Part shown: positions 1 through 64,000 of the stretch, piece by piece
Layout of the letters: every line of letters starts with the position of its first letter
How positions within the stretch are numbered: the stretch's first letter is position 1
Assembly: GCA_035236585.1 (NCBI GenBank)
Contig: CP141139.1
Location: forward strand, 40,557,217-40,621,216
DNA: 64,000 bases
Source: Warburgia ugandensis
Lineage: Eukaryota > Streptophyta > Magnoliopsida > Canellales > Canellaceae
Direction: 5' to 3'
The notes under the pieces: generated by a model
What the model saw: the letters and a program-made list of their open reading frames with translations, nothing else
Told to the model about the DNA's origin: nothing
Database searches by the model: none
Program-made: the position numbers and the translations under genes

Positions 1-17
1 TAGTGGCATTAACTTAC

Positions 18-1918
18 TCGTCTATCAGAGGTGCCATGAGAAAGAGGCAACATCATCATTGTATAACCAATAAAAGAAGGAGACTTTCCCCTCAATTCAC
101 TGCTTGGAATCTTATAGATGAAAAGTGTTCTTTCCATGTCCTCCAAAAGGCCACATAAAACTCGAATATGTAGATCATCTTCCTTTCCACTTAATGATAT
201 TGACAAGACAGGGATTGGGTGGAGATAGCATCCAAAAAGCTCAACAAAGCCATCTAATTGATCATTGGGCTTTGCAACATTCAAAAAGGAATCATCTGGT
301 ACTAGACTCTTCTGCTTTAACTTGCTATGAGAGAGCAAATTTTTGCAACCATTACCAATGGAAATACTGGAAGAGTTCAAATTCAAATTAGCAGTTGCTC
401 CCTGGACATGAAATCCATTTCTATTGGCAACAGAAGGATTAGCGAAGGCTGAGGCATGCATGTCATCAGCAGTATTGGCAACCATAGCTTGATTCTGGAA
501 TACAAGAGGAGACTGATTGAACAAATCTTCAGATTTAGAAACACGCTTCCGTCTGTTCAAACAATAGTTTTGTCTACTAAGCTCAATTTTGTCGACGAAT
601 GGAATCTTTCTACTTAAGCTATCTTCTCCAGAAGCCTGATCAATTTCTATTGCATGTGTGAATTTCACAGAATATGCCTTCGGAACAACATTATTGCTGA
701 TATTCCTGCAAACTATACTTTGGGAAAGAGGACCATCATACTCTCCAGAAAGGCAAGGTGAGCATGGACACTCCCCAATCCGGTGGCTGACAAGAGTATT
801 ATTTTCAGTTGAAGCAACCTCATCTTGCAACTGAAAAGGATAACAAACAGTTTCTCTTTCAGCAACCTCTGCTTTGCCATCAAATTCTATCTGTAGAACC
901 GGAACATGAATAGCACCAACCTCCCCCTTCAAGTTAGCAGCTTTTCCACTTTCATCCGCAACCAGGGATAATCTATGAACATCAAAATTTACTTGATGAC
1001 ATTGGGAGTTAGTACTTCTGAACTTTTTGTCTGTTAGACAATGTGCCCAGTGAGACTGAACCAGAGCAGTATCAGGAAACTCATCATTCCCATTGCCTGA
1101 ATTCTTGGTAGAAGCAGAAGGCAACATAGCCTGCTCAATATGTTCCCAGTCTGGCAGTGAAGCAACCAGGTTAGGGATGGCTTCAATTTTGTTTCTCCTG
1201 AAGCCATGACTATTTGGAGGTTCATATGTGAGGCTTAGTTTTTGAATTTTTGAATCAAGTATGCTCTCAACATGGGGATGATGAGCATCACTATGTGTTA
1301 CAGTGATTGGGTCCTGATCAGTTGTCACTACACTGAAATATGATGGTACAATCTTGAGGCCCACATTCAAAGAACTCTTCACTTTTTTGCCAACCTCATT
1401 ATCACATATTTGATTAATTTCTCCTGGAGGGACAAATTCATCGGAAGTTGCACAACCAACAGGAGAAACTGGAATGAGATTTTCACCCTCATCCAGTAGC
1501 CTTTGATGCAGCATATCTCCTACACCACAACAGATTTGACTGCCATCTTCATTTCCAGAATGACAATTTAAAAACTCTTTACCACCACCATTGTCAAGCA
1601 ATCTCATGATATCACAATCACATACTTCCATGTCAACAGCTGTTTGATCGGCATCACAACAATGAGAATCCAGTACTTTAAAATTAGTAACATTATCTAA
1701 ATACTGGTCATCCTCAAAGGAGTCTGGAATAACGGACTTGACACCTTCAAAACTTCCCACTTCAGTTAAGGGAATATGAGCTATGCAGCCATCAACTGAC
1801 TCATCGATTTTTTTCGCTTCGGGCATGCCATCTGGAGCCAACACTTTACCTGAAGCATGTATTTTTGGCTCCTTATCTACATTGCACTCCCCGGTGGCCA
1901 TTCCATCTGCAAGCATCC
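18..1918 (-). CDS. exon 7 of the FYR-domain gene (large exon)
   Basis: 1901 bp from TTTCTGCAG|GGATG to CGA|GTAAGT. It encodes 634 mostly polar, acidic and low-complexity residues. Near the end there is a more ordered stretch ([44 protein letters not shown]) that looks like the start of a folded C-terminal domain. The protein must continue outside the window, because reading past the donor gives only VS before a stop. Confidence 0.83.
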
Positions 1919-4900
1919 CTGCAGAAACATAGACAACAGGTAAGATTTGTGCCATTGTCAGACAACTTAAAACACGAGAAAGTTAAAGTTTGAAACTGGA
2001 GAAGAAGATTCAGTCAACTCAGTCCTACCAAAAAAAGGAAAGATAGAAGAAGAGTCATTATTTCCTACAAAGTGTTCAGCTTGGAAAGATTAAGCATTTG
2101 TACCTCGAGATATCTCATCAGGAAGGGAGTAGGTTTCATCCCCAGCCAAATTAAAAGAAGCCTCATGGTTGGTATAGGAAGTTGCTCCACAGCTAGCTCT
2201 TACCCGTTTCTTTTTCTTCTTTGAGGTCTTCCTAAGTAAAGGAAGTGCTTGTGGAAGCAGTACTGTCATCATGGATTTTGCTAAATCCTGCCCAACAGAA
2301 TCAGATCCGCCTCTCTGCGAACTTGAATTTGAAGTACCAGATGAGCCTATTTCCTCTTCTGGGTGCAGATCAGTCATGCTTCCTTCACAAAGAACTGTAT
2401 CCAGTGCACGTGTAAAAGGGCAGGGTATCTCTTGTGGAATTGTACCTGGAGCACTAACAGCTTGCCAAGGACATTGCGCACATTCCCTTTTCAACTTATT
2501 AGAAGGATCCTGGCCTACAAGCTGAGAATCATCTGTTTTTAAAGTTCCTGGCAATTGATTAGCTCTGATAAGCTCATCTTCGTTGCAATGATTCATGAGG
2601 AATTAGTAATTGAGAAGACCAATAGCAATTGACAAGGTGGTAGGAGTACCTTGTAGAGTATCCCACGCATCAGGAATGTAGCAATTCAAATCCTTCCCAG
2701 AAACAAACCCCGTCAAAGTTAGGATTTCTTGATGACTGCCTTTTGCTGTCTTTGAGGACTCATCTCCTTCAAAATTGACATTGGATGACCTAGTAAGCTG
2801 TAACAATTTTTCTTTTGTTGAGAAATGAGGAAGATTAACTGCGACCGCATTAAGGTATCTGAGATTCAATCCACGAGAAATAATGCTCTACATTTATCAG
2901 GATTAGAAATCAAACCACAAGTATGATGGAACTACCAACAAGATGATAAAAAATAAATAAGCACAGGACTGCAAAGAAAGAAGCCAATTGTTCACTAAGG
3001 CATTTTAGTCTTTTGCAGTCCAAGATATATATGATTGTATAGCATCATTTCTATGACATAAGAATTAAATATTCTCTCAACATGAAACTTCTATCTCCCT
3101 TTCACTATTCTCCCATTTAATCTTTAATTACTGAAGATCTTAGCTGGTACTAGAACCTGGGTAACTTCACAACAAGGGAAGGCCCAAACCTCTTAATAGA
3201 ATCTAGCCAATTGTTAATCAAGGCCATTTCAGTCTTTTGTAGTGCTGGATATATATGATTGTATTGCATCCTTTTTATGACCATTCTATTCATATGAAGC
3301 TTCTGTCTCCCATAAACTCTTCTCCCATTTTTTTTATTATTGAAGATCTTAGATGGCACTAGAGCCTTGATAACTTTGCATCAAGGGACAGGATCTAACC
3401 TCTTGGCAGTATACTTTCATTTTTTCTCTTGACTCTTCCTTTCTTCCTTCATCACACAGAATCTAGCTCTCTTCCTTTGTACAACCATCAAAACCATAGA
3501 CTTTTCAAAAGACTTCTTTTTCTTCATTCCCAATCAACCTCCATTTTAGTCCATCTTTTCCCCCCTTACCTGTTTATCCATAGAAGTCCAATATGTATGG
3601 TATGCTTTGTTTAGATGATATTATCATAATTGGCAACAATATACTGCAATTTTGAGGGTGAACAATTTCCTAAAGATGACTTTTGAAGTATCTCGGGGAT
3701 CTCTGCTAACCTTTTATTATTTTTGGTACTAGCAGAGAATTTCTGTTACTTGCTGTTGAAACTAAAAGAACCATAGAAGGAATGATGTAGACATAAATGA
3801 TGTTTAGAACATCTCCCTAGGATCAAAATTATTTGCAACATTGTCGAACACCTGCAAATTATAATGAAAAGCCAAGATGCAAGGAAGGAGAAAAGGTTAA
3901 AGATGCTCAAACCTATTTTTGTCAACTAAAAGCACAATTGCACTTTACATTCACTGAAACTATTAGTAGGTTCTATTTCATGATTAAGCAGATGTTTACA
4001 TCACAGAGCAGCAAGATGCAACAAATAGTTGCTAGGTCCAATGTAGAGCCAGAGCAAAGGGCCATGGCATTGACATCTGCAAAACTGACAAGGAGAGACA
4101 CTACATGAGATTATATCTGAGAACATTCAAATGTTTTTTGTGTCAACATAATTGTCACGAAACCCAATGAATCATGACAGAACCAAGCATACCAATATCA
4201 ACTACACACTTAGTCAAAGGTGGGGAGTGGTGAGATTTTCCTTGGCATGTCTATTAGTCACACTCAGGTCCTTAGACATATTCACCAAAGAATTTGGTGC
4301 AGATGACTATATATGCTCGATCAGTTGGTCATCAAGTTGATTATCAGTGTGAGGGAGAGTGCCAAGAGACGCCGACTACCCCTTATAAAGAGCATCTCAA
4401 GTCCTTCCCAACCAAGCATATATGTGACTTTATTGCATTATTTTGAAACATAGGCAATCAACTACTTTCTTCTCACCCAAATTTCCTCCTTTGTCTTCTA
4501 AATATGTAATCAGTAAAAAAAATTTAGACAAGTGCTAAGCCAATATCTAACGGCAAGATGGATTTCATAGTTGATAGGGTAACATTCTATCTAAAAATCA
4601 TTGTTAGAAACAGTCGCAATTTGCAGCTAATTTTGGAGTTGGCAAAACCCTAAGGATAATGTGAGATGCAGCAGAAAAGGATAAATTGGCAGTCAATCAT
4701 GCCAAGTCTACTTTTTGAGTTTGATTAGCTAAAGTTAAAAAAAAAAAAAAAAAAAAAAATTTCAATTCTGGTAAACCACTGATTCGTCTAGTGTCTACAA
4801 GATATGATTCAAGTACTATTGATTTTACTAGATCAAAAATTGATAATGCTTTAAAAATTCATAGATACAATAGTGACTCTTCTTTTCGACTATAAACAAT

Positions 4901-7900
4901 GGAATCGTCCATTGCACTATATAAAAAATAATCAATTTCAAAATGCTATCCGAAATGAAATGTCACAATATTTTTTTAACACATGTCTAAGTGGTCGTAA
5001 TGCCAAAGGAATCATTACCGTAGGGCACAGAGGGGGAGATCATAACCGTCTATACCAGCTGCATAGGCCCTTCCCACATGTCACAAATGGCCCACAAAGA
5101 AGAAGAATCCTAGAACAAAATGAGAGGTAGCTAACCAACTTCTAAGAGAGACATGGTTGATTCCTAATAGATTGACCCCAAAATAACATATCCAAATTAT
5201 AAGAAATCCCATAGAAGCCACAATTGCCGAATTCACACCTTGCAAACTGTAACTCCGCCAATGCCTGTCCCAAGCTGGGATGAAAAAGGAGGAGGGTCTT
5301 GTGTCAGGTGCAACCCTTGTGTCAAGTGCTAGCCGGCAAAGGAGAAGCTGAAGATGATTTTGTTATTTCTTTCCTGCTTATAAGGAAGAAATGAAAATCA
5401 TCTTCAGCTTTTTAAAACTATGGCAACCCTAATATGACATGAATCGAAAATTGATATTCCCTCAAGCTAGGGCATTCCCCGGATCCCAGGTGCTGTGAAA
5501 AATGGGCAAGGGTTGCTAAGGCATTCCCCCAGAAGCAGGGTGCTACATCGGATCCCAGGTGTAGTGAAAAATGGGCAAGGGCTGCTAGAGTGTCCCCTCA
5601 AAAGCGATGCGCTGCATCAAAACCCAGGTGCAGTGGTAAGTGGACATGGGTTCATGCCATAGAGATCGAGAAAAGCACTGGTAAATAAGATATCTCTAGA
5701 GCATAAGATTCATATTGTCACATGGAATATAGGGACATTGACAGGTAAGAGTTTGGAGTTAATAGACACGCTGAAACATAAGAGAGTCAACATCGCTTGT
5801 ATCCAAGAAACCAAGTGAAAAGGAGCTAAAGCTAAAGAAATCGACAGGTATAAATTATGGTATGTAGGAAAGGATAATAGCATAAATAGAGTAAGAATAA
5901 TAGTGGATAAAGAATTAAAGGATAAAGTTATCGGCGTTAAAAGAATTAGTGATAGAATTATAATAAGAAAACTTATTTTAAGAGAACAAATCTTAAATGT
6001 TATAAGTGCATACGGACTACAAGTAGGATTAGAAGATATAATCAAGAGACAGTTTTGGGAAGATATGAAGAGAGTCATGCAAGAAATTCCCAACACTGAG
6101 GGGATATTTATAGGAGCAAACTTAAATGGCCGTGTGGGAAAAGAAAAGGAAGGATATGATGGAATACACGGAAGGTATGGTATAGGTGAACGAAATGAAA
6201 TGGGGCAAACTATCCTCGATTTTACTTTGTCATATAACCTAGCCATTGCAAATACACTCTTTAAGAAGAGGAATGAACACTTAATAACCTTTAAAAGTGG
6301 ACTTTATAAAAGCCAAATAGACTTCTTTCTATTTAGGAATATTGAACGATCAATGTGTAAGGATTGTAAGGTAATACCCAGTGAGAGTTTAATCTCACAA
6401 TATAGGTTAATGGTTATGGATATCCATATCAAAAGATGTAGGAAAAGAAATGAACTTAATAGGTATCCAAAAACTAAGTGGTGGAACTTAAAAGGAGAGA
6501 AAATAACTTCATTCAAAAATAAGTTGATGGTAGAAGGAAACTAAAAGTATGAAACAAAAGTAAATACCATGTGGATTAATATTGCTGAGTCTATTAAGAA
6601 AGTGGCAAAAGATGTCTTAGGACTATCTAAAGGTAAAAGCCAATTAATAAGGGAAATATGGTGGTAGAGTGAAACAATGCAAAATGTTATTAATGAAAAA
6701 CGGATGCGTTTTAAAGCATGGCATAAGACTAAAAATAATGAAAACTATGAACAATATAAGAATGCTAAAAAGGATGCTAAAAGAATAATAAGTGAGGCTA
6801 AACTTAAGGCATGTGATGAGCTATATAATAGACTAGGAACAAGAGAAGGTGAGAAAGATGTGTTTAAACTTGCAAAAGTAAGAGAACAAAAGGGTAAGGA
6901 CTTAGATCATGTTAGGTGCATCAGAAGTAATGATCAAAGGGTATTACTCAAAGATAATGAGATTAAACAAAGGTGGGAGACATACTTTCAAAACTTGTTA
7001 AATGATAATGGCTCTAAGAATATAGGGATTGCAAATAGTATAAACCTAAATAACATTGGATGTTATAGATATGAACGTAGGATTAGAATACTTGAAGTGA
7101 AAGAGGCCTTGAAAAAGATAAAATCAGGAAAGTCCATGGGTCCTGATGGTATACCAATAGAAATTTGGAAGCATATGGGAGACATTGGGGTAGTTTGGTT
7201 AACTAAGTTGTTTAACAAGATTATAAAATCAAAAAAAAATGTCAGATGAGTGGAGGAAACGCTCTATTGTACCAATTTATAAGAATAAAGGAGACATACA
7301 GAGCTGTGCTAATTATCAAGGGATCAAACTTATAAGCCACACTATGAAACTTTTTGAAATAGTGATTGAGAAGAGGCTATGGCATGAGACAAGTGTATCG
7401 GAAAATCAGTTTGGTTTCATGCCTATGAGGTCTACCATGGAAGCTATTTTCTTACTAAGACAATTGGTAGAGAAATATAGGGGGAGGAGGAAAGACCTCC
7501 ATATGGTCTTTATCGACTTAGAGAAAGCTTATAATAGAGTCCACTAGAGAGTTAATATTAGACATAATTAAAGATATGTATGAGGGAGCGGTAACAAATG
7601 TTAAGACCGCTAGTGGTGAGACTAGTAATTTTCCTGTCACTGTAGGATTGCACCAAGGATCGACATTGAGTCCATACCTTTTTACATTAGTTATAGATGA
7701 GTTAACAAAACATCTGCACGAGGAGATTCCTTAGTGCATGCTATTTGCAAATGATATAGTCTTAATTGATGAGACAATGGAGGGTATAAACACAAAGCTA
7801 GAGTTATAGAGAGGAGCATTAGAATCTAAAGGATTTAAAATCAGCAGAACTAAGACAGAATATATAGAATACAATTTTAGCAAGGAGAGTAGGAGTAGAA

Positions 7901-10900
7901 CACCAATCAAGATTGATAACCAAGAAGTCCCTGCAAAAGACCACTTTCGGTACTTAGGATCAATGATTCCTAAGAGTGGAGAGATTGAGAGGGAGGTTAC
8001 CCACAGAATCCAAGCAAGTTGGAACAAATGGAGATGTGCATCTAGAGTTTTGTGTGATCGACGAGTACCACTCAAGCTAAAATGAAAATTCTATAGGATG
8101 GCCATAAGGCCAGCCATACTCTATGGATCAGACTGTTGGGCGGCTAAGAAACATCATGCTCGTAAGATGAGCATCGCAGAAATGAGGATATTAAGATGGA
8201 TGAGTGGTAAGACAAAAAAGGATAGAATTAAAAATGAAAATATTAGAAGAAATCTAGGGGTAGCACCAATAGGTAACAAGATGAGGGAAACTAGACTTAG
8301 ATGATTTGGACATGTCCAAAGGAGACCGAAAACGGCACCAGTTAGGAGTGAGGCAATGCAAGTAGAAGGTTTTAAAAGGGCAAGGGAAAGGCCCAAAAGA
8401 ACGTCGATAGAAGTGGGTGAGGAAAAATTTAAAAACTTTGGGAATAAATGAAGCCATGGTACTTAATAGAGAGAAATGAGGGAATAAGATTCATGTGGCC
8501 GACCCCTAATTGGGATAAGGTCTTGATGATGATAATGATGATGACACCTTGCAAACTGTGATTTGTTCTTGTATGTAAATAAATTGCAAATATGGTCCAA
8601 GTAATAAATGCCCAAGTTTCCTTGATTCCTCTTCAGAATCTAAAACTTTGAAATCCGAGTTCTTCTCCACGCACCTCCTAAAAAATGGGTTCATCATTCC
8701 AGAGATATCAAAAGAAAAAAAAAATTTGTTTTGTCTATTCTGTCCAAGAAAAGTGCTACTGTAAAAAAATATGCTTGACGTGCCCAATTGTGCGAAATTT
8801 TTTAATAAGATCATGCTAATTTGAAATCCGATGGTGTTTTTCGTACAATTAAATAAATAAGTAATAAGAAGAAGAGGTGTTAAGCTTTTTATCATCCTAG
8901 AGTTGAGCTATTTTTCCACAGGACCTCCCCTACAATGTCACTGCAGTAGAGTTTAACCACCAAGTTCGAGAAAACTTACAGTTCATACCAAATATTCAAA
9001 CCTACCAAAGCCTAAGCATTGTGCAAGTACCAAAGTGGAAAAGGTGAACGGACATTGGCTGTCAATAGTGTAGACATGGATTTAAAAGTCAAGACAGTGA
9101 CAACATTTGTGAGGATAGCATTTCAAAAGATTCAAAGGTATAGAAGGAACAGAAAGGACAAGAAGACCACTTGATCTAGTAACAGCAAAAGCTTTAGTCA
9201 AATAGCATTAGACCTCCATAATTAATCAACATTGATGCTCATTCCCATATGGAAGTCACCAGTTACTCTGAACATATGGAACATAAACAGGCACATATGC
9301 CTTCCCGTATTGACAAGACAATAATAGAAGTTTGTTTGCCTTCTTACAAACAGTACACGACGCATATAGGCAAGGCAATGAAATGAATATGGGAGGACAG
9401 ATGAAGGTAGCATGACTTTAAGAAAAGAAAAAATAACCTATAAAATGCATTTAGAATAAACCTGATCAGCTTTTCTAGCAACTGAGTTCTTTGCATCATT
9501 CATTAGATCATATGTCCGCAATCTTTTAGCATCGGTTCCACCAATAGCATTCCTAGTTGCCTTTTTGTGTTTCCTACTTCTCTTCCCAGTGCTCTGTTGC
9601 TTGCCCAAGTAAGGGAGCAAATCAGGATATGTATATGAGTTGGGACAAGGTATCTCATCCTCTAGCCTAGAGGCACCATTACAGAAATTAGTGGACATCA
9701 AACTCTGTTCTGCAATTCCATTGACATTTGCAACTAGCTCACGCAGCAGCCGCTGGACGAGCAGATTCCTGAACCCAAAAAGCTGCATGCCACCATAGAA
9801 AAGAAACTACAGTTAGCAAGTTGATTACCAGGATTTGAAGCGAATCTATCTCACTACTTTTGTTCTGACCATCATATAAATGACAGTTACAAAATAAGGA
9901 TAAGAATGACGCCACTCAAACAAATCCATCATAATTGCCAAAGAAACTGAGATTTGTTATTTATACATATAGTTTAGGAAGAAAACTCCAGGGCAATGTT
10001 CCACATAGAAAATCAATACCACCAGAACAAATGAGTAAACCAGCAAGAAAAATCTCTCTGAACAGCCTAGCAACATTCAGTAGATGGTAAACATGTCAAG
10101 AAACAAGTCTCTTACTTCTACAGAGAGCCCAAGAGAGATGATCCACCATAAGAGCTCAAGGTTAAAATTAGCTAGTATAGCTGCGAATCCTGATGAGGTA
10201 CACTAATTCTTAACATGGATAAAGATAAGATAGATGTAATTAGAATGCTGAAGTTAAGACTATAAAGTATCAGAAAACATTGCTGTAATGTTTTGACAAT
10301 CTCAAATTAACCAAACTTGGCTATGGAACACAGTTGAAAATTTTCAAAAAGAAAAAAAGGTAACTAGTGAAGAATGTATTCAAAGAAGTGTTCAAACTAC
10401 AAACTAAAACCACCTAAGTTTAGTATAGTAAGCACAATCATTACCTACATCAGAAAATAAGTATTACCTCCCTAAACTGCTAATTGTTTCAAGTCAAACT
10501 AATTATATCTCATACAGGTTAACCTATTTTATTATCGTGGGATCAAACTAATAAGTCATACCATGAAACTTTGGGAAAGAGTCATTGAGAAGAGGCTCCG
10601 ATATGAGACGAGCATATCAAAGAATCAGTTTGGTTTCATGCTTGACAGGTCTACCATGGAAGCTATTTTCCTCCTTAGACAATTGATGAAGAAATATAGG
10701 GAGAGAAGGAAAGACCTCCACATGGTCTTATTGACTTAGAAAAAGCTTATGATAGAGTTCCTGGAGAGTTACTATGGTGGGTATTGGGCGAGAAAGGGGT
10801 TTCACAAGGATACATAGACACAATCAAGGATATGTATGAAGTAGTGACAAATGTTAGGACCATTAGAGAAGAAACCGATGATTTCCCCATCACCATAGGA

Positions 10901-13900
10901 TTGCACCAAGGATAGCATCGAGCCCATACCTCTTCACATTAGTTATGGATGAGTTCACGAAACATGTGCACGACAAGATTCCATGGTGCATGTTATTTGC
11001 AGATGGCATAGTTTTATTTGATAAAACAAGGAAGGGTGTAACACAATGCTAGAGTCGTAGAGAGATGCTATAGAGTCTAAAGGATTTAAAATTAGCCGAA
11101 CCAAGACAAAATAAGGAATGCAGTTTTAGCAAGGAGAGGAGTGGGAGGGAGGCACCAGCAAAGATTGATGACCAAGAAGTACCCCAAAAAGACCACATTC
11201 AATATTTGGGATCAATAATTCATGAGATTTAGAGGGATGTTACCCAAAGAATCTAGGTAGGTTGGAACAAATGGAGATGTACAACTGAAGTTTTTTATGA
11301 TCGACAGGTGTCACTCAAACTGAAAGGAAAATTCTATAGGACGGGTCAAAGGCTGGCTATGCCCTATAAATTATAGTGTTAGGCTGCTAAAGAACAACAT
11401 GTACATAGGATGAGCGTCGCCGAAATGAGAACATTAACATGAATGAATGGCAAGACAAGAAAGGATAAAATTAGAAATGAAAACATTGGAAGAAACTTAG
11501 GAGTAGCACCAATACGTAACAAGATGAGGGAGGGTAGAGTTAAATGGTTTCGACACATCCAATGGGGACTAAAAATGGCACCGTTAGGAGTCAATCCAAG
11601 TTGAAGGCTCTAAAAGGCCAAGGAAAAGGCCCAAAAGGACGTGATCAGAAGTGGTGAGAAAATATTCAAAAGCTCTTGGACTTAATGAAACAATGTCACT
11701 TGATAGAGGTGAATGGAAGAACAAGATTCGTGTAGCCAACCCTTAATCAGGATAAGGCTTTGACGATGACGATGATGACAGGTTAACATAATTTAGCAAT
11801 GTTTGCTCAATGTAGGTTTGAAGGAACACTAAACTCTCTTGCCCACCATATGCATGAGCATGAGCACAGGGCCAAGTAGCCACCTAACTACTGATTTTGT
11901 GCTAAATAAAATCCTCACCTTGATCAAACAGATGTTTCTCTATAAAAGGGCAGCCAAGTGGACAAATCTCTCGCATATGCAAGGTCTGGGAAGGGGCAGA
12001 CCACAGATGATCTATAGTACGCAGCCTTACCTTGCACTTTTGCAAGAGGCTGTTTCCACGCCTTTGCTAGGTTTGAAAAATAATAATTCATGTTTGTATT
12101 TTCTTGATCAATTTAAGATGGCTGTCAAGACAGTCTATCAAGCATATCTCATCATAAAAAATGAAATCGGTTAGATGATATTAACAGCCAACCCATGAAA
12201 CCTGTCAAATTTACTTCCAATAACGAAGAACATAGAACGTTCCCCGAGAAGATTTTCCCAGTCAAAACCTGTTTGACTGCCACCTGAACAGTACCTCTTT
12301 GCAGATGGTGACATATTTATCACAACAGCAAGCATCTCTCACAAGATAATAGCCAATGGAAAATCACTCCCCCAGCCACAATATGCAATTGAAAATTACA
12401 AACTGGAAGGTACAGGACGTATATTTTTTGTGCCAAGAAAGGAGAGACATACTAGACGAATGGATTGAATAAAACCCAAAGCATAATGCAGATAAGCAGA
12501 AACACTCTTCCCATATGCAATATAGGCCATAGGCATACCACAATTTGTAAATACACTCATAGAAGCATTTCCCTTTTCCTAGAAAACAGGTTTTACACCA
12601 AATTTCTTTATATTATAGCAGATGATGGCTCATAGGGCAAGGATGGTGCATGCATAAGCACTACAGAAAGCAAGCATCTGACCAAGTGGTAAAGGTACGA
12701 GCAAGGGATTCAACTCCCTCACCTCCACTCCAAGAATGATCAGATATATATACCATATCAGAATTTTATGACAATATTTAAACAACTGTTAATAAAACTA
12801 AATCCCCCAAGTATGAGGTGAAACATCTAGTCAACAACTTTGTTTGTGTTTTAATAATATAAATTCATAGGAGTGAACACTTGCCTCAACCCCATCTATC
12901 TTGCAAGAATATCTCTTCCCATGCCACACCTTCACCCGAGGACCACTTTTCTTCTGAAAAATCTCCCAGGCAATATCTGGAGTCTGCCCAGAACATGATT
13001 CTCCATCCATAGAAGTGATCTACAAATTAAAGGTTGGTCCAGGTTTAAAAGAAAGGAATCAGAGAGATGGTGAACAAACTACTCTGAAATACGTAAAGTT
13101 TACGAATTGCAGACACAAACATAATGGGATAAAGTGGTTAAACCATTAAAACTGTAAAACCAATGCTTTGCATGTGAAAGGTAGTTAAGCGTCAATATAT
13201 ACCACAAAGAGAGGCCCTTTAAGACCTTCTCGAACTTCCATCCTGTAAGTATTCCCAGCATGAGTTCGAACAGCATTATAACCAATTGGATAAGGGTACC
13301 GATCCTTCCTCTGCAGATAGCATATAGCCAAGTCAAACACTAGCTTCATAAAAGATAGCACAAATAGGATATCCACCACATTAACAAATCAGATCAGCAA
13401 TTGCATGTAAATCATATATAACCTTTGCAATAATCTTAGAGGTCATGCAAGCTTAGGGAATAGTATTAGATGCTTCTAACACACCAACTAGCCAGTTCAA
13501 GATCTAAAAGAATTATGGAACATGCATCGCCCACAGCCCACCCAGAAACTCAATAGGCATTACCCAATATTAACCCATGAAATACTAAAATAAGAACTTT
13601 TCTTGTTCAGAACAAAGATTAAATACTTTGAAAAAATTTAGAACAAGAAGAAATAAAATGGGATGAATTGATATTGAAAAGTCTACTTGATAACACAAAA
13701 TACCTATCTATTAACTGTTAGTATGTCAAAATACGCATTAGGAGCACAGTGGGGACAGACTTTTCCTCTATTGCTTTCAAGAATCCAGTGTATTTCTCTG
13801 GCCATACATGTTACCCCAAAAAAAAAAAAAGATTCAAGCAATGCTAGATAAACCCAACAATTTGCAACAATACAAGACCAATTCGCTTTAGCTGTTTCTG

Positions 13901-15626
13901 AAAATTGACAACAGATTTAAGTTGGAACTTCTTGCCTCTGCATCTTTCAAATATTATGGTGTCCAAGGGAGAGATTAGATGCCTAGAAGACACTTCTTAA
14001 TCTCACCCTCTTGACAGGCATCGGTGACTGTACCACTTGCTTTTCTGTCTCACTCAGTGTATTTGAAAACTGTCTAAGGGAAGAAAAGTACAAAACAGTT
14101 ACAAAAAGAAATCCTTCACAATAATTGCAGCAACCTACAAAGGCTTTTAGTGTATCAAGAATCATGAGCAGACCCTCTAGGTCATCTGGATTCACTTTCA
14201 CTTCTATTATCAATGTGCACAAATATATAGTTAGAAACAGTCAGGATATGGGTGATCTGTGACATGGAAATCTAAGTGGACTCTAGGAGGCATTATTGAT
14301 GGAAAAAGAGGATAACCCAAATTGCACCTATTCTTGATTCAGACTGAGAGATTATGTTCTCGGCCAAGCTCATGGGCTTTAGTAATGCAGCCAAAAAGTG
14401 AGACCGCCAGGAACATCAAGGAAGTATAGGTTGAAAAAGAATTGCTAGCTGAGTGCAGTTTAATCAAAATTGAGTTTTGCCTCCACAATGCAAAATATGC
14501 ACAACAAACATCAAATTAGATCTTGGTGAGGTAGGATTTCAAAAGTATACTATAGTGGGAAAATTGCAAAGTTCCACAAAAATGGGAACTGACAAATTAG
14601 CAACCACAAATATTATTGCATCAGTAAACATGAGCTTTTTATGAATTAAAACTCATCTCAATCCATGTTTGAATAAGAAGGGGAGCCTTTGGCACAATGG
14701 TAAAGTTGTCGTTGTGTGACCTGGAGGCCACAGGTTTGAGGCATGGAATCAACCTCTTCAAAAAATGCAAGGTAAAGCTGCATACTATAGGCCCTTTGTA
14801 GTCCACCCCTTACGTGAACCCGCATACCTAAGAGCTTTATGCACCAGGCTAGCCTCTTTTTTTTATCTATGTTTGAAAACCCAAATCCAAACCAACCTGA
14901 TTTTTCGAAGAACAAAAAGATGACACAAGAACAACTTCCATTAACAGCCTCCAATACAGGAAAGAAGTCTAAGGTAGTAAAACGTACAGGGCCACAAAAG
15001 CAGTCCCGTGAGTCATTAGATGGTCTTTGAGAGAAGGAAAAAAAAAAGGAAACGTGAAAAGGATCCCTGTACAACTATAACCAGTTACTTAGCACACTAG
15101 AAAGACTGAGACATAACCAGAAAACACAGAACAAAGTTTTATAATTACCGACAACAAACAGTAATGCTGTTCCCGAATACAGTTATAAGAAAAGGAAAAT
15201 AAACAAATAAAAATAAAGAAAGAAAGAAATATCTATGTAAAATCATACGCAGTTCCAACACTTCAAAGACGGAGTTATGGATTATGATCAAGCAAGTCAC
15301 TTACAAAATCCTTACTTCGAAGGCACAAGGAATCGTCACAAAAGCAATTCCTTCACAAGCAAGAATAATAAATGATCTTAAAGCATAAGATTGAACATAT
15401 TGTGACTTCAGCAAGACTACATCGTAAGCAAGTAGCACATTAATAGAAGCAAAAAGAATTCAAAATGTAAACAGATAAGAGAAAAATGACAAGAAATTGA
15501 GCAAAAGATGAGAAAGGAACAAACCCTAGAACTACTCCAGTACTTCTTCTCCCAGATTCCTTGGTATAGATATCCAATGCAAGTGATTTCTAGGTCGTCT
15601 GGCTTTTCTACGTCGAACTTTTCCAT
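18..15626 (-). CDS. FYRN/FYRC-domain nuclear protein gene, 7 exons, 3' end outside the window
   Basis: Seven exons on the minus strand (15626-15525, 13310-13203, 13019-12885, 9782-9462, 2887-2650, 2577-2104, 1918-18) join with phases 0,0,0,0,1,1 into 1093 codons. The last exon ends in a strong donor (CGA|GTAAGT), so at least one more exon lies beyond base 1. Residues ~15-71 form an FYRN domain ([26 protein letters not shown]) and ~80-138 an FYRC domain ([42 protein letters not shown]). Basic clusters (GKRSRKHKK near 181; KKKKKRVR in exon 6) suggest nuclear import. Known of the family: FYR modules occur in TBRG1 and in chromatin regulators such as trithorax-type methyltransferases and JMJ14-like demethylases. 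No SET or JmjC domain is visible here, so this looks like a plant TBRG1-like FYR protein, possibly with further C-terminal domains off-window. The start was chosen because [13 protein letters not shown] leads directly into FYRN and is the first in-frame ATG. Role in transcription or chromatin is inferred. Confidence 0.85.
2104..2577 (-). CDS. exon 6 of the FYR-domain gene (second basic cluster)
   Basis: 474 bp. The upstream intron is only 72 bp, ending at GAAG|ATGAG; the downstream donor is CGAG|GTACAA. Phase 1 at both ends. The product is polar and Ser/Gly/Glu-rich, with [17 protein letters not shown] as a second basic cluster. It probably forms a disordered linker. Confidence 0.75.
2650..2887 (-). 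CDS. exon 5 of the FYR-domain gene
   Basis: 238 bp entered through TGTAG|AGC and left through CAAG|GTACTCC in phase 1. It encodes [20 protein letters not shown] and then a Ser/Lys-rich stretch. It has no named domain. It is placed in the gene because its frame joins exons 4 and 6 without a break. A small extra exon inside the 6.6-kb intron cannot be excluded. Confidence 0.72.
2960..4460 (+). mobile_element. Ty1/copia LTR-retrotransposon fossil
   Basis: An old, broken copia element in the large intron of the FYR gene. Two diverged head-to-tail units (about 2984-3205 and 3207-3425) each end in a primer-binding-site-like motif (TGGTACTAGAACC; TGGCACTAGAGCC), as at an LTR/leader boundary. Around 3590-4340 there are reverse-transcriptase and RNase H-like stretches, including a DDIIIIGNN motif and an [11 protein letters not shown] motif that resembles the copia C-terminus. 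It has many breaks and is clearly not functional. Family assignment rests on these motifs alone. Confidence 0.55.
4737..4759. repeat. poly(A) run
   Basis: 23 consecutive A, directly to the left of the plastid-derived block. Confidence 0.9.
4765..4991 (+). pseudogene. ycf1: nuclear plastid DNA: ycf1 fragment
   Basis: The plus strand encodes [20 protein letters not shown] followed by [10 protein letters not shown], which I recognise as plastid Ycf1. It is the leftmost identified piece of a mosaic nuclear plastid insertion (NUPT) inside the FYR-gene intron. The part before QWNRP fits upstream ycf1 sequence less certainly. It is a fragment with no function expected. Confidence 0.75.
4992..5055 (+). 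pseudogene. rpl2: nuclear plastid DNA: rpl2 fragment
   Basis: The plus strand encodes [15 protein letters not shown] followed by HNRLY. This matches the conserved GRNARGIITxxHRGGGHKRLY of plastid ribosomal protein L2. It is fused directly to the ycf1 piece on the left, although the two are not adjacent like this in a plastome. Confidence 0.78.
5055..5158 (-). pseudogene. psbC: nuclear plastid DNA: psbC fragment
   Basis: The minus strand encodes [20 protein letters not shown], then an in-frame TGA and HVGRA. This is the C-terminal region of the CP43 photosystem II protein ([26 protein letters not shown]). The expected W codon is a stop here, as in a nuclear relic. Confidence 0.8.
5159..5250 (-). 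pseudogene. ccsA: nuclear plastid DNA: ccsA fragment, part right of the break
   Basis: The minus strand encodes [20 protein letters not shown] then GVNLLG, the C-terminal region of the plastid cytochrome c biogenesis protein CcsA. The fragment is still open. Its upstream half is on the other side of the LINE at 8544-8623, so the LINE interrupted a once-continuous ccsA piece. Confidence 0.8.
5235..5250. repeat. target-site duplication of RTE copy 1, left
   Basis: ACACCTTGCAAACTGT, identical to 8544-8559. It brackets the LINE and is itself ccsA sequence. Confidence 0.92.
5251..8543 (+). mobile_element. RTE-clade LINE, full length, decayed (copy 1)
   Basis: A 3293-bp non-LTR retrotransposon with a perfect 16-bp target duplication. 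Order: 5' leader with an inverted repeat (5350-5413) and three ~70-bp tandem repeats (5462-5640); AP endonuclease about 5700-6540 ([44 protein letters not shown]); reverse transcriptase about 7080-7760 ([64 protein letters not shown]); C-terminal region to 8510; then a GATGATGATAATGATGATG tail. The catalytic FVDD box reads FAND, and several stops and frame changes are present (for example an in-frame stop after ETK and a shift at an A-run near 7236), so it is inactive. Relatives are often annotated as craniofacial development protein 2-like. It sits in a host intron, inside a plastid-derived block. Confidence 0.93.
8544..8559. repeat. target-site duplication of RTE copy 1, right
   Basis: ACACCTTGCAAACTGT, the right-hand copy, directly after the GAT-rich tail. 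Confidence 0.92.
8544..8623 (-). pseudogene. ccsA: nuclear plastid DNA: ccsA fragment, part left of the break
   Basis: The minus strand encodes [27 protein letters not shown]. This precedes [12 protein letters not shown] in plastid CcsA and continues at 5250 downward once the LINE and one target duplication are removed. Confidence 0.82.
8624..8790 (-). pseudogene. ycf1: nuclear plastid DNA: second ycf1 fragment
   Basis: The minus strand encodes [17 protein letters not shown] then [16 protein letters not shown]. This resembles the Ycf1 stretch with [17 protein letters not shown] and a following DSEEE. It is joined to the ccsA piece at the KETW codons. A different part of ycf1 lies at 4765-4991 in the opposite orientation. 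Confidence 0.65.
8791..8892. other. short unassigned stretch between plastid fragments
   Basis: About 100 bp between the ycf1-like and rrn5 pieces. The minus strand is open ([20 protein letters not shown]). It is probably another plastid fragment, but I cannot name the gene. Confidence 0.3.
8893..8970 (-). pseudogene. rrn5: nuclear plastid DNA: 5S rRNA (rrn5) fragment
   Basis: The plus strand reads GAGCTATTTTTCCACAGGAC, CTCCCCTACA and GAGTTTAACCACCAAGTTCG, the reverse complement of plastid 5S rRNA (GGTTAAACTCTACTGCGG..., GGGGAGGTCCTGCGGAAAAA). A few bases are missing and both ends are cut. It marks the right limit of the identified plastid block. Confidence 0.82.
8971..9461. other. intron sequence without recognised features
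   Basis: AT-rich intron DNA up to the donor of exon 4. I see no coding or repeat signal in it. Confidence 0.5.
9462..9782 (-). CDS. exon 4 of the FYR-domain gene (FYRC end, basic NLS-like stretch)
   Basis: 107 codons between GCAG|CTTTTTGGG and CAG|GTTTAT. It begins [20 protein letters not shown], closing FYRC, and continues with a hydrophilic stretch holding [12 protein letters not shown], a likely nuclear localisation signal. It is flanked by the two largest introns (3.1 kb before, 6.6 kb after), both filled with transposons. Confidence 0.87.
9783..10513. other. intron sequence without recognised features
   Basis: AT-rich intron DNA between exon 4 and the truncated RTE. I see no ORF, repeat or domain. 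Confidence 0.5.
10514..10531. repeat. target-site duplication of RTE copy 2, left
   Basis: ACAGGTTAACCTATTTTA; matches 11778-11795 at 16 of 18 positions. Confidence 0.75.
10532..11777 (+). mobile_element. RTE-clade LINE, 5'-truncated (copy 2)
   Basis: 1246 bp homologous to the 3' part of RTE copy 1. It begins inside the reverse transcriptase ([20 protein letters not shown], then [18 protein letters not shown]) and ends in a GACGATGACGATGATG tail. The 5' truncation is the usual result of incomplete reverse transcription. Multiple frameshifts and stops are present and it is more decayed than copies 1 and 3. It lies in the FYR-gene intron between exons 3 and 4. Confidence 0.88.
11778..11795. 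repeat. target-site duplication of RTE copy 2, right
   Basis: ACAGGTTAACATAATTTA; the right-hand partner of 10514-10531. Confidence 0.75.
11944..12065 (-). mobile_element. Au-like SINE, 5'-truncated
   Basis: The minus strand reads GTGGAAACAGCCTCTTGCAA, then AAGGTAAGGCTGCGTACTAT and GGCTGCCCTTTTATA. This is the body and 3' end of the Au SINE family seen at 14682 and 17186. The tRNA-like head with boxes A and B is missing. Confidence 0.75.
12067..12884. other. intron sequence without recognised features
   Basis: AT-rich intron DNA ending at the GC donor of exon 3. No coding or repeat signal recognised. Confidence 0.45.
12885..13019 (-). CDS. exon 3 of the FYR-domain gene (FYRC first half, GC donor)
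   Basis: 45 codons from acceptor TTTGTAG|ATC to GAG|GCAAGT. It encodes [14 protein letters not shown] through KIDGVE, the start of FYRC. The downstream donor is GC rather than GT. It keeps the strong AG|GCAAGT consensus typical of GC-AG introns, and joining there gives the family-typical GVE-LFGF junction in phase 0. Confidence 0.88.
13203..13310 (-). CDS. exon 2 of the FYR-domain gene (FYRN second half)
   Basis: 36 codons, entered through TGCAG|AGG and left through GTG|GTATAT. It encodes [20 protein letters not shown] and then GPLFV, the most conserved part of FYRN. Both ends are phase 0. Many relatives have G where this protein has the first R after SSSR; that comparison is from memory. 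Confidence 0.88.
13311..13982. other. intron sequence without recognised features
   Basis: AT-rich DNA of the first intron. I see nothing beyond a short poly(A) run near 13820. Confidence 0.45.
13983..14222 (-). other. exon-like open stretch inside the first intron
   Basis: The minus strand is open for 79 codons. It includes [20 protein letters not shown] and, after a splice-acceptor-like [30 protein letters not shown] with a donor-like AGG|GTGAGA. It could be a relic of another gene or a rarely used exon. The two exon-like pieces do not join in a compatible phase, and I do not recognise the protein. Confidence 0.2.
14682..14864 (+). mobile_element. Au-like tRNA-derived SINE
   Basis: About 183 bp with a Pol III box A-like TGGCACAATGGTAAAG and a box B-like AGGTTTGAGGC. 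The body is GGTAAAGCTGCATACTATAG, and the 3' end AGGCTAGCCTC is followed by a T run. Imperfect flanking duplications, ATCCATGTTTGAA (14661) and ATCTATGTTTGAA (14865), support an insertion here. Confidence 0.82.
15525..15626 (-). CDS. exon 1 of the FYR-domain gene (start codon, FYRN first half)
   Basis: 34 codons from the ATG at 15626 to the donor AGG|GTTTGT. The protein begins [20 protein letters not shown] and ends at YWSSSR, the first half of FYRN. Phase 0 to the next exon. The ATG lies inside a 106-bp segment that is duplicated just upstream. Confidence 0.85.
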
Positions 15627-15718
15627 TCAAATCTTGAAAGAGGTGAACAAATCGTTGCAGAGAGACCTAATGGAGTTTCCCTCTCTTTGTACGCGCCAAG
15701 ACTTCAAAAAAAATGTGC
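15613..15718. repeat. tandem duplication, copy 1 (contains the real ATG)
   Basis: A 106-bp segment starting TCGAACTTTTCCATTCA and ending near AAAAAAATGTGC. It matches 15839-15946 with only scattered differences. The real start codon of the FYR gene lies in this copy. Confidence 0.85.
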
Positions 15719-15798
15719 TTTGTCCGCCGCTTTTAGCGGGAAAAGACCGAAACTTGGCTGACTGGGACCATGTAGAAGAAAAAGAGACGAAACAAAAA

Positions 15799-15852
15799 TT
15801 ACAATCGCCGTTGCCAGAGATTCGACCTGTAGCTAGGATCGAACTTTTCCAT
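15799..15852 (-). promoter_or_regulatory. upstream ORF made by a duplicated start-codon region
   Basis: A second copy of the start context (ATGGAAAAGTTCGAT, the MEKFD of the real start) begins at 15852. It reads 17 codons (MEKFDPSYRSNLWQRRL) to TAA at 15799, which is 172 bp upstream of the proposed start codon. If the transcript begins above 15852 this would be a uORF in the leader. The transcription start is unknown, so regulation by this uORF is inference. Confidence 0.45.
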
Positions 15853-15946
15853 TCATGTCTTGAAAGAGGTGAACAAATCGTTGCGGAGAGATGTAATGGA
15901 GTTTCCCTGTCTTTGTGCGCGCCAAGACTGCAAAAAAAAAATGTGC
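15839..15946. repeat. tandem duplication, copy 2 (upstream)
   Basis: A 108-bp near-copy of 15613-15718, offset by 226 bp, including a copy of the start codon and its first five codons. The roughly 120 bp between the copies is not repeated. Confidence 0.85.
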
Positions 15947-16129
15947 GAAAATTCAAACCACTATTCTACAATGACTTTGTACTGATGATTTTAACTATAA
16001 AAAGATTCAAGTGTAAGCAGGCTAAAAGTACAAGTCAAAATCATCACAACCACTCATCTCATTCTACTACAAAAAAGATATGTGTAAAATTTTACTGTTC
16101 AATAGTTGCATATATATATATATATATTG

Positions 16130-16635
16130 ATTGTGGTGTTGGTGGTTCTTGAGATGGGATGATATGAAATCTTGCTTGAGATGACTAAATTTGATATAAG
16201 ATAAAGTAAAGATCTTCTTATCAATATAGAGATCATTTTGATTACATTAATGAGGATTTAGAATATCACACATTAGATTCAGCAATTAAAAGAAAGATCA
16301 ATTCTTTGGGATTCTTGATGACTAAAAATTCAACTTGATTTGTGAGTTGAAATGACATGATATTCATTATAACTCATCTTAAGTAACCAATAACAGTAAG
16401 ATGAGGAGACACTATTTTATCTCAACTCAGCTCAAGACTACTAAGAATAATATGGTCCATATCATTTCCTTTCATGTCAAGTCATCCCATCTCAAGCACT
16501 GTTAATAATAATATGGTCCATATCATTTCCTATTATGTAAGATCATCCCATCGCACATCGCAAGCACTGCTAACAATAATATGGTCCATGTCATATCAAA
16601 TCATCTCATCAAAGCACCACTAACACGCCCGATAG
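16130..16635. mobile_element. MITE-like element with internal tandem repeats
   Basis: The left end (GTGTTGGTGGTTCTTGAGAT) and the reverse complement of the right end (GTGTTAGTGGTGCTTTGATG) are imperfect terminal inverted repeats. The right part has three tandem units of about 60-70 bp sharing AATATGGTCCAT and a CATCCCATC/CATCTCATC-type motif followed by AAGCAC (16445-16625). No coding capacity. It may be a hAT- or Harbinger-related MITE; the superfamily is not resolved. Confidence 0.35.
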
Positions 16636-17185
16636 TTTTAATATAGATCTAAGCCATTGTCATGTTAGGATTTGCTTAGATAGGTTAAATATGAAACTTT
16701 ATGCCCATTTGATCTTTTAAGCTACGTGTCTTTATGTTGAAACTCATAACCATGTTTTTGTTAAAAAATTCAAATATGCAAAACAAAGTGTTTAGGCATT
16801 CAAGTTCACTTATTTCTTGCAAGTTACTTAAATATTGTACATCGAACATAATCAATAGTTTAGAACTTTCAAAAAGAGTTTTAAAGGTGGCATGTAGTCG
16901 TTCTAAATTTTTTATCATGGACTCCTATGGAAACTTTTGTTGTCACAAGACTTTGATCTATGGTGCTTTATATGATGAATGAAACTTTATTGCTTTTTAC
17001 CAAGATGGATTGGAATTTTCAATGCATGATTAGGGTTGCTAATCGGAATGGGTTATCTACTATTCAAACTAAATTGAAATGAATGGATATGATAGGATAT
17101 GGAATGGAACATCCTATCCATATACAGATATGAAATTGATTTTAATATACACTTTATTCTGGAATGGATACTGAATGAGGTTGAA
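16636..17185. other. no gene seen
   Basis: AT-rich intergenic DNA. Two short overlapping ORFs on opposite strands carry no recognisable domain. Confidence 0.4.
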
Positions 17186-17368
17186 GGAGAACTTTTGACA
17201 CAATGCTAGAGTTGTCGTTGTGTGACATGAAGGTCATGGGTTTGAGGCATGGAAACAACCTCTTGCAAAAATGAAAAGTAAGGTTGTGTACTATAGACCC
17301 TTTGTGGTCAGCTACTTCCCCAAACCCTGCATACACGGGAGCTTCGTGCACAGGGCTGCCCTTTTTTA
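17186..17368 (+). mobile_element. Au-like tRNA-derived SINE
   Basis: Begins GGAGAACTTTTGACACAATG and carries a box B-like GGGTTTGAGGCATGG. It continues AACAACCTCTTGCAAAAATG and GTAAGGTTGTGTACTATAGA, and ends GGGCTGCCCTTTTTT. Same family and length as the copy at 14682. No convincing target duplication. Confidence 0.82.
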
Positions 17369-17915
17369 TACAAAATAAGAGCTACTATCCACAGATTATC
17401 CAATCCAAAATATAGGTTTTTATATGAGTAAAATACTCACAAATATTTGTTAAATTATGTTATTAATAAGGGACATATTAGTCAATTTATTGATGTTAAT
17501 TATTTATATTATAATAATAGATAAATTTTATACGTGAATGCTAGAAAATGAAAAAAAACTTAAGCTGTCATATTAATGTTTTCCTTCTTAAGTTATCATG
17601 TGAAAATGTTAGAAGGTGGAAACTCAATTTATTATGTCAAGATTAGTTGTTCTTAGAATCAAAGGCCTAAAATAGAACCACATCACATTGTAGCCTAGTT
17701 ACTGAGTTGTGGAAGGACTAGCTTTTTATGAACATATTGTGATGTTCCCCCTTTGCTCTTTGCTTTTTGAGCGGTACAATAATCTGTGATCTAAATCAAA
17801 CCAAACTGAATGGAATGAGAATATTTGAATTAATATTTGAACCAATTAAAATCATTGGAATGGATACAAAATGATGGTATCTAATCAGTTGGAAACTCTA
17901 TGAGTCGCTCCTCAT
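17369..17915. other. no gene seen
   Basis: AT-rich intergenic DNA without recognisable coding or repeat structure. Confidence 0.4.
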
Positions 17916-17980
17916 AGTATGTATGTATGTATGTATGTATGTATGTATGTATGTATGTATGTATGTATGTATGTATGTAT
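17916..17980. repeat. (GTAT)n microsatellite
   Basis: About 16 uninterrupted GTAT units. Confidence 0.97.
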
Positions 17981-20454
17981 AACTTAGATTAGGGCAATGA
18001 TATATGCAATCCTTTGTGTTTCAACATGATTCCCTCATTAAATTGTAAGAACAACTATAACTATTCTAAGTGCGGTTAGTTTTCTAAACAATCAAACTGT
18101 CTGAAAAGTTGATCTCTACTTAAAAGGGCCATGCTTAAGAGTTCTAATCTATTGAATGATCCTAGCAACTTTTGCTTTTAGTTGTAGAATCAATGGTAAA
18201 ACTTTTGCCGTCCATTTTACATCTCAAGAAAATAATAATTACAATCGTCCAATGGATACGATTTTCAAAATATGGCCCATCTAAGTCAAGGGCAACATTT
18301 TTAACAATTCAGATCTTTAAAAATCTAAGTCTAGTAGATTTATAGATGTTCTTACAAATTAATGAGGGTCTCATGAGAAAAAGCAAGGACGCATATGTCA
18401 ATAGCCTTTAGATTATCGAGGAAAGTAGGCCTACTTGTATTTATGCCTGTAGCTTTTTTCTGTAGGTGCACATGCACCAAATAATTGCTCTTAAATAATC
18501 ACCTTTTGCTAAAAATTAATGACTTTTTTATGGTAATAGATATACACAATTCTATAGCTGTATCCTAATCTTAGGCATGCAGTACTAATGGGTAGGATGA
18601 ATTAAATTAAAAAACTTATCTATGGATTGCTAAAATCCTATGTTGAATAGATTTGGTAGCAAATGAATTTTGTGATTTCCATAGTCATACCCTCGTTATC
18701 TATTAATTATGATAAGGAATATGGCTATCAATCAACTTATAATGTGATTCCCACGACTCTAGTCATTTACTTTTTCAATGAGATGTCAAGGGTCAATACC
18801 ATATAGGTCAGGCACTCATCTATAATAGATTGTCATTGGAAAGCAATAGTGCCTAAAATATTGAGCTGGACAAAATCCATTTGACATAGAAAATTTGGGG
18901 ATTTTGGTTTTTATTTTATTTTTCCTTGGAAGGCAATAAATATCAAGGATATTGTAGTGGAATATTTGGTAATATCATTTGTAAGCAAGCCATGAGAAGC
19001 ATTTACATAGGGGTCATGTGATTGTAAAGCACATTTGAAGAAGGCACATTTTTCATTTTTTCATGACTAGCATTCATCATTCATTTGAGCACATTTTCCA
19101 ATTCCAAATTCAAATATTATAACATTCTTCATTAATGATGTTATGAAATCACTTAACTTCTCATGACAACTATAACCAACTGATCCCACAAAATCTAGTG
19201 CACAGGAAGCCTCTCATTGTCTCTAAGTGTATCACCAATTCCATTGGCCTATGTTTTCTTGTTACCCATCAAGTTGTCGACAGACTTGAACCTACAAGTT
19301 CTAGATTATGAAAGGAGGAACCAAAGTAACCATTTTGCAAAAAAGAAAGAAAACCTCAAGACACATTTTCCTTCAAGTTGTTTTTGGTTTCTTTAGCATG
19401 GTTTAAGAAAAATAAAACTTTACAAATTGTTAAACCAACAAATTTTTCAAAAGTTTCCAATCATTAACCACCGTTTGTGAAAATATCTTAATGAGAGACA
19501 CTAGGACCACAAAGAACATATTATGCATTCAAGGTTTTGGTTTAAGATGGCAACTACCCATGTGCAACAAAGGTGCAAGAAGGGCCTCTCCTGTTCTTGG
19601 TCACTAGTTCGGCAAACCCTTTTATTTGTGATGGAAATCAATCTTTTTATTGGGAAATGTGTAAAGTAAGCTCTTTTAAGACAATCTTAAAGGAAACCAT
19701 TTAAATATATAAATTAAGATGGTAGGATCAAACTAGCAACAAGACAACTAACAATATTTAAGGTAGTTGGTCAGAGACAACTTGCAATCTCCCTCTAGAA
19801 ATGCTTGGTCACAATTTCTTTCCTCTTTGGCTAGTAAATAGATTTGGGAATGTGTATGCATGATTTGCTAATTCTTCACTTCTAAAGAAAAAACTAGAGC
19901 AAGGCCCAATAATAATACAGTAAAGATGTAGTAGCTTGTCTTTACATGATAAATGCATATTCCAAGCTTTAAACATGAGTATAAAGGCTAGCATTTCTAA
20001 GATTAGCTCGTACAATTTCAAATAAGGGATTTATTAGACCAAAATCTTACATTTACATCTTAAAGATGTCATGACAAAATGCTTAACATTATTAGCATCC
20101 ACCATGAGTCACCTATATGGTTAGAAATAACAACTTTTTCATCTTCTCAAATGTTGATGTGGGTGAGATTAAAACTAAGGGTATTACAACTTACAAGTGG
20201 AGCTAGATGTTAGAAGTGTGTGCTTTGCAAATTGTTATACAATATTTAATGTAATGTTCTATTAATTATTTCATAGTAGGAATTTCATGATGAGGTGAGT
20301 GAGAATCATAGTGAAGGAAAAATGGAATTCTAGTTATTTGTAAACTTGAAAACAATCCTCGTGTGAGAATGAGAAAATCAATTTTGTAACACTGGTCAAA
20401 TGTGATGTAGATATTAGAAGGGGATAATCAATTCTCTATCATCTTAGGTATAAT
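17981..20454. other. no gene seen
   Basis: AT-rich intergenic DNA. A short stretch near 18262-18345 (ATGGCCCATCTAAGTCAAGG...) recurs near 56558-56640, so at least that part is a dispersed repeat. Nothing else recognised. Confidence 0.4.
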
Positions 20455-20945
20455 CCATTGGATATTTTTAGAATTAATTAAATATATTTAGCTTTGAAAA
20501 TAATTTTAACTTTGAATTTTCAAAATTGAAGGGTGTCTTAAAATTCAAATGAAGGGGCCATTAGGTGGTAGAAATTAACTACCAAATCGAAGGGTCATCT
20601 AATGAAGAGTATGTACTGAGAAAATAACTACCTTAAATTTCTATAATATGAGATATTTTCCTATTTTTTTAAAAAAAGGTTTCTCTTAATTTTCTTGAGT
20701 TTCTTTTAGTGTTATTCTGCTGATTGAACTTTCCCTAATTAGAGTTTGAGGTGAGCTTTAGAAAGTTGGTTACCTCGACCCTCACAAGACTTGTAGTATC
20801 CATGAAGTAGTTTGCTAGTGATCTCATAAGAATCTCTCAGTAAGAGAGTGGAGAGAAATAACACTCTAAAGATAGTGTATTTATACATGCCCAAATCATA
20901 CTTATATTCTAATTTCCTCTCTCTATTTTTTGCTTTCTCTTCAAA
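20455..20945 (+). repeat. LTR-like dispersed repeat, copy A
   Basis: Clearly homologous to 46940-47395 in the same orientation. Shared blocks include TCTTAAAATTCAAATGAAGG, GAAAATAACTACCTTAAATT and GTTTCTTTTAGTGTTATT. It contains a TATA-like CTATAATATGA where copy B has CTATAAAAGGAGG, followed by a leader-like region, so it may be an old LTR. The ends are not defined; broken fossil. Confidence 0.45.
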
Positions 20946-21517
20946 TGGAAATAACTTAGTATGGATACACTTGGAATACTTAAAAGTGTGGGTTTGAATA
21001 ATGATTATACATTGCTTTTGTATTTAGTTTGAACAATTTTTATTTGATAAAATGTCATTACTTTTTCTATTAAAAAAATGAAACATGTATTCTAAAATTA
21101 TGTGTTCTCAAAGGAAAATGTAGAAATTTTTGGCTACAAGTTTGCAAAATTTGTGAAAGAGAGAAAATTTGTTGATTTAATTTGATCGATGGAAAGAAGA
21201 AGATTCAAGGAAAAGTTTGATACAAGAATCATCCCGATTGGATGTCGAATGAAAGAAATCCAACTAAAACAATATAAACATCTTAAAAAGGGTAGTTTTT
21301 GTATTCTGACACTGTCATTGAAAAACGGATATCAATCCGCTACTAGAAACCATTTGATTAGAAGGGAAGCAAGGATCAGCTATGACAGTGCAAACTCTTT
21401 AGATTTCACATCAATCCATTGTCAAATAATGAAAATCTAAGGGTGAAAAATATGCGTTAGCTGATTCTTTGTACATTGTATTTATCATCGAATTCGTAGT
21501 AGGCCAGCTATCTTAAG
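20946..21517. other. no gene seen
   Basis: AT-rich DNA between the LTR-like repeat and the L1 LINE tail. A short plus-strand ORF (21189-21440) has no recognisable domain. Confidence 0.35.
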
Positions 21518-24500
21518 TTTTTTTTTTTTTAATGGTAGAATTTTATTAAATATAACCAAAAGACAGTCATAAACTAATATCAATCATACTAACTAACTTA
21601 GTGACCTATGATCCATTTGAACTCCTAAGACATCTTAAAATAATAGAAGACTTGCTCATAATGGAGGAGGTAAGTCATACCATACACCACTTTCACCAAA
21701 TGCAATTTTAGCAGGTCAGCCGCCATATTAGCTTTGCATAAAACATGACAAATGATATTTTTGTTAAATGACTTTAAAACAACTAGACATTCTTCTTTAA
21801 TTACTTTGATCTTCTAGTAGTGAGGCTTCCCTGGGTTCCCCATCCTCATCTCTTGAAGCTTCTTCTTTAGCATTTCCACTACCATTAGCAAATACCCACA
21901 GATCTCCATTTAAATTCCAAGATTAGCTACTAATTTAAGCCCATATTAGAGTCCGTGCCATTCAGCACCATTAATTGTTTGGTGATGAAGAGCCAAGCCA
22001 TATTCCATGATGAACATCCCTTGCAAATTCGAAGGACTCCCTACTACTAGCGACACCTAGGTTTGCTAAGGAAAATGTTGAACAAAATCTTTATGAGGTG
22101 GTTTCTAACTGATTGGGACTTTTTAAATATGCTATTTTACTAAGTATTTTTCCCTCAACTATTAAGAACATAAAATTGGTCTTCTTCATAAAGTGGTTAG
22201 TCTTCAAATGAAATTCCAAATTCAATGACCATGGTATCCAATTCATCGTAACTTATTACTCAAATTGTTGTTCTTGATGAACGATTTTGTTTCTTTCATT
22301 CTAGATCTCCCACGCAAGAAATGTGTTTGTAGTTGGTAAAAGTGTTAAAATTTGGTGTCTATTAGGCTCCTTACCCAGATTTTCAATGCCTTTTCAATTG
22401 AATTGAAATAGTATTCTGGTAACTAGAAAGAGCCCATCAACACCTTACCAAAGATTTCTAGTTTTAGAGTGAGCAATAGTGTTTTTGCATTTTCTCCACA
22501 AATTGAGGATGACATATCAATTGGTTGAGGAAAAAAAAGATTGGATCTTGTTTGCAAACAATTTTGAGCAACTAGCCAAAGAAAGATTTTTACTTGAGGA
22601 AGGCAATGCATCTATCAAGTCTGTTTCTACTTTGAATCTTTGTGGGTCTCATTTATGTTTCAAAATAGGAGGCAATAACAATACTGCATCACGAAATCAC
22701 CTGCTCGTGAAGGACCCCAAACCATTTCATCTTTAGACTTACTAAAATTTGGACCATTAAATATGCTTTTGAGTAGCATTATCAAATTATGAAAGGAATG
22801 ATGGGTCCCAATCACCAATGTTCAGGTCAAACACTTCTTTAACAAATGCTCTTGAAGTTTGTCAGCTATGACAACACTCTCAATTTATTAATGAGAAAGA
22901 AAGGCCCTACCCATTGATTAGGGCAAAGTTTTATGGGCTCTCCATTCCTAAGTACAAAATCCTGTTAACTATAGGCTCTACCCACTAATCGATGGACCAG
23001 TAATACCCTTGTGAATGATTTCTCTTGATTTTAAGACACACCTCCAATTGGAAGAATAACATCCCTCAAAATCCAAATCCCTTAAGCTCTATTTTTACCA
23101 AATACTTATCCATGATAAGATTGGTCTGTCAAAATGAATAATTGGTTCAGATCTGCCATCCTAGTTTAGCATTGAAGCACTTGTTCATTTGTGTGAGGTC
23201 CTTGATTGCAAGACCACTACCCTCCTTGTGTTGACACATCTGTTCTCCGCAAACCAAATGTTGAGCCCTTTAAGGATTGCCGGAGAAGCCAATGTATGAT
23301 ATATTTAGAGATAGGCAAAGCAGCTACTGTATAATAAGTCATTTCAGAAGTCACAACTTTTAATTGACTAATTTGGGATAAAATTTGCCTTTTCCAATTG
23401 ACCAATCTAGAATCAAATTTATCCAATAGATAATAAAAGTTAACTTTTGTTAACTCGTCTAATAAAAAGTGGAATCTCCACCTAGCATTAACTTATGAAT
23501 ATCCAAAGCATGACGAAGTTACTTACACAATTTATGTTGCATACCTTTGGAGAATGTGATAGAAGACTTGTTATATGAAATTGTCATCCTAGGTTCCTTC
23601 TCAATTTAATCAAATATATGAACTATGTTCCTTGCATTATCTATATTGGCTTGGTAAAAATCATCAACTCATCCACATACAAAATGTGGGTGGTCAAAGG
23701 TTGATTTCAATAGATTCTCATTGGAGTATGGGATTTTTCTCCACTACGTAGAGATGTCTTTCACACATATTACAAATATATAAGGTGAGAGTGGATCTCC
23801 TTAGTCCTCTTGTTGGTTTGAACCATGCTGTTGTGACCCATTTACTAGTATGGTTAGGCTTAGGATAGTGACACGATGCAATATCAGCTTGATATTGATG
23901 TATGGGAATGCCATTCTTTTCAAATACTGCTCGAATAAAATTCCAATCAATAGAATCATTTGCTTTGTGAAGATAAGCTTTGATTGTGATGTCATATGAG
24001 TTGATCTTACTCTTTTTAGAGAATGAAGGATCTCATAAACCAAAATTATATTGTCATAGATACTTTTCCATGGGACAACTGCTAGCTAGTATGAAAGAAA
24101 GTGCTTCAATTAGTTAATAAGTACTTTTGTAATCAGCATATATATCACGTTACAAAAACTAATTTGATGAAAGCGACCACAATGTCCACAACGTCATCTT
24201 TTGGAATACTGGCCACATGTCTTATTCAAGTTTTTCAAAATCCCTAGTAGTGAAAGCATTAGTCACCAACTGGTAAATGGTATTATCAACTCTTGGCCAC
24301 TCATTTTGGAATAAAGCTAATGAGAATTCATCCAGCCCAAGACATGTTGTTCCTCCCATGTGAAACAAAGCCACTTTTACCTCTTCAATTGTTACTAGAT
24401 TGGTAAGGACCTTTCTTACCTCATAAGAGAGTTTTGATATGATATTATCCACCATGGTAAAATGTACATGCTCCCTATAACTTTGGAATCATCTCAATGA

Positions 24501-24665
24501 AATGCTCCACAAAACATTGCCAAATTTCCAAGTGATTATAAGTAAGTTGGTCATCCTACTTCTTTTAATTCCTCCTCCTTTGAGGGCTGCTAAGATTACG
24601 ATAATACTTCATATTCATCCCACCTTGACCTATCCAATCCATTCTAGACCTTTGTTTCCAATGTA
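21518..24665 (-). mobile_element. L1-clade LINE, 5'-truncated, decayed
   Basis: Minus-strand order: a pre-RT stretch near 24650 (QRSRMDWIGQGG); RT at 24455-23650 (EEVKVALFHMGGTTCLGLDEF, split here as EEVKVALFHMGG and LGLDEF; ANEILHSLK-like and ILVNGS); a YVDE box near 23675 where YVDD is expected; LDKFDSRLVNWKRQILSQ near 23400; a zf-RVT-like region at 22611-22423 (LPQVKIFLWLVAQNCLQTRS); an RNase H-like region near 22000-21700; and a poly(A) tail, seen as the T run at 21518-21530. Many stops and frame changes, so it is inactive. The possible target duplication (TATCTTAAGT left, TATCTTGAAT right) is weak. Confidence 0.8.
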
Positions 24666-26948
24666 GGTGTAATATCTTGAATTTTTTAATCATTTATGCT
24701 CCTAATGAATATGAATATTATTTTCCAAATATTCAAATGAGAATTTGATATATAGAAGACGAACATACATGAGTATAATAGGCATCTCATATAGAGTGGG
24801 GGCATATAGTTAAATTCACTTAAAATGGAACTTAGTGAGCTTAAGGCCCAAAACAGTATGGAACATCTTTTAATTCAAAATTTGGGTAAGTAATTAGAAC
24901 TGGCTCATGATACTAAGTGGGTTAGGGATGTTTCCTAACAAGGGCTTATCAGTTTGAGTCAAGACTTGGCGTCTAATCAACTAGGTAGCTAGAATTAGAA
25001 AGTGGTCAAAAGCAGTCAAAAGAAAAACAAATTAGAAACAAGTGAAAATGTCTTATTCTAATAGGCGAGGTTGGCTAGGATGCTAATAAGGGAAGAGGAG
25101 TTTTAGTAGGAGTGGAATGCTTGGGAAGCAAGGAAACCAAAAGTAGAAGAAATTATATTGGTAAAAGGCATCCCAACCAAGAGATTTAGTTGCAAAACAT
25201 ATTGGAGGAAAAGAGAAAGAGAAAAGGATAGGAAGAAAGAGAGGAGAAAAAAGAAGAAACCAGCAACCAACTATTGTGATTTTAAAGTTAACTCGCAAGT
25301 GCACCAATCAGTTGTAGTATTCTCGCATGAGCAAGGTCAATCCCATAAGGAATGTCACAGATTTGCAATGGATTGGATCTTATTCAAATTATTTATCTTT
25401 AGCCAAAAGAGAAGGGTTTGGATTGAATTACGAGATTAAAGTACTCAAATTAGAAACATGTATGGAATTAGAAAAGAAAACTTGCCTAAATTAAAGATAA
25501 ACAATGAAAACAAAAACTTGCCTAACTAACACACACTTAACTAAAGGAAACTACAACACTTTAGAAAGATTCAAACTAAGTAATGAAACTTAAGGAAACT
25601 ACTAAATTAGAAACTTCCCTAAATTAAAACTTACCTAACTAAAACTACTAAAAAAGAAACTTTCTAAAATGCAAAAAAGAAATTTTCTAAACCTAAAACA
25701 ATATGCAAACAACTGATTAACTATTTCTAAATAAGATCATGTAACTAACTTATCCAAAAGTCAAATAGGCAAGTAGTCTAGTATGGTCCATGGACTGTGT
25801 GCATGGTTCAATGGCCCAAAAGATGACTTTTTTTCATGATTTAGTAGTAAACAAACATGCAAACTAACAATAACAAACAATAAGAAAATCTAAATGAGCA
25901 TTTAGGGATTTAAACAAAAACAATGTTTAGATGCCTGGAATTAAAGCACAAAGTTAGCGGAAAAACAATTTCCAGATTTTGGTAGTTAACAATGTTCAAC
26001 AAATCTCACATTAAAAATTTATTGAAACAACAACTTCTATGCATGGAAAAACCCTAGATCCCAATTACTTTGATGAAATAATTAATCCATAACAAGAATT
26101 TTCAAAAAAAATTATTGCATCATGTTCAAATTACACACAAAAATTAGATGCATAAAGTTGTCTAGAACATATGCTAAGTGTGCACTATTATTGATTGCAA
26201 AAATGATTCTAAACAACAAAAAAGCTTCAATATAAAGCTCCTAAACTAAAGCAGAATGACATGTAAAGAAAACCCATGAAGGAATGTTAAGTGAGTGAAC
26301 TAACTAAGGAAAAACTGCCCAAAACTAAGATACAAAAGAGGAGAAAAATGTGTAGAACTAAGTGAAAATTCAAGGCTCTAAGCTATATCCTCTCTTGGCT
26401 GTCACTAATAGAGGGAATTTAACTTAGATATTAAAGGAATAAGCAAAGAAAACTAAAGTTATGGAAGCAAGAAAGAATGGGGGGCATGGAATTCAAAGAA
26501 GTAAAAACAACACGAAACAACTATGAAAGTAAGTTATGAATGTAAATTACTGCCCTAGAATTGAAGAGCAAATAACCAAGAGAATAATTAGAAAATTAAA
26601 GAAGAAATGCAAAAATAAAGTTCCAAAATTTAGCAAAAACTTAAGCACCAAAGGAATGCAAGAATTCAAGGTTGTGCCACTCAACTTGTACTTTGAAAAT
26701 TCGTATAGAACATGGGACTATATATAGATGAGTAGTTTCCTAACTTAGGAAGGGGTGAAAACACAAGGAAAGTGGCCCTAGAGTTAGGATATTGAATGAG
26801 GAAGGTTAAATGGGAGATGAATTGGAAAGATGATGTAGGAAAGAGGAGTGGAAAGATGACACAAGAGAGACATAATGGTTGGTTTCTAATTTTAAATGGG
26901 GGATGTCTTTTTCATGGAAGGATAGTGGAGCTATTTCCTTCCAAATTT
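24666..26948. other. no gene seen; possible LTR-element non-coding DNA
   Basis: A/T-rich and purine-rich DNA. Around 25290-25360 the motif CTCGCAAGTGCACCAATCAG followed by TTGTAGTA and GGTCAATCCCA resembles a motif I associate with non-coding parts of plant Ty3/gypsy-type elements; this is weak. The short ORFs are not supported as genes. Confidence 0.3.
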
Positions 26949-27936
26949 GATGATGTTTGGTGGATGGAAAGTTATGGAAGTGGTAAAGAATAGTATTTAG
27001 GAAAGATGTGTAAAAATTTAGGGATTCAAAGTTATTTGGATTGAAGTAGATCTAGGGTTTTCTATTTAGGAAACACTTAATTACCAAATAGGAAAGAGGG
27101 GGATGTTTTTTTCATAATGATGTGCCTCCCTCCTTTAAATTGTAACCCAAGGAAAAAGAGTGAGAGATGGGGTTGAAAAGTAGGGTTTCTCTCTTCATAG
27201 GTCCACTAATGCATAATTATCTTACTTTTTACATAATTTGTTCAAACCTTCAAATTAAACCTTGAAAATCCAAATTTAGAAAGTGGGTCATTGCTTAAAT
27301 TCTTCTCCAATTGTATGAACCCATGTGGCATTTGGCTTAGTTGGATTCTGTGGCTCACTTTGAGAGCTCATTTGACTTGCCTTCATTGCTCACACCCTAG
27401 GCTTTAATGGTTAGAATGGCTTGGCTTAAATTCCTTAGCTTGTCACATTCTGTCATGGCTATTATGGCTAAGGTGACTGAAATGTCTCCCATGCAAAGGC
27501 AGTGGAAATGCATGGCTTGCTTCATGAGCCCATTTTAGTCACCTTTAGCTCTTTCAATTGCCTTCTTGCTTTCCCTACTATAATCTTAAACCTTCATTAC
27601 ACCTTGGATTGATGACATTTAGGCTTTGGTTTGCTTAGATTTTCTAGTTTGACTAGGAAACCTCATGAATGACCTTAATTCTTATTTCGATCAAGCTTAG
27701 GCTTTGGATTACCTTCTCAACACCTATAAAAGAAGAAAAATCCTAATTAAATCTTAAAAAATTATGATAATTCACATACTTACTCTGGATTAGCCTCTCA
27801 GCTTGCAAAATATCACATTTTTTAATTCTTAGGTCAGAAATGCATGTGTTATAAATTTTGGCCAAAAACCCTAATTTAATACTATAAGTTATAATACATT
27901 GGCTACTAATTGGGTATTTTTATACAAAATTGAACA
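26949..27936. repeat. ~1-kb direct repeat, copy 1
   Basis: From GGTGGATGGAAAGTTATGGA to the stretch CATTGGCTACTAATTGGG and a little beyond. Homologous over its whole length to 29402-30373 in the same orientation, by eye around 90 percent. No ORF, no TG...CA ends and no primer-binding site next to it, so I do not call it an LTR. Confidence 0.8.
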
Positions 27937-29401
27937 CTTATCATACCCCAACTAGCATTTTTCTAGTCCCAAGAAAAACATGTGAAAAATCATTAAAAAA
28001 AATTGATGTCATTTTCATAGGTACTCACAATTGCATTTAGCATATGTAATAAGCACTTAAACCCGTAAGTTACACAGAGTGGATGAGTTATGCCTCATGA
28101 GGGTATGTAGTAAATATACGTTCAAAATTCAATAAGGTTGAGTTCCCTATTTTATCTTAGAGAATCCTCGTTCATAAGCACCCTACTAGTTTTTCACAAC
28201 TTAGTGGAGAGGACTAACAATTCTACAAATTATACACACGTTAAAGACATCTTATTCTAGTTATTTCTTAGGGTGCATGTGTGTACAGCCACATAAGTCA
28301 TAACTTCTAATTAGATATGCTCAAATTTCATTAGAAATATGTTTTAACCTCAAATACTCTCAGGCATACTCTAAAAAATGAAGCTCTTAGATAAGGAGTT
28401 GAACATATTTCTCTCATTATGTGATTGGATCCAACAAGCTAATGGTTCACATAAATTTTTAAATGCTAAAGAGACAAAGGAAAGTGATCCTTAAGATTGA
28501 ATGTTATTACTAAGAATAGTAGGGGCCATTTACCTTAATTTCTTCTTTTTATTTCCTCTTTGAGACTACCTTAATTTCTTCTTTTCATATCCTCTTTGAG
28601 ACTATGTTCTATTGAAGATCTATGGGCTTTTAACTAGGATGAAACATAGGCTTGGAATAGGTTCAAAAAAAAAAAGGGAATAAGGATTTCAAAGGTTCAA
28701 ATTGAGTAGAAGTCTTCTTTTTTATTGTTGGACAATTGATCCTTGACTATACTAAAGTGAATCCTTTTTTATACTCTTGTGTTTTCATTCAATTCCTCTC
28801 ATCTTTGTCTAATATCTCTTATTTTTTTGCTTTTTTTTTATTGCTTTGAAAGAAATACTTTTGTTTTCACTTCTTTAGCTTTTGTCATTTTTGAACTTTT
28901 CTACTAACTCTGCTCATTTTGAAAATGGTAATGGATATTTTATTTTTTTTGCCTATTCTAGGTTAAGGTAATTGGGGCTAAGGAAGAAAAGACTGAATAA
29001 TAGGCTCAGAGGGTTAACTAGTGGTAATATATTGGGTAGGTTTTATGTCTTTGGGCTGAACAAGGATGGCCTATATCATTCCCTAGGTTTCCTAAAGCCT
29101 ATCAAATTCAATACATTTTTTCTAAACAAAGTTATCACTCCTATTTATTCTCGATAGTTAATTAAAACAAGGATAACAGGATAACACTAAAATATGCACA
29201 CTGAAGAAACTATGGAATTACTTATAACTCTCTTAAAAGAAGATAGTATCTAAAGCTCACCGGGTTATAGGTCTCTACTGATTTTCCTCAGGGTCTCTAA
29301 GTTATACCTTTCTATTAGTCTTAACTATGTGCTGCTTGTAAATAATTGTTGAAAATTAACCTTCATAAAATGCTTCAACACATTAGTAATATGCAAAATT
29401 A
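27937..29401. other. spacer between the two ~1-kb direct repeats
   Basis: Non-coding, AT-rich. A 38-bp unit (CCTTAATTTCTTCTTTTTAT...) is repeated in tandem at about 28528-28603. Begins with CATACCCCAACTAGC soon after the repeat, a motif that may belong to a larger repeated element. Confidence 0.4.
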
Positions 29402-30373
29402 ATGACATTTAGTGGATGGAAAGTTATGGAAGTGGTAAGGAATGGTGTTTAGGAAAGATGTGTAAAAAATCTAGGGATTCAAAGTTGTTTGGATTGGAGT
29501 AGATCTAGGGTTTTCTATTTAGGGAACCCTTGATCACCAAATAGGAAAGTGGGGGATGTCTTTTTTCATAATGATGTGCCTCCCTCCTTTAACTTGTAAC
29601 CCTAGGAAAAAGAGTGGGAGATGGAGTTGGAAAGTAGGGTTTCTCTCTTGATGGGTCCACCAATGCATAATAATCTTACTTTTTACATAATTCTTTCAAA
29701 CCTTCCAATTAAACCTTGAAAATCCAAATTTAGAAAGTGGATCATTGCTTGAATTCTCCTACAATTGTATGACTCCATGTGGCATTTGGCTTAGTTTGCT
29801 TTTGTGGCTCATTTTGAGGGCTCATTTAGCTTGGTTTCATGGCTCACACCCTAAGCTGTAATGGCTAGAATAGCTTGGCTTAAATTCCTTAGCTTGTCAC
29901 CTTCTCTCATGGCTTATATGGCTAAGGTGGCTTGAATGGTTCCCATGCAAAGTTAGTGGAAATTCATGACTTGCTTCATGGGCCCATTTTAGTCACCTTT
30001 AGCTCTTCCAATTGCCTTCTTGCTTGCCCTAAGATGATCTTAAACCTTTATCACACTGGATTGATGATATTTTGGCTTGCTTAGGTGTTTGACTAGGAAA
30101 CCTCATGAATGACCTCAATTCTTATTTCAATCAAGCTCGAACTTTCAATTACCTTCTCAACAACTATAAAAGAAGAAAATCATAATTAAATCCTAGCAGA
30201 TTATGATAATTCACATGCTTACTCTGGATTAGCCTCTGAACCTACAAAATATCACATTTTTTATTTCTTCAGCCAAAAATGCATGTGTTATAAATTTTGG
30301 CCAAAAACCCTAATTTAACACTATAATTTATAAGACATTGGCAACTAATTGGGCACTTTTTATATAAAATTAA
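29402..30373. repeat. ~1-kb direct repeat, copy 2
   Basis: Partner of 26949-27936, beginning AGTGGATGGAAAGTTATGGA and ending around ACATTGGCAACTAATTGGGC. Small substitutions and indels are spread evenly along it. Confidence 0.8.
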
Positions 30374-31805
30374 ATACATATAGCCAACCATAGCAGTGCA
30401 TACCAAAGGAGAGAAAACACAAGACTAAGGGGAGAAGCTCAAGAGAAAAATGTTAGTTTTCACATGCTTATCATTGGCGAGGTTGGTAACTATGAAACTA
30501 CTATGTTTTCATTTACTTTCCAAAAGATTTTGGAGGGTTTTCATCAAAGATTGAGCACATAAGATTGGCAAGTGTTATAGTTGAGTTTGTATTGTGAAAA
30601 GTCATGCTCAAAGGCATCTTATACTAGTTGAGAAATTATTGGTTTATGTGACTATAATTATGCTATGCTAAGGGTGCTTAACATAAACTATTCATTGATA
30701 AGTTTGAGCACTTTTATATGAGTATCAAGCATTGTTAAAACACTATGTTTTACTATTCAAGCACTGGTGTTTTTAGCTCACTATTGGTGACATTTTTGCT
30801 TGAGAATATGATCGTTGCTTATTTTGCTTAATTTTTCATGAATGTTATTAGCAAATTGAAAAATTATTATATAACTAATTTGGGTTTTTATCTAGTATGA
30901 AAAACTTGGTTGATAAAACATTAGATATGCACGAATTTTTTGGGTGAAATTCCAGCATAATCTTTAGCATGTTTGTGCACTATTTTGAGCAAATTTTAAA
31001 AAGTGCATATACATTTTTTTGAAGTAAGTTTTTACTATCATACTAATAGTCATTGTTTTGAGCATATGTTTTATGAAAAATTATGTTAAAAAAGAGGCTT
31101 GAAATAGACATTTTTATGAGTAAGAAATTGGCACAAAAAAACTGAGTTTTAAATTTAATACATTGATTGTTTTGAATGTTTTGCTTATGGTTTTAAATTG
31201 GGATTTCATCTTACTATTTTAACATGTGAAATATGCATCTTTTAGTTTGGTTTATCTTAAATTAAAATTTCAAAAAATTAAAATTTTCACAATAGTTTTT
31301 GTATGCTTGGAAATGGAAATGTTTTGTTTTGGACTAATTTTGGATGGAAAATGTATTATATTGGTCACTATTTGGGATTGAAACCAATACCTAAAATCAT
31401 ATTTTGAGACTCTAACATTGAGTAATGAAAAGTTGGTCTTCAGCAAATTTGCTAAACTATTAAAAACATAGTTTTTAAGAATCTATGATGTGTTGATTTT
31501 GAGCATGCCTTTAGGCCTAAAAAAATGGTAAAGTTTATAACATAATTTAAGAATATATCATGTCTAAGTTTAAGATGTAAATATGCTTGAGAATTGATGT
31601 TTTGAATATGAATTTTATTTTTTATAAATGTTGATGAATTATCTATCTTGAGAATGAGATGTGAATGTAAGAATGTTTTACACTTTAATTTGCTTTAAAA
31701 TGAGCTATTGTTTTAATTTTATTTAAAAAGAGCTATTGTATTATTATGATTGTGTTAAAAAATGTATGAATGAGTTTTGCTAAGTTTTGTAAAATGTGTA
31801 AGAGT
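30374..31805. other. no gene seen
   Basis: Very AT-rich DNA with no long ORF. It is the left flank of the solo LTR at 31811 and may be part of an older repeat that continues at 34468. Confidence 0.4.
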
Positions 31806-31810
31806 ATAAC
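31806..31810. repeat. 5-bp target duplication of solo LTR 1, left
   Basis: ATAAC, identical to 34463-34467. Confidence 0.85.
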
Positions 31811-34462
31811 TGTGACTACCCGGGTTTTCCCATGCATTTTTAAATGCAATATCTAATTCCTAAGGTGGGATGCATCCATATTTGAAAACCATTTTATGAA
31901 AACAATGCAATGCAGTGGAAAATCTTTTTTTTTTAAACTCATTTTGAAAACCCCGAGTGTCATTTGCTCTCACAACAACCAAAGTAGTTTTTGAAAATTT
32001 CTTAAATCATAAATGTCTTTCCAGGTCTATCCAGTCATAGCTCATAGCCCAACTGTAAATAAATACAAATACATGTCCAAAGGGGAGAGTGTTTACGTAC
32101 ATGTATAATTGTCTCCTTTTAATTTTTCTTGCTCGTAGCACTAACATTTCCTGAGGCGTCTTCTACTCGTGAATGGAGCTGTCCTGAAAAATGTTAAGGA
32201 TTGGGTGCATATACACTATACTCAGTAGGAGTCTATCACTACTAGTTTTACAATGCATGCTATGTTTAAAATCATATGCTCTTTAAAACATGTGCATGTT
32301 TGAATACTCATGTTCAATATCGATATTAAAAACCATTGTCGAATTGGAATACTGACGACTTAAGAATCGCATAATCCAAGTCAAAAGTATCATATATATC
32401 ATAAACATAATGATATGCATAAGATGCTCAACTGAATCCAACTCATGGATATATGGTATGGTCGACCAACCTCATGTCATGCCATATGCAATGCAAGTAA
32501 ATCCTTAAAACATAGGGCCCACTGTGCCCATGACCTCCTCGCTGTGTGGTCCCCGGGTACCTAGGGACACAGGGTCATAGCCTCCACGGGGCATATGACA
32601 CTTCGACCTAGTGTCGTGACACCAGTGGTAGCCCCTGTACCACATGCAGTCGAAGCAGGGACATGCCTTTTTAGCGTGGTACCCTTTCCACCTAATAGTG
32701 GTAGAGGCTGGGAGGCCACCCTAGACCTCTTGGCATAGCGTCCACAAGCTTACTAGCCCAAATCATACACGATCAACCAAGAAAAAACCTCTTTTTCAAA
32801 ACTTGTCCTCTTTGGGTCCCTTACAACTGCCTACCAAGCGTCTTTTGGTGACCCTCAAGGACATGCAATTTTTCAAAACTCAATAACTACAAATCATGCA
32901 ATTTATGCAATCATTTGCAAAACATGTTTATGCATAATGTATTTATCATATGCATGCTGAATTCATTTATAAAATTAAGTCATGCTAAACAAGTCATATA
33001 ACTTATACTTAAAACATGCATTCTCAAAACAATCATGGCTCTTTTTAAAAGTCTAGTAGCGATAGAGCACCTACCTCAAAGTCTCCTGTAGTCGTGTCCT
33101 TCATCACTCAACCCGACCCTGGGTCTCATTTATAAACTCCTGAATATGAATGGATCACAAAGAGTCCTTATCAATTTCGATCTATTTAGAAATTAGATCG
33201 CTAGATCTACCTTTTAGGGTCCATGGGTCCTTGCCTAATTCATTGTCAGGCTAGATCCTATGATATGGATCTACTTTTCAATGGTTAGACTCTATAAATG
33301 GTCTTATGATCCTAATTTTATAGTCTTATTAGGTCTGCGCATCATGGTTTCCAAGACGTGTGCGTGCCCTGGTTGAACCAGGACCCATGCCTGCACATCG
33401 TGCGTGCCCAAAGGCCATGCCAGGGACCGCGTTTGCACGCGCACATGCATGCCCAAGCGACGCGCTATGATGCGAGTCCTGGATGGCATTGCGCAGACGC
33501 GTCTTTGGCGTAGCATGGCGCATCTCAGCTCTTAGGGCACCCCATGCATCCCGGTTGAGCCAGGACTTGTGCCCCACGTCGCCGCACACCTGAAGGCCAC
33601 ACTTGGGACTGTGTACGCAGTGTCGCACGCCTGGAACCCATCCCAGGGACCTTGTCCCAGGCGCACGTGAAGCATGGCATCCCTGGGATGCCTTGTTCGC
33701 ACAGTGCCGGCTGGAACCGGCTTGGACGTTCTCCGGCTAGGAAAACCGGCTGGGAAAAACCAGATCCGGCATGGATCTGGCCTGGGGGAAGTAAAACAGA
33801 GAGAGAGGGAGAGAAAGCTTACTTGGGCAGCCCCAACACGGTGCCCTTCTTCCTGCGGTGCGTTTCCCTCTACACCTGCTGGAAACCCCTGTTGTCCAGA
33901 ACCCACGAAGAGGGGAAAACCCCAACTTCTGATGAGGCCAGAGGAAGAAGAGGCAGGTGGAGAGATGGGAATGGCCGGCTTGACTCGGGCCTGGCCAGAA
34001 TGTGCAGGGAAAACTGTTGTGGGGGTTTTTGATTTTTTTGCCGGAAACCCCAGCTTCAAATAACTGGAAAAATCGCGATTCGAAGAGGAGGGAAATAGGG
34101 CTTTTTATAGCCTTGCTATGGCGGTGGCAGAAACCTCTGAAAACTAGGGTTTCTGGAGAAATCTAGAGGAAGAAGAAGATGGGGTGCCGTTATCAAAACG
34201 GCCCCTGCATTTTTTGTCTTTTTCGTTTTTAATTTAAATTACAGAAATGCCCCTAATCTTTAAACGACCGTAACTTCTTCAGACGAACTCCGTTTTCGGC
34301 GTTCTTTGAGGCGTTGGATTCCATTTTTTGAGTAGCATCTAATGGTACTAAGTTTTCTTACAAATTCCTTTGTTTACTATTTTAAATAAAGTAAAACATT
34401 TAACACATTTCATTTCCTATAGAATGTCCAATTCAATAACGTAAATTGCTTGGGGCATTACA
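31811..34462 (+). mobile_element. solo LTR, Ty3/gypsy (Tekay/Del-like)
   Basis: A 2652-bp fossil LTR starting TGTGACTACCCGGGTTTTCC and ending GGGGCATTACA, flanked by a perfect 5-bp duplication and without primer-binding site, polypurine tract or internal coding region. Long LTRs with TGTGAC...TTACA ends are typical of Tekay/Del-type chromoviruses. A TATA-like TTTTTATAGCC at about 34101 marks U3/R. The GC-rich block 33340-34060 produces several overlapping ORFs on both strands that I do not regard as genes. It is the remnant left by LTR-LTR recombination. Age cannot be derived from one LTR; the perfect duplication argues against great age. Confidence 0.85.
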
Positions 34463-34467
34463 ATAAC
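34463..34467. repeat. 5-bp target duplication of solo LTR 1, right
   Basis: ATAAC, directly after the LTR end. Confidence 0.85.
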
Positions 34468-35616
34468 AATACCCAATATTTGAGATTTGAGATTGGTTAG
34501 AGAACTTGGTGGGAGCTATGCTAGGAGGTTGGTATAGGTTGGCCACCTAGCCTCCACCCACAAGAGTGGTCGGTACCCATGCCCTAAAGGTGGCATTTTC
34601 TAAAATGGTGGTGGATTTCACTATAGGTGACATGACACCCTTTTGGGACAATGTAGGCCCCGTCAAGATGCAGTGGAATTCCTTCTCGATGCACTAGAGG
34701 TACATATTGCAATAGGATTGTGCGTGAGAATGGTTTAGATCCCATGAGATTTTCGTTTTTGATGCTCTTGGTGAGCGAGATGGATGGTTTGATAGATAAA
34801 CTTGCATTATGGATGACTACTCATGACCATACTAGTAGATGTGCTAATGAGGGCACTAAAATACCTATAGCACAAGAGTGTGCTTGATTTGATTAGCTTG
34901 ATATCACTACTTAAATTAATTTTTATTCATATTGGATTTTACTTGAATTAGCAAGTTATACACTCTACAGATAAATAGATGTAAAGATGCTTGTGTGCGA
35001 TCAGAATGTGCTATGATGAATTATATGAATGACTAATAAGAATTTAGTCACATGATTTATCACATAGAAAAAATTAATTTCAAAGCATCTATATGCTTGC
35101 ATGCTGTAGTGTTGCAAATTTTGATTTTATAGTTTTGGTTTTATTTAGTGAGTATATTCCCGTATACTCAATCTACCAAAAACCTTGTATATCATCTTGG
35201 AAAAAGCTAAGAGTGAAACTTCAAGAGTTTTAGGAGAAAATTATTTAGTGAAAAAGTGAGGCACCAGATGATGTTGGACATTATTTGCTTGTTTTATTTT
35301 ATTGATTGTTGATTTAATGAAGTACAATGTGCTAGACTTTTTATTTTGGTAAACTTTTCATTTATGATGTGTTGTGGATGGAAAAACTCTAAAAATCTAT
35401 ATTTTTAAATTTAATGATGTATTATGACTCAAAAGTGGGTCTTGTTTTGGAATGAATAGTGCTTGAGTACTTTTAAAAACAAATTTTATGAAATACGAAT
35501 GATTTTGAAAAGAAAATATGAATAATTTTCCAAAGAAATTTTCAAAATAGGGATGCCAACTTTTAAAATGAGTTTAAATTTATTAAAATTGTATTTCAAA
35601 AACTTGGAGCATTACA
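34468..35616 (+). repeat. possible LTR-like repeat into which solo LTR 1 inserted
   Basis: Non-coding. It carries a GGCCACCTAGCCTCCACCCA-type block and ends in GGAGCATTACA at 35616, like the 3' ends of the gypsy LTRs here. It may be the right part of an older LTR split by the insertion at 31806. The left end is not identified. Confidence 0.3.
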
Positions 35617-37559
35617 ACATGTCTTAATACCACAGAGCATAAGAAGTTGGCACATGATGTCCTTTTCTGGCTGGAGTTTAGATGTGAAGAGTTTCTGATT
35701 TTCGACCAACTCTTTATTGAGTCATTCAATCCAAAGATTAATATTACCAAATGTGTACTTATTTTGTTAGTTGATCTCATATTTTAGATTTTATAATCTT
35801 TGTTCATAATGAAATCTCGAATAACCAAAACTTGGCTTATTCTATGCCTTAGCTACTACCTTCTAAAACAATTCATATTCTTGCCACATAATCTCAACTC
35901 TAGATGGCCTACTAATGTTCCAAAGGGGGAATGAATTAGGCTCAAATTAAAAACCCACAGATTTGCCTCCAACCTAAGGCAACTTTGAAGATTTGATTAG
36001 TTTTGGTAACGAGAACTCTTTGAAGCAATCTATCATATACAAGTAAAGAGTGGTAGAATAGAGGAGTATGTGAAACTTGATAGAAATTGTTTCTCGTATA
36101 TTAAAAATCAAACACAAGTATGTACAAAAATGAAATTCAAAAGCAATGCAAATTTTAGTAAGAAACACCACACAAGTATTCTGTCAAACACTTGATGGGT
36201 GTAATGAAAGTCAAGGGATTCAAACAAAGCTTTGTGATAGTCACAACTTGGGCACAATCTAAGCTACACAGAGAAACATATTTCAAATACACAAGGATTT
36301 ATAAAGGTTTGGGTAGCCTACTCCATACCTACTTCTTTTCTCTTAAAGATATCGCCTCCTTGGGTCTCTTAAGGTTATTTCGACCTTGAGTTCCACTAAT
36401 CTTTGTGAGATTAACCACCCCAAGTTGATATAGTGTTTGGATACTCAAGATTAAGTACTCACAATTTCTCAATCTCCTTTACAAATAACCCTCTGAGAAT
36501 CCCATTCTCCAGCATAAAGAATCAATTAAATAAAAGATGGGTTCATCTCTAAACACAATAAAATGCACTTAAAAATGAATGGTAAGAATAATACACAAAG
36601 ATAGAAAGAATTTGAGCCTTCAATAAATGTAGAAGAGGCCCTTTGAATGCTTGGAGTTGAGCTTCAATGGCTTTCCATTTCTTTTCTTGCTCTAGTAGTT
36701 CTTCTCCTCTTTCTTATAAGTGTGGATATGTGCTTCTTTCAATATATTTGTTGGAGACTTCCTTTCTTATGATTAGATGGAGATATAGCCATTGGAGAAG
36801 TGTCTCCACTCCATTAGTTGAATAAATATAGTTTGAGAGTTCTCACAATTGATTGGAGTTGCCTAACAGTGGTTGGCAACCTCAAATCTCAGTCTAGAAG
36901 CAATTACATTAGTGGGTTGTTTGAAAATGAAGTTTTGCAACCAATGAATAGGCTTGCATGAAAAACAATCTTATGAAATTTAAATTTCAAAAGTTTGTGA
37001 AAATTTAAATGAAATTTGAATTAAAATTTTTGGAAAAACTGATGTCGAGGCTGATCCTTGCAATGGGAGTCAGGTCCCACAATTTGCAAGCATGTCAAGG
37101 TGGGGAGTTAGCTCCTAAAGCAAAAGGCCAACTCCTCTCCATTCTTCCCTAATTGGCAGGTGTTGACCCTTACTTAACAGGCCAGCTCCCCCAAACTTTG
37201 CATCCTCTTGCAGGAGTTGACTCCCCACACTTCTAGGCATTAGCTCATAGCATGTGGATTGGCTCCAAAAGTTTCTTTTCAAGCTGTTAATGGTCCAAAA
37301 GCTACATAATTGAATTCTAAGGCTTGGAATTCAATTCATTAGTGTTTCAAACACCAACCTATGCCCTCTAGGAGGTTTTTGTAGAATTCTTTTTAATTAA
37401 AAACATTAAACTCATTATTTTGAAACATGTTTTTCTTGAAATTCGTTTCTCAAAATTAAGCAAGTGAACTTCTCAATAGTTGAAATTAGTTTGTCTAAAA
37501 ATACAAACAACCGTTCAAACATATTAATAACATAAGTTTGGTTGTATTATCATCAAAGT

Positions 37560-37562
<3 letters not shown>
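35617..37562. other. no gene seen; probable LTR-retrotransposon leftovers
   Basis: Contains AAGGATTTATAAAGGTTTGG near 36293 and repeated GGAGTTGGCTCC/GCCAGCTCCCC-type words at 37060-37270, which resemble non-coding parts of copia or gypsy elements. No domain can be identified. Confidence 0.3.

Positions 37563-37642
<80 letters not shown>
37563..37642. repeat. (AG)n microsatellite
   Basis: About 40 uninterrupted AG units, next to the truncated end of an L1 LINE. Confidence 0.97.
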
Positions 37643-37645
<3 letters not shown>

Positions 37646-37654
37646 TGACAATCA

Positions 37655-38890
37655 GGTAATAAACTAAACCAAGACTGATTAACTAATGTCCTGTGAAGTC
37701 TTTCAAGAATTACAGATTTTTCATTTTGATAATTAGACCAATCAAACTCTGGGCCTTAGTAAGGGAGATTAAATAGATCGAGTGAATCTACTAAATTATG
37801 TAGGTCCATAGATCTAGAAGAATCACTCCCAAATTTCTCATTGAAAGACATAATAGAGTTGAAATCTCCCGCAGTCAAATAAGTATTGCCAAGTGAAGAA
37901 TTCAGTGATCAGGAATTACCCTAAACCTGCACAAATCTCATGGTTTGTGCTGGCATAAATAAAGACAATCTGTAGTGGATCGTAAATATCTGGAGATGTA
38001 ATGTAAGTAATGACAAATTATGAACTCGAGAAGATCATAGACAGAGATACTCTAGAATCATCCCGCAGAAGAAAAAAGCCCTATGAATGGATATCAATTC
38101 TTTTAAGATATTCGCTTACATGAATTTTTTGAAGCAATCTATTTTCTACAATACGAATTTGTATTTCCTATAAAAAGACAATTTTCCAATTTGAACTCCT
38201 TGATGAAAGATTGCCATTCTCTAGATTGCCGAATGGCAGGTCCCTCTTGAATTCTACGAAAGAACCTTTATAAGAGAATAATTTTAGATGGAAGAACCTT
38301 ACCTTTGCCACCTTTCTTTTTAATCACAACATTCTTTTCTTGATGATCCATTTTTTCAATTGAACCCAAGCCTCTTTTTCCTCACATACTTAAGAAGTCA
38401 CGTTTCTCTTCGATGTGTTCCTCCGACACCTATTCTTTCATTGGTTTCATCTCCTTGCTATTCTTCTTTAAGTTAACCTGAGGTGATAGGTCCTCGTTTT
38501 TGCCAAAATGCTCATAGAATCGGTTCACCATCTTGAGACTAGGTTCCTGATTATCTTCCTCATCAAGAATGACAAATGGCACTACCGTAGGTTTAGGAAC
38601 AACACTGCTAGCATTGGAGGCATTTAAAGGCATGCCCATGATGACTAACCATACCGATGATGGAGGCTAGATTGCTTGAATTGTGGAGGAAACATGTGGA
38701 AAACTGGTCCAACCCTTCACTTCACCGGATGTTCTGGAAAACCCGGATAATGGTGTGCCACAGAATTCGTCCACCAATTGAACCATTGCAAGTTCATTTT
38801 AAACGGGGAATAGGTTCGCATAACAGGTGGTCATCTTCCGAAAGTACGGATGCTTGCATACAAAACCCAGGAGGAGGCGCCATTGCATAA
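37655..38890 (-). mobile_element. L1-clade LINE fragment (ORF1 end and endonuclease start)
   Basis: Read on the minus strand from 38885: MAPPPGFCMQASVLSEDDHL and a polar ORF1/gag-like region (38639-38430 is open: VVPFVILDEEDNQEPSLKMV). An endonuclease follows with FIYASTNHEICAGLG near 37950, AGDFNSIMSFNEKFG near 37870 and FDWSNYQNEKSVILERL near 37720, matching the plant L1 pattern GDFN...NEK...F.W.N......ERLDR. It stops just after the ERL motif, so RT and the 3' end are missing. Several stops and frame changes are present. Confidence 0.65.
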
Positions 38891-40515
38891 GATGAACGAA
38901 CACTTATAGATGGTTTGGATGTTGGGTCTTATGCGAGATCTTGCGTTATATAACCTCCTAGACAGATTGACCCATCGATTTAGCTGCTAAAGTTTCGAAC
39001 AGAGACAGAACTAGATGAACCAAAACACAAATGAAGGGGTGTGATTGCAGAATTTGATGGGATTGCACGCAGTAGTTTTATCCATCGAACCTTACATGCA
39101 GTTCTCCTTACAATGCAAGTCCATGAACATCAAATTGCATGCAATAGTTTTATCTATTGAACCTTACATGTTCTCCTTGCAAGTCCATGAACCTCAATTT
39201 TGTTTCTCTCCTTAATGACAAATGACTTTTCATGACATTCACGCACTATACATTCAAAGTTCTAGGAGCTCGATCCATGCAACATGCCGTTTGTGACATT
39301 GAAGCATGTAGTGGGACATTGATCCACACGCTACACAGATATCATGGAGGTTTTTAAAAGTAATTTTTTGATAAAATTCAAAATTTGGCAATGAATAACT
39401 AAACCCGACAATAATTTCTTATGAATATTTATCGCCATACAAATCTTTGCGTACTGTTCTTTAACAGTACTTTGAAAAGAATGATTGGCAATTTGTTTGG
39501 TTCAGCCATTTGAACAGATGGGCCAACCAATCTCTTCTACAATGGCTTGAGCTTGGAGGAAGACCAAAACTCAATTGGAAGGTGTGGTACTCTCATCCAA
39601 ACCGGAAAATATTGGATAAGATTTGTTCCTGGATTGAAAGCGTGCTCCGTGAAGGCATCATCATACATGAATCGAACATGCTCCAAAATATTTTAGATAA
39701 AATTCTCATATAGTCTTTACGTTTTGGTAAAACAAAAAGGAAGTAGCCGCATCCCAGAACAATCATTTTAAGAAGATATAAGAAACGTTGAAGTAGACAA
39801 AATAAATATTGTTAGACATGAACTAAGATTTATTTAAAATAACCATATAAAGTTTGAATATATCTATTAAGCTAGAGGGAAAATTAATTTTTTTTCAAGT
39901 ATTTCGTATTTGGGTAAAAGTGTTTGGTGTAATTAGAAACAAAAAACAAAATGATCTTTTCAATGGATCTTAGGAAATTGTGTTGATCCAATTCTTTGGA
40001 CTTCGGATCCTAAAGTTAGATTCCAAATATAGTCCATCAGATTGTTTTATATGTTTATGTGATGTCCAAATCCCATCATATTGAGACCATCCATCGAACT
40101 ATCCAAGTCCAGCCCTTCATATGAATTTTATGAGCTTTGAAATCTGAATTTGTAAAAAGTTGGAGACTAATGTTTAAGATATTATAGGTCCATAGAGTGG
40201 TTTTGAATGTGAATGAAACATGTGGGACCCATTATTATTGTTATAGTAGTTAATTAACTAGAAGCCTGGGCGATGCCTAGGATTTGAATAATGTGAAATA
40301 ATATTTGAGAGTGGAGAGAGATAGATAGATGGAGAGAGATAGAGGCCCTATTCTTTAGTAAATATGGACAATGTAAATAAATAGTAAAGAGTTTGGAGAA
40401 AAAATATAAGAGAACTTAATGGCTCTTAGAGAAACCTACTTATTCAACCAATACTATCACATTCATATCTAGCACAATCTTTATGGCATAAAATAAATTA
40501 TTTCTATACACACAC

Positions 40516-40517
<2 letters not shown>
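38891..40517. other. no gene seen
   Basis: Mostly AT-rich. The part next to 38890 may be more of the L1 5' region. A plus-strand ORF at 39510-39713 has no recognisable domain. Confidence 0.35.

Positions 40518-40566
<49 letters not shown>
40518..40566. repeat. (TA)n microsatellite
   Basis: About 24 TA units, preceded by a short CA run. Confidence 0.97.
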
Positions 40567-40568
<2 letters not shown>

Positions 40569-40872
40569 TTGAAAACCAAAAGTGTCTTGATTGTTTCTTC
40601 CATGCAAATTAGAATTGGACAAATATATCAAAATTGTCAAAATGTCACTTCTTGAAGTAGCAAATAATGTTGATAATTATCATTTAGAGTATCCTGTCAA
40701 TCATAATGCAAGCCGAAGGAAAAAAGTCAAAGTAAGAAAGAAATGAAATTTATATAATCACAATGATGAAGTATTAACAGAAACTGTATTTTTTGGTGAT
40801 CCTAACCTATCCATTACTTTGTTATATACAAGATGACAAATTTCTTTAAGATTAAGAGGTGATGATTTCCAT

Positions 40873-43800
40873 TGTAACACGCCCAATTTTTAAGTCACTT
40901 TATGTAAATGAAATAAATTGAAAAAGAAGAAACACAGAATTCAATATTCAAGATTTAAAATTTAAAAATTTTAAGGATAATTAATGAAGAACATGGAATG
41001 GACCATTGAAATATCAATATTAGTAATCTACTAAAAAAAACGGAATCCAACGACATGAAGTTCGTAAAAATTGGAGTTCGAACTAAGATTTAGTAATTAT
41101 TTTAATTAAAGTGTTTAATTTAAATTAATTAGAGATTAAAGTGAATAAAATTGTTTACAAGTGGGACCCACATGACGTGAAATCATAAGCAGCCAAAAAT
41201 GCAAAAGCTCGTTTACATGAAACTAAGTGTAATAATTACCTGCATTTATAATGGATAATGATTACCAAATATATAAATTAATAATAATTAAAATTAAATG
41301 GCATTTAATTTTCCCCCTTTCCCTCGGTCTTCTTCGTCTCTCTTTTGGATAGCATGCACGCTAGTCAGCGTACCTGACCCAAGGCTATGCTGAGCACTGC
41401 ACTGCACGTGCCGGCTGAGATTGCATGTGCCAGCCGAGTATCCTTCCTGGTGTCGCCATAGCCACCAGTGATCCTCCCTTCTCTCCCTTGCTTCCTCTGG
41501 CAACTTGACAGTGCCTTCTTTGGCACTCACACCTCACCTATTGCCTTCTTTCCCTGTTCCCCTTTACATCTCCACATCTCCCTTGACTTCCTTCTCTGGC
41601 CGACCATCGCATAGACTTACCTTGCCTTCCCCCCTTCTCTTCCACCGACATAGTTCGATTACTCACTTGAGCAAACCAGCCATGTCGAAATCCACCTCTC
41701 CCTATTCTCCTCATCCTTCCCTTCTTCACAGCCAGTACACCCACTTGAGCAAGCTTGCCGTGGCTGAAAAACCCACCTCCCATCTCTCTCTCTCTCTCGT
41801 TGATGCCCCCATGCTCCCTCTTTCCCTCTAGCTATTTGGGATAGGTGGAGCTCACTACACCCTTGAACTTTGACCTCTTCCTCTACACAATCCAGGAGGG
41901 ATCTCGTTGATCCAAGACGTTCATCGCTTTCATCACAATGTGAGGAACAAAACCCATCAGTCAATCTAGCTATTGATGAAGATCCAATAGTGATCTAAAG
42001 TTCACAATGATATATGGTCACCATCGAGTAGATCTGTAACCGATATGACCATCCATCATCATTTAGCCCATGATATATCACCAAATGTTAGATCCATGAC
42101 AAAATTATCAAAACCTTATATCATCCAACCATTAATCAATCACTAGAACCCAAATTTGCTACCAACTTGACTTTTTATCATGATCCAGCCATTGATTGGC
42201 TAATAGGTGCTAGATCTATTATTGATCTATCTCTTTTAGACAATCTAACCTTTGAATCAACTACCTAAGACCTAGATCAACCACCAATTTGAGCTTTTAT
42301 TTAAATTTGACAATAGATCTAGAACTTGATCTAAGTCATTCATTCTGGAATTTTTGGATCAAATCCGATCAAGCCACATCAAATAAAGTCATGCATGGAT
42401 TTAAGTGATCAAGAGGTAAGATCACTATCAAATCTTATTTAATTTAATTTAATTTAATTTAATTTGATAATTTTTAATAAATTGTAGAAATTCTAAAAAA
42501 TAAACAAGATTAGAATGGATTAAACCTTGGGAAAGAATAATTGAGCCATTTATATTATTAATTAGATTAATCTAATGATTAGATTGTTTTGATGACCTTA
42601 GTTTTGAAGATTTAATGTTAGGATAACTCAAAACTAATGATCTGACTATCAAATCAATAGTTCAAACATTGAAAAATGAAATAGACTATAGGTCAGGCTA
42701 AGATCAGCATAAGTTGATACTAATTGGATGATCCAAACCATTGATCTTTAATCATTGCTAGGATTTGAGGATATTACAAAAATAAAGAGATATACCTAGG
42801 ATCAGAGGTTAGTAAGGGAAAGATCATAGTAATTAAGGATGATTAAAGACTAGATCAGTAATAAATAAGAAACAATGAGTAAGTGACTAACCTAAAATGT
42901 ATGTATGACTTGACAGACATGCCTACTGATACAAAATTGAGACCAGTAATTGTTCTAGGGATTTTGACAGCCGTATTGGAGGTAGGTGGAATCTAGATGC
43001 TAGTTTTCTAAAATAGCATGATCTTTGATGTATCATGATATGATTTTGATAACTGTATGAGATTTGAATTGCATGATTTATTTATAAAAGGTGATTATTA
43101 TGCAATATTATACATGTAGTGTTTATGACATGATTTCTGAAATAAAAATGTTATATTATTATTCCATGCATTGAAAGTGCATGTTAGCCATTTAAATTAC
43201 ATGATTTAAGAATGTACTGCATATTTTACATCCACATGATTTGTTTTAAAAATCAGATGGGCTTAATATTGGTGCAGGGTACCATCTATGCATACGATAT
43301 AATGTTTTTATAGATTTGATATGAAACAGGCATATAGCTTGATAGGCACAGTCCTAGTGGATTTTGTTCTCAATAGAACATAGGCTTGGGGATGCTATGC
43401 TATAAGAGTTTTGAGGATTTGACCACTCGCTCTTTGAAACTTATGATATGGACACCATGCCCATAGTGAGGCAACTTATTGGGTAGTGGCAATTATGGAA
43501 AGGCCCCATTGTGACAGTTTGTCTCCCCATATAAACATGACGATGTATTTTTCACCTTGGTGTCAGTGAAGCATGATGTGGATCCTGGTGCACAGGATGT
43601 GCTCTCCAGCATAGTAGTCTTTTGCAGATTGTGATGATATGTGGTATGATGATATGCCTGGTATGAGCTCATAACCATATGTACACCCAGTGTTGACTAG
43701 ATGAGTGCGGGTCCAGTATATTTAGGGGTGTGACCACTGGTGAATATTCACTACTTTTATGATTTTAAAGTTGTTTGACTTGTCGTAATATATAAATCAA
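40873..43800 (-). mobile_element. Ty3/gypsy (Tekay/Del-like) LTR, reverse orientation, partial
   Basis: TGTAACACGCCC at 40873 is the reverse complement of a GGGCGTGTTACA LTR end. The following sequence contains, in reverse, a block ending CGTTGGATTCCGTTTTTTTT, homologous to the CGTTGGATTCC block 150-200 bp before the end of solo LTR 1. The GC-richer part 41300-41880 and the GATC-rich part 41880-42380 have reverse-complement counterparts at 51280-52100. The upstream end is not found, so the right limit is approximate. The short ORFs inside are not genes. Confidence 0.55.
42436..42465. repeat. (AATTT)n short tandem repeat
   Basis: About six units of AATTT inside the reverse-oriented LTR. Confidence 0.85.
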
Positions 43801-46800
43801 ACTTCGTATATATTATTCTTTTCTTACTATTGCTATAATCAATTTTCAAGCTTTTATAATGTCTTTGTGTCTAGATAATCCAAGGTTTCACACAAGCTAG
43901 AGAGAATACATTCATCCAACTCTTTTTGTGATCCAAAACATTTATTTCTAAGAATTCTCCAAAAACCATCTCTGTCATTTGATGAGTTCCCTTTTTGTTT
44001 ATGGTTTTAAATTCTAAAGTAATAACTTTTTATGATTTATAAGCTTAAATGTTAAACTCATATAAATTTGGGAACACTTGATGCTACTTAGTTTTAAGAA
44101 GTGCTATCCAGGATTCTTTTGAAGATAAGTAGAAAGGATTTATGTTTGGGAAGCTTTCTTGAACTTTTCATGGATATGTATATCTTAGTCACATCATGAT
44201 AGAAACCATATTATTTTAATGATCTTAATATTTTATCTTCAATAAATACATATTGGATCATCTAGTCATTGAGCAGGTTCTAAGGTTTCTATTTACTGTG
44301 TCCTACCCAAGCCCAAATTTATTGCCATCATAACTTCGTAGAGTATGAAAAAAGAAGAGGGAGCTTTCTATTTATATTCTCAATCTAGGAAATGAAATTA
44401 GCTAGAGTGACACCCATGACTCTTATTCGACACACAAGTGAATAAGTTTTTTGACTCAGACCTACAAACACCTCACATGATTTCCTCATAAACTTGCAAT
44501 CCTTTAAGAAGTGTTCGCAGTTTCACTTGATTTAATTAACAAATCGAAGTAAAGAAAGCATAAAAAATTAGGTTTCTCATATTCAATTTACACAGCTAGT
44601 ACTTGTAAGATATAAGTTGTTTTTTCAACCACCATTGAAGTTAAGTATTAGTTAATTGGGTGATAGCATGAACATCTAGTGTAAGTATTTGTGTTTTATT
44701 TTTTAAAATTTTCTTTGACTAATGGTTGAACCAACTACTTCTTGGGTTTGAACAAGGCACTTAAACAACTTGGCCGATTGACTATAGAGTTCTCATGTTT
44801 TTCCTCATGCTTTAAGGGCATCATCATTCTCTTACTATATTCAAAATACAAATATAAAAAAAATAATTAAAAAAGTTATAATGAGAAGTGAGGAGACATA
44901 CCTAGTTGGAGGAGATAAAGAAAACTTCTAGGGCGATGAAAACATAAAAAATAAAATAATTAGTAAAATAAGAATGGAAAATCAATAGACATACCTAGTT
45001 AGAGGAGGAGGAAAGAAGGACAAGTTTGTTGGAGGAGAAGGAGGTGAGAAAAAGAGTCTGTGGGGTTTATATAACCTTTGTGGCACTTGTTGTTTCCTAG
45101 TAGGTCTAGATAAACATCTCCTATTAAGGATTAAATTCCTTGCTATCTTTCTCTCTTGTAGTGCACGAGCTCTCTTTCTCTTTTGTGCTTTGAGTCCTTT
45201 AGGAAAGGTTAATCTATAAAGAAATTTTAGGATAAACTACAAAGTGATTTTAGGAATTATAATATAGGAAACATTAGAATTTTTTTGAAAAGATAGGAAG
45301 AAATTGCTTAAATAAATATGAGCTAGATGAGAATGTTGGATGTGGATGGGGCCTAATTGTCATTTGGAAAAATAATAGGAAGTTCCACGTGACAAAGTGA
45401 TAGAGAGTTAGTGTTGAGTGAAAAATTGTATTGCTTTAGTATATAGTAGATTATTTCCTTTGTTGTAGCTTGATTATTTATATATATATTTTTTAATTTT
45501 TGATATCTAAATTTTACAATCCTATAAGACATAATTTCTTGATTTCTTAAGAATATTTTGACCTTTAGGGCCACTATATTTATAATAAGGGTCCACAATC
45601 ACAAATTTTGGTTTTTGAAGATCTTTTTTTTTAGAATTTTTTAAAATTTAAGCACATCTTTTTGGCAAGATTATATACATTTTGAAATTCTTAGCGTATC
45701 TTGCTATGCATGGTTATATGCATATGTACATGATATTCCATGTGTTACTATCCTATGCAATGGTGTTTGTATTGTGTAATTATATGTGTGTATACTTGAG
45801 ATACTAGTCATGGGTTATTGCATTGTATTAAAAGAACAAAATGTTGATACTCTAAATGGAAGAATTCAGAATGTGGATACTATTTTAAGTATCAAAATAT
45901 ATAGAAAATAGTAGGGGTAATACAAATACCTAAAATTATCAAAGTATTGAATTGGTGATATTGGAAGGCCAATGTATGTGATACATTAATGCCTTGTAAC
46001 TTTTAAAAACAGAAGTGGAGCAGCATTAGAGAAACCTTCAAAAAGCCCTAACTTGTTTTATAAAACAAAAGGACTTAGTGTATTAGAAGGTAATTAGGAA
46101 TCACTACAAAAGCATATTTTCCCTAGATGTAACAACTAAGATACATGTTTCTCATTCAACTAAAGAGTACGTAAAAAAATGTTATTGATTGGTTACAACC
46201 AAAAGAGGGTCTAAGTGGCCTACTATATGTGAGGTCTAGACATATATGTCTAAGACATTATTATTTAAGACAATAAGGTCTTTGAAGATAGATAAATAGA
46301 TTTACTAACATCAATGATGGGTCTAAAATCCTTGAATTCATAGAATTGCTAGTTACAGGAACCCAATTTATTGTTTGATAAATTCAAGCTTCAAGTTCAA
46401 AATGGTAAAAACAAGACACTAATAAGTGGTTAGATCAACATTATAAAGAGAAAAATCGATGACTGCTACGAGAATAGGAGGTTGATTTTGTACCTTAATG
46501 AAGTATTGATATATTAGACAAGAGCATATAAAAATAACAAGCGCACTACAAGAAATTCATCTACATTTGTGTAGGTGTAGTGCTATATTTCAAGAGAGTA
46601 AAGATTCTTTTGAGATCACTAGTGAAAAGGGATTAGCACAAGGTCATTTCTAGTGCCAGGAAAAAATTAGAACATCTTACTTAGTAGATATTACGTGTGT
46701 GGTGTTTCCTATTTTATCACATAGCTAGGGTTGCCTGCTCTAAAGGTTTTAGACTATAAAAAAAAATTCAATACAACTTTGATACTAAAACTAATTGGGG

Positions 46801-46939
46801 GTTTAAAATCAAAAGATATATTCATTTATGCATAATAGTTTTGTTTTAATTTGTTAGACAATAAAAATATATTTAAGTGGGTGATAATATTTTTTTATAG
46901 ATTTTATTGTTTAAATATATTTAATTAAGTGAGAGATTA
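43801..46939. other. no gene seen
   Basis: AT-rich intergenic DNA. The motif CACTACAAGAAAT at 46544 resembles a CACTA transposon terminus, but no partner end was found. No supported ORF. Confidence 0.4.
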
Positions 46940-47395
46940 TTGATATTTTTAGTATTAAATAAATATATTTAAGTTTGAAAATATTTTAAATTTTAAATTA
47001 AAAACTAAACATGTGTCCTTAAAATTCAAACGAAAGGGCATATTAAGTAGCAGAAATTAATTACCAAACTTGTGGGGTCACCTATTGAATAGTCATTTGG
47101 TGAAAATAACTACCTTGAATTTCTATAAAAGGAGGCATTCCCCTAATTTTGAAAAAAGTATTATTTTTAATTATCATGAGTTTCTTTTAATGTTATTTTT
47201 CCATATTAGAGCCTACCTAAGTAGAGTTCAAGGTGAATCTTTAGAAGTTGCTTGTGCTGGACCACATAAGGCTTGTAGTATCCTTGGAGTGGTTTGTCAT
47301 TAATCCCATAAGCAATCTCTTGTTAAGAAAATGGGGCAACATTTATATTCTATTTTTCTCTTTCATTTTTCTATTATCTCCCTCAAAATTTCTAG
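46940..47395 (+). repeat. LTR-like dispersed repeat, copy B
   Basis: Homologue of 20455-20945, with a clear TATA-like TTTCTATAAAAGGAGG near 47120. Shared blocks include CTTAAAATTCAAACGAAAGG and GAAAATAACTACCTTGAATT. Probably an old LTR of a copia- or gypsy-type element; limits uncertain. Confidence 0.45.
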
Positions 47396-47869
47396 CAAAA
47401 AGCTTAAACATGGATTAAGGTGTGCAAAAGTGTTTCATACATAAGACTTGATCTTGATGAACCAAAACAGTTATTTGGCATATTACATAGATTTACTAGA
47501 TGAACATAATCATAGTGTATCCTCATACTTGAGAAATTTCAATTTTTGAGAGGGCTCAATATTTATCTTCAACGTATTACATGAAAAATCCAATGTAAAC
47601 TCATTATAAGAACCCTAGGATTACTAAGCTCATAAAGAATATATGATGTCTAAAACAAGTTCCATTTTCAAATGAGAACTATATTCAAGAGGGGCTATAT
47701 AGTAAATTAATACATAAAAACACAAGGCCTTAGTAGCAAATAATAAAAGGTTTACTTAATTTACATTTTTTGTAATAAAACTCCTATTAAGAAATTAGAA
47801 AAACATAATTATTCGCACAAGATAAAGTCTTGGGACTTTTGTGCCCATAGTATCTTGTATCAATACATG
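47396..47869. other. no gene seen
   Basis: AT-rich DNA without a recognised feature. Confidence 0.4.
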
Positions 47870-48053
47870 TCAAAATGGTTCACCAAAATGTTTATGGCTC
47901 TGTTCCCTTAAGGGAATGGGATCGGAGGACATAACCATTTGGTTCAATAGGGTAATGCATTCTTTAAAGTTGTGGTGATACTTTGACAGAGTATTTAGGT
48001 GGGAACTCATTGATTCAATGATGAGGTTGGAATCCCCTAAAATTTGCATGTTA
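47870..48053 (-). mobile_element. possible RNase H-like retroelement relic
   Basis: The minus strand encodes MQILGDSNLIIESMSSHLN and, further on, IPLREQSHK. This resembles the GDS.L.I and REQN.HAD motifs of RNase H domains in plant retroelements. Short and broken; the family is not resolved. Confidence 0.35.
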
Positions 48054-49128
48054 GGTGACATCCCAGGTTTTCAAAATACTTTTTGAAAACTTTTTCAAAA
48101 GTTGGGATATCCCTTGTTTAAAATTCATTTCTAAAATGAAACAGTTAAAAATTTTCTTTTACATGAAAGTTTTCCTAAAAGTCCCGAGTATTATTTTTAC
48201 ACAAAATGTAAGGATTTTATGGTGAAATGAGTATCTCATTTCTATAAAAAAAATCCTATAGAGTTTCCTTTATTTTTTCAGACATATGCGAATCTGATGC
48301 ATGCATGCGAAACACCTACTAGGCAATATAAATCATTTTTCATTGCTTTGAAAATAAATATATAAGACTTATCACTTCCTAGAACCTCCAGTCACAACCA
48401 TGTCACAACATACTCCATTAAGTACAAATGAATCCATGACATTAAAGTAAATATACATTCCCATTCATCATTGAATTAGATAGCAAATCTAAGGTTGCAA
48501 GCTCACCACTTAGATACTAGAAATCTCCATCTTCTGAAATTCTAAACTCCACATCTACTCTCACATTCAACCTGTTCACCTTTCTATTCTAATTATTCAA
48601 ATATGAGATATTGTAAACAGTTACAATGTCTCAGCAAGCTTGCTCTTGTATAGGTGGAATAAGTAGTTATTTTGTTATGCAATTCATGATTTACATAAAT
48701 CAATGCATTTTTTAGAATATATCAAGCTTAAACAAACCTCATGTTGTTTTCAAAGTACTCACGCCAAAATTATAAGTTCTTAGATCGTATAATTATAGAA
48801 TCAGTTTACATATGCAATTCCTTATAGCTGATGAATCATAGTCTATCATGGTTTCAATGAATATTATTACCTTATCTTTTCCTGAGAATTTAAGCATTCT
48901 AAGATTTTATCTTTTTCATGCACATTTAATTTGTACTAAAATCATTTTCATTAATAGACATATAAGTGTTTTGCATTTATCTGTGACATACAGTCCTTTA
49001 AGATAATTCACCACACACAATTTATTCAAGTTCTTCCTATCAATGTCTAAGTTGTTTTTCATTCGATTGTTAAATTAACTTTCAAAGAGTGAGCTATCTA
49101 GTTTCCTCATTATCATATGTCAAGGTGG

Positions 49129-49310
49129 CTATTTAATATCTTTTTCTTCATGAACCCAACACAGTTTCATATGCAAAAAATAAATTAGTATATGATCATG
49201 CAAAAATCACTCCTAATTAGCTATTTAACATCATTTTCTACCCCAATTTAGTGCTGCTTCATGTGGAAGAATAAATTAGTATGTGATCATGCAAAAATCA
49301 CTCATAATGC
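49129..49310. repeat. ~91-bp tandem duplication
   Basis: Two units (49129-49220 and 49221-49310) share CTATTTAAxATC at the start and AATAAATTAGTA, GATCATGCAAAAATCACTC at the end. They differ more in the middle. Confidence 0.75.
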
Positions 49311-50744
49311 TGGAGTAATTTGGCACCTTAGTAAGCTAACCATGGGTAAAAACCACATATTAAGAAAAAATCCACATGAAATATAATACTAATAAGGTCA
49401 AAGAGTACACTATATGCTCAAAGTCTGGTTGTCAGCAAAATAACGTTTGATAAATCTTAGATCTGGCAAAAGCAAAAGCTGTTCATGGTTTTCAAAGTAT
49501 AATCAATCAATTCATAAGTGCAAATAGTTCTTTCTGTATCTAATCAAACTAAAATCATAAATGTAAAAATTGGTCTCATACACGTGAGGTGAAAATCTAT
49601 GAGGAAAGGCTGGTGACCTCAAATCATCCACAATGCCCAAAAGAATCTAATAAGTCTATCAAGCCAACATACTCAAAACAAATGAGGCCAAATGAAGGCG
49701 CATGACCCTCAATCCAAAATGTACAAATCCATGCACACATAGTTGTGGAAGACTGATTGTTCCAATCACAGTGGCATACAATCCTACCACCTTAGATAAG
49801 TCTAAACTCTTGAGAAATGACCCACATAATGTCAACACATATATACCTATGCTGGTAAGGCCTTATCGTCACCCATTGGCAACTACCGTGGCCTCTACTC
49901 TGCTTGTGGATACCTGCATGAACCATGACTCACCAAACCTCATGAGGGCTATTCGGCTACCTCTCAGAGCACTTCCTCATGAGAAGATACTCCTACTGCT
50001 CGCAATCTCCATCACATGGCAAGAATCAATATCATCTTAGAGTTCAATGGCCAATTGCACCTCCAGCATAGGGTCTCCAGGACTTACAAAGACATGTAGC
50101 ACACCTACTTCTAGGTCTTAAGATACTCAAAGAGCACCAATTGAGCCATTCGGGACTTAGGACACTCCCAGAATGCCTGCCCAAAACATTGATGAAATCC
50201 ATATCTACCCAGACTTACATTTGCTCATAAAGAACATGCCTAATGCATCAACATATTCGTATCCGTTAAGACACATATGTTACAACTTATGTTCATGGCT
50301 TGTAAACATCTATTGCATATCCAAGGCATTTCGAATATTCTTTTCAAGTTTAAATGCCAATCATTTCATCATTCTTGAGTTGTTAAGTTACAAGTATGAC
50401 ACCTTCTAGCACATTTGCTTAGGTCTTCTTATAATTCAAAACCTTGTAAGCTATTCTAAAATCTTTACTTTATTGCTGATATGCTTATTAATATTTCCTA
50501 CTATTTGGGGCATTCCAAATATTATAGTATCAATATACAAGTCCTTATGTTTCAGTAGTATGTGTAAAATTAAACCTTATTTAAAGTATTACAATGTCCA
50601 TTTGATGTAAGCATAAGTTCAAAATCAAGATAGGTAGGTTACTCATTTTTCTTGATATTATAATTAGGACAAGTGTTTTAAGTTCATTTCACATTTGTAT
50701 CCAATCCAGGTGTATATCATGTTTTTAAGTATCATCATCATCTA

Positions 50745-50784
50745 AACACACACGCGCACGCGCACGCACACACACACACACACA
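50745..50784. repeat. (CA)n/(CG)n compound microsatellite
   Basis: ACACACACGCGCACGCGCAC followed by a CA run. Confidence 0.95.
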
Positions 50785-52189
50785 AAGTTCTAGCCAATGA
50801 GCATGGTTTCCATTGTTTTGTTTGGGCATTACAACTAAGGTAATGGTAACATTTTCTATTCAAATTAGTCATTCCATTCCCAATTTGATAACTTAAAAGG
50901 TGTCACAAGATAACTTCTAAAATTATCACATGCTTCCATAATTTTAGTAATTAAAGACAATACTTTGTAAATCATTATTTACATTCAATCATTCTTATAA
51001 AGACATGGCAATTATCAAACTTTGTAAATAGTAATCTAAATCCACCTACCTCATATGGTGTTTGTCCTCGCTTTACTTGTGTAATTCCTTTATCTCGATC
51101 TGTTGATTGACCAATTTGTAGGTTTCGTCGTCAATCCATGAATGGACAGCTCTGATCATGTTTTTATCACTGATTACTTTACTAGGAATGTAAAAATATA
51201 CTGATCTATTGCTCCAACCTTGGAACACTATAGATAAGAGAAAGATTGTGCCTGATCTCACAAATCTAGCATTCAATGGTCAATTAATGGCCAGATATTA
51301 GGAAACAGGCTACATATGTCATTGTTTTAGGGGTTTGGTGATAGATTTATAGTTAGATCAAAATGAATGCTTGAATGAGCATGGATCTAAGGATTTGTTC
51401 CCTAATATACTATTAGATTGAGATGAAGGGCTAGATTTGATCATATATTAGATGATCTAGTGTGAAATCTACATCCGAACCTAAAGGGGAGCTCATCTTG
51501 ATCACAAATCTAGGTACTAAGTGGTTACTTAATGATTAGATCATGGTGAATGCATTAGATTGGTCATAGATCAAGGTGCTAGTGATTGATCAATGGTTGG
51601 ATCATATGAATCAATCATAGATCTAACTTTTAGAGACACATCAACTATTATATTATGATGAATGGTTGAGATAGATCTTGATGTGCAATTTGGAGCCAGA
51701 TCAACAGTTGGATCATGGAAGGATTGGCAAAATTAGTCACAGATCTATCATTCTAAGATAGATCAATGACTAGATCTCGATAGATGGTCATATCGGTCAC
51801 AAATCTAGCAATTTGTTTTGATTGATGGATGGCTAAAGCCTAATGCACGGTTGTCAACTTAGGCAGTCGACCGAAGGAGGAAGGAGGAAAAGTGGGGCTG
51901 GTGCGCCCGTCAGGCTGCGCCGGCCAGAGGTGGGAGGAAGGAGGGACTAGGACTAGCGCAACTTGCTAGTCAAGCTGCACCAATTATAAGGAGGAGAGTG
52001 AGAGAACGAGAGGGACAGGGAAGAAGGGGGTGTAGCTAGCCTACCCAGGTAATTGAGCTATGTCGCCTAGGTGGAGTGGAATTGGAAGAGAGAGGGAGAG
52101 GGGAGGAGAAGTCGGATTGGTGTGCTGATCAAGCTACACCATATGAGCATATAGGAGAGGCACCTTATGTGCTACCAATTTCAATGAGA

Positions 52190-52286
52190 TAATGGATGTA
52201 TTTAAGCATGTTCAAATAAATATTCCATTCCTCAATGTTATTAAAGACATTCCTGATTATGCCAAATTTATTAAGGAGCTCAGCAT
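52190..52286 (+). mobile_element. Ty3/gypsy internal-region relic, left part
   Basis: The short open stretch from 52192 resembles the gag-to-protease region of plant Ty3/gypsy elements. It is interrupted at 52286 by the RTE LINE and continues at 55782. Old and broken. Confidence 0.6.
52268..52286. repeat. target-site duplication of RTE copy 3, left
   Basis: TTATTAAGGAGCTCAGCAT, identical to 55782-55800. Confidence 0.95.
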
Positions 52287-55224
52287 CATCATGATCATGA
52301 TCATCATCATCAAGACCTTATCCCAATTAGGGGTCGGCCACATGAATCTTATTCCTCCATTCCACTCTATTAAATACCATGTCTTCATTTAGTCCCAAAG
52401 TTTTTAAATCTTTCCTCACCACTTCTATCCACGTTCTTTTGGGCCTTCCCCTTGCCCTTTTAAAACTTTCTACTTGTATTGCCTCACTTCTTCTAACCGG
52501 TGCCGTTGTTGGTCTCCTTTGAACATGTCCAAACCATTTAAGTCTAGTCTCCCTCATCTTATTACCTATTGGTGCTATCCCTAAATTTCCTCCAATATTT
52601 TCATTTCGAATTCTATCTTTTCTTGTCTTACCACTCATCCATCTCAACATCCTCATTTCTGTGACGCTCATCCTATGAGTATGATGTTCCTTAACTGCCC
52701 AACATTCTGATCCATAGAGCATGGCTGGCCTTATGGCCATCCTATAGAATTTTCCTTTTAGTTTGAGTGGCACCTGTCGATCACACAAAACTCCAGATGC
52801 ACATCTCCATTTGTTCCAACCCGCTTGAATTCTCTGAATAACCTCCCTCTCAATCTCTCCACTCTCATGAATTATTGATCCAAAGTATCAAAAGTGGTCT
52901 TTGGCGGGGACTTCTTGGTTATCAATCTTGACTGGTATTTTGCTCCTACTCTCCTTGCTAAAATTACATTCCATATATTCTGTCTTAGTTCGACTAATTT
53001 TAAATCCTTCAAATTCTAATGCTTCTCTCCATAATCCTAGCTTTATATTTACACCCTCCCTTGTCTCATCAAGTAAGACTATATCATCTACAAATAACAT
53101 GCACCAGGGAATCTCCTCATGCAAATGTTTTGTTAACTCATCCATAACCAATGTGAAAAGGTATGGACTCAATGCCGATCCTTGGTGCAATCCTATAGTG
53201 ACAGGAAAATCACCAGTCACACCACTAGTGGTCTTAACATTTGTTACCGCTCCCTCATACATATCTTTAATTATGTCTATATATCCTTGCGAAACCCCTT
53301 TACCACCCAACACTCTTCATATTAACTCTCTAGGAACTCTATCATAAGCTTTCTCTAAATCAATAAAGACCATGTGGAGGTCTTTCCTCCTTTCTCTATA
53401 TTTCTCTACTAATTGTCTTAGTAAGAAAATAGCCTCCATGGTAGACCTCCCAGGCATGAAACCAAACTGATTCTCTGATACACTTGTTTCATGACGCAGC
53501 CTCTTCTCAATTACTCTTTCAAAAAGTTTCATAGTGTGGCTCATAAGTTTGATCCCTCTATAATTAGTGCAGCTCTGTATGTCTCCTTTATTCTTATAAA
53601 TTGGTACAATAGAACTTTTCCTCCACTCATCAGGCATTTTCTTTGATTTTATAATCTTGTTAAACAACTTGGTCAACCAAACTACCCCAATGTCTCCCAT
53701 ATGCTTTCAAACCTCTATTGGTATACCATCAGGCCCCATGGCCTTTCTTGATTTCATCTTTTTCAAGGCCTCTTTTACTTCAGGTATTCTAATCCTACGT
53801 TCATACCTATAATATCCAATGTTATTTTGATTTATAGTATTTTCAATCCCTATATTCTCAGGGCCATTGTCATTTAACAATTTTTGAAAGTATGTTTCCC
53901 ACCTTTGTTTGATCTCATCATCTTTGACTAATACCCTTTGATCCTCGCTTCTAATACACCTAACATGATCTAAGTCCTTACCCTTCTGTTCTCTTACTTT
54001 TGCAAGTTTAAACACATCTTTCTCACCTTCTCTTGTTCCTAGTCTATTGTAGAGCTCATCATATGCTTTAAGTTTATCCTCACTTACTATTCTCTTAGCA
54101 ACGTTTTTAGCATTCTTATATTGCTAATAGTTTTTATTATTTCTAATCTTCTGCCATGCTTTAAAACGCATCCGTTTTTCTTTAATAACTTTTTGAACTG
54201 TTTCACTCCACCACCATGTTTCCTTTCCTAATACCGCTTTACCTTTAGATACTCCTAAGACATCTTTTGCCACTTTCTTAATGCACTCAGCCATATTAAT
54301 CCACATGTATTTACTTCTGTTTCATAGGTTCACTTTCCTTCTACCATCAACTGATTTTTGAAGGAGGTTATTTTCTCTCCTTTTAAGTTCCACCACTTAG
54401 TTTTTGGGTGTGTATTAAGTTTAGTTCTTTTACTCCATCTTTTGATATGGATATCCATAACCATTAACCTATGTTGTGAGGTCAAACTCTCACCAGATAT
54501 CACTTACAATCCTTACATGTAGATTGTTCATTATTCCTAAGTAGAAAAAAGTCTATTTGGCTTTTATGAAGTCCACTTTTAAAGGTTATTAAATGTTCAT
54601 CCCTCTTCTTAAAGAGTGTATTTGCAATGGATAGGTTATATGACAAAGCAAAATCGAGGATATTCTCCCCCATCTCATTTCGTTCACCTATACCATATCC
54701 ACCGTGCATTCTATCATATCCTTCCTTATCTTTTCCTATATGGCTGTTTAAGTTTGCACCTATAAATATCCGCTCAGTGTTGGGAATTTCTTGCATGACT
54801 CCCTCCATATCTTCCCAAAACTGTTTCTTGATTATCTCTTGTAACCCTACTTGTGGTGCGTATGCACTTATAACATTTATAATTTGCTCTCCTAGAACAA
54901 TTATTATTATTATAATTCTATCGCTGATTCTTTTAACATCCACAACTTTATCCTTTAATTCCTTATCCACTATTATTCCTATGCCATTTCTGTTATTTTC
55001 CTTTCCTACGTACCATAATTTATACCCATCTATTTCTCTTGCTTTAGCCCCTTTCCACTTGGTTTCTTGGATACAAGCGATGTTGACTCTCCTACGTTTC
55101 ATCGTGTCTACTAACTCCAAACTCTTGCCAGTTAGTGTCCCTATATTCCACGTGGCGATACGAATCTTATGTTCTGGTCATACCCTATTTACTATTGCCT
55201 TTCTTGACCTCCATGGTATGAACC

Positions 55225-55440
55225 CATGTCCACTTTTCACTGCACCTGGGTTCTGATGCAGCGCGTCGCTTCCGAGGGGACGCTCTAGCAGCCCTTGCCC
55301 ATTTTTCACTACACCCGGGATCCGATGTAGCGCGTCGCTTCTGGGAGAACGCCCTAGCAGCCCTTGCCTATTTTTCACTACACCCGGGATCCAATGCAGC
55401 TTGTCGCTTATGGGGAACGCCCTAGCTTGAGGGAATGTCT
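55225..55440 (-). repeat. tandem ~72-bp repeats upstream of the RTE endonuclease
   Basis: Three units on the minus strand each encode a variant of SDALHxxPGxVKxGxG with a GLLxRxxxS link ([17 protein letters not shown] is one). The same array, with stops, is in copy 1 at 5462-5640. The array is open from 55453 to 55178 in this copy. Confidence 0.8.
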
Positions 55441-55482
55441 GTTTTCGATTCATATCATATTTGGGGTGCTGTATTTCTTAAA

Positions 55483-55712
55483 AGCTGAAGATGATTTTCA
55501 TTTCTTCCTTACAAACTAATATACATTCATTTGCAAGCAAAAAATAAATAACAAAACCATCTTCAGCTTCACCCTTGCCGGCTGGCTACCTGACACAAGG
55601 GTTGCCATATTTAAGAAGAGGGAGATGATTTTCATTTCTTCCTCACAAACTAATATACAAATGCATATTCATTTGTAAGAAAGAAATAACAAAATCATCT
55701 TCAACTTCTCCC
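55483..55712. repeat. duplicated inverted repeats in the RTE leader
   Basis: AAGCTGAAGATGATTTTCAT is mirrored by CAAAACCATCTTCAGCTTCA (55483-55576). A second, similar arm pair lies at 55616-55712. Copy 1 has a single pair (5350-5413) with 16-bp perfect arms. The RNA could fold into a hairpin. Confidence 0.7.
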
Positions 55713-55781
55713 CTGCCGGCTGGCACCTGACGCAGGACCCTCCTCCTTTTTCATCCTGGCTTGGGACCGTCATTGGTGGAG

Positions 55782-55800
55782 TTATTAAGGAGCTCAGCAT
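55782..55800. repeat. target-site duplication of RTE copy 3, right
   Basis: TTATTAAGGAGCTCAGCAT, the right-hand copy. Confidence 0.95.
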
Positions 55801-56020
55801 ACAAAAGCAAAAGCTTAATGTGTAAAAGAAAACCTTCCTCACCATGCAAGTGAGCTCTTTAATCCAGCTCCAGACCCCTCTTAAGTTTAGAGATTCAGGT
55901 TGTCTTACCATCTCTCATGTTATAGGAAACCATGTCATTGATAGGCATTACAAGATTTACATTGCCATTCTCTATCTATGAACAACAAGGTTTCAGTGAC
56001 CTTAAACCAAAATACCACTT
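55782..56020 (+). mobile_element. Ty3/gypsy internal-region relic, right part
   Basis: Continuation of the relic at 52190-52286 after the LINE insertion. It resembles the stretch leading into the aspartic protease of plant Ty3/gypsy elements. Several breaks; old. Ends where an RTE fragment begins. Confidence 0.6.
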
Positions 56021-56023
56021 TGT

Positions 56024-56120
56024 TAAGATGGATGAGTGGCAAGACAAGAAAGGATAGAAATAAAAATGAAAACATGAGAGGAAACTTAGGAGCAACACTG
56101 CTAGGTAAAAAGACTAATGC
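56024..56120 (+). mobile_element. short internal RTE LINE fragment
   Basis: Encodes [20 protein letters not shown] then NLGA. This matches the RTE C-terminal region ([20 protein letters not shown] in copy 3). Only about 100 bp, with neither a 3' tail nor a target duplication, so it did not arrive by ordinary LINE insertion; filler at a repaired break is one explanation. Confidence 0.75.
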
Positions 56121-56237
56121 AACAACGAGGTGGTCTACTTTGGGTTTGACTCCTCTTACTTCATGTTAGGTGGTAGCTTTACATGTTCCTTCATCATAAA
56201 TTTATACCAGCATCTATTTTTCCAAAAGAAATTGTTA

Positions 56238-56304
56238 TAATAATGATGATGATGATGATTATGATGATTATGATTATGATTATGATTATTATTATTATTA
56301 TTAG
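56238..56304. repeat. (GAT)n/(GATTAT)n/(TTA)n microsatellite
   Basis: Compound simple repeat with GAT units, then GATTAT units, then TTA units. Confidence 0.93.
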
Positions 56305-56965
56305 ATATCGCCCCTTATTTTTTGTTCATTCTCCCATTACTAATGTTATGGATGACTACAACAACTTAGATTTTAAATATCCAAATTGTTCACAATGTTT
56401 TCCTTTGAGTTACACATTTCATACTTCAAAATTCTCATCCATTGGATGATCATGGCCATTTTTTCTTGAGTGTTAAAATGTGTAGTTAATAGTGTCACAA
56501 TCTATTTTATAAATAAAAGTAGCAATTGCTACAATTATGTGATGAATGAGGACTTTAGTGTATGGCCCATTTAAGTCAAGGGCAACATTCTAAACATTTT
56601 TTATATTCAAAATTTGGGTCCAACTAGATTTAGAGCAATCCTAACCATTTAGCAAGGGACCTATGCATTGAAAATGAGGGTGCTTGATTATGGTGGAGTG
56701 CACAAGAGAGAGTCTTGATTGTGAAGGTGATGAGTTCGATATTGCTAAAGAGAGAGTGGGTGAACGTGTGTTTCCATCATTGCAAAATATAAAAATAAAA
56801 GTGAATAGAAAATGTGGCGAGAAGAGAAATGCTAAATTGACAAAAAAAGGTAAGTTTGTCCAGTGACAATTTTTTTTTTGAGTCCACATCCATATAATAC
56901 AACTTGTTTATCTCCTTACTCTACCTTAATATAAAATAAAAATAAAAATAATTCACATTGCTTAA

Positions 56966-56970
56966 TTTTA
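56966..56970. repeat. 5-bp target duplication of solo LTR 2, left
   Basis: TTTTA, identical to 59631-59635. Confidence 0.8.
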
Positions 56971-59630
56971 TGTGACACCCTGGGTTTTTTACAAACCTTT
57001 TTCCCCATAATAATAAAAATAATAATATGTTTTAAGAAAAATAAACGGGATCCCTAAAAACAGTGAAAATTTATAGTATAAAAATTTTAGCACAGCTTTG
57101 AAAGAATTAACTGAAAGTGAAAACCTCAAGGGTCAACCACATTCAAAACTGTAATCATAAATAAAATTAAACCCATGATACTGTGAGCATGCTCGATTCA
57201 AAACCACAATAAATAAACATGCTAATTAAAGACGATAATAAATCAAGTCAAATGTCACCAGGTTCCATCCATGATCACCACAATATTTATATCTAAGATT
57301 TAACATTTTGCATACCATAATATGGGTCAAATCTATCCAAATATATAAACCTCTAAGTAAATTCTCAAAAGTCTAATACCAGTCCAAGAGACATACTCTA
57401 ATCTATGTCTGAATATGAAAATAAAATGGATGGTCTTCAAGTCTTCTTCCAAATCATTGCTACTCCGCCTGCTTTCCTTTTTTGTTATCACATTCCAAAT
57501 CTGAGGCATTGCAAAACAAAGCAATGCCTCAGCAAGCTATGCTTGTGCAGTTGATTACACTCAAATAAAGTTTAACAAAATTTACAATATGATTCTCATG
57601 AAGGAAACATATATAAGACATATCAAATAATTAAATGCTCATAATTATAAACCTTTACAAATAGATATTAAGTTAAATTAGGATGGCATGCAAGGCATGA
57701 TTAAAATATAAAGGTACGTACATCAAAACAATACAAGTCTATGTCTATAAGATAGTATGCATGCAATAATGATAAACAAGACACTGTATCAAAACAATAC
57801 CAAAACTGTCCCAAGATACTTAATCACCGGTGATGTGTACCAATACTAACTCTGGGTCCCTCCCGTGCAGCCCGCATAAGCCCCCGGAGTACCTCACGGC
57901 CTAGGCCCTGCTTGCCTCGGTTCACCCCAGATATAAATCCATATGAACATGCAATCATGATAAACAAGACACTGTATTAAAACAATACCAAAACTGTCCC
58001 AAGATACTCAATCACCGGTTATGTGTACCCATACTAACTCTGGGTCCCTCCCGTGCAGCCCGCATTAGCCTCGGAGTCCCTCACGGCTTAGGCTCAGCTT
58101 GCCCTGGTTCACCCCACATATAAATCCATATGAACATGCAGAATAACTATATGGGCTACTATGCTGCAGTGGCAACCCCATCTGGATCTGAACCACTGCC
58201 GCTCTTTGTCGACACCCAAATAGGAGACTTTCTCCATCCCCATGGGAAGGAACAGACCCATAGGGGGGACTAGCCATGATACCACCACCCACGTACCTGG
58301 CCCTGTATTACTCAAGGGCAGTGTCTAATCATCATCATCACAAAATCAAAGGGTGGGTGGCCAACCCTACAACCCTCCTAGCATAGTACCCACTAGGTGG
58401 AAGCACCCGTCATAAATCATCGACAAGGTATAAATCATGTAAATCATGTAAAAGCTCTATAAATAATCCCAATAAATACGATCAAAGCCCATGTCAAGAT
58501 AGTGCATCACATGTAAACATAGTTATTAACAAAATGAAATGTTATGCTACAACATGAAAATAGGGATCTATTTATGTGCCATGAAAAGACATAAAACACA
58601 TGCCTCTAACTTTAGAGATTTAATCATGGTTACTGAAATCACGAAGTAATTGAATGAAATTACCTACCTCAATAAATGTAGTGTTCTAATCAAGCGAATG
58701 GAAGTATCACGTTGCGTGCTCTGATGTGTGTCATTCGCGGGCGCGTGTACTGCTGGCCCGTGCATGTAGTGCTCACGTGTGCACTGCGTGGTGTGCGCGT
58801 GTTGGGCGCGTGTGCGCTGCGCATGTGGTGCCTGCGTGGCACCTATGTGGCGTGCGTTGGTTGCGCTACATGGTGCACCCTTGCCGTGCGTGTGGCGCTG
58901 CATGGTGCGTGTGTAGGGCGCATGTGGCACCTGCGTGGTGCGCGCTAGTTGTGACACATGTCATTGTTGGGTGCCGTCGCAGGAGACGACGGCCAGACTC
59001 CAGTCGCTACCAGCGACGCTCAGGCGTCCAAATGGTGCTATTTTTGTACCGTTTCACTCAGTTTTTCCCGTAGATCTCATTTTAAAGCACCCTTTCAACA
59101 AACTCTATCGCGATCTAATGTTTTTACACAATTTTTATTCATGTTCCTAAAATTTCTCCTTGAAATGTTTTCTGAGCTTTTTGGCATCCCTAGCTATCCA
59201 ATCACCATGAAAATTCATGGGTTTGTTCTTCTTGTTACTATGCACAAGATGAATGGTTCTGATCACGATCTGATACCATTTCATTGATTTATGTTGAAGA
59301 GAAAAATAACACATAGTAGTTTATCGGAAAATGACAATCCACGTCTTTTTTGGGCATTATAAATGATGGAAAACTTTAAGAAAAGAAAGGAAATCGTATA
59401 GGGTGGCCTACCGTGGTCAGATCGGCCAGAACCAATCTTCCCTGCACTACGTGCGCTTGATTCCACGTCGTTGTAGGCATCGTCAACACAGAAACTGAGG
59501 GATAGTTTGCCCGTACAACAAGACAAGGGAGGCTTTTATAGCCTCATCGTGGGTCCCACACACTGTAGGCCCACGTGTATTTACCATTTTACCCTCTCTT
59601 ATTCTCTATTTATTTATTTTGATTATTACA
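56971..59630 (+). mobile_element. solo LTR, Ty3/gypsy (Tekay/Del-like), second copy
   Basis: A 2660-bp fossil LTR starting TGTGACACCCTGGGTTTTTT and ending TGATTATTACA, with a perfect 5-bp flanking duplication and no internal region. Length, terminal motifs, ACCTACCTCA near 58662, a GC-rich block (58700-58990) and a TATA-like GCTTTTATAGCC near 59530 all parallel solo LTR 1. Sequence identity between the two is low by eye, so they are distinct subfamilies. ORFs in the GC-rich block are not genes. Confidence 0.83.
57760..58134. repeat. ~188-bp tandem duplication inside solo LTR 2
   Basis: Two adjacent units (57760-57947 and 57948-58134) share CATGCAATxATGATAAACAA at the start and GGTTCACCCCA followed by ATAAATCCATATGAA at the end, with only a few differences. 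Confidence 0.9.
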
Positions 59631-59635
59631 TTTTA
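59631..59635. repeat. 5-bp target duplication of solo LTR 2, right
   Basis: TTTTA, directly after the LTR end. Confidence 0.8.
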
Positions 59636-62629
59636 CTATCTAACAAGTTGTGCTTGGAGTATGCTGTTTAGAAACTTTGATAAACAAAGGTTTAAAGTTT
59701 AGCCCTAAAATTAACAAATCTCACATGCTTGTGGATCCATTAGAGGTGGAACTAGGAGATGGACTATCAAATCATTAAAAGGTGAAAAGAGTGGTATATA
59801 GACACACTCCCATTTGTGGTCAATTTATTACTAGCAAAGCACACATACTCATGCACCTAAACTATTATCCTAAAGGAATACCCTTTCCAACTTCTAGGAG
59901 GATTAAGTAATTGAATTTGTTTTATTAAGAAATCAATCAAGAGTCCTACTTTAGCACAACTGAGACAACAATTCAATCTAGAATAATATTCTAATTGCAA
60001 GTCAAAATTTATCTATACTTTCCACCCCATTAACCAATAAAAGGATTCCTTTTGATATTTATCAGAATATTACAGGAAGAGATACAAATATAGAAGGAAA
60101 TCATTTCACTAATTGTTGTCCAATTCAAATTTACACCATTTTATGTGATACGTGCATTTCTTCACATAAGAGGAAACATGAGGGTTGGTTTCCTCTAGAG
60201 AAAGGTATTTTTTTATTTTCACTATTTATAAAGTGATAGTAGGTACATTGCTCTGATTACAACAAGTGTTGAGATTAGATTTCTGAGTTACCTACGTACA
60301 TATGGATAATTTTTTATTATTGAATAAATACATCTAATCTTTGATTACTACATACATATAAGTAAACAAAGAAAATACCCTTGATTGGAAGTTTATTGCG
60401 TATGACCAAGCATAAGTCTATGGGTTCATTGTTTTTTGTATGCCTTAGTTCTAATTTTGGATCAAAACTAGTTGGTTGATGTATGGTGTATGAATATGTC
60501 TTTCAAAGTATTAGCTGGATTTGATAAGAGTGTATAACCTTTGAAGCCTCTCTATTTAGTATTAGGTGTAGCATTGACATGTTCATCCTTTTATTAGTTA
60601 GGCATAAGTAGCTTTATCATAATCTCAAGTGCGTAGCAATATCCTTTTCAATATACTTTAGAAGATGTGTAGTAACATAGGGCATATATTTTGCATTCCT
60701 TTAACCATTCTAGGTTAGAGGAGAAGGCATGCTTCTAGCCATTGGATAGTTGACTTTTGAGAGGGCTAAAGGTTTAACTTTATCAGGATCTCGTCATATC
60801 TTTTGCAAACATAGTCTGATATGATGGTAATAATGAGATCCATAGCTAGAGTCATTGTCTTATCAGGGCTTTTCATGAAGGGGCTCACATGGTTAGAATC
60901 ATCGTCACTTTGGGGCTTGTGGATAGCTAGGGCTCCACCATATTAGAATTATCATTACCTTAGGACTATCTCATGGCTAGCAACTACTAGAGTGGAATTA
61001 TCAACTTTCCATGAATTTGTACACATTGAACTTATGTAACCCAACCCAGTTCACTAACAAGTCTCTATTAGATGAGTCAATCAAGTTATCTATGGTGGTA
61101 AAATATAAGAGATGGTCATCTTATCTATTTACACTTTCTATCCTAAAATGGATATATAAAGCATTTTGATGATGTAAAGAGAAGACTAAATGCTTGGAAG
61201 ATATGAAGAAAGCACCCACTTAGAATAGATGTTGCCTTGCAAAGGACTTCATTGCTATGTAAAAACGCAATCTTTCTTAAATATGAATTTCTAATTAACT
61301 AGGAGTGAGAGCCTTTAAGATTTATGTTGAGAAACTCCCTCCTACTAGATACTAGGGAGAGCCACCAAAGAAATTCAGAGGATGCTAGATGAAGGAGGGA
61401 GCTTTGCTCCTCTCTTTCCTCTCTCCTCTAGGGTAAACTTTGCTCTAGTACACTCTAAAACAAGGAACCTATTCTACTAGAAAGAAAAATATTTACTGTA
61501 AAGTAGGAAGAAGATCAAATTCCAACTCTATATGAGCTACCCAAAGTGCAATAGAATTTGGAAACTTAAAGAGAAAAGAAATTATACCTAACTTTTCAAA
61601 AAGTAAAGAAGACCAAAATACTAAAAAACCAATATATGGAACTCCCACCTAGAAATAGTCAAAAAGAGGCTCAATACAATTTTGGTGTCTACAATGCTAT
61701 ATGTTTACTTACTCCTTTGGATACACTCTCTTGTAGCTAAGAACTTTAAGTTATACAAGACCATGACTAATGAGAGATATTAGTATGATTCTAATGGTTC
61801 ACAATTCCTACAATACTCTCGGGTCATCTTAATTTTTATTTAGTTCACTTCTATTTTAGTCTTAGTTTTAATTTGAAAGCTAAATTTTCTTTAAATGTGG
61901 TAGATAATTCATTCCTTCTAGACATTCTACAACCCTTTATACTTATCCTAGTACAAATGCACTTGCACACTTGCACTTCAAGCATCCACAATCAAGTATC
62001 CATAAGGTCTTTGGAGCTTTGACCTTTAGACACCCTTGCAAAAATTTTTTAATACTAAAACCTTTAATTTGGGTTCATGGGAGTAAATAGTAGGGTATAT
62101 GACCCCTCAACTACCCAGACTAGTTTAGAAATATGTTTTCTTCTATCATGATGTGAATATTTAACTTGCATATCTTTAAGAGAACTCTCATATTTAACTT
62201 TTGAAGTACTGTCATCTAGTCTCTTTTTCTCAATATAGATGTTATTGCGAAAAACATTTGATATAGCATTCTGCTCTTTTAAATAAGCAATTTCATCAAG
62301 CAAAATCTTCTTTAATTTTACCAGAACTAACTGATAAGAAATCAATCATCAAACAAATTTTCCTGTTTATCCACTAAGATTCCTTTTCAAATAACTAGGC
62401 TTCCTTTTTAGAAACCAACACTTCTTTTTTGAAAATTAAGACCCATTTTTTTCTATATTAAGTTGCAAAACAGACCTTTTGGTAGAAGTATCTAGATCTG
62501 ATGTAGTCTTCTTAAAAAAGTTCTTCCTGCCACCACTTAAAGTAACTTTTTAAGTCAAAATTCTTGCATGACTTGAAAAGGTCCATGAACTTTTAAAGTT
62601 GGAATTTCAAAAATTGACCTAAAAGTTCC

Positions 62630-62631
<2 letters not shown>
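59636..62631. other. no gene seen
   Basis: AT-rich intergenic DNA. Near 60830-60990 there are diverged short repeats around words such as GGGCTTxTC, AGAATxATC and ATxGCTAG. A hairpin-like GGAGGGAGCTTTGCTCCTCT lies near 61395. No supported ORF; the minus-strand ORF at 62064-62345 has no recognised domain. Confidence 0.4.
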
Positions 62632-62679
<48 letters not shown>

Positions 62680-62680
62680 T
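62632..62680. repeat. (TTA)n microsatellite
   Basis: About 16 TTA units. Confidence 0.97.
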
Positions 62681-62760
62681 ACATTCAATGCACCACCTGC
62701 TACATTCAATGTACTACTTGTATTCTTGCATACATTCAATGTACCACCTACTACATTGTT
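62681..62760. repeat. short tandem repeats with TACATTCAATG
   Basis: Three copies of a 20-35-bp unit built on TACATTCAATGxACxACxTG, next to the TTA microsatellite. Confidence 0.75.
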
Positions 62761-62880
62761 CATGCAATCTTTATACACATGAAAAAGAAATATACATTCA
62801 CTTCCACATTGGCTATAAAACATCCAAATTCATCATCCATCCACATCAATGTTGAAAATAATTGATAAAAGAAACCACAA

Positions 62881-63302
62881 CACATTCACTTCATTTACAA
62901 GTCCATACACACATACGCATTTACTTTCACACTCCAAGTTCCCCTCATTAATCATCCCATAAAATATATATACTTAAATGAAAATAATGACAACTAGAAG
63001 AACACATGCATATTAAGAAAATGCAACCTCCACATTTACTTTGTTTACACATACCATTTACTTCCACACTTCAAGTTGTCGTCATTCAATACATAAAGTA
63101 TATATACTTCAATGAAACAATGAAAACTAGAAGAACACATGCAAATCAATGAAAATGCAACCTCCACATTCACTTCATTTACAAATCTATACACACATAG
63201 CCATTTACTTCCACACTCCAAGCTCCCCTCATTCATCCCATAAAGTTGTATACTTCAATGAAAATAATGAAAACTAGAAGAATGCCTGCATATTAATGAA
63301 AT
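62881..63302. repeat. three-copy ~140-bp tandem repeat
   Basis: Units start at 62881, 63031 and 63165 with CACATTCACTTCATTTACAA or a close variant. Each runs through ATTTACTTCCACACTCCAAG, then TATACTTCAATGAAA and ACTAGAAGAACACATGCA. Unit lengths are about 150, 134 and 138 bp. Confidence 0.88.
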
Positions 63303-64000
63303 AATACTTTATTATAGATAAGGTAATTTACATTCATATAGTCACTCCAATTGTTCTAATTGAAACTAATTACATACTTAGCCTATTCGCTTCATATTTC
63401 ATTAAGATATGCTTTGGAGCTTATTTGCCCACGAGAAAGCATAAGAGTCTGTAATACAACATATTTAATTTAGTTGGAATATTCTTTTGAGCTAGAATCC
63501 ATCAAAAATTGTGAAAAAATTTAAGATTATGACCAGTAAAAAGTATGTTACCTTTCTTGATTTGGGGACATTTACACCATTAGTACTAGGGCCCTCATGT
63601 ATCTCAACAAATAGTACCTTCACTCCCAATCAAACTGTTGTCTAGGGCAATGTATAGCAAGGAAAACAAAAATGATCAATAAGTACCATTTGTAATGTTT
63701 CAATTTTAATTAGTTATAAATGGGTTAATTAATACCTTGACATTATTTCAATTGAGTTTGAGTGGTTGAAAAGTCTTTGTCACATTAGCCCATGTTAACC
63801 ATGCTCTATAAATTTAAAATTTAAATGCATTACATACAGATAAAAATTACTTATATAGAAATAGTACATGAAAAGATTAAAAGCTTACTTATTTATGATT
63901 TCTAAGAGGGCAGGACTAATGGGCGATCCATAAGAATAAAAAAAGATTAAAAATGAGCAGTGTCCAATGAGCCATATATACACAATCATATGAATTATAA
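63303..64000. other. no gene seen
   Basis: AT-rich DNA to the window end with no ORF or repeat that I can support. Confidence 0.4.

Follow-up and report, generated by a model that had tools for sequence, protein, structure and literature searches.

Complex nupts with blunt or 1–7 bp micro-homologous junctions were described by Portugez, Martin, Hazkani-Covo in 2018 (PMC6215612), where the fragments are taken to be joined prior to, or in the course of, the repair of a break. Twister ribozymes at the 5' ends of RTE elements are mentioned in one sentence, as work "in preparation" (PMC7761336), and in another paper (PMC6154101) the twister cut site is placed at a U-A step and stem P1 is treated as dispensable. 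The locus analyzed here lies in a window of 64 kb (the whole stretch of DNA that was analyzed). It is very probably a complex NUPT, formed when at least eight plastid fragments were end-joined at a nuclear break, with an RTE-like LINE inserted later into its ccsA piece.

With the LINE left out, the mosaic is 901 bp long and consists of eight plastid pieces of 64–156 bp each, which tile without gaps and cover every position but one; the plastid mosaic of less than 1 kb proposed in the initial annotation is thus borne out. The assembly places it on contig C14 (54.9 Mb). The pieces follow in the order ndhE-psaC spacer, ycf1, rpl2, psbC, ccsA, a second part of ycf1, psbB, and 5S rRNA; seven plastid loci are represented. 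Relative to their own genes, pieces 1, 2, 3, and 7 are sense, and pieces 4, 5, 6, and 8 are antisense. Alignments of the pieces were made against plastid-like copies found elsewhere in this genome (G000; 1.12 Gb, 14 contigs), the reference being nuclear plastid-like DNA and not a plastome. Contig C6 carries a large cluster of plastid origin, which served as a stand-in for the plastome; part of this cluster is N, and psbC is absent there. Identity of the piece matches was 86–99% and their E-values, 7e-21 to 1e-74, lie far beyond chance. Gene names were assigned using profile models run on the reference copies (PsaC, CcsB/Cytochrom_C_asm, Ycf1, RplB, CP47, and 5S rRNA).

The left border of the mosaic is a run of A followed by TT (positions 4738–4761). 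Alignments start at 4749–4762 and the A-tract is present in other copies; upstream of piece 1 the plastid sequence is A-rich as well, which leaves the exact border uncertain. Piece 1 (4762–4871, plus strand) is the ndhE-psaC spacer and ends at the psaC start codon (90–95% identity, seven alignment rows). The initial annotation began the mosaic at 4765 with ycf1. This assignment was rejected, since piece 1 matches the spacer and psaC adjoins the match on the reference (TIGR03048, E 1.5e-50), and ycf1 begins only at 4871. Piece 2 (4871–4993, plus strand) is ycf1 in sense orientation, with 90–94% identity over 121–123 bp; the reference ORF adjoining its match is Ycf1 (E 1.1e-97). Piece 3 (4993–5056, plus strand), rpl2 in sense orientation, shows up to 94% identity over 64 bp and occurs at 24 other places, the RplB match on its reference copy being weak (E 4.2e-5, under the NCBIfam cut-off). 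Piece 4 (5056–5160, minus strand) is antisense psbC, with 86–91% identity, 17 other places, and a psbC model match on the window frame (E 2.4e-6). The left half of piece 5 (5160–5250, minus strand) is the 3' part of ccsA in antisense orientation (the window frame matches the CcsB model with E 1.3e-7), and its right half lies at 8560–8624 (antisense, minus strand). The window ORF at 5081–5362 (minus strand) contains ccsA and then psbC matches, both scoring under the curated cut-offs because they are short. A single base at 8625 belongs, by alignment, to neither neighbour. It is followed by piece 6 (8626–8755, minus strand), the other ycf1 part in antisense orientation (91–96%, eight alignment rows), and piece 7 (8756–8845, plus strand), psbB (CP47) in sense orientation (90–93%; reference ORF: PSII, E 2.9e-132, and CP47, E 2.5e-142). 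Piece 8 (8846–8971, minus strand) is the 3' part of the plastid 5S rRNA with the adjoining spacer, in antisense orientation (90–94%); RF00001 scored above its gathering score on three reference copies. All genes listed in the initial annotation are therefore present, ycf1, psbC, and ccsA among them, whereas the psaC spacer and psbB had been missed. Its description of pieces from different plastome regions, in mixed orientation and fused end to end, is seen in the alignments, where the pieces map to separate plastid loci rather than to one contiguous stretch.

Among the seven internal junctions, three have a 1-bp overlap, two are blunt, and one contains one extra base; at the psbC/rpl2 junction the overlap is 0–7 bp, varying with the copy compared. 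The aligned copies part from the window precisely at the junctions, whether followed from the left or from the right. Apart from the window itself, no match spans an entire piece-to-piece junction in two sets of matches (40 of 109 candidates scored in the first, 40 of 114 in the second). Two rrn5 matches of the second set extend 11 and 26 bases past the psbB junction with 84–88% identity, which counts against the end-joined mosaic. To the right of the mosaic, the only genome match of the sequence is itself. Distant sources, mixed orientation, and abutting junctions are the features expected if fragments were joined before a break was repaired or as it was repaired. This proposal of the initial annotation thus finds its pattern here, while end-joining, one break, and one event are what we infer from it. 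The fragments, at least eight and about 60–160 bp long, would have been linked in series and captured by a nuclear double-strand break within an apparent intron of a minus-strand gene. The site looks like such an intron judging by open frames edged by AG and GT; Pfam gave no domain in the presumed host gene, of which four minus-strand frames were searched, and the tRNA scan of the window found no tRNA.

The same junctions bear on two other origins. Large NUPTs do occur in this genome, as the cluster on C6 demonstrates, and a large collinear one could have been scrambled in place afterwards. However, sequences from distant plastid loci are packed into 901 bp, no other plastid DNA remains between them, and scrambling would have required a large number of precise deletions, each independent of the rest, which makes this origin highly improbable. 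Alternatively, a broken end may have copied short plastid stretches in succession (templated patching of the polymerase-theta type), with no ligation of free fragments. The pieces are indeed short and alike in length (mean 113, SD 28 bp), and their sizes are narrower than in a random-breakage model (p 0.003–0.10, according to the minimum assumed). In contrast, the size range of a second mosaic, L005, is not narrow with every piece included (p 0.84–0.96), and a narrow size class was rejected as a rule for all mosaics here. Junction overlap is also mostly 0–1 bp, whereas microhomology would be expected, and we consider such patching unlikely. Abutting, non-collinear plastid joins were found in 7 of the 42 other plastid-like loci examined.

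The LINE (5251–8543, plus strand) is an RTE-like element of 3293 bp with broken frames and a TGATGA-type repeat at its end. It contains an RVT_1 match at 7227–7547 (E 3.1e-11) and a second one just under the cut-off (E 8.3e-7); in the broken frames of this copy, no Pfam match to an apurinic-type endonuclease domain was obtained. Its relatives are 86–89% identical. The element is flanked by an exact 16-bp target-site duplication of ccsA sequence (5235–5250 and 8544–8559, plus strand); the duplication of a second LINE copy in the window is 17 bp. With the LINE and a single copy of the duplication taken out, the two ccsA halves form one continuous alignment of 156 bp with 97–99% identity. Since the duplication is ccsA sequence and the halves read through, the plastid mosaic came first and the LINE second. 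The insertion inside ccsA, its duplication, and this order of events had all been proposed in the initial annotation and stand as proposed. The duplication itself is plain; the LINE would have been reverse-transcribed into ccsA by target-primed insertion, which duplicated the 16 bp.

Plant libraries are rich in plastid DNA, and unrelated plastid-like reads or contigs may be misjoined during assembly. Such an artefact is scarcely credible at this locus: eight junctions with fragments 64–156 bp long would lie at a finer scale than that of contig joining by assemblers, a LINE with its target-site duplication lies inside the mosaic, and seven of the eight pieces show 2–6% private decay, unlike plastid reads. 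In these seven pieces, 28 of 743 positions carry window-private changes, 20 of the 28 being transitions. The LINE carries 152 private changes in 3200 positions, and 87 of them are G>A or C>T. Both insertions would have decayed afterwards, mostly by these two changes.

The ccsA piece has no private changes in 156 positions, compared with 28/743 in the others (Fisher p 0.009); about 6–7 would be expected at the LINE rate, and P for none is about 0.001–0.002. A single old event does not predict this. The ccsA piece might therefore have joined an older mosaic later, followed by the LINE, the divergence of which would then belong mostly to its source lineage. Yet this is one piece out of eight, picked post hoc. 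Heterogeneity over all eight pieces is not significant (simulation p 0.33), and some piece of at least 100 bp with zero private changes is expected in 11% of simulations. Moreover, on the strand counted the ccsA piece holds just one CpG site and two CHG sites, the LINE branch equals those of two relatives in length, and the LINE frames are broken. The absence of changes in ccsA was thus rejected as proof of a later event, being not significant when the choice among eight is allowed for, and stepwise growth seems quite unlikely.

At the 5' end of the LINE, a twister-P1-like ribozyme core was predicted at 5246–5302 (plus strand), with the cut at 5250/5251 (36.4 bits; E 2.7e-5 for 6 kb and 2.9e-4 for 64 kb). 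Its first five bases are ccsA target sequence. The twister-P1 model gave 36.4 and 29.9 bits in the window and at best 55.7 in the genome, so that the Rfam gathering score of 67.2 was reached in neither, and sub-cut-off matches were also obtained in 2 of 14 control genomes. The two LINE copies of the window each have a target duplication whose last base directly precedes the predicted scissile bond, and the LINE 5' ends fall at the predicted U-A cleavage step. Because element ends and predicted cut coincide, the 5' end of the LINE RNA was probably set by a predicted twister-type cleavage at the first base of the element. The core was counted 772 times in the genome. In an initial set of 20 copies, chosen by the twister model, T precedes the cut in 19, which would argue against an element starting at A. 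The model rewards T before the cut, and a second set was therefore drawn using a pattern omitting that base (40 of the first 42 listed places among the 772; two of the 40 have an identical flank and may be a duplication). In these 40 further copies the base before the predicted cut is unconserved. Two additional lines were rejected: RNA folding alone as support for a ribozyme (z -0.38, folding without pseudoknots), and selection of the flank to complete stem P1 (1.85 of 4 pairs versus 1.51 in nearby flank, 40 copies).

A model with about balanced chances is that, of the predicted twister, this high-copy LINE family keeps just the downstream cleavage product. The landing DNA would supply the pre-cut base and the upstream P1 strand, deciding which daughters self-process, and each new full-length copy would have its 5' end fixed by the cut. 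The mosaic would then happen to show one such landing, with ccsA giving the upstream P1 strand.

Mosaic and LINE are a very readable case of processes already known, and neither overturns present views. In the mosaic every join is readable to the base and a later insertion provides a relative date, which makes it useful for studying the joining of organelle DNA in break repair; the LINE offers a testable link between a predicted self-cleaving RNA and the exact base at which hundreds of copies begin. The mosaic resembles the complex nupts as characterized in PMC6215612 in having several plastid fragments of varied location and orientation at one nuclear site, with blunt or micro-homologous junctions, and differs from that characterization only in detail, with eight short pieces in 0.9 kb and a datable LINE inside. 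It also resembles the rearranged or mosaic NUPT clusters of Arabidopsis, rice, tobacco, and Moringa, as outlined in PMC7037861, PMC10789010, and PMC3989485, in its tight clustering of short fragments; the definition of a cluster there often allows gaps of up to 5 kb, whereas here the pieces abut. The predicted twister at an RTE 5' end is also of a known kind, given the sentence in PMC7761336; the shared feature is an RTE-like element headed by a shortened twister. Beyond that sentence, element end, duplication, and predicted cut coincide here to the base in two copies, and the pre-cut base is unconserved in the 40 more. The HDV-like ribozymes of R2 and other non-LTR retrotransposons, as presented in PMC3774820, belong to another ribozyme class.

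The mosaic is a complex NUPT that was subsequently invaded by the LINE, and it is unusually readable; the case is ordinary in kind and makes a good example. Genome searches (1.12 Gb, 14 contigs, with the window on contig C14) with the two outer stretches of the block gave matches that end at sharp places common to each other. The pieces were mapped by aligning the joined flanks, minus the LINE and one copy of its target duplication, to the fetched copies. In place of a plastome, the reference was plastid-like DNA from elsewhere in this genome, mainly a cluster on contig C6 (200 kb taken, of which 30 kb reads N), and genes were named by translating and scanning the reference DNA adjoining or underlying each piece. 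The initial annotation had claimed abutting pieces of several plastid genes in mixed orientation, and this was borne out by eight aligned pieces that together cover 901 bp. When 30 bases past each border were included, identity reached the junction and the sequence beyond was unrelated on both sides of every piece; a run of A obscures the left border of the mosaic.

Four pieces are in sense on the plus strand. The first (p1, 4762–4871) ends at the psaC start codon, downstream of ndhG (TIGR03048 in translated reference DNA, E 1.5e-50). It is followed by ycf1 (p2, 4871–4993) and rpl2 (p3, 4993–5056), the latter with a weak RplB match (E 4.2e-5) and a frame that reads as the start of L2; the fourth is psbB (p7, 8756–8845; CP47, E 2.5e-142). 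The antisense pieces are psbC (p4, about 5056–5160), ccsA (p5, 5160–5250 and 8560–8624), another part of ycf1 (p6, 8626–8755), and the 3' part of 5S rRNA with the adjoining spacer (p8, 8846–8971), for which three reference copies exceeded the gathering score. Both ycf1 pieces were identified by Pfam Ycf1 on a neighbouring reference frame (E 1.1e-97 and 4.5e-80 for p2 and p6, respectively), and the psbC and ccsA models were both matched in one run by a single window frame. In plastomes, the small single-copy region contains psaC, ccsA and ycf1, the inverted repeat contains rpl2 and rrn5, and the large single-copy region contains psbB and psbC.

Open frames on the minus strand flank the block; they end at 9461 with GT and resume near 2888 after AG, which is consistent with a location of the block in an intron of approximately 6.6 kb. 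Four frames of the presumed host gene gave no Pfam match, and the right flank (8972–9463) matched only itself in the genome.

Measured against what most other copies carry, the seven pieces other than ccsA have window-specific changes at 28 of 743 positions (14 G>A and 4 C>T; 20 transitions and 8 transversions); over all eight, another 14 columns are ambiguous. In the ccsA piece no private change was counted (0/156), whereas its neighbours and the LINE inside it show 4–5%, and 6–7 changes would be expected at the LINE's own rate. The difference from the other seven pieces gives a Fisher p of 0.009 for a piece picked afterwards; simulation gives p 0.33 for heterogeneity over all eight, and 11% of simulations yield an unchanged piece of 100 bp or longer. 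Chance is the simplest reading.

The LINE (5251–8543) is bounded by an exact 16-bp repeat of ccsA sequence, as the initial annotation had proposed. It encodes a reverse transcriptase (Pfam) in broken reading frames, and, like the initial annotation, we assign it provisionally to RTE; its 3' end is of the TGATGA type. The genome contains 22,184 candidate places for it, and the best full-length ones among 40 scored are 86–89% identical. Three-way alignment of this copy with two relatives gives it 152 private positions out of 3200, versus 131 and 154 for the others; therefore, the three branches are about equal in length. The window also holds a second full-length copy (52294–55783, minus strand; 86.7% identity to the first over 3.3 kb) and a 5'-truncated, more distant one (10531–11778, plus strand; 76%). 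A long near-perfect hairpin in the 5' part of the LINE (5342–5413) weakly matches several miRNA models, and roughly the same stretch recurs inverted within the element. Elsewhere, a weak mir-297 match (17919–17983, plus strand; 42.9 bits versus a gathering score of 90) is probably a simple repeat.

The LINE end defined by the predicted ribozyme is the part of greatest value for bench testing. Two places in the window match Rfam twister-P1: 5246–5302, where 36.4 bits (E 2.7e-5 in 6 kb) falls short of the gathering score of 67.2, and 55734–55788 (minus strand), at the second copy, with 29.9 bits. Genome-wide, 62 places score, the best with 55.7 bits and none above the cut-off; sub-cut-off matches occurred in 2 of 14 control genomes. 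The core pattern occurs 772 times (395 + 377), and its reversed control 0 times. Twenty aligned model-picked places share the core, with T before it in 19, a base that the model itself favours. In a second set of 40 copies, picked by a pattern beginning at the A after the T position (two with the same flank), the preceding base was C in 12, T in 12, A in 8 and G in 8, and conserved upstream sequence was not found. The last base of the target duplication immediately precedes that A in both full-length window copies (16 bp long in the first, 17 bp in the second). The flanks rebuild stem P1 little above chance (1.85 of 4 pairs versus 1.51). According to PMC6154101, twister cuts at a U-A step and does not need P1 for cleavage; PMC7761336 mentions, as work in preparation, that RTE 5' ends conserve twister ribozymes that are truncated yet still competent, and a later full account was not found in the open literature searched. 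The third base before the element is A in 24 of 40 copies versus approximately 36% nearby, which may reflect a target-site preference (p 0.002 for one of 20 positions inspected).

Among 42 other plastid-like loci, a non-random sample chosen as good matches to the window pieces, seven (L004, L005, L055, L060, L070, L079 and L084) contain non-collinear plastid–plastid joins abutting within 10 bp; therefore, tight mosaics recur in the genome. Three loci (L053, L054 and L056) had no reference match because the reference has no psbC. The mosaic of L005 (870–2814, contig C1) comprises about 10 pieces of 43–645 bp in 2 kb, with junction overlaps of 0–12 bp. In the window, overlaps are 1 bp at p1/p2, p2/p3 and p4/p5 (possibly 3 at the last with one psbC copy), 0–7 bp at p3/p4, varying with the copy, and 0 at p6/p7 (one psbB copy would permit 2) and p7/p8; p5/p6 has one extra base (8625), which falls to neither neighbour. 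Among the scored matches (40 of 109 candidates and 40 of 114), none but the window itself crossed a whole junction; two rrn5 matches extend 11 and 26 bases beyond the psbB junction. This pattern at the seven internal junctions is the one that PMC6215612 describes for complex nupts as a signature of end-joining.
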